A stretch of DNA of 64,000 bases. Source: Boletus sp. NGJ (taxonomy: Eukaryota; Basidiomycota; Agaricomycetes; Boletales; Boletaceae). A program made the position numbers and the translations under genes. The stretch's first letter is position 1. Each line of letters begins with the position of its first letter. Below are positions 1 through 64,000 of this stretch, piece after piece. The DNA lies in assembly GCA_019096195.1 (NCBI GenBank), contig JAGTXK010000095.1, positions 62,001 through 126,000 on the forward strand. The letters are read 5' to 3'. A model generated the notes under the pieces. It had not been told where the DNA came from. It did not search any database and was given only the letters and a program-made list of their open reading frames with translations.

Positions 1-172
1 GCGCGCGTCATCTGGGGTAATGGATGTGCTTACCGTTTTACCGGCACCATCGAGACCGATGATGATGATCGAAAATTCTTCTTTCCTGTAGCATTCGACG
101 ATATGTTTGAGGTTGCCAACGAAGTGCTCACCGAGTAAGGTATTCGTGTAGGCCCTTGAGGAGGTGATACAT
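1..172 (-). CDS. ARFRP1: ARFRP1/ARL3-type Arf-like GTPase, 5' part only
   Basis: The gene runs off the left edge. Exon 1 (172-132) begins MYHLLKGLHEYLT; a 46-base GT-AG intron (131-86) follows. Exon 2 (85-34) encodes KEEFSIIIIGLDGAGKT, ending in the P-loop GxxGxGKT that binds GTP phosphates. A donor GTAAGC stands at 33-28 and the next exon lies outside the window. The short start directly followed by K-E-E-F/Y and the P-loop is the layout of ARFRP1 (yeast Arl3), a trans-Golgi GTPase that recruits ARL1 and golgins. Such proteins lack the Arf myristoylation glycine at residue 2, and this one has Tyr there. Family assignment is from recalled homologs; effector regions cannot be seen. Confidence 0.8.
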
Positions 173-641
173 AGTCAACACACCTCATTTAGCGCTTTAC
201 TGTTCGTGACTAAGTGGCAACTTGACCAACTCCGAAGGATACCACTGCGCAGCTCTGCAATTTACGGGCTGACCAGTCAATGGACCTCACCAAACGACAT
301 CAAATGCAAGCTCGTTGACGAATAGTATTGTGTCCGACTGGAGTGAGAAGCATCAAGGCCCAAGGTATGAACACTACCCCCCAACTATACTCCGAGTCAA
401 CACTCTGATCAACTCGCCCTCTATCCGTTCTCCAACTTCAACCAATCTATCATAGATCGCGCAACGATCGGCGGTTGATACACGATGGATCATTGCGCTC
501 AGCGCTGTGTGTTGACACACCAATATCTGTCACCAAAACTTTATGTGATGAGACGGCGCTTGGGACCCTGCGCTCGTCTTCGGGGCGTACTTGCATGGCG
601 CGGTGATATTATTTAATTTGGTTCATATGGCTCTATGAGCA
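173..641. other. intergenic, no gene seen
   Basis: This stretch separates the Arf-like gene from the next possible gene on the plus strand. It holds no open frame of useful length in any frame and no recognised repeat. An AT-rich run, tattatttaatttg near 608-620, could be a core promoter for the small gene that may start at 642. Confidence 0.4.
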
Positions 642-1033
642 ATGGACATCGATGAAAACGTCTACGATCTATCTGCCCATGTACGACAAAGAGACGATCA
701 AGCGCGTCATGTCCTTTATATGGGTCCGAAAAAAAAGACTTCGAGCCCCAACGGACGCGTGAGTTATCACCGATATTCGTTTCTTACTTCGTTTTCGGTT
801 CACGACTGACATCGTCAGCTCATGATCTCTTAGTCCTGCGGGCTTCGAGTCGGCAACGACGAAGGCCAATGGTAGTTTCAGAAGTGCAGGTCGTGCGCGG
901 TGCTACTGATGTATCACCTGCGCGAACAAGCCTCCTGGGCCCGGTTCCGCTTACAGTAACTATCCGTATCGCTGAGCGAACCACGAACCGTTTTGTATAC
1001 ATTTCTGATATTGAGCTATCGCCCAAAATCTAA
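642..1033 (+). CDS. possible small two-exon gene, function unknown
   Basis: A tentative model joins exon 1 (642-758, starting MDIDENVYDL and rich in charged residues) through a GTGAGT...GTGCAG intron (759-889) to exon 2 (890-1033, ending SDIELSPKI and a stop). The product would be 86 residues, without signal peptide, membrane segment or known motif. Support is only the matching phase and good donor; other acceptors in the same intron lead to early stops. It could equally be untranslated or non-coding RNA. I do not recognise it. Confidence 0.22.
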
Positions 1034-1299
1034 TTCGATGTTATCCTTGACGTTGTCGATTAATCAGGCTTTCAGGGATCGCAGGTACCGTGGTAATGCT
1101 GTGGATCGACTTGTACTTGTGGTGACACCGGCCACGATTAGATTATCTGAATGCAACCAACGGAGCAGTTATACATCGGTGACGGTCGTGTAAAGAGATA
1201 CTGCGGGAATTGAATAAATATGGTCTGGATGACAAGAAAGTCTCGAAACTATGCAAAACCGAGTCCCTGTCGACGGGTAAATTGCCGAGACAGGTTTGG

Positions 1300-2779
1300 C
1301 TATTCGATCACCCATTTTCTGACAGCTTCTTTCACGAGTCTAGCCATTTCCTCTTTGGCCTGCTTCTTTGCGCTGTCGGTAATACCAACAAGTTTGTCGA
1401 GCGCACGTGGAGACGTAGAGAGGGGGTCGAATTCGAGGAGGTGGCCGTCTTTCATGGGTATAGACACGAGCGCGGAGGCAGAACTCGACGGCACTGTGGC
1501 CAACGGAACAGGAGGATTATTTGAAAGTGGCGGGACTGCGTCGGATGATGAGAGGAGTTGCGTTCGTGAATTGGAGCGTGAGTGTGTGGCAGTGTGAGGG
1601 GCAACGTTCTGCGTTTGTGAGTTGGTGCGGGTGTGCGTTTGAGAGTGCGTCCCGTTTGTTTGGGGTTGGGGTTCGGCGGCTAGGCTGACGGAGGGATCAC
1701 GCCGGATGACGAAGCTATTGACGCGCTGTAACGTCCTCGATGCATGGTTGTCTGTTTGTTTCTCCTTGCCTTTTCCTTGGAGAAGTGTTTCTTCTTCAAT
1801 GTCTTCCCCAGTGAACCAGCCCAGCCCGAGGGTATATGGATTGGCAAGTGGGGATCCGTTCACGCTAAGCATGTTTTCATCGTGTCGTGGTGCACGTAGT
1901 GTGGGGTATGTTGGTGCTTTGGGAGGTAACATGGTTGGATTGAACGTCGCGCTGGAGGGTGGACGTGTGCGTTGATTGGTGGTAACATTTGGTCGTTTAG
2001 CCGGTGATGTGGCCCGAGCAAGGACAAACGAAGGTGGTTTATTGACCTTATGAGGTGAAGGCTTTGGGACAGGTGGTCGCGTGGTCGTCGTTCTGGAAGC
2101 GCCTGGCGTGCGGTTGACGGCAAATGCACGCGCCATGTTCGAGGGCCCGCCGACGGTTTTTTTCGGTGTGGTAGTCATCATGCGCGCTGAGTGGTGTAGC
2201 ATTGATCAATCCGGTTGGGTAACGCAGGGCACGGTTGATAGCTCACCGTTCTTTGGAGCTTTCGCTTGGTCTCCGTCTTCCCCCTGCCTCTGCCCAGATC
2301 CAGATGCTTCAGCTTCCTCTTGCGCAGCCGCCCACTTTCGCTTCCGCGTATCTCTGTCGATCCCAAACTCTGTTCCACCCATCCGTTCGCTCTGCAAACC
2401 TCGCAAACAAGCCTGGATATCCCCGTTGTACTTATCCGCAAAATCGCCCATGGTAACCCCCCGAACGAGCTTCGGAATACGTGAAATGAGGCCTTCTTGG
2501 TGGAGCCGAAAGTTTTCGAGCGCGACGGCGAGCCATTCCTCGAGTTGGCGAACGCGATGCTCGACTGAGTGGCGTCGTGATAAGAAACGATGACAATGAC
2601 AATGCCGTGTCAAAGACGTTTACGAGAAGGAGGAGACGTCAAGATGGAAGCGAAGCTCGTTGAGGGTGATACACGATGTGGAGGACATGAATGGTGTGCA
2701 TACCTTCGATGTCGAGGTTCTTGATGAGCTGCTGTTTCTCTTCAGGCGTGTATTTACGTGTCGATTGGGGTACTTTCAT
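1300..2779 (-). CDS. nbl1: Borealin (Nbl1/Dasra) homolog, chromosomal passenger complex
   Basis: Three exons (2779-2704, 2564-2247, 2186-1300) join in phase to 426 residues. Residues about 10-85 form the Borealin N-terminal domain: TPEEKQQLIKNLDIE, then EEWLAVALENFRLHQEG, the basic IPKLVRGVTMGDFADKYNGD and ACLRGLQ. In the family this helix bundles with INCENP and Survivin, placing Aurora B at centromeres and the midzone. The middle is long and disordered, rich in Pro/Ser/Thr and basic residues, including TSPAKRP and an SRSNSRTQ run. The last 50 residues (IPMKDGHLLEFDPL ... KEEMARLVKEAV) resemble the Borealin C-terminal region. Yeast Nbl1 is a mini-Borealin of about 73 residues, so this long form is closer to the animal type. 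It is divergent from PET127, with 262 bases between the starts. Confidence 0.85.
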
Positions 2780-3041
2780 GTTGTTTGTTTCGGAGCCCTC
2801 GCCGTGCAACGATCAGATTCTATGCTGACGAACGTCTCAAAACTGTCTTGCTCGGCGTGCTCGGTGTGGGCGCACGGCCTGGGATTTTCAAAGAAAGCTG
2901 TGATCACGTGACCGGTGTACATCTATGCGTGAATTGAGAGTTTGAAAGTGACGTTTCGACTTTGTCCTCGACGTCGTCCACAGCGACGAGCAGACTTTTT
3001 TTTTCAACGTGAACCTTGGTTGTGAGGCTGTTGGGGAGTCC
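2780..3041. promoter_or_regulatory. shared promoter between Borealin (-) and PET127 (+)
   Basis: These 262 bases separate two divergent start codons, so both promoters must lie here or overlap the neighbouring exons. I see no clear TATA box. A poly-T run at about 2996-3004 lies 40 bases before the PET127 start. Confidence 0.4.
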
Positions 3042-6000
3042 ATGCAGACACTGCACCAAAATGCCGCTATTCCAAGACTCGCATCAATCGTCGCCGGGCG
3101 GCGCGTCGTGCAACCATTATATGCTCGGACGTTGTTCGTCTCGCTGCCTTCCAGAGAAGAGCTCATTCCCGACGTTTCTCACCCACCAACACCAGGCCTA
3201 TCTGAAAACCACGGTGATGTTGGTGAACTCCCCTCTGCATCCCGTGAGTCTCGCATTCCGAAGCCACCCAAGAAGAGGAGCAAGACGCCGCCACCTTCTC
3301 CAAAGCCAAAGGAAAAAAAGCATTCCCCCGTGACGCGGAATAAATCCAAGTCCACGCAGACTATCACCGGGGACTCTAAACATCAGAAAAGTGTACGCAA
3401 AGGCAAGGGGGTATCCGCCGCGCGCGAGCACAAAGTATCACGGGAACAGGTTCTTAGTGGGAGTGGTTTTGCCCTAGAGAGCTGGAGCGCTGAGTGGGGA
3501 ATGGATAGTAGGCCCACTTACCGGACATCTGAATTTGGCTGATGCTATTGCGTAGAGTTGGCGCCGCTGCCTACAACGAAGCGTCGTACTGCACCCAAGC
3601 TGCGGGCCAGAAAGGAGTCTGTGCTGGCAGCGTCTAATCTATCGCCACACAGTCGTGTACTTCCTCCACGTCGTATTCCTTATGTGCGCCGTTCGGAAGG
3701 TTACATCTCTGACGAGGTCAAGCAATGCAACAATGTCCTCCGAGGTGCGTCGCGAGATTTCTTGATGTGCAAGTACAATCAAAGTGAAGCCCGCCGAAAT
3801 CATGTTCTGTAGACGTCAAATCTCCTTCTGAGCATAAACCTATCGCTCAGCTTGCGCATGGTCTCGACCGTGTGTTATTCAAGTCAGTGAGGTTAGATTG
3901 TTCAGTTTCTTTCGCTCAATTTACATTATATCCCAAACCACGTGGTCTCGCACCAGCCCAGGCGTATATTGGCTTCGAGATCCTCGTTCTCGCATTTACA
4001 ACTTTACACCATGGCTGGAATCCATACCTGCAGTCACTGATTTCGCTTTCGAGCGGGTGACAGGGTTCGTAAAGAGCTCGACGGATAATGTACGTGACAT
4101 TCGTTGGGTTCGCCCCCGATCATTCACGTCTCCTGATTTGTTGTCTTGTATGAACTCGCATCTGCACATCACCCAGGACCTTTGGAAGATAGCAAAACAA
4201 CACAAACGGCCATTTGCAGGATCGACGTCTTCGTTGACTGGTCTCTTGAGTCATTGTTATTTTTTGATTTCTAGTGACAAAGAGGTGGATACGAGATCAT
4301 TAAGTCGCGCGTTTCTCCACCAGGTGAGTATCCGAGTATCATTAGCATGAAGCAAGTTTGCGATCTTGATAATCATTCTTAATCTACCTACTATCTCCTC
4401 TTTTCCTTTGGAGGGTTGTCTGACAACTATCGATTCCCTCGCACTCATGGACCGTGAACTATTGACAATCGAAACTGACGAGCTTTTGTCAGCCAACGAA
4501 CTTTACCCCCGGCCAACGCATGCCTACATCTGTTGTGCTCAACTATAAGGAAGGGGTGTGGCTAATTGACTCTGATAAGATGGAAGAGTTGGGTGAGAAG
4601 AACGTACTGACGTGGATGGTGAGCCGTTTCTTTAGGTTTATTCGTCGATTTCAGGTTGCCGGAATCGTATGTCAATCACTGCAATCTAGGGAACGATGCT
4701 GGAGAAATTTTTGACTGCCTCCGAGGGAGAGTTCAAAAAGCTTTTGCGTTCTGCCCCCGATGTCGAGGAAGACTTCGATGCAAAGCGAGAAGCCTATCGG
4801 TATGCGATGGTGAGCGATTTCTTGGCAATGTGTAATCGTTTATTTTATTATTATTTGTGTCGTGGTTCCGTGGTCCATAACCAACGTAGTCCGACCGGTT
4901 CGTCATGCGCTCCCAACTTGATTGTTTTGACCCCCGACTACCGGGAACCGGTGTCTTTGACATTAAGACGCGTGCCGCTGTGCCTATACGGCTGGACATT
5001 CTCAACTACGAGGTAAAATATAAATGCGCTCCTTACAATTGACATGATGTCTGGGTTGACAGTTGTCCATTGGCAGGAAAACTCGGGATATTTGATCAAG
5101 ACGCTGACAGGTCCTCTCGAGAGTTTCGAAAAGGAATATTACGACCTCATTCGGAGCGCTTTCCTGAAATACAGGTAAATTAGTCTGTCCTCTCTTTCAC
5201 AAAAAATGCCCATCCTGCTCCAAACCAGCTTCCAAGCACGCATTGGTAACATGGATGGCGTTCTGGTTGCTTACCACAACACAGCGCGGATTTTCGGCTT
5301 TCAATACGTATCTCTCGAGGAAATGGAGGAGAGATTATATGGCTCAGGGAATGGCATGAGGGTGTTTGACAAGTGCGTGTCGTTGCTCGAGAGAGTTCTG
5401 AGTGATGTCGTGTCAATCTATGGAGAACGGGTAAGTTTGTTCCATTTGTGCATCCTGTGCTTTCCTCTTCAGGATCATCACCACCAAGCAGGACAATGCG
5501 TGCTCACCTCCATCTGTAGAGCGTCAAGTGCACTTTCGAGACACGCGAGTTGAGCCAGGAACTCAACGTTTGGATCCAACCTGTCGAATGGGATGAACAA
5601 GTAGAAGGGAAACCGTGTCCAATCACGGAACTCGATGTTCGAGTGGTGAGTTACCTAGATGACCAATGGACGGATGGCGCGAGGGCGGTTGCAGATGGTC
5701 GTGGATGTGGGTGAAATTCTAGCTGCACTTCATGGACTGGTTCTCGGGACCTCACTCACCTTGTTTCATCTGACAGGGGTGGTTCATTGGACGTTGATTG
5801 AATCTGCCCTCGACGAGGTTGAGATTCGTCGGCGACTTGAAGACTCGCGGGATCGCCAGTTTAGGGCACTAAATTTCCCTGTTGGAATTGAGACGATTGA
5901 GGAGATGGAAAAGGCATGGGCGAAAATCGATTTTGGGGGCAAGCAGAGTGCGCAAGAGATGATTGCCGTGATGAAGAGACTTGAATCGCACCCCAAGTGA

Positions 6001-6615
6001 GCTCCCGTCCATTTCGCTTTTTTAGTACCCGCTGACCTGAGACGCTTTTCACATTTGACAAGGGATGCTGCTTTACGTGAGCGATCTGTGAGCGAGGAGA
6101 ATGGGTTGGAGTCTGATGAGCGGGAAGTGTTGAGTCAGGATGACAGCGACAGTACACGTGCATCATCCGCAGACGAAGCAGCACAGGAGACGCACGACCT
6201 TGCCCCGTCCAAATCCCCGTCTCGTCCATCGTCTTTCCGACACCCCTTTCCAAGTTTTCGCGAACCTGGCAACAACATCAAACGACTCCGTCAGCTTGCG
6301 CTTCAGGGCCGAGAAGAGACGTTACGAGAGGAAGCAGAGGGTCGAGAAAAGGTTGTGTGGGGCTCGGCAGACAGTTGGCGGGATGCACAATCGCGGCCGG
6401 TGGAGGGGGACTATTCCACACTTTGTGGTGGCACGTTACCGGGCGCCGACGATCGGTCGGAGTCTTTTAAAGTGGGAGGGGTGGTGGTAGGTATGCGCGT
6501 GGGCGATGGGAACGGGGGGGAGCTCATTGTGGACGATGGTGTCACAGCGGATGTGTCGGCGCTTGGGTTGAGGCATGCGGAGCGACCTTTAGACGACGGA
6601 CGGAAAGATCCCTGA
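3042..6615 (+). CDS. PET127: PET127 homolog, mitochondrial RNA processing/stability protein
   Basis: Thirteen exons join in phase to 877 residues: 3042-3507, 3556-3744, 3813-3882, 3957-4089, 4177-4323, 4493-4618, 4690-4809, 4890-5012, 5077-5174, 5229-5430, 5520-5706, 5777-5996, 6063-6615. The total of 2634 bases is exactly 878 codons. The N-terminus (MQTLHQNAAIPRLAS, then Arg pairs) looks like a mitochondrial presequence. Family hallmarks follow in order: IAQLAHGLDRVLF, YNFTPWLESIP, GSTSSLTGLLS, PTSVVLNYKEGVWLIDSD, PRLPGTGVFDIKTRAAVPIR, SFQARIGNMDGVLVAYHNTA and RDRQFRALNFPVG. Yeast Pet127 is a membrane-associated mitochondrial protein acting in 5' trimming and turnover of mitochondrial RNA, and D-K/GVFDIKTR resembles a PD-(D/E)XK nuclease core (inference). 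The last exon adds a low-complexity acidic and Arg-rich tail. The ATG was chosen because it is the first in frame and opens the presequence. Confidence 0.93.
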
Positions 6616-7995
6616 TGATGGTCATGGTAGGCGATTTGGCAACCACTGCTGATAGAAGATACAACGCGACTGATCGCAATGGCTGGTCTACCGTAAGTGC
6701 GTCGGCACCCCAGTTGTAGATATCGAATGCATGCATAGGTGAATAAACCTGTGCGTTTAAACGACAGAAAATCTTACACCGCCTGAGTATTGGATAGAAG
6801 GTAAGCGTAGTTCGTTCAAGCCTCTCGAATTCTGTGTTGTTCAAGTTCATCTTTTACTCGGCGAATAGTCTAGGCATAAGTTGTGGCAGTATGGTTGATA
6901 TTGGAATCGGAGATGTTCTCGTCGTCCAAAACCGACATCTTGCCATTAATGTTACGCGAGTTGTACGAGTATGTCGTCCCGACGGGACTATGTTCGAACC
7001 CAACATTGGCCACGTTCAAGCGGTTCACGATGGTTCCGTCACCACCATAGGTCAGTTCCGCGTGAACAACAACCTCCGGATCCTGAGGCGCCTCAGTACG
7101 GATGGTCATTAGAAGCTAGGTTCCTTTCACAAGGAAGTACGAACCCTGGGTGGATGGGAGAGGACCTCCCTTGTGGAAGTCGGGCAGAGCGAGTCAGGCG
7201 TAGTTGGTGATGTTATCAAGTAGGCGGGGTTCTGCGCCCTAACTTGAAACACTCCTGCCCATGCTACCCTATATATATGATTGCGTCAATACCGCTGGCC
7301 CCCGTGATATCTACTTGTAACAAGGTCTCTTTGACTCGACCGTGATCGTGTTGAGCACACCCTTGTGTAAGTGACACCAATGTGGCGAATGCTAAGTATC
7401 TGATCATGCACAACATGCGGTTCACACAGACAACCTTGCTGCCGGATTGGTGGCGGTCATGGTGAACTTGATAACTCCACGAAAATTGTGGCAACACAAG
7501 GAAGACGAGAAAGAGGATGTCGAGACGGTGGTCAAGGACACATGGAGGTATTGGATCGAGTGCAAAGAACTTGAACAGGGCGCGATGTGAGTGCATGGCT
7601 ATCCATTTTGCTACGGATACCAACGCTTGAGGGAACCTTTTGACATGTATACATAGTAGCTAACCACAGAGCAAGCATTTTCGGGTGTGGTGGGGAAGGA
7701 CGAAACCGACAAGACTTGGTGATCCCGTGCAGCAGGGCGTGTGGCTAAGACAAAATTTCTTCGTATGGAAGGGGAGCACTCTCTCAAGAATTCGATGACG
7801 TCGTGGCCAGAAACGGACACGTCACTGAACGCTAGCATATAAATACCTACCCGTCGAGCGAGTGGGTCTCTTCTTTTGCTTCTCTCGCCACCAACTTTCC
7901 CACTTCCGACTTGAGCTTGCTCCCGCTGCATGGCACGCATCGCATCAACCACTGCAGGATTCCACGTCGTTCACCTGCCTGATAATGTCCTTGCT
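6616..7995. other. gene-poor stretch with one weak ORF region
   Basis: Apart from the small minus-strand frame listed separately, frames here (for example 7264-7623 and 7611-7952, minus) have no family features. A TATA-like tataaata sits near 7838-7846 and faces the plus strand, but no convincing gene follows it. Confidence 0.4.
6870..7109 (-). CDS. hypothetical 79-residue protein
   Basis: A single open frame on the minus strand starts right after an in-frame stop and encodes 79 residues (MTIRTEAPQDPEVVVHAEL ... HTATTYA). Composition is protein-like, with many Asn, Thr and Val and alternating beta-type patterning, and no low-complexity shadow of a gene on the other strand. There is no signal peptide or known domain. 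It may be one exon of a longer decayed gene. Function is unknown. Confidence 0.28.
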   Translation of the reverse strand: MTIRTEAPQDPEVVVHAELTYGGDGTIVNRLNVANVGFEHSPVGTTYSYNSRNINGKMSVLDDENISDSNINHTATTYA

Positions 7996-8560
7996 TCACT
8001 GATCATCCGTGCATAGCACGCCTGTGCCCAGCTGACGACGGTCATGTATAGTGGTCAGTCGGATGACGCGGGTGGCAGGGGTGGCTCACGTTCAATGGTC
8101 TCCGTTGAACGTGGATGCGTTGGCTGGGGAAATGGTGGAGAACTGTAAGTTGGTCTGCAGTACCCCTGTCGCGAGCGATGTGATAGCGACGAGCATGCGA
8201 CATGTTCAGGGTGGTCGATGTTGGCTATATGCGCTCGAATTAGTGAGGGATGAGCGCCGATCTGCCCTTCAAATCACCCCCGCTGGGAAAGCATTTCGAT
8301 GTGTCCTGTGCGTGAGCGGTTAGTACTTTAGCTGCTTTCGTACTCAACAGAGCGGCCACACTCGTTACCACAACCGTACTTCCCCATCGTCCCGCGCTGA
8401 GTGTTCCATGGATCATCCGTGCATAGCAGCACTCTTCTTCCCCAGTTGACGATAACCATCTATAGCAATGGTCATTGGATGATGCTGGTTGTTGGGCTGG
8501 CTCACATTCAATGGTCCCTGTCGAGCATTTATGCGTTGACTGTCAGATGGCTCCGAGTTG
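7996..8560. repeat. two diverged direct repeats of about 150 bases
   Basis: The segment from about 7998 (atcatccgtgcatagc, then a ccagctgacgac block, ggtcagtcggatga, ggctcacgttcaatggtc) recurs from about 8408 (atcatccgtgcatagc, ccagttgacgat, ggtcattggatga, ggctcacattcaatggtc). Identity by eye is roughly 75-80 percent with small indels. Neither copy keeps a long frame. They may be exons of a duplicated and decayed gene or an old repeat. Confidence 0.55.
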
Positions 8561-9404
8561 GCCTGTTGGCGCTGTCGTTGGTGGACCGATAGACACTGGA
8601 GACTCTCACAGATACAAGGAGGACCTTGTACAGGAACTGCTCTCTGTCTGCGCCTGTGCGCTAGCTCGACATGCATGTTTGTTTCACCTGCGATGAAGCA
8701 GTGTCTGTCAGTATGTCAGGTCACCATAAACCCAGGTATTGGCCCCTGCAGCCGATCGCTTCCCGCCTCGGCTTAACCAATTGAGTGTTGGATAAGTATC
8801 GCTTCCCATGCGCTGTTCACGCTGCCAGTGATTTTCCCGTCTCTGGTAGATGGGCCGCATAGTCGCGTCGTTCAACGCCAGTCGTGGATGGTGAATCGGT
8901 ATTTGTTAATGGACTATGTCATTATCCAATCAGGCGCTGCTAGCCTGCTTGCAGGCGCAACGATCATCATGCGAGGGCTTTACATCTACAATAGCCCTGT
9001 GTCGCCAGCGACAGTGTTCGATATTGCCTCTCAGTCCGCTGCACGTGGCCCTCCTACTTTCCTGGCCCGTTCATTCACTGTTCGACAGGTGTTGACATCA
9101 CTCTTGAATGTGGTCAGGGTGGACTTGGAGTCATAAGTCGTGTGTAAAGAGCATGAAACGATTGCAAGTTAAGGGCAAGAGGGTCGAGGATCCCGAACTG
9201 AGCGACCTACACTGTGTACATGAAGATCTCGGTCGCTAAAAAATGGAATACAAGGTGGAGATTAGCAACATCATCACGATGGGAGCCAGTAAAATTTACA
9301 AGCTCCAGCAGTGTTTGCAGGCGTTCTGGAGGCCGTGTGAGAAATTGTAAACTTGACCGTCACCCATACGGAGATGCGCGGAGTTGGAAGCTAATGTTGG
9401 TATC
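8561..9404. other. no supported gene
   Basis: A plus-strand frame at 8828-9136 (102 residues, moderately hydrophobic: LLAGATIIMRGLYIYN) is the only candidate. It lacks a matched splice context or family likeness, so I do not call a gene. The rest shows nothing recognisable. Confidence 0.35.
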
Positions 9405-9810
9405 ACGGTTGATCGATTCGTGGTCTCATGCTTCTGTCACCATTCCACGACGAGCGTATTGGGTTTGCCTACTTCCGCGTCCCCCACTGCATCTCGCCAC
9501 ACTTTGATCCAGGTGTGATACGGCCGGAGCATGTCTAACATCACCAGGCACTGTGTCTAGGCGATTCCTAGTTTCCACAGCCCTTGGCGTGGTGGAACAC
9601 CTTCGTACGTCTACGCAGTACGTCTAACACTACGTTTTGACTTTAAAACTCTTAGATGGTGGTCGACGTTGGGGGATATACGGCGATGATCTTGGCATCA
9701 CGGTTTGAAGTTCTTAATTCGTTTGCATGGAGCTTTGCCATTTTAGATCAACTCGGAATAGTTAATTCGTCGAACGCGCACACGTGCAGAGTTACCTTCT
9801 TCGCACTTGG

Positions 9811-9828
9811 ACGATTCGCATAAATACC
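9811..9828 (+). promoter_or_regulatory. TATA-like core promoter of the left UNC93 gene
   Basis: The sequence acgattcgcataaatacc lies about 40 bases before the start codon and is conserved in the right copy (13394-13411) while neighbouring upstream bases have diverged. Conservation plus position supports a core promoter role. Confidence 0.45.
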
Positions 9829-9862
9829 CTTCTATTCTTGTTTCAGCATTTTCACCACCACC

Positions 9863-11910
9863 ATGTCCGACTCACAGGCAGAAGCTGCAAAACTTGGTAG
9901 CGATAGTAGTTCTGAAGACTCTGGCTCACAGCAGCAGCCTGCGATATTCGAACGTCCGACAGGATGGCGACGAATCTACTACCACCCGGTTCTCCAGGTC
10001 GCACTACTAGGATTCGTCTGTTTCATGTGTCCTGGCATGTTCAACGCGCTCACTGGCCTTGGTGGAGGTGGACAAGTGAACACAACAGCCCAAGCAAACG
10101 CAAGCGCCGCGCTTTACTCGACTTTTGCCTTCTTCGGATTCTTCTCTGGGTGAGTCAGAAATGCATCCTGGCATTCGGAGAATGGGGCAGTAATTAACGA
10201 TTCGCGAAAGATCGATCAACAATCTCCTTGGGCCACGACTGACGCTCATGTTGGGGACATGGGGATACTCTTTATACATTTCTGCCTTTTTGTATGTCTT
10301 CCTCTTCAAGGCAGCTTCAAGGCAATTCCGCTTAATTGACCGTTAGGGCTGTAAATATTCACCCCGGCGCAGGTGATTTTGTCACCGTTGCCGGTGCTAT
10401 CCTCGGAGTTTGTGCTGCCTTGCTATGGACTGCACAAGGTTCCTTGATGATGGCATATCCAACTGAGGCTCAGAAGGGAGCTTTCATCGGCATATTCTGG
10501 GCAATCTTCAACTTGGGTGGTGTGGTAGGTTCTGCGGTCGCCTTCGGGCAGAATTTTCACTCGACAGTAAGTTGAGTTGTCCGGCAATTTAATCCCAACA
10601 CTCATTCTTCTTGCAGGCTGGATCAGGTATGATTTAACCCGCCGTCCGAAATTTTTGACTGATGGGATTTTGTCGATGTCAGTTGGCAACGGAACCTACG
10701 TAAGTATCTACAAAAGAAAAGAAAAATCCTTGTTGACGAGCTATCTGTAGATCGGTTTCTTGATCCTTACGCTCGTCGGGGTCGTCCTTCCGATTTTCAT
10801 GGCCGACCCGTATAAGATAGTCCGCACCGATGGCACGAGAGTGGTCCGAGTCAGACATCCTTCGTGGAAAACTGAATTCATCAGTCTCTTTGTCGCACTC
10901 AAAACGGATCCATGGATTCTGCTGCTCTTTCCCATGTTCTTCTCCTCCAACTGGTTCTACGCTTGGCGTCAGTGTTTCAGCTTCCATTTTCAAATGCCTT
11001 TCGATTGTATGAAGCTAATTCGCAATGTTTGGGGATGACACAGAATTCAACGATTACAACGGAGCCATCTTCACTATCCGTGCTCGGGGATTGAACAATT
11101 TCGTCTACTGGTCGTCTCAGATCTTTGGTTCCCTCTTCATCGGATACGTCATCCTCGACCAAACACGGTACCGACGAAGAGTTCGTGCCTTTGCTGGTTG
11201 GGTCCTCGTGTTTGGTATGGTATTCGTCATACACATCTGGGCTTACTTCTACCAAAGGTGAGTAGACCATGACACGATGCCCATGTGGTCTCAAGAACTC
11301 ATTCTGTCTGACCGCCAGAACGTACACACGTCAGAGCGTATCGCTAGCGACCGATATCGATATTTACAGTAAAGACTACCCAGCACACGTATGGCTCATG
11401 ATCTTTTACGGTCTTCTCGACTCCATGTTGCAAACGTATGCATATTGGCTGATGGGTGCCATGTCCAATGACCTAGCCAAACTCGCCGTGTTCACCGGGT
11501 TCTGTAAGTGACAGTTCCCACCCGGTAAACGACCGAGTGAGCTTATCCCACGATGGCGTACCTGCCCTTCATAGACAAGTCCCTCCAATCGTGTGGCTCG
11601 GCGGGTGTATGGCGTGCGGACGGCGTCGGGTTACCGTGAGTTCTCCTGCATTTCCCCTGCGAGTTAAACACGACTGATCTGGGACGCATTCGAAAACTGG
11701 CGTGATGACAGATATATGAACATCTTCCTCTCGACGTGGGTGTTGACCGCTGCCGGGATGGTGTTTGCCTTCCCGATGGTCTATTACCGCGTCCGCGATC
11801 ACACCGAGAACGCAGAGGACATGTGAGTGGCTCAAAAGCCTAATTTTCGTTTTTGTGATTCCGGATGCTCACGTCCTCGCAGCTTACGTGTGGAAAGCGA
11901 CAAGGAGTAG
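9863..11910 (+). CDS. UNC93-like (DUF895) major-facilitator membrane protein, left copy
   Basis: Eleven exons give 476 residues: 9863-10149, 10211-10291, 10347-10566, 10617-10626, 10683-10699, 10751-10967, 11044-11257, 11319-11503, 11575-11635, 11712-11822, 11883-11910. Two exons are only 10 and 17 bases. After a Ser/Gln-rich cytosolic N-terminus the protein enters the family start (GWRRIYYHPVLQVALLG) and conserved blocks MCPGMFNALTGLGGGG, SINNLLGPRL, LLWTAQGSLMMAYPTE, NFVYWSSQIFGSLFIGY and DSMLQTYAYWLMGA. About ten to twelve hydrophobic segments are expected. Fungal UNC93-like proteins are plasma or internal membrane proteins of unclear substrate; solute transport or ion-channel regulation is family inference. 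The acceptor and donor pairs match those of the right copy exactly. Confidence 0.9.
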
Positions 11911-12519
11911 GTTTGGCAAGCGTAATAAGGTTGACGATGTTAACGGTTTCACTGGCGAAGTACTACTCGCCAATTTCTTGCTCATGAGGGAAATATCGGA
12001 CAATTTGGGTTTGGTTTAGTAACATGTACATGTAAATACGGAAATCGATGTTGGGTGTGTCAAACGGGCGACGCCATGACATTCATTGTGTATTATGTAT
12101 TCGACATCTCCGTCGAGACTTATGCTGTGGTGCAGACATTGCCAAATGCCCCAGGAAGGAGACATTTACGTACCGGCGGCACGCTGTTGGACACCGCAAG
12201 CTCGTGCACTGCCCAGTCCCGGTCCGAGGCAACGGAGGTGCGCGATAACGAACGAATTCTGATATACGGTACGATAAGGGCAATAGGCACGATCAGGTAT
12301 TGTGTGCTCAGGCAACACTATGACACGATGTGGCACGAATGTCAATCTGCAAACGGAAACGACGACTCACAATGTCGTGTAACGAATGATGGATCTGTCC
12401 AAAAAGTCTGAAAGGTAACAACGTCGTTACGGTGACTCTCCTGCACGAAGACTGAGTTATCTCTCGATAGCCGTCGTGCGCCGCCTCTTTTAGCCTTTAC
12501 GCGCGCACCTCATGTCCAA
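11911..12519. other. 3' flank of left UNC93 gene, no gene
   Basis: This is the diverged counterpart of 15532-16100. Short shared blocks remain (gaaatcgatg, atgacattcattgtg, cagacattgc, gacacatttacgtaccg). Frames seen here are not conserved in the other copy, which argues against coding. Confidence 0.5.
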
Positions 12520-12905
12520 CATTCAGACGTTTCGGATACTATCCCCTAATCTTGTGCCCAAAAAACCCTCACTGTCCGCATCGCCATCGCCATCGCCATC
12601 GCCATCGCCTTCATCGCCCTTGCCTTAATTCTCCGGCCTCTTCGATCCTACGTGTGCTTTCTTCACCACTGAGCTAGTCGCTGCATCTCGTCGCGCATAA
12701 CCGCCACGGCGTCGTGATCCACCTTTGGAGCTGCTCGATCGATCCCTGCTTCCGCGAGCGATGCGTGTACGCGGTGTTTGGCGAGATGTGCGGGTCGTTT
12801 CGGGGGTCGTTTGAGACGACGACGAGCAACCATCACAGGGACGGAACACCGCTGTATGTCGACGCACACATCGAGACACGGAAATCGCGATCGTCATCGA
12901 ACAAA
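12520..12905 (-). pseudogene. truncated 3' end of a universal-stress-protein gene
   Basis: On the minus strand from 12851 the sequence encodes CSVPVMVARRRLKRPPKR, AHLAKHRVHASLAEAGIDR and VAVMRDEMQR, matching the last exon of the intact gene at 16439-16113. Splice acceptor sequence just upstream is kept, but exons 1-5 are missing: homology ends in what was the last intron. A stop at 12663-12665 cuts the frame short compared with the intact copy. It was carried along when the transporter was duplicated, so the breakpoint lay inside the neighbour gene. It has no start of its own. Confidence 0.88.
12579..12608. repeat. hexanucleotide tandem repeat (catcgc)5
   Basis: Five perfect catcgc units lie in the truncated stress-protein copy, past its stop. 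In the intact gene the matching bases encode an acidic Glu/Gly run (EGEGDEGEGE) and are less regular, so the array expanded after duplication or shrank in the functional copy. Confidence 0.85.
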
Positions 12906-13393
12906 AAATCGTGTAAACGATGCCTATGTGTGAACAATGAAAGGGTTGAGTGGAATTCTTAATGTTGTGTCAATGAAACTGACGAGTTAGCGTGGCTGAT
13001 CATAACGAACATTACAAGCTAACTTTTGAGCCACAAGTTTGATCGACCGACGACCGACAAGTTTGTCTCACACTTCTGCCACCATACTACAACGAGCGTA
13101 TTGGGGTCTGCTTGATCCAGGTGTCCTATGGCCGGAGCATGTCTAACATTGCCAGGCACTATGTGCCAGGACTCCTAGTTTGCGCAGCCCTTGGCGTGGT
13201 GGAACACCTTCGTACGTCTCTGTGGTACGTATAATTGAGTTTTGCCTTTGAAACTCTTAGGTGGTGGTCGATGTTGGAAGATTCAATATTCAGTGATGAT
13301 CTTAGTATCACAATGGCATACCAAGTTCTCAGTTCGTCTGCATGGAACCTTGCCTCTTCAGATTCCATAGTTGATTCGCCGAACGCCACTTGG

Positions 13394-13411
13394 ACGATTC
13401 GCATAAATACT
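13394..13411 (+). promoter_or_regulatory. TATA-like core promoter of the right UNC93 gene
   Basis: acgattcgcataaatact is the counterpart of the left-copy element and lies about 40 bases before the start codon. Confidence 0.45.
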
Positions 13412-13449
13412 CTTCTATTCGTTTTAGGTCTCCTCTCGCTGGGACTACC

Positions 13450-15531
13450 ATGTCCGACTCACAGGCAGAAGCTGCAAACCTTGGTAGCGGTCGTACTTCT
13501 GAAGACTCTGGCTCACAGCAGCAGCCTGCGATATTCGAACGTCCGACAGGATGGCGACGAATCTACTACCACCCGGTTCTCCAGGTCGCACTACTAGGAT
13601 TCGTCTGTTTCATGTGTCCTGGCATGTTCAACGCGCTCACTGGCCTTGGTGGAGGTGGACAAGTGAACACAACAGCCCAAGCAAACGCAAGCGCCGCGCT
13701 TTACTCGACTTTTGCCTTCTTCGGATTCTTCTCTGGGTGAGTCAGAAATGCACCCTGGCATTCGGAGAATGGACGGTAATTAACGATTCGCGAAAGATCG
13801 ATCAACAATTTGCTTGGGCCACGACTAACGCTCATGTTGGGGACATGGGGATACTCTTTATACATTTCTGCCTTTTTGTGTGGTTCCCTCTTCAAGTCAG
13901 CTTCAACGTCGTCGCTTAGTTGACCGTTAGGGTTGTGAATATTCACCCCGGCGCAGGTGATTTTGTCACCACTGCTGGTGCTATCCTTGGAGTTTGTGCT
14001 TCCTTGTTATGGACTGCACAAGGTGCTTTGATGATGGCATATCCAACTGAGGCTCAGAAGGGAGCTTTCATCGGCTTGTTCTGGGCAATCTTAAGCTTGG
14101 GTGGTGCGGTTGGTTCTGCGGTCGCCTTCGGGCAGAATTTTCACTCGACGGTGAGCTAACTTGTCTGGTAACTTAGTCCCATACTCATACTTTTTGCAGG
14201 CTGGATCAGGTATGATTCAACCTGCCGTCCGAAATTTTTGACTGATGGGATTTTGTCGATGTCAGTTGGCAACGGAACCTACGTAAGTATCTACAAAAGA
14301 AAAGAAAGATCCTTGTTGACGAGCTATCTATAGATCGGTTTCTTGATCCTTACGCTTGTCGGGGTCGTCCTTCCGATTTTCATGGCCGACCCGTATAAGA
14401 TAATCCGCACCGATGGCACGAGAGTGGTCCGAGTCAGACATCCTTCGTGGAAAACTGAATTCATCAGTCTCTTTGTCGCGCTCAAAACGGATCCATGGAT
14501 TCTGCTGCTCTTTCCCATGTTCTTCTCCTCCAACTGGTTCTACACTTGGCGTCAGTGTTTCAGCTTCCGTTTCCAAAGGCTTTTCGATTCTCTCAAGCTA
14601 ATTCGCAATGTTTTGGGATAACACAGAATTCAACGATTACAATGGAGCCATCTTCACTATCCGTGCTCGGGGATTGAACAATTTCGTCTACTGGACGTCT
14701 CAGATCTTTGGTTCCCTCTTCATCGGATACGTCATCCTCGACCAAACACGGTACCGACGAAGAGTTCGTGCCTTTGCTGGTTGGGTCCTCGTGTTTGGTA
14801 TGGTATTCGTCATACACATCTGGGCTTACTTCTACCAAAGGTGAGTAGACCATGACATGATGCCCATGTGGTCTCAAGAACTCATTCTGTCTGACCGCCA
14901 GAACGTACACACGTCAGAGCGTATCGCTAGCGACCGATATCGATATTTACAGCGAAGACTACCCAGCACACGTATGGCTCATCATCTTCTACAGCCTTCT
15001 CGACTCCATGTTGCAAACGTATGCATATTGGCTGATGGGTGCCATGTCCAATGACCTAGCCAAACTCGCCGTTTTCACCGGGTTTTGTAAGTGACAGTTC
15101 CCACCCGGTAAACAATTGAGTGAGCTTATCCGACGGTGGGCGTACCTGCCTCACATAGACAAGTCGCTCCAATCGTGTGGTGCGGCAGGTGTATGGCGTG
15201 CGGACGGCGTCGGGTTACCGTGAGTTCTCCTGCATTTCCCCTGCGAGCTAAACACGACTGATCTTGGACGCATTCGAAAACTGGCATGATGACAGATATA
15301 TGAACATCTTCCTCTCGACGTGGGTGTTGACCGCTGCCGGGATGGTGTTTGCCTTCCCGATGGTCTATTACCGCGTCCGGGATCACACGAAGCACGAAGA
15401 GGACGTGTGAGTGACTCAAAAGTCTGGTTTTCGTTTGTAGTTCCGGATGCTCACATCTACCACGTCGTTTCCTCTCTTTTCCTCGTACCTCTCCCTTCCC
15501 CCGCAGCCTGCGTGTGGAAGGTGACAAGTAG
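13450..15531 (+). CDS. UNC93-like (DUF895) major-facilitator membrane protein, right copy
   Basis: Eleven exons give 475 residues: 13450-13736, 13797-13877, 13931-14150, 14200-14209, 14266-14282, 14334-14550, 14627-14840, 14902-15086, 15159-15219, 15296-15406, 15507-15531. Exons 1-10 have the same lengths as in the left copy; only the last differs by one codon (end GDK instead of SDKE). Differences cluster in the first 16 residues (NLGSGRT for KLGSDSS) and at the C-terminus (DHTKHEEDV for DHTENAEDI). The exon 2 donor is GTGTGG, weaker than GTATGT in the left copy, so splicing there may be less efficient. Its last intron is longer and C/T rich. Role as for the left copy. Confidence 0.9.
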
Positions 15532-16112
15532 AAGGTTTGGCACGAGTGAATCAATGGACAATTTAGGTTTGATTTACTAGTTGCATGTATGGTGCAGTGT
15601 CTCATATCGCATAGCAAGATGTTGGGACAAACTCACCCTTCAAGCTCACCACCAAATTGCCGACCTAATGAATGAAGGTGACCGACAATATGCTTTATGA
15701 GATACTGTACCGTACAAGTAAATACAGAAATCGATGGATGTTGAATGTGTTCCATGACATTCATTGTGCACTAATCAATATCCCCGGTGAGCCTCATGTA
15801 TCGCGAGCCTGATATAATGTGATGCAGACATTGCATTGTGGATTCAAGATACATGTGACAAGAAAAGACGAGGCCATGAGGGAATATAAATACAGGCAGA
15901 AGAAAGACAACACGAGCGATCCCAAGAGACTCCCTTCGTGAAACCCTGTTCGCCGATGACGTTCAAAAAGAAACTATAAAGAAAAACAGAAAGTTGTGTA
16001 TGGAGGTATGAGAACAAGAACAGACCTGGTACAATGCCCCAGAGAGGACACATTTACGTACCGACGGCCCTCTCTTGTACGTTCCGCGTCCAACATTCAG
16101 ACGTTTCGGATA
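15532..16112. other. spacer between convergent UNC93 and stress-protein genes
   Basis: Contains the presumed 3' ends of both convergent transcripts. No conserved frame and no clear repeat beyond its weak likeness to 11911-12519. Confidence 0.45.
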
Positions 16113-18474
16113 CTATCCCCTAATCTTGGTGCCCAAAAAAACCTCACCTTCCGCACTCTCCGCATCGCCTTCACCATCGGCCTCGATCTCGCCCTCGCCT
16201 TCATCGCCCTCGCCTTCTCCGGCCTCTTCGATGCTACGTGTGCTTTCTTCACCCCTACGCTGGTCCTCCCGTTGCATCTCGTCGCGCATAACCGCCACGG
16301 CGTGATCCACCTTGGGAGCTACTCGATCGATACCTGCTTCCGCGAGCGACACGTGTACACGGTGTTTGGCGAGATGCGCTGACCGTTTCGGGGGTCGTTT
16401 GAGACGACGACGAGCAACCATCACAGGGACGGAACACCGCTGTATGTCGGCGCACATATTGAGACACGCAAATCGTGATGGTTATCAAAAAAGATGATCG
16501 TCATGACGCATGACAAGCAACGTGAGGCATTGAACGAGACACAAAGGACAATGGAAAAGAAAAAGAAAGCAGAAACAAAACTGGGGTCAACGATGAGCGT
16601 TTGGAAAGAAAAAGTGAGATGACACCTGGATGAGATAGTGCGAAGTCGACCCGAGGAGGATACTAGAAGCATAGCGTTACGTGAGGTTGAGTAGACAATA
16701 TTGGTGGGAATCAGGTTGTGACACACCCTTTGAGTCTGCCGATGCCGCGCGAGCCAACGATCAACATGGTCGGCTTATTGTGATCGACGATATCGAGAAG
16801 CATGTGGCGGGCATTCTTTGCGTGCCAAGCTTGACACGAGACGGCTACATGTAATCTGGTCCGCTGGAGGAGCGATGTCGTTTGACGAAGGAGGATGTAG
16901 GCGAGACCTTGACGCTGTGAGGTGGGTAAGAAGCACAATCGGGAGTCGAGGGGATATCAACACACTTCCTGTTGGCTACGCAACTTCGTGGCTCGGTCTG
17001 CGGGATTCGGGATGAGTGGGTCAACTAGCGGCAATCATCAGGCCCTGACCAATAGCACCTTCCACGTGATAAGACTCACCTTTGTTCTCGTTCTCCACTA
17101 CGGTAACGATAAGCCTGCAAGAGTGATGGGGTGCATAATCAAATGTGGATGAGTTCGAGATGCGTACAGTTCATCACCATCACGAAGCACTGTTCCGATA
17201 CCCCACTCGACGGCATATCTACTTTCATCACTTAGGTCACTCGCAACGACGTATTTCCTCTTCCTTCTTCCAGAGGACTCAGGATGGCCCTGTGTGACCG
17301 TAATCGTACACCGGTCACGTTGAAACACAGGCCTCGAGGTGGAAAGTGGGAGAAGCTCGTGATGCTTTGACTTTCTTCTCTTCGGAACACCGCGTCTCCC
17401 TCGGGCGGAACCAAAACTCGGTCGATTCAGGGTAGAGGGGAAGTATGGTTCAGGTGGCACGACGACGTTGACCCCTTCACCCAAGGGATCGGGGTCCATC
17501 GCGGCATCCATATCGGCATCCACATCGGTCTCGCCGATGCCAGCCACGATGGCGATCTGCGCATTCTGCTCTGTGTTGCGCTCGGTGACGGAATCGAGCA
17601 TACCATCTTCATCGCTCCAGTCATCCTCGTCGTCCTCGGTTTCTTCACCCGCAAACTCCGAACCCGAATCCCCATCGTCTGTGAATGCATTTCGGGGACG
17701 GACGGCGGGTGAACGCCGAGAAGTGATCGATTCGCTGTCCGACTCCTCGAGTGGGAGTGGCGTCGGCGACTGGTCACGGTCGCGATCACGAGAACGGAAG
17801 CGAGAAAGAGTAAAAGGGGACTGCGAACGTGCACGTAAAGATTCCTTCGAAGCCAAAGAAGCAGAGTCCCTATCCCTGTCTTTGTATTTGTCCTTCGACG
17901 TAGAGGGGAAAGCAAACGAAGAGGAACGTGGCTTGCTTCTTGAGGAACTGCGCCCGCGAGATTCCTTCTCGTCATTGTTTGCATTCGTACGAGAGAGGGA
18001 CAGAGAAGTGAGGCCACCAATCATGGAATTGAATGCCATTTTCCCAAAGGAACCAGTCGTACGAGGGGACACCTCCGACCGTGTTAACACGACCGGTTGT
18101 GCAGAGCCATCATTGGACGTGGGAGATGACTGGTAGACCTGCTGAATACCATGAGATATCGAAGCGCGTGGTGAGGACTGAAATGAAAGGAACTGGGAGA
18201 GAGAGGACGTAGAGAGCCGTCTAGGTGTGCTAGGTCTCGAAGAAGTGCGAGAGCCAGGTTCTGTACGGGGCGAACTCGGGTGCGAATCGCATGCGGGCTC
18301 CTCAGAATTCTGCCTTGGGGAAGGTGGCACAGGATCTCGCGAAGTCTGAGTAAGATCTCTGCTTGACAACTTCTGATGCCCAGACCACAACCAACTAGCT
18401 CTGCGGGGATGGGGATGGGGTGGGACGGTACAAGGAGGCTCGACCATGATGAAAGAAAACAAGAATTGGTCCAA
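16113..18474 (-). CDS. universal stress protein (USP) family protein with long disordered N-terminus
   Basis: Six exons in phase give 641 residues: 18474-17168, 17114-17080, 16997-16966, 16914-16727, 16662-16626, 16439-16113. The first 400 residues are disordered, very rich in Ser, Arg, Asp and Pro, with dense RS/SP sites (RSRDRDRDQSPTPLPLEES) that suggest phosphorylation. The USP fold starts at YVVASDLSDESRYAVEW and continues through LLIVTVVENENK, QGLAYILLRQTTSLLQRTRL, MLLDIVDHNKPTMLIVGSRG and GILLGSTSHYLIQ to SVPVMVARRRLK; GSRG and G-S-T-S match the nucleotide-binding G-2x-G-9x-G(S/T) region of the family. The tail is Lys/Arg-rich then acidic. A second in-frame Met (18447, MVEPPC) is the likelier start. 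Fungal homologs are uncharacterised; ATP binding is inference. Confidence 0.9.
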
Positions 18475-20148
18475 CAGGCAAGAATGGCAAGAAAAGAATA
18501 GTTCAAAGACAAGTGGTCACCTGAGAGTTAAGAGATTTGCGGGGGGTGGTTGCGTCAGCCGAGAACGTCTAGAAAAGGCGAGAAGAAATCCATGAGGAAA
18601 TATCTAATCACGGGTAATTGGAGCAAGGACAAAGGGCGGTAATCTGGGTCTCAGTGACGGGCTTGGCACATTACTCACGTTTACATCCTTGATACCGCCC
18701 ATCGTATCGTGCCTGGATAAGCAACATAAAACGAAACCCAGTCACGATCGTCACTTTTTACGAGCAGAGCGACACGCACAATACTGACAGGGATCCTTGT
18801 GAGTCGTGTTACAATGTGGAAGATGTGGCCAAGGCGAGAACTTTGGTGCACGGCCACAATCGCATTAGGAAATTCCGTCATTGCTGGTCTGATGAGTATT
18901 ATGTCTCAGAATCGAGAACTTCAAACAGCATTGCCAATCGGACGGAATTGCCTGAAAGCGACCGTGGCAGCATCGCTCATTTTCTCGTCTGATTCTAGCG
19001 AAGGGCTGACCCGTCCCCGGGTATGGCTCCCATTTTGCCATTGGAAGATCTTGCCATGCTGCAGGTAAGGTCCAGGGTTAAACCGAGTCGTTCAACTGCG
19101 CGTTGCATCGTTTTACTTGGCATCTGTGGCACGCAGATGCGGCATTAAATTAAGTCATTCACATGCACCACTCAGGTCGGCAATGCTTTCCCGTCCACAG
19201 ATCAAAGGGAAGTGATGCCAAGGTCACAGGTAATGATACCTCCCAGAGTCTTCCTTTGTCACCAAGGGTACTCGGTATGTGCAGTTCTCTTTCGCTCTAT
19301 CTGTCTCGCACGATGGTCAGAGCCGTTGGCCACTACTGGGGTTTCTTCGCTTCGCGCTTGCAAAGATGAAATGTTGACTTGTCTCCAATGGAGGCATCTA
19401 TTTGGAAAGGTAATTCGAACCTGGTCCAGTGTTTTCGACGGGACAGTTAGCGTTTTCATAACATATCTGGTAGTAGTGTATAATTCTCATCATGGGATGC
19501 AGGAGAAATGACAATATGCAGTGAAATGTATGTTAGACAGGTGGATTATATACTCCAAGATTCCCTCAGTTCGTGGGCCGGGGCCTGAGTTTGAACTGTA
19601 TCAGAGTGGAGTGTCATGATCAACAACTGGTCTAGATCTGACTGTCTAGTACTATGAGGGAGGGATCATAAATCCCCTTGATGGTGCATTCAAGACTGGC
19701 TATATTACTAAGTTGAATGTAAGTATTGTGTGAGACTTGGATCTGCGCAGGACAGTGTTTTTGGGGGCCTGGCGTCGGAAGCGAGAGAGCAATATAAATC
19801 ACTCGAGTGCTTTTAACCCTGTTGGACAAGCCAGGATTAGCTGAACTAGTAGATACTGTACTACTAGTACCGTCCGACACGCGCGCCAATCAGTTCCTGT
19901 GCAAATTCGTTGGTATGGGTCCAACGGGACCCTTATTTTCTGTGGGTATTGTTCGCGGGGTTTCAAAATAACCGCAATGCGCAACGTCGTGAAAAACTGA
20001 CATCCTGATATGGATATAGGATGTCGTGACAAAGGATATGGGTATATAGTATACGAGAGGGCTGAATTCAATTGAGAGGCAGATATAACCCTGGCTGAGG
20101 CTCGCACACCATGTCGTCCACATTCCGCTACTTCTCCAGGCGACGACA
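18475..20148. other. 1.7 kb without a supported gene
   Basis: Only short frames on both strands, none with family likeness or a consistent splice pattern. AT-rich blocks near 19480-19560 and a ctagta-rich palindromic patch near 19848-19870 are visible. The last 100 bases should hold the promoter and leader of the DUF6534 gene. Confidence 0.4.
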
Positions 20149-22560
20149 ATGAGCTCTGCATCGTCCTCCACCCTCCCTTCCCCTGCAGAACTCGAGAACC
20201 TGGGTGTTCTCTTCATCGGGTTCGTCATTGCTACTGTGTTCTACGGCCTCACCTTCTTTCGTATGTTCTCGCACGCTACGTTTTCTCCCATTCTCCCTTG
20301 ACTGAGAACGATCCACACCTGTAGAAACTTACATTTACTACTCACGATACCCAAAGGACTACCGGTGGATAAGATACCTCGTATGTATCCGTTCTCCCTT
20401 TTCTTTCTTTTCTGCTCACTTTGATTTCTTCAGGTTGCGACGCTCTGGTGAGCAAGATCGCTATTACGTCACTTTCTATTTCCTCAATCATTCTAGCACT
20501 CTGGATACAGCAGCATCAGCTCTAGGTAGGTCCTCCAACACGTCTTTCGAACCGTTGTCTCACCCTGTTCATGCAGTCTCTGAAGTGTACGCGCCTCTCG
20601 TACACCGTTGCCCCCTTTCTCACGCACTGTCTAGGCTATACTATTATCTGATTGTGTTGTTTAACGTCAATATGGACGTCTTATACGCAACTACGTAAGT
20701 ATGCAACCCCCGGCGCTCCGTGCCCCATGCTCACGTATTCCTCCAGGACTTTCTGTGTGAGTATGAGGTGTTCTCGTCATTCATTGAGGTTTAATTCCTT
20801 CCAATCTATCTCAAGGTTCAGTACATGTTATCGGTGTGTAATCCCGGTTTCCAGAGTGGACTTTTTATCGACGGAACTATCATTGGTCTAGGTCCTTCTC
20901 ACGTTTATTTCACATCTGTGAGTGACATGGTCGCTTACCTGATCTGTCTCCAAGTTGACTTGTCTGGTTGTAGCTTCTTTGCCCATCGTGCTTTTCAGGG
21001 TGTGTTTGATAAGCCAATATTTTCTCAACCGCAGTCGCCAAGTACTGACTATTTTCATTGTAGTCACTGGAGGATCCCGGGTAGTGGCATTAGCATTGGT
21101 ATGTCTTGTGCCCGTTGGTACCCACCAATTTTCTGACTTGATGCCAAAGATATTTCTGTCGTTTATCGCGCTGGGTACGCCATTTTTTCATTTGTTGCTA
21201 TCAACTTTGATTGACGTGAGAGGAAACCAAAAGTCTTTGGATTGAGTGAGTTCCTGAAATAACACCTGTTGTGTGTTAACCTAATCAACGTCCTCGGCCG
21301 TCCTCCAACATAGCTGCCACGGGACAAATGTTAGTGAAAAGCCATCACCTCGCCTTCTAAACATTGCTGATGTGCGTTGATGTTATCAGGCTTGTACAGC
21401 GAAGACTCTCGGCATTCGGCTCTCCGCAGATGCAGGTTCGTGTGTCGCTTTTCCCAGACTTCCTTGGGAGTCTGGAACAACCTGCCTTTCCATTTACGTC
21501 GGTATCGCAGGTCACCGCTGCGATAAGTCAAGTTACGGGAGTTATGACAGACTTGATCGTATTTGCGACGATGTGTTACTCGCTACGCCGAGCGAAATAC
21601 CCGGAGATGGTGGTGTGAGTTTTCATATTTTAATTCTTTACTTTTTGGCTGGACGACTCATTTTACTTGATTTGTCTTGTAGACCTGACGGGGTTTTACA
21701 GACTGTTGTCAGAGTCCTCGTTTGTCGGGGGTTGGCATTTACGTGCGTGTCCTTGTGACCCTGATATTGAGTCACTCACGGAGAAAACCAGTGTTGCCCA
21801 AACGGGATACTTCTGCGTTGTGTGTACTAGTTCTGCTCTCGATGGGCTGAATTCTGACAGCCTCTTAGTTCATAGCAGCTCCATCGAGACAACTGTGGAT
21901 ACCTATGCAAATGGTCGCAAGCAAGCGTAGGTGATCTCGTTGCGCCTGGCTATTGGTACTGACGATCGTTCTAGTCTATGTCAATACCTTACTTGGATGG
22001 TATGTTCTTGGTGCCTTTTGCCTGTCCGAACGCTGACATGACGAACGCAGTCTTAACTCACGCGATGTGAAACATGGTCAGGGTCTCAATGAAGAAGATC
22101 CCCATGCTGATCACAGAGCCCCCCCTAACGGGCAATTGTCCAACTCAGTCCGATTGAACGTCAGTAGTGCGAAAGCCGTGCGTCCGTTCACCTGTAGAGA
22201 CATTTCATGCCTGTTAAGCGATGTATTGGGTGTGGGCCGTAGATGACACAATCCGTCGTTTTCACCACCGGACACAACGACAATCAGAGTCAAGGTACAG
22301 AGTCAAAGAAGATGTACCAAGATGAGCAAGGGGTACGTTTTTTTTCTTTATCCTTTCTGATTCGCGTTCGTTGACGTAGTTTTTGCTATGGTGCAGAATG
22401 AGTACGCGCAGGTGTCCACAGGATCATCGCAGTCACGGGTCAGTTCCTTTTTTTTTTCTTACTGGAATATTGGATGTGCACAACTGGCTCATTATTATTT
22501 CTGGCCCACTTACAGACGGACAGCGAGGTGAACAAGGAGAGCTTGTCGGAGCAGGTGTAA
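20149..22560 (+). CDS. DUF6534-type multi-pass membrane protein
   Basis: The 5' exons 20149-20260, 20325-20380, 20434-20447 and 20497-20525 encode MSSASSSTLPSPAELENLGV, a first membrane helix (LFIGFVIATVFYGLTFF), QTYIYYSRYPKDYRWIRYL and LDTAASAL, the usual opening of this Agaricomycete family. Further exons include LYYYLIVLFN and AISQVTGVMTDLIVFATMCYSLRRAKYPE, the conserved domain. At the 3' end, exons 22243-22332, 22397-22438 and 22516-22560 add a hydrophilic tail (MTQSVVFTTGHNDNQSQ ... ESLSEQV) preceded by CLNSRDVKHG. The middle exons between 20570 and 21620 are not resolved and may hide damage. Seven membrane helices are typical; function in the family is unknown. If the GTCAGT donor at about 22157 is not used, a shorter product would end at 22246. 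Confidence 0.6.
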
Positions 22561-23046
22561 CTGAGCGCACCGGCGTGTGCGCTCCGTTGCTGTTGATAGC
22601 TGACGCAACGTCACCGCGACGCGTTCGCATCCAGATCTGTCTGCTTCGAACGCGTGGTCATGTCTCGTGGTTGGGGACTGCGAGTGAATCCATTATCCCC
22701 ACATCAATGCGTCCGGCGACAAAAAGCCCGCACACCATGTGTGTGCGTGTGTATGTAGGAAGAAGGTTGGATGCCGCTTGGGAAGCATCGCGATGTTCAT
22801 ACCGTGCGGTCGGGAGGATTCCCTCTGCGTAATTTGTAATTGTATGAGATGCGGCTGACCCTCGACGCTCTGAAGAGGTCTTTTTGTAGACTTGCTAGCT
22901 TGTCGCATGCTATCGATCCAGTACGTTGAAGGAAGGTTTGGAGTTACAGGAGGAGTCGTTTTCTGATGGAGTGGCGCGTTGCCCTGACTGTGCATAGGGG
23001 TGCGACGTTTTCAGGCCCTGTCGATGCCAGTGGGTGCGTCCATTTA
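22561..23046. other. intergenic, no gene seen
   Basis: Contains the 3' flank of the DUF6534 gene and unremarkable unique sequence up to the inserted MITE. A plus-strand frame that runs through 22383-22832 overlaps the spliced 3' exons and is judged a shadow. Confidence 0.4.
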
Positions 23047-23221
23047 CAGTTGACTCTGTCATAACCCATACAGGGTATAGCCCATACTCTGTGAAAACAC
23101 ATAATTTTCCATTCCCAAAATTCTTTTTCAGTGCTTCCAGCCTCAATCAAAACCCATACTCTTCCATAAGCCATACCCCTGGGCCTGTCCCGAGAGGTAT
23201 GGGTTATTACAGAGTCGACTG
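23047..23221. mobile_element. MITE with pogo/Tc1-like terminal inverted repeats and TA target duplication
   Basis: The left end reads CAGTTGACTCTGTCATAACC followed by CATAC; the right end, read inward on the other strand, is CAGTCGACTCTGTAATAACC followed by CATAC. That is a 25-base inverted repeat with two mismatches, flanked on both sides by TA (23045-23046 and 23222-23223). At 175 bases it cannot encode a transposase, so it is non-autonomous. TA duplication and the CAGT-GACTCTGT end fit fungal pogo/Fot1-type elements. The interior has extra cccatac motifs in both orientations. Few differences between the arms suggest moderate age. Confidence 0.88.
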
Positions 23222-23223
23222 TA

Positions 23224-23881
23224 CTTGATTTGTAAAACAAAATAGGTGGAATAAATGTTGATCTGAGGGACATGCCATCATATAACACACCCCTCTCGGG
23301 ATAGGCCGGCCTCGATAGGTAATAGGCATGAGAGAGTTATCAGGGATGCAAACTGACTTCAGAAATCCAAAAACTATATATGTTGCTATGAAGTAGTTGA
23401 TGGTACATATATTTTTTGAGCTGGGAAATCAGTTGTTAGGACAAAAGACCCCTTTGAACGGGGACCCGGGCGAAATTCCTGTCAGTTATCTTACGAAAGA
23501 AAAGTACTAGTATACATCTAGGTACTAGTTCACACGGTGCTGGATATGCTCGAACTCTTGGCAGGAACCATTAATGAAAAATCATCCGTGACATGTGACA
23601 CTCATCCTGTTTTGCAAAAGGTGCGAATTTCGTACAACACCTCTGCGGGGACGTCGGTCACCAGTAACCGTCCCCGGAAAAGGGTGCGCACCGAGTCCGC
23701 TTTGAATACCTTGTCTCCTTTTTGTGCGTGAGGGGGACTACGGATACGACAAGACATGAAACGAGTGCGGGGGTATAAAATATGTAACGGTGAATATAAT
23801 TCCGTAAATTCCGGTTGCACATGGCCCACAAGAGACCCATCCCATCCGAATCTACGCAAGACCATTGTCCGCCTTGAACCA
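23224..23881. other. intergenic, 3' flank of ERG26
   Basis: AT-rich with tatata runs (23370-23420) and a duplicated tactagt motif at about 23505-23529. A 3' exon of ERG26 might lie at 23870-23750 if its last exon is spliced at GTACGC (near 23945), but I could not confirm this. Confidence 0.35.
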
Positions 23882-25374
23882 CTACAACCCAACCCGTTCG
23901 TCAGTATAACACCCAACACACATGAATACGAAGCGTACCTCGATCATCCGCCGTACACCCTCCTCGAGCCCTACCTCGGGCTCATACCCAAGTATCCGTC
24001 GTGCCTTTTCAATGTTGTGATAACGCGTCGCACAACTATATCCCACCCGATATTGTGTGAACCCGGCTTCCTGTCCAATTAACCCGGCCCACGTCTCCGC
24101 AAAATACCCCAATACCATCGCAAACGCCCTCGGAAACACCCATGGTGTCCTTTGCGCTCTCTTCCTCCCTTCTTCCGTCGGCGGATCGAGCGCCGACCAA
24201 ATAACGCGCATAAAGTCCCAAAAGTACATGGGTTCACCGTTGGTGATGAAAAAGACTTGACCGGCGACTTGGAGGGGGTTGGTTGGGGCGACGTCGAGGG
24301 AATTTTCTGAGAATTGGTCGAAGCGGTTTCGGATGATGGCGTGGGTTGTTTTAAAAGCGTCGTGGGGTGCATTGAAGGCGGCTTCGATGGCGGTAGCGTT
24401 GGGAGGAGGGGTAAGGTAGGGACCGAGGGGACGGGCCTTGCAGGTGGGGACGCGTCGGAAGCCGGTTGTGGCGGAAACAGGTGAAAGTGCTTTGTGAAGG
24501 GACGAACGAAGGGCCGAGTCGACGAGAGTGGTGTCTGAGGAGGCAGATTTGGCCGAGACACTGTCCGAGTAGGCCGGGTCGACAAGTTTGTCGGCTGCGA
24601 GGAGATGTGCTTGGGCAAGGTTACCAACGTAGGTGTAGTCAAAGAGATTGTTGTTGCCTCCGACTTGGTAATGAGTCTGGCCGCGCTGATAGGCTTGGTA
24701 GATACCCACCATCATCTGACGATCTCCAGGGCTGGAAATGAGTAGTGTTTTACATGAGCAATCGATGGAGATAGGGAGGTGAAAAGAATACTTACCCGAA
24801 AATGCCAGCGGGTCGCAGTGCGACGGTCAGAAGGCCACCTTTGCCATTGGCCTCGAGGACGAGCGCCTCGCCTTTCGCTTTACAATCGTTGTAAGTATCG
24901 AACGGTTTTTCCGGGAAGGGTGCACGTTCGTCGAGGTGGACAATGTCATTCCCGTCAAACACAACACCTGCTGAGCTGGTGTAAACCAATTTCCGGACAC
25001 CAGCGGCAATAGCTGCATTTATCACCGCCTGGGTGCCATCGACGATGACTTTGTAGTAAATCGAGGGGTCTTTGGCACCGTGCTGAGGCGCGGCGGTGTG
25101 TATAATGCAGGTCGTGCCGGACTACGTGGGTAGCTCTTTTTCATACCCTCATTACACTCAAGTAGTACCAAAAAAAACTCACCTTGCGAATAGCGTCGAG
25201 GACGTTCTGCTCGTTCGTGATATCGCCAGAATAAAAGGGCACGTCATGGTGTCTCTGGACGAGGTCAAAGACAGAGACGACGTCGGCACGAGCAACGAGT
25301 TTTTCGACAATGTGTCTGCCGACAAAACCACTCCCACCGATGACGAGGTAGACGTCGCTGCGTTGGGTCGACAT
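23882..25374 (-). CDS. ERG26: sterol-4-alpha-carboxylate 3-dehydrogenase (decarboxylating)
   Basis: Three exons (25374-25183, 25121-24796, 24731-23882) give 455 residues. The N-terminal Rossmann motif is VIGGSGFVGRHIVEKL, NAD binding; then HTAAPQHGAKDP, LVYTSSAGVVFDG and the catalytic YNDCK (YxxxK), with ALRPAGIFGPGDRQM following as in the 3-beta-HSD/ERG26 family. The enzyme oxidises and decarboxylates 4-alpha-carboxysterols at the ER after ERG25, in ergosterol synthesis. An insert of about 40 residues (SVSAKSASSDTTLVDS and following) breaks the domain after LLAADKL and is longer than in yeast (349 residues). The end (RFVFMCVGCYTDERVGL) looks unlike the family, so the true last exon may be spliced differently. 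A Met five codons upstream (25389) is an alternative start. Confidence 0.9.
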
Positions 25375-25718
25375 TTTTGCTGTGGTCAACCTGTCACGTC
25401 AATTTCTGCATTTTCTCGAGCATGTCACGTGGGATCAAACCAGTCGATATACTTGGTCAATTGACCCCTGTCCTATCGAGGTATGCATATTCAAACATTT
25501 TTTTAATCAAATGCCGGTAAAATAGCGCTGTAACCGAATTGTTCACTTTGTTTTCCTTCAGACAGTCCCTCACGCTGCACAGAGGAAGAGAACTGATAGT
25601 AGGCTAAAACATTACCATCAGCAAATTCATCCTTACACAGAGCTTACAGAAATTTTATTGAGAGGTACCCAGTATTACAGATTTCTGTAGACTTGTACAG
25701 ACCACACAGACGTTTAGG
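25375..25718. promoter_or_regulatory. shared promoter between ERG26 (-) and ARL8 (+)
   Basis: These 344 bases lie between divergent starts. Poly-T (25498-25504) and several cacag/ttacag repeats are visible; no classical TATA box. I saw no convincing sterol-response motif. Confidence 0.35.
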
Positions 25719-27123
25719 ATGGCATCAATGATTCAAGGTTAGTTTGCTGATGAGCCATGCACGATGATGCGAGACACGACTCACACGAGGACCAAGGAGC
25801 ACACTTTGGATCTCCGCGGCGACTTTCAACATTCCACAGATGCCGTCGGCATCTTGTCCCTGTGAACTATACCGTCACCGTTGAGCGCGTGGACGACCAC
25901 GAACGATGCCGTTCTTCTCCTCCGTTCTCCTTTGGTTCAGCAGGTGAGCACCCATGTACCAGATGATCAACAATCGACGTATTATGGTAGGCGGTATACT
26001 GACGGAGATGCTGTCCCTAGTATCTTCTTTGCCAAGTCGGCCGAGATTTCGGTGGTGGGCTTACAGGTACGTCTCTGTGTAGATAGAGGTGTAGAAGCGA
26101 CCGAACGGTTTTTTAAATGCATGTAGGCATCGGGAAAGACATCGTTTGTGAACGTCATAGGGTCCGGACAAGTTGCGTCTGTCGCTGCCGTTCGCCATCT
26201 CTGAATCGGACTAATTATGATAATGAACGACAGTGGTCGGAGGATGTCGTGCCGACCGTCGCCTTCAATTATCGCAAAGTTCGCAAAGGCGCGGTGACAC
26301 TCAAGATTTGGGACGTCGCAGGTCAACCAAAATTCCGTTCCATGTGGGAGAGGTATTGTAATGGCGTTGATGCAGTTGTGTACGTTCTCATCCCCTCACA
26401 TCTCGTGTCTCGTTTGTTCTGGTTCTGGAACCCAATCCCCTTCGTTCTCTGTGTCATGGAAAGGCAAACTCATCGCCGGTGAAGATTCGTCGTAGATTCT
26501 GCAGACGTACGTACCCAGGTGCAATGGAAAATCCAAGTGATAATTGGCTGACGCTGCGAACGTGTAGAAAGACAAATTCCACACGGTTCGCTTCGAGCTT
26601 CACCAATTACTTTCACAGCCCAGTCTCACTGGCGTCCCACTACTCGTCGTGCGTATCCATTGTCCAATTCTGTCTCGTCCGTACCCGTTTACAGGTCATA
26701 CTGACTCACCTTTACTGGCGCACATCATTCGACCTTTCCAGCTTGGGAATAAAAATGATCTCCCGGATCATGCAACTGTAAAAGATCTCATCCGCGAGCT
26801 GTAAGTGCACTTTTAGGACTGGAGAGCTTTTTGCGCTGGCTCACTTGCGTATAGCCAACTAGATAAAATCCAGAACCGTCCTGTTTCGGTGAGTGCTTGT
26901 AACTCTCCATGGGTGATCTTGGGGTTTACCCGAACCTATTCAGTGTTATTCTGTACGCGAACCCGCTCACGCTTGAATTAAACGACACTCACCAGCGTTC
27001 ATCAGTGCTCGATGCGAAGCCAGCACAATCTGTGAGCTCCAGCTCAATGTGGGTGGTGGATGTGACTGATCCGACTTGTTCAGGGACATTGTACTCCGCT
27101 GGTTGACAGAGCGCGGTCACTAA
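25719..27123 (+). CDS. ARL8: ARL8-type lysosomal/vacuolar small GTPase
   Basis: Twelve exons join in phase to 194 residues: 25719-25737, 25886-25943, 26021-26066, 26127-26171, 26234-26379, 26485-26506, 26568-26648, 26742-26800, 26855-26888, 26944-26952, 27006-27031, 27084-27123. The 9-base exon encodes only Cys-Tyr-Ser. Motifs: [14 protein letters not shown] (P-loop), PTVAFN (switch 1), [19 protein letters not shown] (switch 2, the Arl8 signature), LGNKNDLP (NKxD) and [19 protein letters not shown] at the C-terminus. In animals ARL8 is N-acetylated and drives lysosome transport through kinesin effectors; in hyphae a role in vacuole or endosome positioning is inference. The N-terminal helix (VLLWFSSIFF) is the expected amphipathic anchor. 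Confidence 0.93.
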
Positions 27124-27366
27124 CATTTGCGACATATGTCGGGGAACTCAACATCTCGCGTTCTGCGGTAAAATGCGACCACCCGATATAATTTCCGCGG
27201 TGGTTGACGTCACATCCTACCGTTCTGCCTTGCCACATATATTCCCTCTACTTGTACACTCATCATTTTCGCTAATAATCTATAGTTTTTTGTTTCCCGC
27301 TGTAGCAAATTATTCCACCAAGGTATGCATACATGTAGAATGGCGCCCGAAATTGGCAAAAGACAT

Positions 27367-28537
27367 CTAGTCCTCTTCCATTCTATCCTCTTGCCCGCTT
27401 CCCCCCTGTCCTTCCCTCCTAGCTTGCTCCCCAATCGCTCTCAAAAACGCGTCAACCCCCGCACCTGCCCTCTCTGGTAAACCAAGACTCCTGACGAACC
27501 CCCCCAACGCGCCCGTTCTGAGTGCCCTGTCGAGCTGAGCGACTGCCGCGCGGAACGGAGGTGAGTTTATCGTGCGCTGGAGACTTTCGGTGAGTTGGGC
27601 TGTTTGGTGGGGTGTCAACGGTGCGTTTCCAGAGGGTAACAAGTCTGGAGGGAGGTGGGGGAAAAGGGAGGACAGGAGTTCGGGATGGGTAGTGAAGAGC
27701 GGGAGGAGATTGGAGGGTGTAAGAATGTCTGTCAGGGAGATTTCGTCATCTAGTATTGGGGGTGTGGTGAGCCGAGGTGAGAGGGGTAGAGAGATAAAGC
27801 AACGGACCTGGGTTGGGGGCGGCGCTGGCTCCCATGGAGTTAACGAGCGCTCGAAGGCGCGCAAGCTGTTCGGGCGTCGTCCCTGGAGGGAGTGACGCTG
27901 GCGTGTTGCCAGACCTACAGAGAAAGGGAATGAGATCACGTGAGCTGGCTAAGGGTAGTGCACAACGTACGACGCAGCGGGTGTCTGGGAGGTAGATGCG
28001 CCATGCGTCGACGTGGACGCCTGGGACTCGGCCGTCCTTGAGTCCCAAACAGGAATGATATTTGGATCGGCGAGCAGTCCATTGAGATTGTGGACGAACT
28101 CGTCGTCCCGACGAGACGATACATCCTGAGAGAGCCGTCAGATCACTCGTTGCCTTCACCATCACGCGCGCATCGCTGAAGTGGCATCACCTGCATCCAG
28201 AACTAGGTCCTCGTCAAGTATGCATCGAGTCGGGGTCAGGACGACTCACAAAGTGGCTTTGGCCCGAACTCTCGAACCGGAGGACATACGTTCTCTCATC
28301 CGGAGCCTGCGTCACCTTTTGAAACGTCGCATCGCCAGGGAGGAGGATCAAGTCTTCACCGAGACTCCCCGTCGCGCGTTCTTTCCACATGAAGCGCAAG
28401 AAACCGTCGTCGCTGTTAGAGAGCACGATCGCGCCTTTGGTAGGGTTAGCGTCAACAAAGTTGGTCCCGACGCGTCTAAAAGACCGTCCAGCTTTGAAGG
28501 CGAGGAGGGTTTGGCTGTCAGTGAGGGTGACAGACAT
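27367..28537 (-). CDS. RPN13: RPN13/ADRM1, proteasome ubiquitin receptor
   Basis: Five exons (28537-28250, 28202-28191, 28125-27971, 27914-27808, 27749-27367) give 314 residues; exon 2 is 12 bases and encodes FWMQ. The N-terminal Pru domain runs from LLAFKAGRSFRRVG through NPTKGAIVLSNSDDGFLRFMW to VLRFESSGQSHFFWMQ and binds ubiquitin and Rpn2. A Ser/Thr-rich linker is followed by LPPGTTPEQLARLRALVNSM and then the DEUBAD region (LTDILTPSNLLPLFTTHPEL ... LRTGALGGFVRSLGLP), which recruits the deubiquitinase UCH37. Yeast Rpn13 lacks this C-terminal domain, so the full-length form here is informative. The start MSVTLTDSQ was chosen because upstream residues are cysteine-rich and unlike the family. 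Convergent with ARL8. Confidence 0.94.
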
Positions 28538-28802
28538 GGTGGATGTGAGTTGATCGGCGATGCAGACGATGAGCAGGACGCGTATGCCCGTCGGAGTTTC
28601 AAATGACTGGGCTAAACCACACAACAGGCAAATGGAAATGGAGTGCAATCTTTCAAATGATAAGCGCTGTCAACCAGTAGGCTAATGGTGCGCTTAGTCT
28701 GGCTTTCCCCAAACATCGCTAACCATTATCAAGCCACGTACGGGCGTGAAAATCCAGCCTTGTGCGCATAAGCGAGCACGAATCAAAATTTAGCCTGCAA
28801 GG
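28538..28802. promoter_or_regulatory. shared promoter between RPN13 (-) and F-box-like gene (+)
   Basis: 265 bases between divergent starts. A proteasome-associated control element (GGTGGCAAA) as in yeasts was not found. No TATA box is obvious. Confidence 0.35.
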
Positions 28803-30589
28803 ATGGCAACTCTGTTGAACTTAACTTCCATGCCGTCTCCGAAGTGTCTCGAGGCAAATCAGACCCATCACGATGCTGCCGCACAGTACCCTACCACTCC
28901 GATACATCGTTGCCTCTTCGTTTCCGAAATTCTGCGCCTCATCTTCGAGTTTATCTGGCTGTGGGACGAGGACTCGGGTAGAGGGCACGCAGATGAAGAC
29001 ACAGTTGACCCAGATGCGGACATGCGTCGGGGCAATGACGGCAAGAAAACACTAGCATCGCTCGTCAGAACGTGTCGGTCGTTCAGTATGGTGGCGTTGG
29101 ATGTTCTTTGGCAGGTTCTCAACAGTCTCGACCCGTTGCTCACGATCTGTCCGAAGCCCGAGGTTCGTTGTTTCTCCACCGTACCTGAGTCCACTGAAGT
29201 CTAGTCGTTTCGATTCCTCAGGTCTCCATGGATGAGACAGATTGGTTGTCGTTCCGCAAGTACGCAGAACGTGTCCGGTCCATCCAGATACGGGGACGCG
29301 AGGCACGAATACCCGCTTTGGTAAAACAAACATTTACCGCTTCCCTCGAACGCTATCCTAGAGATCGTCTTGTCATCTTTCCCAACCTCACCGAGTTCGA
29401 CTGGAGAGAGACAGCATTTATGAGTCTCCATGATTCCGGCGTTCCACTGTTTAAATATTTCGCTGGTCCTGCAGTGACTACCATTGCGCTCTCTTGCATC
29501 CGTGTGCAAGTTCCCCCCGCTTCTGAATTGGCCATACTCTCTGACCTACCCAATCTCTGTCCAAACGTCACTTCATTTACCGTTTTCTTCAGCTATACCT
29601 GGAACTATGATCCTTCTGGACAAGTGGGTGAAATGGCCAGCCGATGGAAGAGGCTACGGAGTCTACGATCATGCGCCATTTCACAGTCTGACATGGACAA
29701 ACTGGCTTCTCAACGCACACTTCAAACCCTCGGGATCGAAATCACAACTTCCTCACCAGTATATGTCGGCAGGGTCCCCGATACGGTTCAGGAACTGTTG
29801 CTCAGCCCATGGGACACTACTCTCTGCACGCGCTACCTGCAAAATGTTCATGGGAGTCCTACCATTTGTCGTCTCTTCATTGGTATGCACCATGTCGATG
29901 AAGCGGAGATCGAAACATTGTTCCAACTTCTTCCTCTCTGTCTCGACACGTCGCGTTTGGAACATCTTACAATTCAACCGAGATCTGTCTTCGTTAGAAC
30001 GCGTTTGTCGGAGATACCGAAGTTCAGGACAGCCTTCATTCCACCACTCGTCCAATTTTCGTCGTTACGCGAGCTGGACGTGGACGTATTTTGTACGTCA
30101 CAATTGGACGATACCGAGTACGCGCGGATGGCAAAGTCGTTATTGCACTTGCGTCGCTTGAAGATCGGCACAGCAAAGCTGTCGTCAGTGATCAGGCCCT
30201 GTCCAGTGGCCACCGTATTCGCAGTGATCGCCGTGGTGACATATTGTCCACACTTGGAGACACTTTGTATTCCGTTCGATGGAAGGATTATGCCTCCCTC
30301 ATCGCTCACACAAGCCCCCTTTAGTTCTGGCGAGCTGCGTCAGGAATGGTCGGGAGACCACGAACCTGGGGGATCGAGTACGGTACCGTGCTTGGGAGAT
30401 GTGGTGGAGGGATGGGGTATGCCAAACAAACGCATCACAAAGTTGCATGTTGGGAATTCACCCATTGCAGATGCTACTATTGGCGTCTTGGCATCGTGTC
30501 TGAAATCCCTAATGCCCGATCTGAAGCAAATTCAACATCACGACCTGGACAAGAGATGGGATGCAGTTCAACACCTATTGACGAGTTGA
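28803..30589 (+). CDS. F-box/LRR-like protein, family copy 1
   Basis: Two exons (28803-29162 and 29222-30589) give 575 residues. The F-box-like part is split: CLFVSEILRLIFEFIWLWDE, then an acidic insert, then KKTLASLVRTCRSFSMVALD and VLWQVLNSLDPLL. The long C-terminal part has LRR-type segments (LCPNVTSFTVFFS, WKRLRSLRSCAIS, FSSLRELDVDVFC, LLHLRRLKIGTA, YCPHLETLCI). Such proteins are expected to bind Skp1 and select substrates for an SCF ubiquitin ligase; partner and target are unknown. A paralog with the same intron position lies at 51849-53401 (shared KYFAGPAVTT, LCPNVTSFTV, EYARMA/DYARMA). The family is large and fast evolving in Agaricomycetes. Confidence 0.85.
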
Positions 30590-30606
30590 TGTAGGGCTGT
30601 CATCGG

Positions 30607-31035
30607 TCATTCCTTGTGGGGTTGTCTCGGTTCGTTTGTTCCCTTGTTCACCACCCTATACGCTGTACTTAGAAAGCTGGTGGCAGCTAGAACGGACACG
30701 TGGCTAGGTGCTTTCGAGATGCTGCTGCCAAGGACGATACATCGAGTACTAGTCACAACCATTCTCAACGCCCCCATCTCGGCTAACAGGCGTCCAAGGT
30801 GGTCGCATTTAAATTTAGAGGTATCGAGGTGAATTCCTTGTATGTTACCCCAGAGATCGTCGTCCCGCCCTTCTCGAACCCCACCTAGGCTTGAGTCGTG
30901 AAAATCGAGACAGTTTTCGTTTTGCGTCTGGGTGATTCCGCCGTTGGTGTCCTTTAAATTATTTGCAGGCATGGCCGGCCTTCGAACACCATTGAGCGCA
31001 GGTTGCAGAACAGTGTGCCTTCGTGACAGTTTCAT
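30607..31035 (-). CDS. doubtful 142-residue open frame
   Basis: A single minus-strand frame with ordinary composition (MKLSRRHTVLQPALNG ... KGTNEPRQPHKE), no signal peptide, no known motif and no gene on the other strand to make it a shadow. Its downstream end lies only 17 bases from the F-box-like gene's stop, in convergent orientation. It may be chance. Confidence 0.2.
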   Translation of the reverse strand: MKLSRRHTVLQPALNGVRRPAMPANNLKDTNGGITQTQNENCLDFHDSSLGGVREGRDDDLWGNIQGIHLDTSKFKCDHLGRLLAEMGALRMVVTSTRCIVLGSSISKAPSHVSVLAATSFLSTAYRVVNKGTNEPRQPHKE

Positions 31036-31226
31036 TTGGCAAGAGCATCACACCGTTCATCACGTGCCGCGCTTCTCTCAGAGCTCGTCACCTATCTATG
31101 TCCGGCATATAAGCCTGTCGCTGGCAGGTCCCTCTTGAGCTCCTTTTCCTTCCTTCCCTTCCCTCGCGCACGCTCTCGGCATTCCTACGCAAGCCCATCG
31201 GTCCTCCATCACGTTCAATCACAATC

Positions 31227-33130
31227 ATGCCGAAATACTCAAAGAAACAGTCCAAGTTCTCAGTGGTAGAAAAAATCCTCTCAGAATTGCAAGAACTGGT
31301 TGATTCTATTGCTCGTGAGTAAATTGTCAATTTCACTGGAAGCAATTCATCTCGCATACCCAGGATATCAACGTGCGAAGGAACACAGTCAAAAGAAATC
31401 TCGACATCACCGTAGTGTCTCCAAGAAAGCTCGCTTGATTGCTAGACCAAAAGGCAGACCAGGACGAAGCGAGGGGAAAGGCTACCACCTCAAAAGCGCC
31501 ATTGGTCTTGCAGATAAACCAGAATACTACAATTATCTCACCGTTTGTCTAATTTATTCCGAGCTTTCTTATACTAATGTATTGTGAGAATAGCGAACAG
31601 TTCGGAAGCTTGCCATCAAGTACCTCGACACGACATGCACATTGTCCGAGCAAAAGGACAAACTACTTGTTGAAAAAGTCATTCACGAAGTCAAGTTCGA
31701 TCATTAGGGTGCATATATGCACTGAATTTCTTTATAGGCACAACTCAAAAATAAGTTATGAATGAAGTTTGAAGGCGGTTGGCGTGTGCGGGATATGCTG
31801 GCTCAATACCTACGCAATAGCTCCCAGCGGGAGAAACGAGAACTCTGGAAGATCGTGCCAGTGGTAATATAACAAACAAACCACCCGTATACCTTTGACA
31901 TTTTACTCACTCGCTACAGCACAGGAAGGGCAAACGAAAGGCAGACAAGATATCTGATAGCGACGACACAGATTTAGATGACTCAAAGCCTAAGTCCGAC
32001 TCAGATGCTAGTGGTTCAACAAGTTCGGATGAAGGTGACAATGAAAATGATGGATCGGACAGTAGCTCGGACTCGGACTCAGAGACCACTGGATCAGACA
32101 AGAACTTGGACGGCGGGAAATCTGACAACACCGACAGCGAGTCCGACAGTGAAGAAGATCACATTAAGAAAAATTCTACAGTCGGTGGTGATTGGGTGCT
32201 CGCCAGAAGCCGTGACAACAAGATGACAGCACGCCATTCAAGTTCAAAGAATAGATTGCCCCAGTCTAACGAGAAGCTTCCGAAATCGAAAAGACAAGTT
32301 TGTTGACTTGGAGGACGATGAAGCAGAGGTAAATTCATCATTATTCGGTGCTAATGGACTTACCTGATCTAGTCACCCCATTCTAATGAGAAGCTTCTAA
32401 ATCAAAAAGACGACGTGTTGATATCAAACCGACTCGTAAGGACGACGAAGCAGAGGTAGTGTCATCATCACTCAGTGCCAACGACTCACGGTCACTCACC
32501 TGATCTAGTCACCCCGCTCTAACAAGAAGCTATCTAAACCGAAAGGGCGACTACCTTACTCTCTCGTCCCGCACGTCACCGCCCGGCCCATCACCCAAGA
32601 CTTGAACGTATTCTCGACGATGAATGCTTACAATGTCATGATGGCAAGTAACGACATAGGGGAATTTATCAAACCGGAGCTCGACGACGACACCGAGCTT
32701 GATATTATCAAACGCAGAACAACAATCGCACTAAAAGGGGTCTCGTTCCAAGAGAAGGAAGAACTGGATGTCGCTGCAAAGGTTTGGCTTTCCCTCCAAC
32801 ATTACAAACCTGAACTTACTATTAGTGATGTGCATCCTATACTACTATGTGGCGTGGTTGATCATCCATCCGCTCATCAAGTCATCAAAGCTTCGTCCTA
32901 AGCCACGGCTTGTCCATCGCCCTCCACAGCCACATAGCGAATCCAGTAGTTTAGAGAAAGGCATCGATCCCAGCAAGGTGAGTGTTTTGGCCACGACCGC
33001 TCATGCCATTGATATGATGCTCGTCCCACTGAACAGCTCCACTCTAGGTTGGCGTGGACCCAGGTTCTGCAAGCATTTCCAAAGCATTGAGGGACTCGCG
33101 TCAGGCTGGACCATCTGTACCAGTGCGTAA
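31227..33130 (+). CDS. unrecognised multi-exon protein with Ser/Asp-rich region
   Basis: Exon 1 (31227-31314) encodes MPKYSKKQSKFSVVEKILSE and ends at GTGAGT. Later exons give a Lys/Arg-rich block (KEHSQKKSRHHRSVSKKAR), VRKLAIKYLDTTCTLSEQKD, FEGGWRVRDMLAQYLRNSSQ, a long Ser/Asp/Glu tract from about 31926 to 32165 (DSDASGSTSSDEGDNEND), then ITQDLNVFSTMNAYNVMMAS and LRPKPRLVHRPPQPHSESSS followed by VGVDPGSASISKALRD near 33050. The region between KVIHEVK (31694) and FEGGWRV (31771) has a stop in every simple reading, so either a splice site was missed or the gene is damaged. Charge pattern suggests a nuclear protein. The overall layout (YLRN-type block plus acidic tract) recurs in uncharacterised Agaricomycete proteins; I give no function. 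Confidence 0.4.
32255..32550 (+). repeat. tandem repeat of an exon plus its intron
   Basis: Three successive units share ccccayyctaaygagaagctt, aaaagacga, gacgatgaagcagag, a donor GTA, catcatca..cggtgctaa and cacctgatctag. Unit 1 is 32255-32371, unit 2 is 32372-32508, unit 3 starts at 32509 and loses likeness after about 32550. Each unit contains one coding block with its own GT...AG intron, so the gene grew by copying exon and intron together. Confidence 0.75.
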
Positions 33131-33946
33131 TTGCAGGGTCTTTACATATCCACTGACATGGTTCTATTGTATCGTCTGTCGCATACAAGCAGATTGTGAT
33201 GCAGGGTCGAAAAATCTGTCGTTCGACTCGACTCAAAGATGGTCCAGCCGAGTAGTCCAACTGCCTGAGACATCGATCAGCAAGTTTTCTACCTATCATA
33301 CTCAATTCTCTCTATTTCGACGTCATTGAACCCTAGATTCAAGTTCTGGATCCACTCGGACGCTCGCAAACCGCAAGTTTCTTCGCTTGACGACTCTTCA
33401 AGCTCTTATCCTGCTTCAAGTTCGGACAGTCCTTGACACTCCTCCCGATGCACTCGATTTCCGCTTCCAGCTGCTTGTTGGACAGTTCTCTTGTCGTCGC
33501 TTGATGTACAAATAGTTACGGATGTTGCTCCGTCTGTACTACTGCCAGTGTCATGCACTGCTAAAGGATGTTAATGCCAGCGATGTTGAGATGAATTTGA
33601 GTGCGAGCAGGAGCAGTCCCTTTGAACAATTGACTTAGCATTGAGCACAGAGAACTTGAAGGTACGGCCCTGAGTGCATGCCACCCTCTCCACACTCAAT
33701 CGCAACGTAATGCTAGACAATGTTTCCTGATACTCATCTCCTCTTGTTTTCACCGCCGCATTCTCCTCTCCTACTCTTTATACCCTGGAATGATTTCGTT
33801 CATGACTCGTACTCGTCATGCGAGATACGTGCTTGCATTTAGTACACAAAAGCATCCAAGAAACTGTTAAGCGTACACAATCCTTCTCCGTGCCAATCAA
33901 AGCTCCTGCATGCAAAAGCAGCCAACCCTGCCTGGTGACTACCCCA
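33131..33946. other. 3' flank, no supported gene
   Basis: May hold the last exon(s) of the gene above; otherwise only short frames. Nothing repeated or structured was noticed. Confidence 0.35.
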
Positions 33947-36529
33947 TCACAACGACAACGTGACGTTCATTTTTCCGTACAATTTCTTGAACATACGCAA
34001 CGCCTCCGCCTCTTCCACCCGCTTCGATTCCGCTGTCTCAAACTTTCTCGACCGCCCAAAATCGATCAGTCGGAAACTCAGCTTGGGATGTAATCCCCTC
34101 ATGAGCGGGAACTCGGTCGGTTTCCCGTATTGGACGAGAAAGTTGCGCGGCGCGACGGACTCGTGGAGCCATCCGGCGCGTTGGAAACGTAACAACAGAC
34201 TCGCGCACTCATCCTGATCTTCGATGGAGAGCTTCTCGGGTTCAATAGGCTCACCACAGTGTTCGAGCAGGAGAATCGGACTGAGGTATGGTTCCTCTGT
34301 TTGCTGCGTCGCTCCATCCTCTGGCGTGTAGTAGCCGTAAAATTGTGGTACGACGGCATGGACGGGCACGATGGTGTGCAGTTGGGCCATGATGGTATAT
34401 CCATTGTAATGATGAAAAAAGCGTTCGGGGAAACGTTGATAGTTGCTCGCCTCCCTCGCAAGATGGGTATCATCCTCAATAGAGAGCTTCGCGACGACAG
34501 TGAACCTGGCCGTGTGCGGGATAGCAGAACCCCGCGAACCGTGGGTGCAAGCCTCTTGGCTTTCGTACGAGAATGGGGAGTGGAGGCGAATGATGGTGAC
34601 ATAGGCGTCTTTCGCTGGGTCGCCCGAATTCCTGTCCCCAGTAAGATCGACACGTAGCGTTCTCGTATTCCTCTTCTGTTTCATGAACACATCCATTATG
34701 TTGCCTTCCTCGATCATGTCAAAGATGTACGATGGAGCCGTATTGGGCGGAACGACGAAAGTGATTTCCCGTTCAATGATCTCGCCATTTCTTTCAAGGT
34801 TAATCGGGTCACTGGCTTCGTCTTGTTCTGCTTGCGTTGGTAGACGCCCTGTAAAACCCGTCGGGCCCCATGAACCCGCTCTCAACAACCTTTCCCATCG
34901 TCCTGTATCTTTTAATCGCTGTTTTTCCTTGTCCGCGCTTTCCTCGAAGCACCGTTGACAAAGTTTTGGTCTTGTGAAGATATCGCGGGGCAGCTCCCAT
35001 TCGCCTTTGTATACGACAGAGTGGTGCCCGTCTCCGACCTTGGCGGCGGGAGAGAGGTACAAGTGACTGTCCTCGACTTTCGTCATACGACGTGGATAAG
35101 GAGGGAGCGGGACCTCGATTACAGGCTCGTAGTTCTTGATTTGCTCCTTCGTCCGTTCGTATCTCATGATGACCAGTGTGCGAGCTCTGAACTCTTCCAC
35201 CTCTTCAGCTTCTCGTCTTGCTTGTTCGACCTCCTTGCGTATAGATTCAGAAAGCTTGAGATTGTACGTTAGTATGACGTCGGGTCTGGACGACCACGAG
35301 ATGTTTGGGAGGCATATTTCTTGGGCAGGGAGTACGTTGAATGGATCATGGACATACAATGTTTGCGGAAATAGATATAATGGGATGCGCTCTTGGAGGA
35401 GAATCGAGAAAGGGTGTTCAAAGGGGATGAGAGGCCGTGGTTTAGGGTGGGGATGGCTGTCGTCTTCTGGAGCCTGTTCAACGACGTCTACCTTGTTGTG
35501 TTCCCCGTCATGTTCCCCCTTCTGTTCCGCATTTTTGTCTTCTGGATCCGGCTCGAATACATCTCCAATGCCGAAGACATCCCTCAGATTCAACCTCCTC
35601 TCCATACACTCAATCAACACCCCGGTATTCGCGACACCCTCCACTCTTGGCTTGCCCTCCGACTTTGCCCATTCGATTTCGGACACAGCTACATCCAACT
35701 CTCCTAGTTCCTTCATCGCTTCCCATATCCCGCTCCCAGTCATAGTCGACACTGCGTTAGGGAACATTGGAATTCTCTGGACAACGTAGAGATCGTACAG
35801 CGTAGCACCCCAGGGATAACCATCGGGCGACAGCGTGCCCCTGGGCTGCTCGCTTGGCATGAGACATTTGCCGTTCGGGTCGCGCGGCCATAGGCGGAAC
35901 ACGGCGCGTGTGGTGTTAAGGTCAGCATGCGATTCAGGGACTGTGTGGAGAACCTCCTCGTCAGGATGACGGCCCCAACCCGGGCGCCAAGGGGATGGCC
36001 TGGGCGGAAGAATACTAATAGATCTGAAGCGGGGGGAAATGAGAAGGGTGTATAGTTGCACACGATGGGGTATAACGTACTCGATATAATCGTACGAGTC
36101 AGGTTCCTCATCCGTATCCACTGATATCTCCTTTTCCTTTCCCTTGGGAGCTTGTGAGGGTAGCTCAGCGTTGGTACTGTCACAAAAAAGCGTATGAGGA
36201 TCGAGTTTATATACGGTTCAAGTAGGGCGCGATGTACTCATCGATGACGCGATCCCCTGCGTTGGACCTACACCAGCGACATCATTAGAATCTCTGACGG
36301 CGAATGCGATCGCAGGAGCGCGTGGTAGAACGTACGGATCCCCAACCGCCGTCATTTCCACGTTCATCGCATCTTCAGTAACTACAGCTTCCTTGCCCCC
36401 GTCTTGCGTAGGGTGACGAGGAGAGGGTTTCTCTCGAGGCAATGGCTCGGGCCCAGGAGGAGTGTGAGCGGCGTGCGCCTCCTCGATCACCCTTTTTGCC
36501 CTGGGCGTGTTCAAAAATCCACGTTTCAT
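33947..36529 (-). CDS. protein-kinase-like protein, probable pseudokinase
   Basis: Three exons (36529-36249, 36176-36081, 36023-33947) give 817 residues. The 57-base second intron is in frame, so its retention would add 19 residues. The N-terminus (MKRGFLNTPRAKR) and acidic DTDEEPDSYDYIE are followed by a long region with LSPDGYPWGATLYDLY. Kinase features come late: a Gly-loop-like KVGDGHHSVVYKGEW (about residue 470), VVAKLS with the lysine (about 640), GWLHESVAPRNFLVQ in place of the HRD catalytic loop (about 745), and LIDFGRS (DFG, about 785). The catalytic Asp is replaced (HES for HRD) while Asn and DFG remain, and roughly 150 residues separate the Gly-loop from the lysine, against about 20 normally. 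Related kinase-like proteins are common in Agaricomycetes. Substrate unknown. Confidence 0.75.
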
Positions 36530-36995
36530 CGTGGAGGGGGTTGTTCAGATGTTGTAGATGTGATCGATGAGGTTGGAGAGTGAACGTTTGAACCACAATT
36601 GCAATGGCGGCGATAAAAAGAAGATATAAGATTCAGATGTGAGGCTGGGTCTTGAACGCGTTGTTTGTTCGTCGCAAACGATGTGGTCCAAGCCAAGCTG
36701 TATAAAAAAACAAAGCAAGGCAAGACTTGTTACACATGGACGCGTAGGTCCCATGACTTGCATTGTCCTTTGTTGGAGACGCGTCCGCGGCACGTACGTG
36801 GAATAGATTACACCCGGATTCAATATACTTGGTCAATACCATAGTGCTACAACTGGTGTGATGTAGTAATAGTTGCGAGTCGGGAGCGAAAGACAGGGAT
36901 TTATCTCGATGATGCAAGGAGTGGGGGGATGCCAACATGCGCGTATGGCAGCGGGGTAAATTGACCAAGGCACGGGACCGAGTGGTATCCAGAGA
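36530..36995. other. intergenic, no gene seen
   Basis: Promoter side of the kinase-like gene and 3' side of TAM41. Short frames only. Contains a poly-A patch near 36700. Confidence 0.4.
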
Positions 36996-38394
36996 TTACG
37001 AGGACTCGCCTGGGGCTTTCGTCGCCGATCCCTTCCAGTACTTCCGAACCTTGGCCGCGGTATAGTACGCGCTCTTCATCAGTCCTGCGCTCACGACGCC
37101 CTTGAGCGACTGCACAGTAGCCGGGTATCGCACAATATTGCTCATCTCTACGTCGTGGCATTGCCATATCGTCAAGGTAAGGTGATCAATATGTACAAAA
37201 CAAACGCACCTGAACGCAATATCGACGGCAACGCCGTGTCGCCGGCGACACGCAACCAATAAGCGGACTCGTCAGCCTCTCTCGGAGGCCCACGCCCTTG
37301 GGCGCGTGAATGTACCCGCGTCAACAACTCCTCGGGCAATTTCTTCAGATGGGCAGCGCGCGCATGCGCACTCGTATCTTGTTCGATCATCTGCGAGTCC
37401 ACGCGCCAACGTACCCCAGGTAACCCTTGTGCGAGTCGCCAATAAAGCTCGCGGAACTGCGCCTCCTGTCTGTCCACCATGTTCGCCACCTTGTTCCGGT
37501 TCTCAGCCGGGAGCAGCATTCGGGGATCCCCGGAGTAACTAATGCTGGCGAGCGCGGTAAAGAGGTCACGTTGCGTGAACTGAGCGGGGAGCGTCAAAAG
37601 GGCAGTGCGAAGAGCAGAGGTCAAGTTGACTTGCTGCGTCAACCGAACCCGTGCGTCGTCTCTGATGATCCGGATCGGCTTGTGCATCCGCCCAGCAAGA
37701 TAAAGCGTACGCCAATTCAGTAAGTCAGCGCATAGCGTATCGACTGTCGTCACGCCATACTTGATCGTCTGACACGCACGACCGTCAATAAAACGCATCC
37801 ATCGACGAGACCAATCAGGCACGTGCCCTTACTCACCACCCCACGCATGGGCACATACGTATTGAACCACAGCCCAGGACCAAGCGCCTGCACATTGGAC
37901 ACGAAACTCGACCCAAGCGCACGTGCATGTAACGGATAATGACCAGGGTACTGATGCATATTGATCGAATGCCAATGATCCGGATGGGTCACCGCAAACA
38001 CGAAATCCAGCATGGGACCATCGGTTCCCCTTGGCTTTCCATCCGCGGGCTTGTCGTAACCGGCTTGCTCGAAGACGCCCGAGCCGTATGCAAATGCGTA
38101 GCGAATGGGGGCTTCGAACGAGTGCACTATGTCTTCCAGAAGCGCCCGGGTCGAGTTCGGGACAGGAAGTAGCTGGTTCCGTCCAAACGAGGGTGGGAGG
38201 TCAGGTAGAACCTGGCGCTGGCTTCTAGCAGCAGGGCGGGGGCGCGGATGGAGACGGGACGGACGAGGCTTGGCGCCGTCCAAGATGGGCGGCGGTGGTG
38301 GGACATTGGACGTGTGAGGGACCGAGTCGGTGGTGAGCGAACGTATGAGGAACGGAAGACGGCGGGAAGTAGGGCGGATGCTCTCGAGCATCAT
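36996..38394 (-). CDS. TAM41: TAM41/MMP37, mitochondrial CDP-diacylglycerol synthase
   Basis: Three exons (38394-37837, 37768-37210, 37147-36996) give 422 residues. MMLESIRPTSRRLPFLIRSL is a mitochondrial presequence, followed by a Pro/Arg-rich linker. The nucleotidyltransferase core has YAFAYGSGVFEQAGY (GSGV), then MLDFVFAVTHPDHWHSINMH (DFVFAV, metal-binding Asp), GPGLWFNTYVPM, IKYGVTTVDTLCADLLNW and TLYLAGRMHKPIRII. The C-terminus (QSLKGVVSAGLMKSAYYTAA) matches the family end. The enzyme makes CDP-diacylglycerol from phosphatidic acid and CTP on the matrix face of the inner membrane, the first step to cardiolipin. The ATG at 38394 was preferred over an upstream in-frame Met at 38493 because it opens the presequence. 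Confidence 0.94.
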
Positions 38395-38858
38395 GCCGAG
38401 CGATGAGCAGATGTGTCTCGGCAATGACAGTGGCAATGAGGGCAACGTCAAGAACGTCGACGAAGGTGGGCATGTGCTTACAGTGCTGCGCACGTGACCA
38501 AAATAGCAGTACGAAAAGTGTAAATGATTTAGGCGATGTGTACATGTCGTATGAACATTAATAGACCCGTACCCAGCGGAGTTCTTACACTTCCTCTACG
38601 GTATAAATCCGCAACAGAAGCAGAAGAAAAAAAAGGATATACGGAGGAAGAGATATCTGCATAGATGTAATCACCCGAGAAAAAAAAATATGTTCTTTGC
38701 CACCCAGAAATCGCATAAGGTATAATGTGTTTAAACGATCGGAATCGCGTTTTAAGGGGATTCAAGGCGGGCTGACGGTCGACCTGCTAGTAGATAAAGC
38801 ATACATATGAAGGAAAAAAGAAAACCACATTCTTGTTTGTGTCAATCGAAATCGGTTG
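38395..38858. other. intergenic, no gene seen
   Basis: Upstream of TAM41 and downstream of the NDK-like gene. Purine-rich runs (gaagaaaaaaaagg at 38624-38637, gagaaaaaaaaatatg at 38677-38692). No repeat or frame of note. Confidence 0.4.
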
Positions 38859-40914
38859 TCAACGCTTGGATGCATTCGCCCAGAGACTCTTCGGCTTCGC
38901 GGCGTCCGTCGCTTGCTTCTGCGCACGTAGTAACGCACTCTTGTTTGCCCGAGGCGCAATCGTGGGTGCTTGTAAACTGCTAGGACGACGTAATTTCCTT
39001 GTTGGGGATGTGACACCGTTCAGCGCCTCCTCGCTTTCATTGGATGTCGTGCTTGCCGTACTGAGTGGGCCGGTGCCAGTACCGCTGCTCGAAGTCTGGG
39101 ACGAGTAGCTGGTGGTCTTCTGAAGGATGCGAGCTCCGACATTGGAAGTACGGGAGGCCGAACGGGGAGGTACTGCAGACCTGGGACGCCACCACGACGA
39201 ATCGCCGTTGTCGCGATATCCACTCAGCGCAGAGGAACTACGAGAATTCACCCCCGAGCCAGGCGTCTTTGGTTCAGTAGGCAAACGGACTACCAAACAT
39301 CTCAGTAATATGAGCAAGACTTCAAGAAAGTCACCTACACATGAAACTACTCGGTGGAGGACCACCTTCCTTTCTCAGGGTGGCACTTTTGTTGAGGCGG
39401 GGAGTGATAGTCGGCGACTTCGTGCTCGCAACTGCAATGCTCTCACGACGTTTGTGACCAGGCACACCCTCAAAGGTATTCTTCTTCTTCGTGGCCTCCG
39501 TCTCTGTTTCTTCGCCATCGGCTTCGTTTGCACTCGTCGCTGAACACTTCTGGGGGGTGGCCGGACTGGCAGGCTTAACACCACAGTTCATGCTCCCTCC
39601 TTGTCCAACAACTTTGAGCAGCGGCCCAGATATAGACATGCGCTTCTTCCCCGGCGGGGTCGCAGGTTGCTCAAGCCCCAACCGTAACGCCGCTGCTTTT
39701 GTCAACCTCGGTGCGATCGCCGGCGGTGCCGTCGACGCCACACTGATTGTCTCTGCACGCTTATGGCCTGGAACGCCCGAAAACGTCTTCTTTGCTCGCT
39801 CCTTCTCCCTCTCCTTCTCCGCCGCCTCATTTCCATTGACCTTACGTGGCAGAGGAATACGCCCAGTGCTCGCCAACGACATGCGCGTCTTGACTTCAGT
39901 GCGGGGCTTGCCGTCCGCGGAGAGGCCCTGCCGGAGGAGCGCGGCTTTGGTGAGACGCGGCGCGATATCGGGGGCTATGTGTGTCTTGGGGAGCGGACGT
40001 GCGCGAAACTGACCTTTTCCAGACGAGGAATTGGACCCGGTGAGGCTACGTGGAGTACTGGAAAATCCAGGCCCACGTGCATCCGAGGAACCAGGTGAGG
40101 GAGAGAGCACATGCATGGACCCAATGGGTGTCTCAAGACCGAGCTGGAATGCCTCGAGCACCGCAGAATCGACAGAACGGATCGACCCACGATCGAATTC
40201 ACCGTCGCCTGCGACATGTGGGAGATCGGAGAGGGGAAATGGAGGACTGGAGACGAAGAGTGCTGAAATCAGCATCTCGGCTTGCGCCTCGCTTTTTGCT
40301 CCAATGACGGCGCCGTTGAGGGAGGGAAGGAGAGACAAGAGGACGGGGACGGCACGCCGACGCTCAAGGACGTATACCCAAACGGGACCGCTGATGAAAG
40401 CGTTCGAGTAATAGATGTCGTGAGTAAAGCCGGGAAGCGGGACACCAAGTGCGGAAACTCACTCGCCGAGAAATTGAGCATCGTCGCCGAACAACTCGTA
40501 GAACGTCTCCGGATCCGTTTCGGTGTCGAACTCCATCTGTCGTTCCTTGACAATCTGTGAATAGATTTAGTAAGTCCCCATGTCAGTCATTGATAGCGGA
40601 TCCGCCAGGGGGAGTACACGTTGCCGCACCATCAGCGGGCAACAAGTTTAGAAGTACATTGTCTTGACTGGAAACATCCGAAATTGGACACTTACTTCAA
40701 AGTTGGCCTCGAGAATACGGGGCTCGATTTCGAGGCGCTGTTCCAAAGCGTGTGTCTTGATGATTGCGACAGTGCGCGTCAAGGTCGACAGAGAGGGTGA
40801 CGGGTGAAGATGACCCAAATCTTGGGGCTGGAGAAGCGCATTCGGAGTATGTCCGTGGTCATCGTACAAGTCCGAATGATCTACAGGAGGCGGGGACTGC
40901 AGAGACGCAGACAT
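38859..40914 (-). CDS. nucleoside-diphosphate-kinase-like protein with repeated IxPRxxK motifs
   Basis: Four exons (40914-40696, 40554-40463, 40390-39351, 39289-38859) give 593 residues. Residues about 45-135 look like the first half of an NDP kinase fold: TRTVAIIKTHALEQR, ILEANFEIVKERQMEF and GPVWVYVLERRRAVPVLLSL. The active-site NxxH motif is not visible, so catalysis is doubtful. The remaining 450 residues are disordered and carry four copies of I(A/T)PRxxKxAxLR (IAPRLTKAALLR, IAPRLTKAAALR, ITPRLNKSATLR, IAPRANKSALLR, near residues 245, 328, 430 and 565) plus two copies of F(S/E)GVPGHKRxE(T/S)IxVAST. Repeats this regular suggest a multivalent binding site. The partner is unknown. Cytoskeletal or nucleolar roles would be guesses. 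Confidence 0.78.
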
Positions 40915-42468
40915 ATGGGTATAACCGGCCTGGCGCCAAATGGGGGCTTATTCACCAAGAGGGAAAGTAAAGCAGATTGGTGAAATATACACAGCAAAGG
41001 ATAGCTACTGGATAGAAGAAAAAAGAAACCAAAAAGAAAGAAAAGTAGCGATAGGCCTCGAGGACACTGGCGCGAGTCAGTTAAATCAACAGAGTTTGTG
41101 TGGTTTGACTCTGAATCTGCCCTGAGACAACATGGCAATTGCATCCGTTGATAACAGACCTCGGACACCCAGTGTCAGCGAAAGCTCATGATAAGCACTT
41201 GCTGGACCTCTCTTGCAAGTGTTGGAATGTCAAGCTGAGGCTTATAGCCTTGGAAGACTGCGTTCGGTCCCGCCATTACGCACGGTCGAACGGTCATGAA
41301 TGCGGTACCGCACTCTCGGTCTAGACTTATTAATTGTAGTTCGCTCAAAGTCAGCCGGTGAATGAAAAGTATGGGAACGCAGGACGTTCACGCACTGATT
41401 CCGACTCGGACAGACTCGCTGAGCGGTCATTGGTCTCGTGTGATTTCACCTCCTTCTGGAGCCTGAAGTTACACAAACCTTCCAAGACCCACTCCCGAGT
41501 TCTACGCTGTGTTACTTCCGCCTGAGCATCGTTGGCGAGCCATCGACATGTCATTGGGCATACTATCGACATGCATGTCTGCACCTTTCTTGACACGATC
41601 TCTGATCCATCCGTTCATTCCTCTTCGCTAAAATCACCTCAACTTCATTACGGCGACGGTCTTAGAGTCCCATACAGCAGTTGTAATTTGTTTGCGCCAT
41701 TACCACTTTTTGGCAGTCCAGCTCCTGCTCTTGGATACTAGGCGTCGTCGTTGACGATTAGGACCTTGCTTGCAAGTTGCAATGCCGACATGTGCTACTG
41801 GGAATCCGAGATGCCAAATACAGCGAAGGGCTCACGACCCATCAAAAGATTTACGAATCTGTTTCCAAATATATCATTATTTGTTCATGTAGCGAATCTT
41901 AGAAATCCAAGATGCTAAATACAGCGAAAGATTCGTGACCTGGCACAAGATTCACAAATCCTTTTTCAAATATATCAATGTTTGTTCTTGTAGCAAATCT
42001 GCAGAATAGGTGACCATGCATGGACCTTGCTTTGCAAGCAAGGTGATATACATCTTTGCGGAGTCACAGTCCCATCGTCCAATAGACTTTACGTGCCCCT
42101 CACATTGAACATTGAACAACAGTAGTAGCGCTCTGTCATGTGGAAACTTGAATGTTTAAACCAACCTCGCGGAGACAGTTGAGCTACAAGGCGAGCTCAA
42201 AGAGACGTGACTTCATAAAACGCGCCATTCAAACCGCTATCATGGCCACTTGCAGAAATACCATGTTCTTGATGTCCACATTAATGTCAACGTAACGTGG
42301 TCCCCACTGCTAGCTGGCGCGTAGTTCAAGCAGGCCAAATTGTAAATTAATAACGCAGGATGACAACCAAGAAGGTAGCTCCCAATATTTTAATCGATGA
42401 CAACTCTCGTTTTGGTAAGGGAATCGACATGTTGCGGTACTGTTATACAATGCTACGGATGCCAGTTG
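40915..42468. other. 1.55 kb without a supported gene
   Basis: Upstream of the NDK-like gene, downstream of the Derlin. Holds a 100-base tandem duplication (listed separately). A plus-strand frame at 42360-42569 overlaps the Derlin 3' end and is a shadow; the minus frame at 41351-41596 has no features. Confidence 0.45.
41802..42000. repeat. tandem direct repeat, two units of about 100 bases
   Basis: 41802-41899 (ggaatccgagatgccaaata, cagcgaagg, gatttacgaatc, caaatatatca, ttgttcatgtagcgaatct) is repeated at 41902-42000 (gaaatccaagatgctaaata, cagcgaaag, gattcacaaatc, caaatatatca, ttgttcttgtagcaaatct). Identity is about 80 percent. Several differences are C-to-T or G-to-A at former CpG sites (gcgaatct to gcaaatct). 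Confidence 0.8.
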
Positions 42469-43399
42469 TCAAACATCTCCGAACAGACGCTTGCTACATG
42501 TGCAGTCAGCACGCCAGCGTGACAAGGCAATCAGAAACACGACTCACAGAATTTCTGGAGCTTCGCTGAGGGGAGTATACCCCCCGATCATCTCCCTAGC
42601 CCACACATCCCTCAAGAACCAGCCGATATGGCCCACAGCACATCCGATCAAGTCACCTGCGGCAGCCTTCCATGTACCACTAATGATCCATGAAAGCCCA
42701 ACGAGTGCCAATGGCAGATAGGGTGCGGATATCGTGAAGATGCCAAAGAGTGCTATAGGCGTGGATGGGTGTCGTCTGGACCATATATAGATCGGAACAA
42801 AGGCCAGGGAAGACGAAAGAAACGGAAGGTTAACTAATGGCGACAGTGCCTGAAGAACTAGGTCAGCTGATGATGCTAGGACTTCATAGGTCCGGACGTA
42901 CGAGAAGCATCAGCGATGAAAGCAAAAGCAACCAGAGGTAATCTGCCCTTCTATTCGCAAACGATGATTCCTCCAACATACGACTGTATCGCATACTGGG
43001 TAGTCGAAGGTGAACACGTTAGTTGACCAACCCAATCTAAAGTATACAGAACACACTCACAAGAAGAAAAGATGGAATATAAAGTCTAGCGAGAGTGGGC
43101 CAAAATAAAAGAAGGTGGTAAGCATCCGCCACGGCTTCCCAACCCATCTACATGAGCTTGTTACCAGCACGAACAAGACATAAAAGGCTGACCTGTGCGT
43201 TTGTGAACGCAGACTTGAAAGAAAAGTACAGCTGCAGTGGAGTGACGACCTGACATTGCTGTATGACATCAAATACGTGATCAGTTCTTTATGCACGGTT
43301 GTGGAGTACCGCTGGACGTACGACCGCCAGGCTAGTTGCTACCGAGAGCGCTAACCACGCACGTGTGATGGGTGGAACCTGCATTACCCATGCCTCCAT
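42469..43399 (-). CDS. DER1: Derlin (Der1-like), ER-associated degradation channel component
   Basis: Six exons (43399-43322, 43258-43193, 43134-43061, 42995-42902, 42849-42548, 42493-42469) give 212 residues. The N-terminus MEAWVMQVPPITRAWLALSV is the Derlin start; then QCQVVTPLQLYFSFKSAFTN, PWRMLTTFFYFGPLSLDFIF, MRYSRMLEESSFANRRADYL, APYLPLALVGLSWI and VGHIGWFLRDVWAREMIGGY. These include the W-R motif and the GxxxG-like spacing of this rhomboid-pseudoprotease family; there is no Ser/His dyad, as expected. Derlins sit in the ER membrane and, with HRD1 and p97, move misfolded proteins out to the proteasome. The last exon is only 25 bases (KRLFGDV); if unspliced, the frame would stop at EIL. 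Divergent from the H3-mimic gene. Confidence 0.93.
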
Positions 43400-43664
43400 G
43401 TTTTGCCCGACGAGCCCAAGCCTCCTGTATGTCGGATTAGAAATGAAGAGGTGAAATGAATCAAGCAGCTGGCTTGGTGCGATGCTCTGAAGAGTAAATG
43501 GCCACGTCGGGCTGAGATATTGGAGGATGTTAGTGACATGGGAATTCCGGCGCTTTCCGGCAGAGCAGCGCATTCGGCTCAGCACACCCGGACCGTTTTC
43601 CGCGACGACCACTGGCAGGTTCTATCGCTCAAACCGTCCTCTGCCCTAATTGAATCCCTACACC
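43400..43664. promoter_or_regulatory. shared promoter between Derlin (-) and H3-mimic gene (+)
   Basis: 265 bases between divergent starts, CpG-rich compared with the block beyond 45191. No TATA box is obvious. Confidence 0.35.
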
Positions 43665-45154
43665 ATGGCCCGTATCAAACAAACCACAGGCTTGTCAACT
43701 GGTGGAGCAATTCGAGTTCGCCTAGGCTCGCTGAAACCCTCTGGACGGCGCGCTCAACGTTTGGTCAAACGAACAACTGGATCTACATCTGAGGAGCAGA
43801 CGACAATTTTGTCGGTGAGCACTACCCAACATCCAAACAGTTACTTTCTGACTAGGCTTAGTTTCGCTTTTTGTGCTAGGACGGTGGGGTGCTGTATGAA
43901 TGTAGCGACTGCCCGCGTTCGATGTGTGCCGAATGTCTACACGTACACGAAGACCACAGGAATGCCATCAGCGACGAGGCAGTGGCCTTCCAATGTGTCG
44001 CCTGTCACTGGCTCCTCCATCAGCGCAACGGAAGCTGCGCACCTTACCTGGGTGTTTCCTATCTCCTATCTTCTTTTCCTGCCCTTGTATTAAGAATCAA
44101 ATGCAGGGCTGTACAAGGGGAAGAATGCCGGTCCTCCAAACCATTTTGCAAGTCCTCGTGGTTTTGAAAATTTAACGCGCGGCATTATCCTGTCTCCTAG
44201 ACTCCTATTCCTTCATCTGAACCTCTACTCCATCTCATCCCACTTCCATGCCGATATTATCCATAGCGGCATCCGTGATTACTATCCCCACGGCGGATGT
44301 CCACCATGTTCCGTTTGACCTCGGCACCGACCGGGCCACCCAGAGCTACACCCAACGTGCTCACGAATTGGCCGCCATCTCGTCCAATTATGATCACGTC
44401 TTAATTGTACTGACCACGTAGATAAAGATTCCGGGGATCTCTTCCTCGGCCCTGATGAATCTGGGAAAACGATTACCGCACCGTCCACCAGGTAAACCTT
44501 TCTTTGCCCCTGCTTTGGAACGTCATATGTTTTGGTTCCGTAGGTTTTTAATATGCTGTTTGAGCCGTTGACGGAGCTCTTGAAGGGGAGATATGTATAT
44601 TGCGACATCCAGTGCTCTGGTCTGAAATGAAATGAGTTGCGACCTGCTGCGCAACAGCTATCGACAGTAAGTCCCTCAAAATTTAGTATTACCGAATTCA
44701 AGGTATTGAATGCAATTGCTTTCGATGCGCCACGCCTCCAAACTGTCAACATTGCCGACCTGTTGATGTGAATGTCGTTTGTCATCTTTGGGTTTGACTT
44801 TACCCAGGCTCTGGAAAGCATACTCAGAGAGTCCTCCATCCTTGGTCGCCGCACTGGAGTGTGGCACCTTGAATCTCACTGCGAGAGCATCCGTTTGACC
44901 AGGTACTTGTGGACTCACCGTGAGCACAAACCTTGGGCACCGGAGCTTGCGGAGAGCAGTACGCTGGCGAAGAATATGGAGCATTTACTTTGCTCCGAAT
45001 CATCACCGCTGCGGTGGAACTCTGGTATGATGCTGACCCTACGTCAACCATCACTAAGGAGGATTCGTTATTCGTGGAGTCATTCTGGATGAAGAAATCA
45101 GTCGCTCTGGTCCCCATGGCTTCTTTAGCTGGTGCTCGACCATGCACAGATGAT
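43665..45154 (+). pseudogene. histone H3-tail-mimic zinc-finger protein, 5' exons whole, 3' part damaged
   Basis: Exon 1 (43665-43814) starts MARIKQTTGLSTGG, aligning with histone H3 MARTKQTARKSTGG: R2, K4, Q5, T6, S10, T11, G12 and G13 are kept; T3, R8 and K9 are changed. It goes on basic (SLKPSGRRAQRLVKR). Exon 2 (43880-44051) encodes a PHD/ZZ-like zinc finger: DGGVLYECSDCPRSMCAEC, HVHEDH, FQCVACHWLL. Exon 3 begins at 44107 (LYKGRMPVLQTILQV in one frame). Downstream blocks RGFENLTRG, HVPFDLGTDRATQSY, DKDSGDLFLGPDESGK, MLFEPLTELLKGRYVYCDIQ, FVIFGFDFTQALES and YLWTHREHKPWAPEL line up with a recurrent Agaricomycete family, but frame changes are needed between several of them (about three or four), so the C-terminal part is probably dead or the product is the short N-terminal protein. 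No chromatin function is proven. Confidence 0.65.
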
Positions 45155-45190
45155 AGACAGAAAGTTAATGATGGGGTACATCGCTGGTCG

Positions 45191-46535
45191 GATTGTGGGG
45201 AGTTTCAAGACTGTCAGACCTGTTTGTCATCTGGAGCAAAGACAACTTGGAGAAGCTTGTCATCTAGTGTTGTGTTCTCAGCAGGGCAGACTAAGGATGG
45301 ACTCATTGGAATGGGGGCCATTGAAGATTTATTACTTATACACTAAATTGCTTATGAGAATGTTTGGCTGCCTGATGTGACTGACTAAGTAAAGTGAAGA
45401 TTTACTGATGTGGCCCCTGATTCAAACCAACATTTTGTGGTTGTCTGGAGTGTCCATGAGAGTTAATTGATGGAAGAAAAATTCAGGCTTAGTAGGGAGT
45501 ATCTAATATCCACTCTTAACATCAGTAAATTTACATGCATCTTAATCTGGCTTATTCTAGCTAATTCTGCTTGTCAAATTACAAAATATATTCGTTACCA
45601 TGATAATGCATTTCAGAACATTATAGAAACATCAACAACAACCAAGCTGATCTATTTTTCAACAAAATGAGGGTTAGAATTTATCTCTATGTCAGATTTG
45701 GAAATGTTGTGCAAGTCAATAAGCTGAATAAGACTGAATAAGATGCATGTAAATTTACTGATGAAGCTGACTTGTGGCATGATGCATTTTGTGGTGATAC
45801 TGGATGTAGTTGGAGATTGTTGCAATTAGATGGGACATTTGTAGCAATGTGGGTGCCTGTTTGAGGCTCCCACATAAAGTGATAGAGGCAGTTGTGCTTG
45901 ATTTGAGTGGTGCCAAGATCACCAAGGACAGTGATCATGCCATTAGCTACAGTATACCCCACAGGCCAAGTCTTGCAAGGAGTGTGTTGGTCCAGGAAAC
46001 CCTGATCACAACAGGGGCTTCACCTGTGGTCTGGCTTGGGTGGGGTTGAGTTACTGTACAAGCAGGACAAATTCATGGTGCAGTCCTGGGAACACAGACT
46101 GCTCCTTGTAAAGGGAGATTTCTGTGACAATATATTGTTCTTCAGGGTCCTGTTGTTGCAGGATGCAAAATCAGGCAAAAGATATCAGGGGTGTATGATT
46201 GCTGAGTAGTATCTGCATGTGGGACTTGGGTGGTTTTGTGGGCTTTTCAGACTCAGAGACAGAGGAAAGCAGGTAAGGATGTAAAGTAGCAAAGGAGTCC
46301 ATGTTCATCATATTGTGTTGGACTGGAATATATTGCAGGTGGTTTCAAAGACTGTGCCAGAAATCCCCTATCCCAAGGTTTTTGAGCTACCATGCAGTGC
46401 TGTTGAGTCAGTTACATCACCATTTTTAGTGGAAAGCCCCTATCCTACCAATGGCTAGAATATTGTACAAGTGCAATGCAGATCAATCACAACAACCCTT
46501 GTTCACTCAATAGACATCCCAAGACCTGAATCTCC
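45191..46535. other. CpG-free block, likely relic of methylated repeat DNA
   Basis: In about 1345 bases I find a single CG dinucleotide (near 45595), whereas flanking DNA has several per 60 bases. TG and CA are abundant, the pattern left by deamination of methylated cytosine in CpG. The block contains a 244-base inverted-repeat element and no credible gene; its right end reaches the last exon of the SET/MYND gene. Confidence 0.85.
45520..45763. mobile_element. MITE-like element with terminal inverted repeats, copy 1
   Basis: The left end CATCAGTAAATTTACATGCA followed by TCTTA matches, inverted, the right end (…TAAGATGCATGTAAATTTACTGATG) for over 20 bases. A second copy with the same interior (ctggcttatt, agctaattctgcttgtcaaatt, gtcagatttggaaatgttgtg, caagtcaataagctgaataag) lies at 59264-59493. 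At 244 bases it has no coding capacity. Target duplication is not clear. No CpG remains inside except one. Confidence 0.82.
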
Positions 46536-48035
46536 GCCAAAGGACCTCCATCAGAATCTCCCTCCGGCCCAATCACCGTCCAGACTTGGTTGCTCAGTCG
46601 AAGATACACTCGAACTTGTGCCAACAATTTTAATCCCACAGGCTGTGTCGAGGGATCTGTACCATCCATGGTAATGAAGGCATTCCATGCTGTCTTTGCC
46701 ATTTCCAGCAAGTGTGTCCCTGATTAATAAAGGAATTAATTCATCTTGAAGTGATCTGGACTCGAGGGAGAAAATCAGGACACATACCAATTTGAGGGTA
46801 ATTAGGTGGGTAGATGACGACGTAGAAAGCGAGGATGATCAGACCAGCTTCAAGGGCAGATTCAAATGGTCCATCGTGCGAAAAGGTGCTGAACGATTCG
46901 CATAAGCTTGCGAGGCAAGATTCGCGGAAGATGCGGAAGATCTCAAGAGGCATCGTCTCGAGGTTCACAGGCGAACTTGGGAGTTTGATCGCGTCAGGGC
47001 ATTGATCTGGAAACACGAATTTGCGAAGGGAAGTTCCGAGAGATCCAAGCTCTTCCTCATCCGGCACAGGCCAAGACGAATCCAATAGCTTGAAAGCTGT
47101 ACAAGATGGACACGTGCACGTGAAACCGTATGTGAACCGGAACATCTGCTGACGTGTCTCGACAAGGGCGGGGTCAACATAAGGGATGCATATCTAGTAG
47201 ACCTGTTTGAGTATACATGGCTTTTCATAAATAATACGCACCTCTTCGCCTGGGGCAACGTCTTGAATGGCGACAATGTCCATCACTACCTCCTTTGCTG
47301 GGGCAATCCTATACTTTGCAACAGCGTTCGGAACACAGGAATGATTGAACAACCGGCTTGCCAAAGGAAAGACGCCATGGGCAATGGTAGTCAGGTGACT
47401 GTGGATCGAAAAGTTGTTGTTCCCGCAACGCGAAAACAGCTCACTGGCCGTTTGCATAGGGCGCTGACGGGTCAGTAATGGACACGTAGGCGGCGCATCC
47501 TTCCCTTCGACCGGACCTGGCAGCAAGGTCATGAATATCGACAAACCCGGGTCGCCTCCTTCCTGTATCTCTGTGCCTTTGGTCGAGCACTCGGCGAGCA
47601 AGTGAGTGAGGAGAAGGGCATCTTCCCTTTCGTGAGATTCAAGTTGGTTGAATTGGTGCGACGCGCAGAACGTATTGATATTCTTGCAGTACTTCTTGTG
47701 GGTACGCCAATGCAATGTTTGACCTTGAGGATGAGATGGATCGGTCGTCGGGTAGTACTCAACGTCACGTTCGGATCGTGCGTACATTTGGAATCGCAAT
47801 ACCAGTACGAGGCGCATCCCGCGCACCTTTGGAGGCGACCTCGGTCTTGAGGAGGAAGAGAATAACAGAAGTCACATCTATGGCCCTTTTCTCTTGGGAG
47901 GAGCATGCCTGTGAGCGATCGAACCGAGAGGATGACCGTGCCCGCACGAAGCCAACATGTCGATACAGCCTTGTCGCGTGCCGTCTGGTGATGTTGCACA
48001 GATAGATTTTCGGGCGGGGCGCTTAGTGAAAACAT
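46487..48035 (-). CDS. SMYD-type SET/MYND protein lysine methyltransferase
   Basis: Exons 48035-47786, 47723-47242, 47193-46788 and a last exon ending at 46487. Residues ENLSVQHH and AGTVILSV open the SET domain; it is interrupted by a MYND zinc finger (CDFCYSLP, RCAGCASYWYCDSKCQ, HWRTHKKYC), the SMYD arrangement. The second SET half has ASRLFNHSCVPNAVAKY (NHSCxPN, cofactor and active-site loop), DIVAIQDVAPGEE and IPYVDPALVETRQQ, then the post-SET cysteines in YGFTCTCPSC. The C-terminal helices include HLLEMAKTAWNAFI and VYLRLSNQVWTVIGPEGD. It should transfer methyl groups from S-adenosylmethionine to protein lysine; the substrate is unknown. The junction between the third exon (ending PNYPQIG) and the last exon does not fit in phase with a canonical site, so a small error or lesion may be there. 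Confidence 0.85.
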
Positions 48036-48198
48036 CGAAACCTGAACGCGGAGAATCATGCATTGCTTGTTTCCCAACAGTTCGACAGCGGCCCGGGACT
48101 CCGAACTCTGGTATTAGATTACACCGACCTCGTGAACTCTCTCAGACTCGACCATCGACTGGTTTGAGCTCCCGTTCAAGTGTCTGGAACAAGAAAAT
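48036..48198. promoter_or_regulatory. 163-base bidirectional promoter, SET/MYND (-) and ECHS1 (+)
   Basis: The shortest intergenic gap between two divergent genes in the window. CpG-rich, in contrast to the depleted block at the other end of the methyltransferase gene. Confidence 0.45.
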
Positions 48199-49212
<1,014 letters not shown>

Positions 49213-49357
49213 AGTGCGTGTAAGTATATTACAATAAAATATCCAATTGGTGTCTGTCTTGAGGTGGTCGATCGAGCGAATTCCAAGTGGACGTTCACTT
49301 TTCTGAGTAAACCATGAACATGTGAACGTATGCCCTTAGGTCCTAGGAAAACGCACA

Positions 49358-51103
49358 CTAATCCATATCCGACCACTCATCAACTTCCTCGTCCAAATCC
49401 TCGAAATCTATATCATCCTCGTCGTCACTTCCCTCGAAAAAATCAAACGTCTTCACATTCTCCTTCAACCACTCCGTATCGTCGTCATCCAAGTCACACG
49501 ATGCCTCCACGTACAGCGAATCGAGAGGTGCTCCCATGTCCCTTCTTTTTTGAACTAGCTCACGAAGAACATCCCCGGATGTCCCAGAGACGTACAGTGT
49601 CGCAAGTCGAGGCAACCAGGTGTCACCACGCCCGACCGACATGCAGGGTGTGGCAAGAATGTCCAGGAACAGTGGAGGAAGGTACGTCAACGAAATGTTG
49701 AGCGACGTAAGGTTCTGGAGCTCGCCATAGAGCGTCTCGACGCATCCTGAGTAGCAAGGAAGTCCAGCTATTTTGAGACTTACAAGGCTCTTCAGCAAGC
49801 TGCGCGGCTGTTCTAGGGCAGAAGGCAGAGATGAGGACGTAGCTGGTCCGACGAGTTCATGGACGAGTTCGGTATATTCGCCATTGTCGAAGTCTAGAAC
49901 CAGATTTTTGAGTGCGGGGAGATAGAATTTGCGGAGTAGCCCGATGGAACGTATAGGCGAATGGAATGCGAAGATGAAATCTGTCACCTTGGGGAGTTGG
50001 ATAGGAGCATTGAGATCTATGGGACTTCCAGGGGTCGGCTCGATAAACCACGCTGGGGGATCTCCAGAGGGTCCTGACAGACGTATACCGAGTTTCTCGA
50101 GGGCTGGAGCACCACGCAAGATGGTGGCAAATTGAGCCCAAGAGGGACGAACGTCTTCTGGATGAAATGCGAGTTCGAGATATGTAAGTTTGGACGCGGA
50201 AGTGATCCATGGCTGATTCCAATCAACATGCACTCCCCAAAGGACGACGCTGGTAAGGCAAGGCGCCGAACCACCAAAAAGGATGAAATGCTTTGACATG
50301 CTGGGATACCCGAAGTTGTCGAATTCTTCCATCTCTTCGCGGTGATATAATTCAAGCGTCGTGAGCTGAGGAGCGGCGGAAATGGAGGGATCAGAGACCG
50401 CGCTGAGAAATGCATGCATGTGGCGGTACTCCGAGACCGAGACTTCGATGGTGCGCCAGCGATGGATGTGGGGAATGAGCAGAGAATATAAGAATTTGCG
50501 ATCGACGTCGAAAGGGATGCCGCCATCTGTTGCGTCAGGTTTAGTGGGTTCCTGACGTTCACACTCGATGTAGATATCTATGGGCAGGTCTTTACTCCGC
50601 TCCAACCGCATCGATACGTAGTGGTACGGTGGACGGGCCTCTGGACTGACTACAATAGTCGTCCAGAGAGATGGGGTCGAGAATGCTATAATGCGCCAGT
50701 GGTGGCAGACATGGGAAACGACGACCTGGAACGGAGGCCATGAGGCAGGCATATCAGAGGATCCGGTGGCATCCGAAGAATCTTCCTCGTCATCAGCCTC
50801 TTCCTCATCTCCTTCTCTATCGTCATCTGCAAGCTCTTCGGTCATTTTGACATCATGAGGGATATCGCTATCATCGGCGTCCTTTGCGTCGAGACGGTAG
50901 TAGTGGACGTAATCCAAGTAAGCTGCCATGTCGCCTTCGTCCTTAATATCATTATCCGCGGTACCGACCTCGAATATGCGTGAAAGGAGCTCGGGAGGAA
51001 GGTTGTTGATGAAGCAGACGTTACCGCTCGGAGGAACGAAAGGGTTGTTTGGGAGGAGTACGCGGTGGTCTTCCCTAGTTTGCTGGGCCTGCGTGATTCC
51101 CAT
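49358..51103 (-). CDS. F-box protein with acidic insert and acidic tail
   Basis: One exon of 581 residues. The F-box starts at CFINNLPPELLSRIFEVGTA (about residue 30) but its second half, VVVSHVCHHWRIIAFSTPSLW (about residue 125), is separated by a highly acidic insert rich in Asp and Glu (EELADDDREGDEEEADDEED). The rest has weak LRR-like segments (LTTLELYH, LTSVVLWGVHVDW, LTYLELAFH, LKNLVLDF, LTSLNISLTYLPP). The tail (EGSDDEDDIDFEDLDEEVDE) is again acidic. An SCF substrate-receptor role is family inference. The lack of introns contrasts with its neighbours. Confidence 0.85.
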   Translation of the reverse strand: MGITQAQQTREDHRVLLPNNPFVPPSGNVCFINNLPPELLSRIFEVGTADNDIKDEGDMAAYLDYVHYYRLDAKDADDSDIPHDVKMTEELADDDREGDEEEADDEEDSSDATGSSDMPASWPPFQVVVSHVCHHWRIIAFSTPSLWTTIVVSPEARPPYHYVSMRLERSKDLPIDIYIECERQEPTKPDATDGGIPFDVDRKFLYSLLIPHIHRWRTIEVSVSEYRHMHAFLSAVSDPSISAAPQLTTLELYHREEMEEFDNFGYPSMSKHFILFGGSAPCLTSVVLWGVHVDWNQPWITSASKLTYLELAFHPEDVRPSWAQFATILRGAPALEKLGIRLSGPSGDPPAWFIEPTPGSPIDLNAPIQLPKVTDFIFAFHSPIRSIGLLRKFYLPALKNLVLDFDNGEYTELVHELVGPATSSSLPSALEQPRSLLKSLVSLKIAGLPCYSGCVETLYGELQNLTSLNISLTYLPPLFLDILATPCMSVGRGDTWLPRLATLYVSGTSGDVLRELVQKRRDMGAPLDSLYVEASCDLDDDDTEWLKENVKTFDFFEGSDDEDDIDFEDLDEEVDEWSDMD

Positions 51104-51848
51104 TCTTCAAGGACTACTGGTTCATGCGGCGTGAGTGCAGAGTCGGGGAGAGAAGCTAACGGAGTGGGTACTGACGAGCTTCAGAAAACGGGGATTTATT
51201 TGCTACCGAAGTATGGTATAACACGCGTGCTGGGGCAATTGTGCAAGATGCGGGCCAAATTGATCAAGAAAGGTCGCGATGGTTTGATCTTTCAACGCGT
51301 CCCCAGGTATATCTCGGTTTTGGCAGGCTAGAATGATTATGATGCATCTCTGCTTGACCGAGAAACAACAGCATCATGGCGCAGAGGAAGCGCGCAGGGC
51401 TCATAACCCTGAGGTCACTTGATCGAAACAAGTTGATGCTAATTTTTTTTTCGATTGTTTTTGACTCCAATCATTATTGTTATCCACATGTATCTTGCAG
51501 AGTTTGTAGGAAAGGCTGAAAGCTAGGCTGCAACTCTATACATAGCAAAGATACATGAATGAACTTATGAGATCTCGACATTCCCATCCCGTCAGTCGCC
51601 ACAGGAGGTGCACCAAATGGCGTTACTAACGGGATGACACGTACAACTTCATGTCACGCGTTCCATTCCATCTAGCGCTCTCTGTCGTTTCCACCACGCC
51701 GCTCTGAAAATGCTTCATATTTTTCAGACCAAGCCAATTTTTGTTTGGGTGAGTGGAGTCCTGATGTCGTTTACTAAAAGAAGTATTAAGTAATACCCCT
51801 GCACGTTCTCATGCGCATCGTAGGAGCGTGGTTGTCCTCCTGACGACC
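51104..51848. other. divergent spacer between two F-box-like genes
   Basis: 745 bases with no supported gene. A poly-T run lies at 51441-51452. A GTG-initiated extension into 51828 was rejected in favour of the ATG at 51849. Confidence 0.4.
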
Positions 51849-53401
51849 ATGCACCACTGTCTATACATCTCTGAAGTTCTGGGCCTCATCTTCGAGTCCG
51901 TTAGATACTGGGATGACCAGTGTCAGCGAGAACCTCAAGTGGGCAAGAAGACGCTCGCTTCTTTGGCCAGAACATGTCATTTGTTCAGTCCACCTGCATT
52001 AGATATCCTATGGCACGATCTATACAGCTTTGATCCTCTGCTCAAAATTTTACCGGTTGTTCGTCCTCGTCATTCGCTGTGTCCGGTCGAATTGCGCTGA
52101 TCTACTAAATGTAGGCCACATACTGTGTGGATGACACGCAGTGGTTGACTTTTCGCAAGTACGCGAAACGTATCAAGACTCTCCATGGACGTGAGGCGCG
52201 AGTTCCTGTGCGGTTCAAACAAGAAATTGTCTCCTCCCTTCAACACTGCCCGAAAACCTATCTGCCTCTCCTTCCCAATGTCACCGAGCTGGAGTGGAGC
52301 GAGCACTCATTGTCGGCCATCGAGGATTCCGGTATCTCATTATTGAGATATTTTGCAGGTCCCGCAGTGACCACAGTCACTATCTCCCTCGTGCGCTGGC
52401 TAGCTCATTCTTCCGCTGAACTAGCCGTATTCGCGGATCTACCCAGACTCTGTCCCAATGTCACTTCTTTCACCGTCATCCTCAGCTTTTCGTGGGACTA
52501 CGAACCTTCTCGAGAAGTAGGTAGGATGGTGACTCAGTGGCCAAAACTGCGAAAACTGCAGACATGCGCCATTACACAACCCGTGATGGACCAGTTGTTC
52601 ACCCGACGAGCACTTGACACCCTCAGTATCGATTACCACAGGTCCTCACCTATCTACAACGGTAGGATCCCAGATACGGTCCGCAAGCTCTCGCTTGGTG
52701 CAGACAGTCCCTCGTTGTGTACTCGTTTTCTCGAGACCGTATACGCGAGCCCTACCAGATTTCGCCTGCTGATCGGTATGAATGAAGGACAAGAGGAGCC
52801 AGACACAGAGGAAATGTTCCACCTTCTGCCCCGCCGCCTCGACACATCCCGTTTACTATCGCTCACGATCCGACCACGATCAAGCATCATAGGCATACCC
52901 TTGTGGCATACCCTGAGGCTCCGAGAGCCGCTCATCTCCGCGCTGGTCGAGTTTACAGCATTGCGCGAGCTGGACCTGGATCTCCTTTGTACAGCGCAGA
53001 TGTCCGATGCGGACTATGCGCGCATGGCAGGGTCGTTGATACACCTCCGGAGTCTAAAGCTCGGTACTGCGAACCCATCCATCATGCGGCCATGGCCAGC
53101 GGCAAGCATTGGGGCGGTAATCTCGGTGTTGACATATTGTAAACACCTTGAGACATTCCACATCGTGTTTGATGGGTCGATTCCACCCCCGGCACCCCTG
53201 GGAGAGCCGGGGTGTCAGGGATGGGGTGCATCCAATAGATGTCTTACCAAGCTCCGCGTTGGCTATTCGCCGATCGGGGATGCGACTATAAACGTCATAG
53301 CCTCCTGCTTTAAATCGGTCATGCCTTGCCTGGTGGAAATCGAACGTAGAGACCGGGAACAGGAGTGGAGAGCGGTCCAGAACATCTTGGGATCGTACTA
53401 A
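51849..53401 (+). CDS. F-box/LRR-like protein, family copy 2
   Basis: Two exons (51849-52055, 52115-53401) give 497 residues. It is a paralog of the gene at 28803-30589 with the intron at the same place before (V/T)xDDTQWL. Shared blocks: LGLIFESVRYWDD, KKTLASLARTCHLFS, ALDILWHDLYSFDPLL, RKYAKRIKTL, RYFAGPAVTTVTI, LCPNVTSFTVILSF, GRIPDTVRKLSL, ADYARMAGSLIHLRSLKLGT, YCKHLETFHIVFDG and KSVMPCLVEIERRD. Compared with copy 1 it lacks the N-terminal 40 residues and the acidic insert in the F-box and has a shorter C-terminal linker. Estimated identity is near 50 percent, so the duplication is old. The ATG starts MHHCLYISE, close to the F-box. Confidence 0.85.
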
Positions 53402-54235
53402 AATGCGGAGAATAGGCGCTGTTCTGTCCATCGCTGCGTGCTGAGTGCACGAATTAACAGCGATAGAGAACGTTTAGAAAGCCTAGATCTAATACCTTTC
53501 CCTTCTTAGATTGAACCTACCTTCTAGAGACTTACGATACTCGGTGTTGTCGCAGGACGTCGACTCTACTCACTTACAATTGCCTTGATAGACCTAGAAC
53601 CAAGTGCTCTTTCATTTCCATCAAACTTTGCTACCAGTCTCTTGTAACTGAGGTTCCTCGACAAGGTTTGAAACAATCGTCAGCAACATGGTTAAAGGCT
53701 TGCCACCTCCGGAGCACGGTTGGAACGCACTCTCTGGTTGACCTGTCCGTGAGTTTGAGCGAGTTGATGAGTACATCGTCGAGTGAATATGCGCATCCCG
53801 AGGTTCTCGAATTGCTGCATAGATTCGTTGTTTATGAAACCAGGCCTTTCTGAGCGACAAGAACATCCCAAGCCGCTGCGGCTCAACATTGGCTTGTACA
53901 ACCACCATGTACAGATGATCGAATAGGAGGAACCAATACATACCTATATCAATTCCGTATAGTCGGGACTTTGTAACCATGGAAGGTTTAGCATTTCCGA
54001 TGGAAGACATGGAGAGAATGCAGACTAGTTCAGCTAGCGAACAGGGCGCTTACCTTGTGGGGCGACGAAGGAGTTGTTTTGGTGAAGAACGACACAGGAT
54101 GCTCTCCATTGACCTCTGCACGCACCGTGATGACATTGAGCAAAGCTTTGCAAACTGCAAATGGCTAGAGCGAAGTTGGAGTGCCAGTGGCTCGGTGAGT
54201 TACGTGACACATGCTTAAAGGCACTGCCCACCGAG
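53402..54235. other. no supported gene; possible F-box gene remnant
   Basis: Minus-strand frames at 54034-54231 (with QNNSFVAPQ next to a GTAAGC donor) and 53621-54010 recall the start of the F-box gene at 51103 (PNNPFVPPSG), but no F-box follows. I read this as a remnant or chance likeness. Confidence 0.3.
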
Positions 54236-57200
54236 CGAGGGAGAGCTGCATACTACATACCTGGACCGACGAAGCGGGGAGTCGACTGCAGATTCGGACG
54301 CACGACTTGTTATTGCTAGTTTGAAGGGCGCCCCGGGCGGGCCTCAGGGTTCAAAGCTTCAAGGCCCGATGGCAAAATCTTTTTTCGCGGCGGCCACATA
54401 TTGAAACATAGACACAGCGTTCAAGAATCGTCTCACGCGGAAAGTTCAAATCCGTGGGGTCGCGCAATATCCGTGCCGTTGATCGATCAACGATCTAATT
54501 AGGAGCGACTTTCGCACCTCTCCCTCTGTTATTCCGTCTGGACTCGCAGAGGGTAAATGTATATAAATGTATTCCCATCATCATTTCGACGCTATGAGAG
54601 ACAGAACAGATTCTTCCACGATACATATAATCTCCCATCGATAACGTACATTCATAAAGACAGACACAACTAGCCACTATAATATCAAAGAACGCGAATC
54701 TCATACCAAGTAATCGTACACCAGCACTCATCATCTTGAACTCATCCGTATACCCAGCAGGGAGACGGCCATAGACGAGATCTTCTAACCTGTACCGTCC
54801 AAGGTCCAGGTACCAGAGGATCCTTGAGTGTCACAGCACGTGAGGATCATCACAGCTCAGCGAGACTGAAATCAAACGCGGCTTACCTCGGTGTTTCAGC
54901 CTCGTTCCACTGGCTCGCAATCCGTTTCGCCACTGGAAGAAAAAGGTTGTATCAACATCCGATCCAATCCATCCTACCTGTTGCCGAGATAGGGGCATGG
55001 GGTATGTTGACTCACTTGTAGGTGACATCTTCCCCGCTGACGTGCTATATAGGATGGAGTACATGACGAGCCTGGTATGCAAATAGGTCGAATAGAGCGA
55101 CTTACAACAATGCTGTCCCATGCAGAGACGCCAGCACAGCTCCCCGACGACGAAGTGGTCCTCTTCCTCGAGACGGGCCACTTGGTCCCTCGGACGGTCT
55201 CAATCCATGACGATGTTGCATGAGGATACTACGCACACGCATCCAAAAGCTCATCTCCAGAACATCTCGAAGGGACACATCACACAAGACGCACCTGCCA
55301 CACCATCACACCGGCATCTAACACATCCCTACCTGTGAGTTTGCGGCTCATTTTGGATGAGAATGAGAGGGACTTACCCCATCCCTTGCCAGCAGCCTCG
55401 GAGACACACGTTGCAAGCGTCGAGGGGTCTATGTATCCGTTGCTTGCGTCCGAACTCGTGGCTGGTTTTCCGATCACGAGTTTATCGAGAGTGACACCGT
55501 TGGCGGAGATCTGGAACAGGGCAGTTTCCGGCCAGGTAGACGAAGAGGCCGTCAACAAGCCAGCGCATGTAGAGTACTCCGTGGATCCCTCTGTCGATCG
55601 AGTATAAGTGGCTTTCAGCATGTCGAGTTCAAGATTATTTAGCTCGATCGCTTACGATTGTAGAACTGGATGATTTGATTGATCAGTCAATGATCGTCCA
55701 TGAAGTGAATGATTGAACTTACTTGGACATTGTACTGAACAACTGATCAATCGATACCCACAGGATATCAAATTACGTTTACTCACCCAGTCTATCATAG
55801 ATCCCACGCTTTTGTGGACCGCCAGGTATCCTCCTCCGCTCCACATATTGGGCGAGAACCTGGTTTCAATTCAAGTTATTATTTAAATCGTTGAGATTAC
55901 ACTCACCATGGTGCGACGGCTACAAGGTACACGTCAGACAATTGGCGCACGAGATTTTTTTTTACACGACTCACGGGCATGAGTCAGAATATAATTTCCC
56001 TGGGCAAGTTTCGTGCGAAGTTGTTTGGTGAAATTAATGAGCCATGTCTCCGCAGAGCCGTTTCCAATGTCAAACGCAGTAAAGTCCTAATTCCCGGCGT
56101 CCTCGTAAATTACCGTCACATCGCCAAAAAAAAAGTACACAGGCAGCACCTCATAGTCGACGTCAATACCCTGAAATCCGTATTCAATCACCCAGGAAGC
56201 CATGGTGTTCGCTGTCGTCACAGGATCGTACCCAGACGAGGTCGGCGTCTCGGTGGACCCAAATGCAGAAACGATCAGCGATATTCCAGCGGCTTTATAC
56301 TCTGACAGGTAAGTGGAACGCTGGCTGGACGTCAGCCCCTCCCAATTCTGAGCCTGGTCAACTGCACCAGAGGCCATCAAAAAGGTGACGGCACTGCAAA
56401 TACGTTAGTCGTGCTACAAAACGTTACCCGATAGATACTTGCAAAACATTGAATCCCTTGAGTGAGTGACCATCAGCGATCACGAAAGTCGACGGGGAAA
56501 CGGACGGTTCTCGCTTACACTGAGCTCTGATGAGCTGGGAAACGGGCTGAGCCACTGGTCATTGTAGGCCAAAAAGTGAGGTGCGGCTGGTGTAGACCTC
56601 TTTAAGAGATCACGAGCAGAGGGACTGAGACGGTCGAGTTTTTCCGCCAACGGAACAGCATAGAGCGATCCAAACAAGGAAAAGAAAGCCACAAATGTGG
56701 TCACCCCAGAGCGAATGGAGACCATGGCACCGAAAGAAGAGAAAGGTAAATGCGCAAATGAGCTGCAAGGATAGTTGCTCCTCGCGGGGCGTTAAATATC
56801 ACACCCCGAGCCGATATCGGTCCGTCCACCTCATAGAGACCGAGGACGGTGTGAAGATGAGGTATGGAGACCATCCCACAAGACCCCTTCTGGAACTAGG
56901 TGCGATCGCCTCGGGACGATGCTGGCAAAGTGAATACATCAAGAGAATACGGTCACAGAAGCAGGCCACTGTATAGCTGGACATACCGATTAGTCGACAA
57001 CAATGCAATGATACCTCACAGCAATGAGTCAGAAGACACTGATGCCATATGGTAGGAAGGGGTGTGACGATGGAGTGCAGAATGTTCCTTCATCAGGATG
57101 ATTCGGTGAGGCAGCTTGGAGGGGGGTCCACACGAACATCCATGCGCTCGACTGCTGCAAAATCAGGTGAGGAAGAAATGGGTAGACTCAAAAGATGGGC

Positions 57201-57462
57201 CACATTAGGACTGATGCCAGCCTGGAGACACGGGCAGCTCGGCGAGCTAATGGAAAACGGGAATCCTATCCTGACAACATGTCACGGGTGTGTGCGACGC
57301 TAAACCGCGATATGTGAGCAACACCAAAGAGTGAGAGCGATTTGGATGGTTGCTTACGAACCATAAAGTTACTGCTACATTCCAATCATCCGTTTACATA
57401 ATTCGCGGTCCATAAACGGCATACCTAGGTGGCAATCAATAAAACCCATGCGGTAGCACGAT
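54236..57462. repeat. segmental duplication, left unit
   Basis: Aligns with 60499-63351. The left edge shares gagctgcat..acatacctgga ccgacgaagcggggagtcga and the right edge shares aataaaacccatgcggtagc acgatga. The unit contains a whole GH18 gene. The left unit is about 370 bases longer, through small insertions near both ends. Confidence 0.9.
54785..56725 (-). CDS. GH18 chitinase-like protein with C-terminal chitin-binding segment, left copy
   Basis: Starts at 56725 with a signal peptide (TTFVAFFSLFGSLYA, cleavage likely after it). The first exon ends SSELS; a 29-base exon (GFNVLQVSIG) and then AVTFLMASGAVDQAQNWEGL follow. The active-site strand is YGFQGIDVDYE (DxDxE kept; the first Asp of DxxDxDxE is Gln). 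Later exons give DFTAFDIGNGSAETWLINF, WFSPNMWSGGGYLAVHKSVG, a 12-base and a 10-base exon (YNVQ, FYN), ETALFQISANGVTLDKLVIG, DAGVMVWQ, SSWIETVRGTKWPVS and SCAGVSAWDSIV. The C-terminal Trp-rich segment (QWNEAE ... SSGTWTLDG) resembles CBM5/12. Next to that segment this copy lacks two bases present in the right copy, which breaks the frame near the end. Secreted chitin hydrolysis is the family role. Confidence 0.78.
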
Positions 57463-58313
57463 GAGTATAGATAGAGTCGGAAAATTGTGATTCACCGATA
57501 CGATATGTGCGCATGGCACTCAATTCATTCGATAACGTGAAGTCCTCCACAGATACTTGCCAGGCTCTCGCCCGAGAAGTGCGCATACGTTGGCGAACCA
57601 GCGTTAAAACCCGCTTGCAGGAATTCTTTGTTGCCCTCTCGGTATCAATACTATGATAAGAAATGAACACGTGTACAGCGTAATGAACTGCTGCCTACGA
57701 TAGTGACTTCAGAGGGAACCTTGGTCCATTCAGTCACTGGGACATGATCACTTTTGAGGGTCTTCTTTCCATGGCGAATCGAGATCCATCTGTTGATGTC
57801 CTTTATGTGGTCGATGAGAACTCAACTTGCGGACCCTGTACAAGCGTTCCGTCTCGATCCAGCTCCTCAAATGGACCTCTTAAGCTGGTAAGCTTGATTG
57901 TCATAATTGAAGCCGGACCTTGTGGGCTCGTATTGTCTTGTGGGGTGTTGGTAGTGGTCAGATCCCGAGCGTGCATCTAATATCCATACGCACAGGCAGC
58001 GACACTTTGGTCAACCGAAGCATGACTGTGAACGGGTCAAATACATCGTACTTATCTGGAAGGGTAATCCACGGTCGTCATGATCCATGATGAACTAGTA
58101 CTTTGGTTTGGAGTATTGATGTAAAGGGCTGTATTCTGGATGCGCACAAAAAGTGCGCGTATTGCAGCGTTTTCATCAAAGAACTGATCATAGTGGGACG
58201 GAGCCGAAGTGCTTCCGAGAGATCGGTAATGATCCGCGTTATCGAGGAAGCAGGTCAACCGCATCATGCGAGTCGACATTTAGAACCGCTCTGCTCCCCA
58301 TACCTCATGGTTA
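56726..58313. other. duplicated 5' flank of the GH18 gene, then unique DNA
   Basis: 56726-57462 is the promoter side of the GH18 gene and is shared with the right unit. From 57463 on the sequence is unique. Minus-strand frames at 57425-57670 and 58052-58279 and a plus frame at 57744-57980 have no domain support, though they may be exons or debris of the HET-type gene. Confidence 0.4.
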
Positions 58314-59015
58314 TCAAAGAACCTGTGACTGGAGGCTACTTAGAGGGGCCGCGCATCCGGGGGGACACAAAAGTGACGACGTCACCGTGCTATCACAAAG
58401 GCGGTCAACAAAGTTTACTGGACCTCCCAGCCGCATCAAAGCACAGTGGTGACCAGTACTACGCCAGTCACGTCGAGGGACCGACCACATGGCACAAGTG
58501 CGAGAGCGAACGCCACGGAGGAACACGATCGTCACGGCAGAACCCTGATACCACTTGAACATGGCGACCAGGGCTTCTTGAAGCACGACATGATCTGCTT
58601 TATTGATGCAGCACGTATCACTCCATGCCAAGGGCAACCCAGCGTTCCGCACAATCCTGCAAAACAACATTTGCATTTTGTCATGGGGAGATTCACCGAG
58701 ATCATATACACCAATACGAACGACATTTTCAAAGAGGGGTTCGTCGTCTTCCCATTTGTGGGAAAACATCGCATAACGATAGTGTTGGGTAACGTCATGC
58801 GCGATGCGGGCATGGCCGATTCGAGTCGTCATGGAGGACACCAACTGTTTGAAGACTGTGAGCAAATCGAATACGGCAGCTTGTTGTGATTCACGGATGG
58901 TATCCTGAACCGCGCTGCGCGTCTTGCTGTGCAAGTCACCGGCAATTCCATGCTCGAATGGACACAAGCGGCCGGCGAAGAACTTGCTCGAGACACGTGC
59001 TTGTCTCTGTTCCAC
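58314..59015 (-). pseudogene. HET-type (heterokaryon-incompatibility-like) domain fragment
   Basis: One 233-residue frame. The core YRYAMFSHKWEDDEPLFENV, VYDLGESPHDKMQMLFCRIV, AWSDTCCINKADHVVLQEAL and MFKWYQGSAVTIVFLRGVRS is the HET pattern (A-x-L/F-S-H-x-W, then D-T-C-C-I-N/D-K, then S-x-x-x-M-F-x-W-Y). The usual continuation (R-x-W-T-x-Q-E) is absent after LRGVRS and the tail is unrelated, so it looks truncated. HET proteins trigger cell death on non-self recognition. It sits between the two units of the chitinase duplication. Confidence 0.65.
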
Positions 59016-59263
59016 AATACGTTTAGTAAAGTTACCGTTTAGAGGGACTCAAAATATTCATTCATTCGGACTGTTAGCAACCATCGAATGTAAGCATACA
59101 CGTACAAAACAACGGACCCATTCTAAATAGTACGCGACTCAGACTTAACGGGATATGAATTTACATCGCTTGAGCAAGAATTTCTATCGGAAAACGCACA
59201 GTTTACACACCAAACTAACAATTAATTAATCAATTTTCTATTTGTACATGTAGACGTTTTGCA

Positions 59264-59493
59264 CATCAGTAAAATTACACATGTCTTAATCTGGCTTATT
59301 TTAGCTAATTCTGCTTGTCAAATTGCAAAATATATTCAATACCATGATCATGTGTTCCAGAACATCAGAAACATCAACTAGGGCTATATCAACAAAATGA
59401 AGCTTAGAATTTGCTTCTGTGTCAGATTTGGAAATGTTGTGCAAGTCAATAAGCTGAATAAGACAGATTAAGATGCATGTAATTTTACTGATG
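59264..59493. mobile_element. MITE-like element with terminal inverted repeats, copy 2
   Basis: Ends CATCAGTAAAATTACAYATG and, inverted, CATCAGTAAAATTACATGCA. The interior matches copy 1 (45520-45763): ctggcttatt, agctaattctgcttgtcaaatt, tcagatttggaaatgttgtg. 230 bases, no CpG inside, no coding capacity. Its own two ends match each other better than they match copy 1, so the copies moved separately. Confidence 0.82.
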
Positions 59494-60498
59494 CATGAAG
59501 CCAATGTTGGGAGACCTTGGCAAGCAAAGTGATGAAACGAGTTCGACGGTGAATAAGGCACACTAGAATTCCCATTGGAGAAATGTAATGAATTCGAGCA
59601 AGGTCAGGACACCGCGCACTCCGGGCGCGTCTGTGCAATAAGGTCTCAGTCGTTGTGCTTCGGGCAGACGGACTATGTATTTACCTGTGCAATAAGGTCT
59701 ATGTACATAGTGATTAGATATGGTTTATGTAGGTATCAAATGGTAACTGCTCACCTCAGTCATTGCGCTTCAGGCAGACAGACTGAGGTGTAGTTCTGGA
59801 TACATCGAGTTTATATACGAAGGGTAAGAACAATAAAAGAGAAGTATCATATGGCATCGAGTCGGCAAATGGACGCGACGGAGCATAGGGAATGAAGAAT
59901 TATGTAGCAGAAATGTATATCGCGCGGTCGCGCAGTGCCTCAGACACTTTCCGTGCTCCCGGTTGACGTGCAGGTGACATGGTGACGTTCCACCGCGCGG
60001 CTGCGCGCGTGCTTGCCTGATTTCAACAAAATGATCCATTCATTGAAGGGGCTTTCATTTCCGAAGGTCCCGCGGCATCTGTAGGGTGGGCCATGCTTTT
60101 TAGGTGTTAATGTGGTGTGAGTGGCATGCAAAGCAAGGGAGAGCTGCATACATTAAAATAAAATAAAAAAATCCTTGTTTATTGTCCAATGAGGCGGCAG
60201 CCTCTTGTTGGACAGTACGTGCGGGGAGCAGTGGGGTAGTGTCTACGCAGGGGGTTCTGTAATTATCTATGGGAGTGTGGGGATTTCATTGCTGGTACAG
60301 TAAGAGTGATAGACAGTTAGGTTGCAGCTGGGCATGTGGAGTAAGGACAAGACGTGAGTGGGTGTAAAGTAGCCTCGAGAGGTCGGAGAGGTCGGTGTGA
60401 GACTGCGCTTAGGCGGTGTGCCTTTTAGCGGTCGTCCTTGTCCTTTGGGGGGGTGAGGTTGCCGAAGGTGTCTTTTAGTCTGGTCAGACTTCAAATCT
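59494..60498. other. unique spacer without supported gene
   Basis: Holds the hairpin and direct repeat at 59645-59790. An A-rich run (cattaaaataaaataaaaaa, 60151-60170) next to a block shared in part with 54236 (gagagctgcata) could be the tail of a retroposed segment, but no reverse-transcriptase-like frame was seen. A hydrophilic minus frame at 59770-60039 is unassigned. Confidence 0.35.
59645..59790. repeat. 30-base direct repeat, second copy inside a hairpin
   Basis: ctcagtcgttgtgcttcggg at 59645 recurs as ctcagtcattgcgcttcagg at 59755, each followed by cagac(g/a)gact. The second copy is bounded by perfect 10-base arms cacctcagtc (59752-59761) and gactgaggtg (59781-59790). Confidence 0.75.
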
Positions 60499-63351
60499 GA
60501 GCTGCATACATACCTGGACCGACGAAGCGGGGAGTCGACTGCAGATTCGGACGCACGACTTGTTATTGCGAGTTCGAAGGGGAGCCCCCGGGCGGGCCTC
60601 AGGCTTCAAAGCTTCAAGGCGCGATGGCAATTTTTTTTTTCGCGGCGGCCACATATAATCCCCCTGATTCCCCCATCGATAACGTACATTCATAAAAACA
60701 GACACAACTAGCCACCGTAAGATCAAAGAACGCGAATCTTATAGTACCAAGTAATCGCACACCGACCGGTACTCATCATCTTGAATTCATCCATCCAAAT
60801 GCGTATACAACTGTAGAGGAGATCTTCTAACACGTATCGTCCAAGGTCCAGGTACCAGAGGATCCTTGAGTGTCACAGCACGTGTGCACGTGAGGTTCAT
60901 CACAGCTCAGCGAGACTGAAATCAAACGCGGCTTACCTCCCGGTATCTCAGCCTCGTTCCACTTGTTCGCAGTCCATTTCGCTACTGGAAGAAAAAGGTT
61001 GTATCAACATCCGACCCAATCCATCCTACCTGTTGCCGAGATGGGGGTATGGGGTATGTTGACTCACTTGTAGGTGACATCGTCCCCGCTGACATGCTAT
61101 ATAGGATGGAAAGATACGAATTGAGTACATGACAAGCCTGGTATGCGAATAGGTCGAATGGAGCGACTTACAACAACGTTGTCCCATGCAGAGACGTCAG
61201 CACAGCTCCCCGACGACGACGCGGTCCTCTTCCTCGAGACAGGCCACAGGGTCCCTCGAACGGTCGCAATCCACGATGATGTTGCATCAGGATACTACGC
61301 ACACGCACCCAAAAGCTCGCTTCGAGAAAAAGGGATACATCACACAAGACGTACCTGCCACACCATCACACCGGCATCTAACACATCCCCGCCTTTGAGT
61401 TTGCGGCTCATTTTGGATGAGAACGAGAGGGACTTACACCAGCCGTTGCCAGCAGCCTCGGAGACACACGTTGCAAGCGTCGAGGGGTCTATGTATCCGT
61501 TGCTTGCGTCCGAACTCGTGGCTGGTTTTCCGATCACGAGTTGATCGAGAGTGACACCGTTGGCGGAGATCTGGAACAGGGCAGTTTCCGGCCAGGTAGA
61601 CGAAGAGGCCGTCAACAAGCCAGCGCATGTCGTATACTCCGTGGATCCCTCTGTCGACCGAGTATAAGTGGCTTTCAGCATGTCGAAATCAGGATCGTTT
61701 AGCTTGATCGCTTACGATTGTAGAACTGGATGATTTGATCGATCAGTCAATGATCGTCCATGAAGTGAATGAATGAACTTACTTGGACATTGTACTGAAC
61801 AACTGATCAATCGATACCCACAGGATATCAAATTACGTTTACTCACCCAGTCTATCATAGATCCCACGCTTTTGTGGACCGCCAGGTATCCTCCTCCGCT
61901 CCACACATTGGGCGAGAACCTGGTTTCAATTCAAGTTATTATTTAAATCGTTGAGATTACACTCACCATGGTGCGACGGCTACGAGGTACACGTCAGACC
62001 ATTGGCGCACGAGATTTTTTTTAAAAAAGACTCACGGGCATGAGTCAGAATATAATTTCCCTGGGGAAGCTGCGTGCGAAGCTGCTGAGTGAAGCTAATG
62101 AGCCACGTCTCCGCAGACCCGTTTCCAATGTCAAACGCAGCAAAGTCCTAATTCCCGGCGTCCTCGTAAGTTACCGTCACATCGCCAAAAAAAAAGTACA
62201 CAGGCAGCACCTCATAGTCGACGTCAATACCCTGCAAACCATATTGGATCACCCAGGCAGCCATAGTGTTCGCTGTCGTCACAGGATCGTACCCAGACGA
62301 GGTCGGCGTCTCGGTGGATCCAAAGGCAGAAACGATCAGCGAGATTCCAGCGGCGTTATACTCTGACAGGTAAGTGGAACGCTGGCTGGACGTCAGCCCC
62401 TCCCAATTCTGAGCCTGGTCAACTGCACCAGAGGCCATCAAAAAGGCGACGGCACTGCAAATACGTTAGTCGTGCTACACAACGTTACCCGATAGATACT
62501 TGCAAAACATTGAATCCCTTGAGTGACCATCAGCGGTCACGAAAGTCGGCAGGGAAACGGACGGTTCTCGCTTACACTGAGCTCTGATGAGCTGGGAAAC
62601 GGGTTGAGCCACTTGTCATTGTAGGCCAAAAAGTGAGGTGCGGCTGGTGTAGACCTCTTTAAGAGATCACGAGCAGAGGGACTGAGACGGTCGAGTTTTT
62701 CCGCCAACGGAACAGCATAGAGCGATCCAAACAAGGAAAAGAAAGCCACAAATGTGGTCACTCCAGAGCGAATGGAGTACATGGCACCGAAAGAAGAGAA
62801 AGGTAAATGCGCAAATGAGCTGCAAGGATAGATGCTCCTCGCGGGGCATTAAATACCACAATCCGAGCCGATATCGGTCCGTCCATCTCATGGAGACCGA
62901 GGACGATGTGGAGATGAGGTATGGAGACCATCCGACAAGACCCCTTCTGGGACTAGGTGCGATCGCCCTGTGGAGCTGGACATACCCATTAGTCGACGAC
63001 AACGCAACGATACCTCACAGCAATGGGTCAGAAGACACTGCTGCCATGTGGTAGAAGGGGTGTGACGATGGAGCGCAGAATATTCCTTCATCAGGATGAT
63101 TCGGTTGAGGCGGCTTGAACAGGGGTCCACACGAACATCCGTGCGCTCGACTGCTGGAAAATCAGGTGAGGAAGAAATGGAGATATTGGGCCAGATTGGG
63201 ATTTATGCGAATCTGGGCAGCTCGGCGAACTAATAAAAAACGGGGATCCTATCCTGACACCATGTCACGGGTGTGTGTGATCACCAAAGAGTGAGAGCGA
63301 TTTGAGTTGTTGCTTACGTTCCAATCATAAAACCCATGCGGTAGCACGATG
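60499..63351. repeat. segmental duplication, right unit
   Basis: Counterpart of 54236-57462. Matching points in the GH18 genes are offset by about 6057 bases; about 3.0 kb of unrelated DNA lies between the units. Confidence 0.9.
60827..62782 (-). CDS. GH18 chitinase-like protein with C-terminal chitin-binding segment, right copy
   Basis: Exons: 62782-62576, 62517-62489, 62454-62211, 62147-62036, 61979-61967, 61919-61847, 61794-61783, 61725-61716, 61650-61438, 61392-61355, 61294-61172, 61096-61068, then one near 60990-60940 and the last ending at 60827. Signal peptide TTFVAFFSLFGSLYA. Active site YGLQGIDVDYE; substrate region WFSPNMWSGGGYLAVHKSVG and YNVQ-FYN; QISANGVTLDQLVIG and DAGVMVWQ complete the barrel. 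The end, KWTANKWNEAEIPGGSSGTW plus TLDDTC, is a clear CBM5/12-type chitin-binding end and reads through in frame, unlike the left copy. The junction before KWTANKW is not resolved. A secreted wall-remodelling or attack enzyme; whether it cuts chitin with Gln at the first DxxDxDxE position is open (that residue is not the acid). Confidence 0.82.
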
Positions 63352-64000
63352 ACACCTCAGACGCGATCGGATAAGTGGTGTAAAGTGTGTAAAACACTTT
63401 ACAACGATAAACCAACAGTGTTTGTGACGCTCTGATTGGCTGAACCTGTTTATTTTGTTCGTCTCTCCCGGGCCATTGATTGGCTCACTTGTGAATTTAC
63501 GTTTGGCGCTATTGACCAAGTCGGAGTTGGACTTACCTGGCAAAAGAAATTGGCGAGCGACATCGCCATGCACGGAAGATCCCTGTGACACCGTATGTAT
63601 AGACCAATAGTATTGCCATCCACTCTAACTGACCCGCTCGTCGAGCATCCGGCGCGAGCACGTCGTCACGTGAGTGCACTTGCCATATACGGTAACCGAG
63701 AGCGACCCCGGGATTCTTCGAGAGACCTAACAAACGCGACAAACGGCACAGCATGTTCGTTTACTCAGATATAGATACTTCTTTTATCACATATTCCAAA
63801 AAAGATATTCAATTTGGCTGGGCTCAAATATTACACGTACTTGTATACAGAATCAAAATAGGGTTTTAGAGTGAGAGACAGGACCTCGTAACCACAGGAA
63901 CACACATAGACAGCCGACTACGGCATCTGTAAAAAGGACAAGCTATGGTAACAATGCCATAGACAACCACCAAATCAAATTTATCGATGTCAAAACCGAG
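62783..64000. other. 5' flank of the right GH18 gene and window end
   Basis: The first 570 bases belong to the duplicated unit. After 63352 the sequence is unique and holds a perfect hairpin (63379-63403). Minus frames 63325-63591 and 63533-63754 lack domain support. Nothing recognisable in the last 250 bases. Confidence 0.4.
63379..63403. repeat. perfect inverted repeat, 10-base arms and 5-base loop
   Basis: tgtaaagtgt, loop gtaaa, acactttaca. Located just outside the duplicated unit's right edge. It could be a terminator-like RNA hairpin or a protein site; its role is unknown. Confidence 0.7.

Follow-up and report, generated by a model that had tools for sequence, protein, structure and literature searches.

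An H3-like N-terminal tail joined to a PHD/ADD-like finger in a small fungal gene family

Described H3 mimics and their readers

N-terminal histone mimicry has been described for viruses and for a few animal proteins, and PAF15 (PCLAF), which begins with MVRTK, is one of the closest systems to the genes reported here. UHRF1 recognises the H3-like start of PAF15 through its PHD finger, in much the same way as it does H3 (PMC7060239). The N-terminus of Sgo1, Ala1-Lys2-Glu3-Arg4, is bound like an H3 tail by the BIR domain of Survivin (PMC9253516). In BAZ2B, a histone-mimicking linker reduces the H3 affinity of the protein's own PHD finger (PMC5663869), and DNMT3A has an ADD domain that contacts H3K4me0 and ordinarily keeps the enzyme domain of the same protein blocked (PMC10393158). 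In the fungus Podospora, a TPR-bearing CHAT protease activates a gasdermin (PMC12881547).

We describe a fungal gene family whose best preserved member, named C9 after its contig, encodes 477 amino acids. C9 and PAF15 have the same first five residues, MVRTK, and the C9 mimic runs longer like H3 (KQTAKKSTGG). The reader of PAF15 is on another protein, whereas the C9 family carries a reader-class finger in the same chain. Likewise, Shugoshin Sgo1 is read by a BIR domain on a separate protein, and its H3 likeness is far shorter than that in the C9 family. BAZ2B is like the C9 family in that a single protein combines a finger reading the unmodified N-terminus of H3 with an internal mimic that lowers H3 binding; however, its mimic is a lysine-rich interdomain linker, whereas that of C9 is an N-terminal copy of H3 sequence. 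With regard to the ADD domains of ATRX and DNMT3, which read H3K4me0, similarity to the family profile lies in the PHD part of ATRX ADD, but the C9 family is without the GATA-like part, has other partner domains and carries the H3 mimic in addition. A His/Cys-containing domain of the C9 family is possibly related to the fungal CHAT proteases, with weak profile similarity, and the 477 residues of C9 contain no TPR or NLR parts by Pfam. The tails resemble H3 (ARTK...) from the first residue, which is what defines N-terminal H3-tail mimics of the PAF15 and Sgo1 kind. Among the open-licence papers listed, titles and abstract starts did not describe such fungal proteins, also when the string ARTKQTARKSTGG was included, although such absence is weak evidence.

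The decayed copy in the window

The window, i.e., the whole stretch of 64,000 nucleotides that was analysed, comes from a eukaryotic assembly (32.8 Mb), in which it spans G000:C35:62001-126000. It holds an H3-tail-like N-terminus, MARIKQTTGLSTGG, at 43665..43706 on the forward strand, the counterpart of MVRTKQTAKKSTGG in C9. The open reading frame from the ATG at 43665 reads MARIKQTTGLSTGGAIRVRLG..., and this is the first ATG because an in-frame stop lies only five codons upstream. The first-pass annotation of this DNA had pointed out a mimic of the H3 tail, and the likeness was borne out: MARIKQTTGLSTGG is identical to canonical H3 at 10 of 14 positions (9 of 14 against the H3 of the same genome, which has T10), with R2, K4, Q5, T6, S10 and T11 retained, as had been stated, and Leu at position 9. 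Among the 2382 ATGs of the window (both strands), that at 43665 is the only one with at least 8 of 14 H3 matches, the runner-up having 7. The chance expectation of such a tail is approximately 3e-4 (binomial, assuming p=0.07 at each site and a total of 15,000 genes). Judged by these counts, the H3 likeness of the window tail is beyond chance.

Exon 1 (43665..43814, forward strand) encodes 50 amino acids, namely the tail and a basic linker whose sequence differs between paralogs and is not conserved, and is followed by a GT donor at 43815. By homology to C9, the probable ancestral intron 1 is 43815..43861 on the same strand (47 nt, GT..AG), and the tblastn match to C9 exon 2 starts at 43862, immediately past an AG. 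An intron at 43815-43879 had been proposed, but the homology sets the start of exon 2 at 43862 and not at 43880. The proposed acceptor at 43879 is the last base of an in-frame TAG; therefore, exon 2 as first annotated is without the first Cys pair. The finger-like stretch that had been noted after the tail is present, as a decayed PHD/ADD-type finger at 43862..44053 on the forward strand (41% identical to the C9 finger; family alignment A2). It reads FRFLC*DGG, versus FCHMCGDGG in C9, i.e., Arg replaces the first zinc-binding Cys and an in-frame TAG is the sixth codon; the eight-ligand set is incomplete, the first Cys being Arg. Consequently, of a start codon and exon 2 that were both called clean, the former stands as the first ATG after an in-frame stop and the latter does not, and the damage is not confined to the later part, since the stop and the lost zinc Cys are already at the start of exon 2.

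The feature also extends beyond 44160, which had been given as its end, because pieces of the C-terminal domains run on at 44308-44948 in other frames with four stops. A remnant of an alpha/beta domain (VPFDLG...) is found in another frame at 44308..44373 (forward strand; match to the paralog on contig C6, E 5e-4). A second remnant, from a His-containing segment (H-x5-GDLF) to a C-terminal W-x-H block, is at 44400..44948 (forward strand; E 5.5e-12), with the four stops and gaps inside it, some of which perhaps represents intron sequence. With this damage the copy in the window is a pseudogene, one member of a small family of fungal genes, and the earlier observation of a tail followed by a finger was partly confirmed. 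An exact inverted copy of the surroundings, 100% identical over at least 20 kb (window 39702-59701 versus G000:C50:150000-169999), is on contig C50; it is either a haplotig or a recent duplication.

Paralogs, tail conservation and the finger

A genome search with the window finger remnant alone returned five diverged paralogs, on contigs C9, C10, C11, C40 and C6, and also the remnant itself, its C50 copy and a stretch on C38 (E 0.019). C38 was rejected as a family member, with this E-value and no ATG of the fetched region exceeding six H3 matches. The C-terminal domains were also matched in all five finger-found paralogs. The C9 gene (G000 C9:3123-1531, minus strand) consists of four exons at 3123-2902, 2850-2662, 2606-2074 and 2020-1531, which form an uninterrupted frame of 477 amino acids, and three introns of 51, 55 and 53 nt, all GT..AG. 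Among the seven copies, it reads as the one intact member found. Pfam (E up to 10) gave no histone fold after the tail in the 477 residues. Some 370 bp upstream of the gene there is a tandem repeat (G000:C9:3493-4086) whose unit measures about 50 bp.

The C6 copy is interrupted by two or more in-frame stops. C10, C11 and C40 have one common in-frame stop past the finger and further damage, and are dispersed repeats about 90% identical to each other. Their last exon (429 nt) showed 114 transitions and 6 transversions, summed over three comparisons, and dN/dS values of 0.51, 0.67 and 0.42, within a neutral 5-95% range of 0.27-0.95 that was computed from the C10 sequence only. We therefore rejected a selected mobile gene; the three copies look like decaying repeats, judging from these substitutions. 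Because only C9 of the seven copies reads intact, the family may be disappearing from the genome. Gypsy-like elements were seen near C40, C6 and C11 and Tc1-like elements near C10 (judged from open reading frames only), and a KDZ transposon CxC2 cluster near the C11 copy (G000:C11:29205-29672, E 5e-25).

The paralogs start with MVRTKQTAKKSTGG (C9), MVHTKQTAKKTIGG (C6), MTCTKQMAKKTTGG (C11) and MTHTKQIAKKTTGG (C40); C10 starts with MTCTKQMA followed by a deletion, keeping the first half of the tail. C9 matches canonical H3 at 12 of 14 positions, and C6, C11, C40, the window copy and a further gene on contig C134 show 10 of 14 against the better of canonical H3 and the genome's own H3. The latter is MARTKQTARKTTGGK; C6, C11 and C40 have the same T at position 10, and their tails match it at 10 of 14 positions, compared with 9 of 14 for canonical H3. 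T at position 10 (ARKTTGG) occurs in the H3 genes on C19, C22 and C137. Looking in this genome for homologs with unrelated N-termini, which had been named as the observation that would speak against a mimic, we found 10-12 of 14 matches in four of the five paralogs and MTCTKQMA in C10, an outcome that favours the mimic. The tails of the five paralogs are independent evidence because the paralogs were found via the finger. The C11 and C40 tails are near copies of each other.

Between C9 and C6, identity was 79% in residues 1-14, 8% in residues 15-39 (ungapped), 43% in the finger and 33% in the C-terminal part. Thus the tail is the best kept of the segments compared, followed by the finger and the C-terminal part, with the linker lowest. 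The mean identity of five lineages was 56% in residues 1-14 versus 13% in residues 15-39 (the latter ungapped); the lineages are the window copy, C9, C6, C11 and C134, whereas C40, which nearly duplicates C11, and C10, on account of its deletion, were not included. Numbered as in H3, all five lineages retain the initiator Met, K4, S/T10, G12 and G13, four retain T3, Q5 and T6, three retain R2, A7, K9 and T11, two retain A1 and one retains R8. The R2 equivalent is His or Cys in C6, C10, C11 and C40, and T3 is Ile in the window copy. A tail that is K4-like but not K9-like had been pointed out; the paralogs do not bear this out as a design feature, with Lys at position 9 in C9, C6, C11 and C40, whereas the decayed window copy has Leu there and C134 has Arg. 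Each of the seven copies has A, V or T as its second residue. Since a small second residue allows removal of the initiator Met, this removal would be permitted in the family.

Querying the genome with H3 residues 1-29 returned six matches, i.e., four histone places, C9 and the C134 gene. The query missed C6, C11, C40 and the window copy, implying that further tails may exist. We rejected a recent copy of an H3 exon as the origin of the tail, as the H3 genes on C19 and C137 have introns within the tail or immediately behind it, the match of the C22 H3 gene to the H3 query starts only at residue 5, and no intron interrupts the mimics at this place.

The C9 finger has eight putative zinc ligands with PHD-like spacing (C-x2-C-x8-C-x2-C-x4-C-x2-C-x19-C-x2-C-H); classical PHD fingers have His where C9 has a Cys. 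In a phmmer comparison with solved structures (E up to 10; 44 chains matched), it found CHD4 (5e-6), AIRE (5e-5) and ATRX ADD (3e-3), and also NSD3, SP140, Sp100 and TRIM66. With a five-row family profile, CHD4 ranked top (1.5e-7), aligned to the first part of the finger, and ATRX ADD was matched with an E-value of 8e-7 over profile positions 2-49 of 63. The Pfam PHD model did not match C9 (E up to 10) or the whole and partial proteins (E up to 1), in searches where HMMER filters remove most weak matches; Pfam gave sub-threshold matches only, to DUF7836 (0.034), B-box (0.086) and MarC (0.025). The ADD fold includes a GATA-like finger besides the PHD part, and this finger is absent from C9 because exon 1 holds one Cys. 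The fingers of AIRE and CHD4 bind the H3 N-terminus unmethylated at K4, and most H3K4me0-type readers require R2. By its matches, the family finger resembles the PHD/ADD type, the class of readers of K4-unmethylated H3. The suggestion of a histone-reader finger next to the tail is in keeping with this resemblance to CHD4, AIRE and ATRX, and the earlier interpretation is partly supported.

Proposed working of the tail and competing explanations

The best explanation in our judgement, with a probability of roughly 0.45, is that the tail docks in the finger of its own or a partner protein, competes with H3 and gates the C-terminal domain. The tail, its conservation and the class of the finger are demonstrated by sequence comparison, whereas the removal of Met, the binding of tail to finger, the gating and any caspase-like activity are inferred. 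Removal of the initiator Met would expose a free A/V/T-x-T-K-like N-terminus, which would dock in the finger of the same protein or of a partner and compete with real H3 for it. Nucleosomal H3 that displaces the tail, or modification of the K4-equivalent lysine, would then switch the C-terminal domain. Candidate ligands of the C9 finger under such self-gating would be H3(1-15) and the peptide VRTKQTAKKSTGG. By analogy with PAF15-UHRF1 and BAZ2B, both halves of a competition between tail and finger are possible. Against this explanation speak the replacement of R2 in C6, C10, C11 and C40 and of T3 in the window copy, the missing GATA-like finger, the lack of Pfam PHD, CHAT and caspase matches, the poor model of the alpha/beta domain and the single intact copy.

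The tail could instead act in trans as bait, i.e., as an integrated decoy that H3 enzymes of the fungus or of an invader write, erase or bind, with the finger targeting the protein to chromatin. Both lysines, K4 and K9, occur in C9, C6, C11 and C40, which is beyond what docking of ARTK only would need, and the C134 gene (G000:C134:10193-11500) carries a related tail, MARTKTTVRRSLGGTAPRVSLTKPDSG, ahead of an unrelated DUF6532 domain and contains at least two in-frame stops. The DUF6532 match (Pfam PF20149; 25.4 bits, cut-off 24, E 1.5e-5) was obtained with exon pieces joined by X at two stops, and it was the only one above cut-off over the whole and partial proteins. The likeness of the C134 start to that of C6 continues past the H3-like residues (46% across query residues 1-35; E 6.6e-4). 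This gene was found by the tail query, so we excluded it as support for the co-occurrence of finger and tail; it is absent from the genome matches to the window finger, so that a tail may also work in a chain that has no finger. Three DUF6532 loci (of more than 20) had no H3-like start within 0.8-0.9 kb upstream (best 5, 4 and 3 of 14 matches); thus, as far as sampled, DUF6532 loci do not generally carry the tail. The second fusion, as read from the C134 sequence, may indicate that the tail can be reused as a module. However, bait acting in trans leaves unexplained why a reader-class finger lies in the same chain in all five finger-found paralogs, and we consider it rather unlikely. The DUF6532 passage of PMC8955403 does not mention histone. 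DUF6532 is widely dispersed in this genome, where 61 pieces matched (E up to 1) and many of them have internal stops, and it matched in none of 14 control genomes.

It is also possible, though unlikely, that the tail is the pseudosubstrate or propeptide of an H3-tail-clipping protease of caspase/CHAT-like type in the C-terminal domain. Residues 138-315 of C9 (exon 3) contain His247 and Cys296, 49 residues apart and invariant in the three rows of alignment A1. The structure model of exon 3 alone (pLDDT 54 with the first alignment and 59 with the second; pTM 0.51, low confidence) predicts the order strand-helix-strand-helix-strand(His)-helix-strand(Cys)-helix, and strands and helices with His then Cys in this order are typical of caspase-like domains. 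In addition, hhalign, run with seven CHAT domains from this genome, placed the Cys of the C9 family on the CHAT Cys over 24 columns, and its score of 20.1 lay above those of all 150 column-shuffled profiles and of the reversed one. The probability given by hhalign was, however, 1% (P 0.046; 0.062 for a longer alignment). Foldseek with the low-confidence model returned unspecific alpha/beta folds, none with E<0.001, with caspase-11 at ranks 13 and 32 and other folds higher. Pfam CHAT and caspase models did not match the C9-family proteins (E up to 10 for C9 and up to 1 for partial ones), nor did a PDB profile search with the C-terminal domains return caspase or separase. A relationship of the alpha/beta domain to caspase/CHAT is suggestive only, on the strength of these profiles and the model.

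The sole PDB profile match of the C-terminal domains, succinylglutamate desuccinylase (E 0.92), was taken as chance. An invariant W-x-H-x-D...W-G-x2-L-P-x-Q-C-x2-C-G occurs together with two more Cys in the Cys-rich C-terminus, which is perhaps a zinc ribbon. Scanning viral and prokaryote contigs with A1 (viral, bacterial and archaeal records, by description without fungi) gave 27 and 84 pattern matches, respectively, and no confirmed one. CHAT itself matched 44 pieces genome-wide, 42 of them above cut-off, and 11 are on contig C73, six in open frames of more than 1000 amino acids.

We regard as doubtful the bolder proposal of an autoinhibited sensor, in which the tail would fill the protein's own H3K4me0-type finger and silence a caspase-like domain, free or foreign H3 or tail-modifying enzymes would trip it, and the tail would have been shuffled to DUF6532. 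A still less probable explanation is that the tail, copied from H3, serves as a nuclear-import signal only. H3(1-28) is a recognised import signal, which Kap123 reads through K14 and K23 (PMC5677370); however, all six tails readable there (window copy, C9, C6, C11, C40 and C134) carry A, E or T at position 14, and the absence of K14, a Kap123 contact, weakens this explanation. Chance resemblance in a pseudogene, for which the broken state of the window copy could speak, is refuted by four more tails with 10-12 of 14 matches on finger-defined paralogs and by the best other of the 2382 ATGs having 7, and we give it almost no credence.

If the sensor with a silenced caspase-like domain were true, it would link chromatin state to proteolysis. 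As for docking of the tail in its own or a partner's finger, our preferred reading, a mimic and a matching reader-type finger in one fungal chain, beside a domain that may be proteolytic, would constitute a natural self-gated histone reader, and intramolecular H3 mimicry would become testable with one protein of 477 residues.
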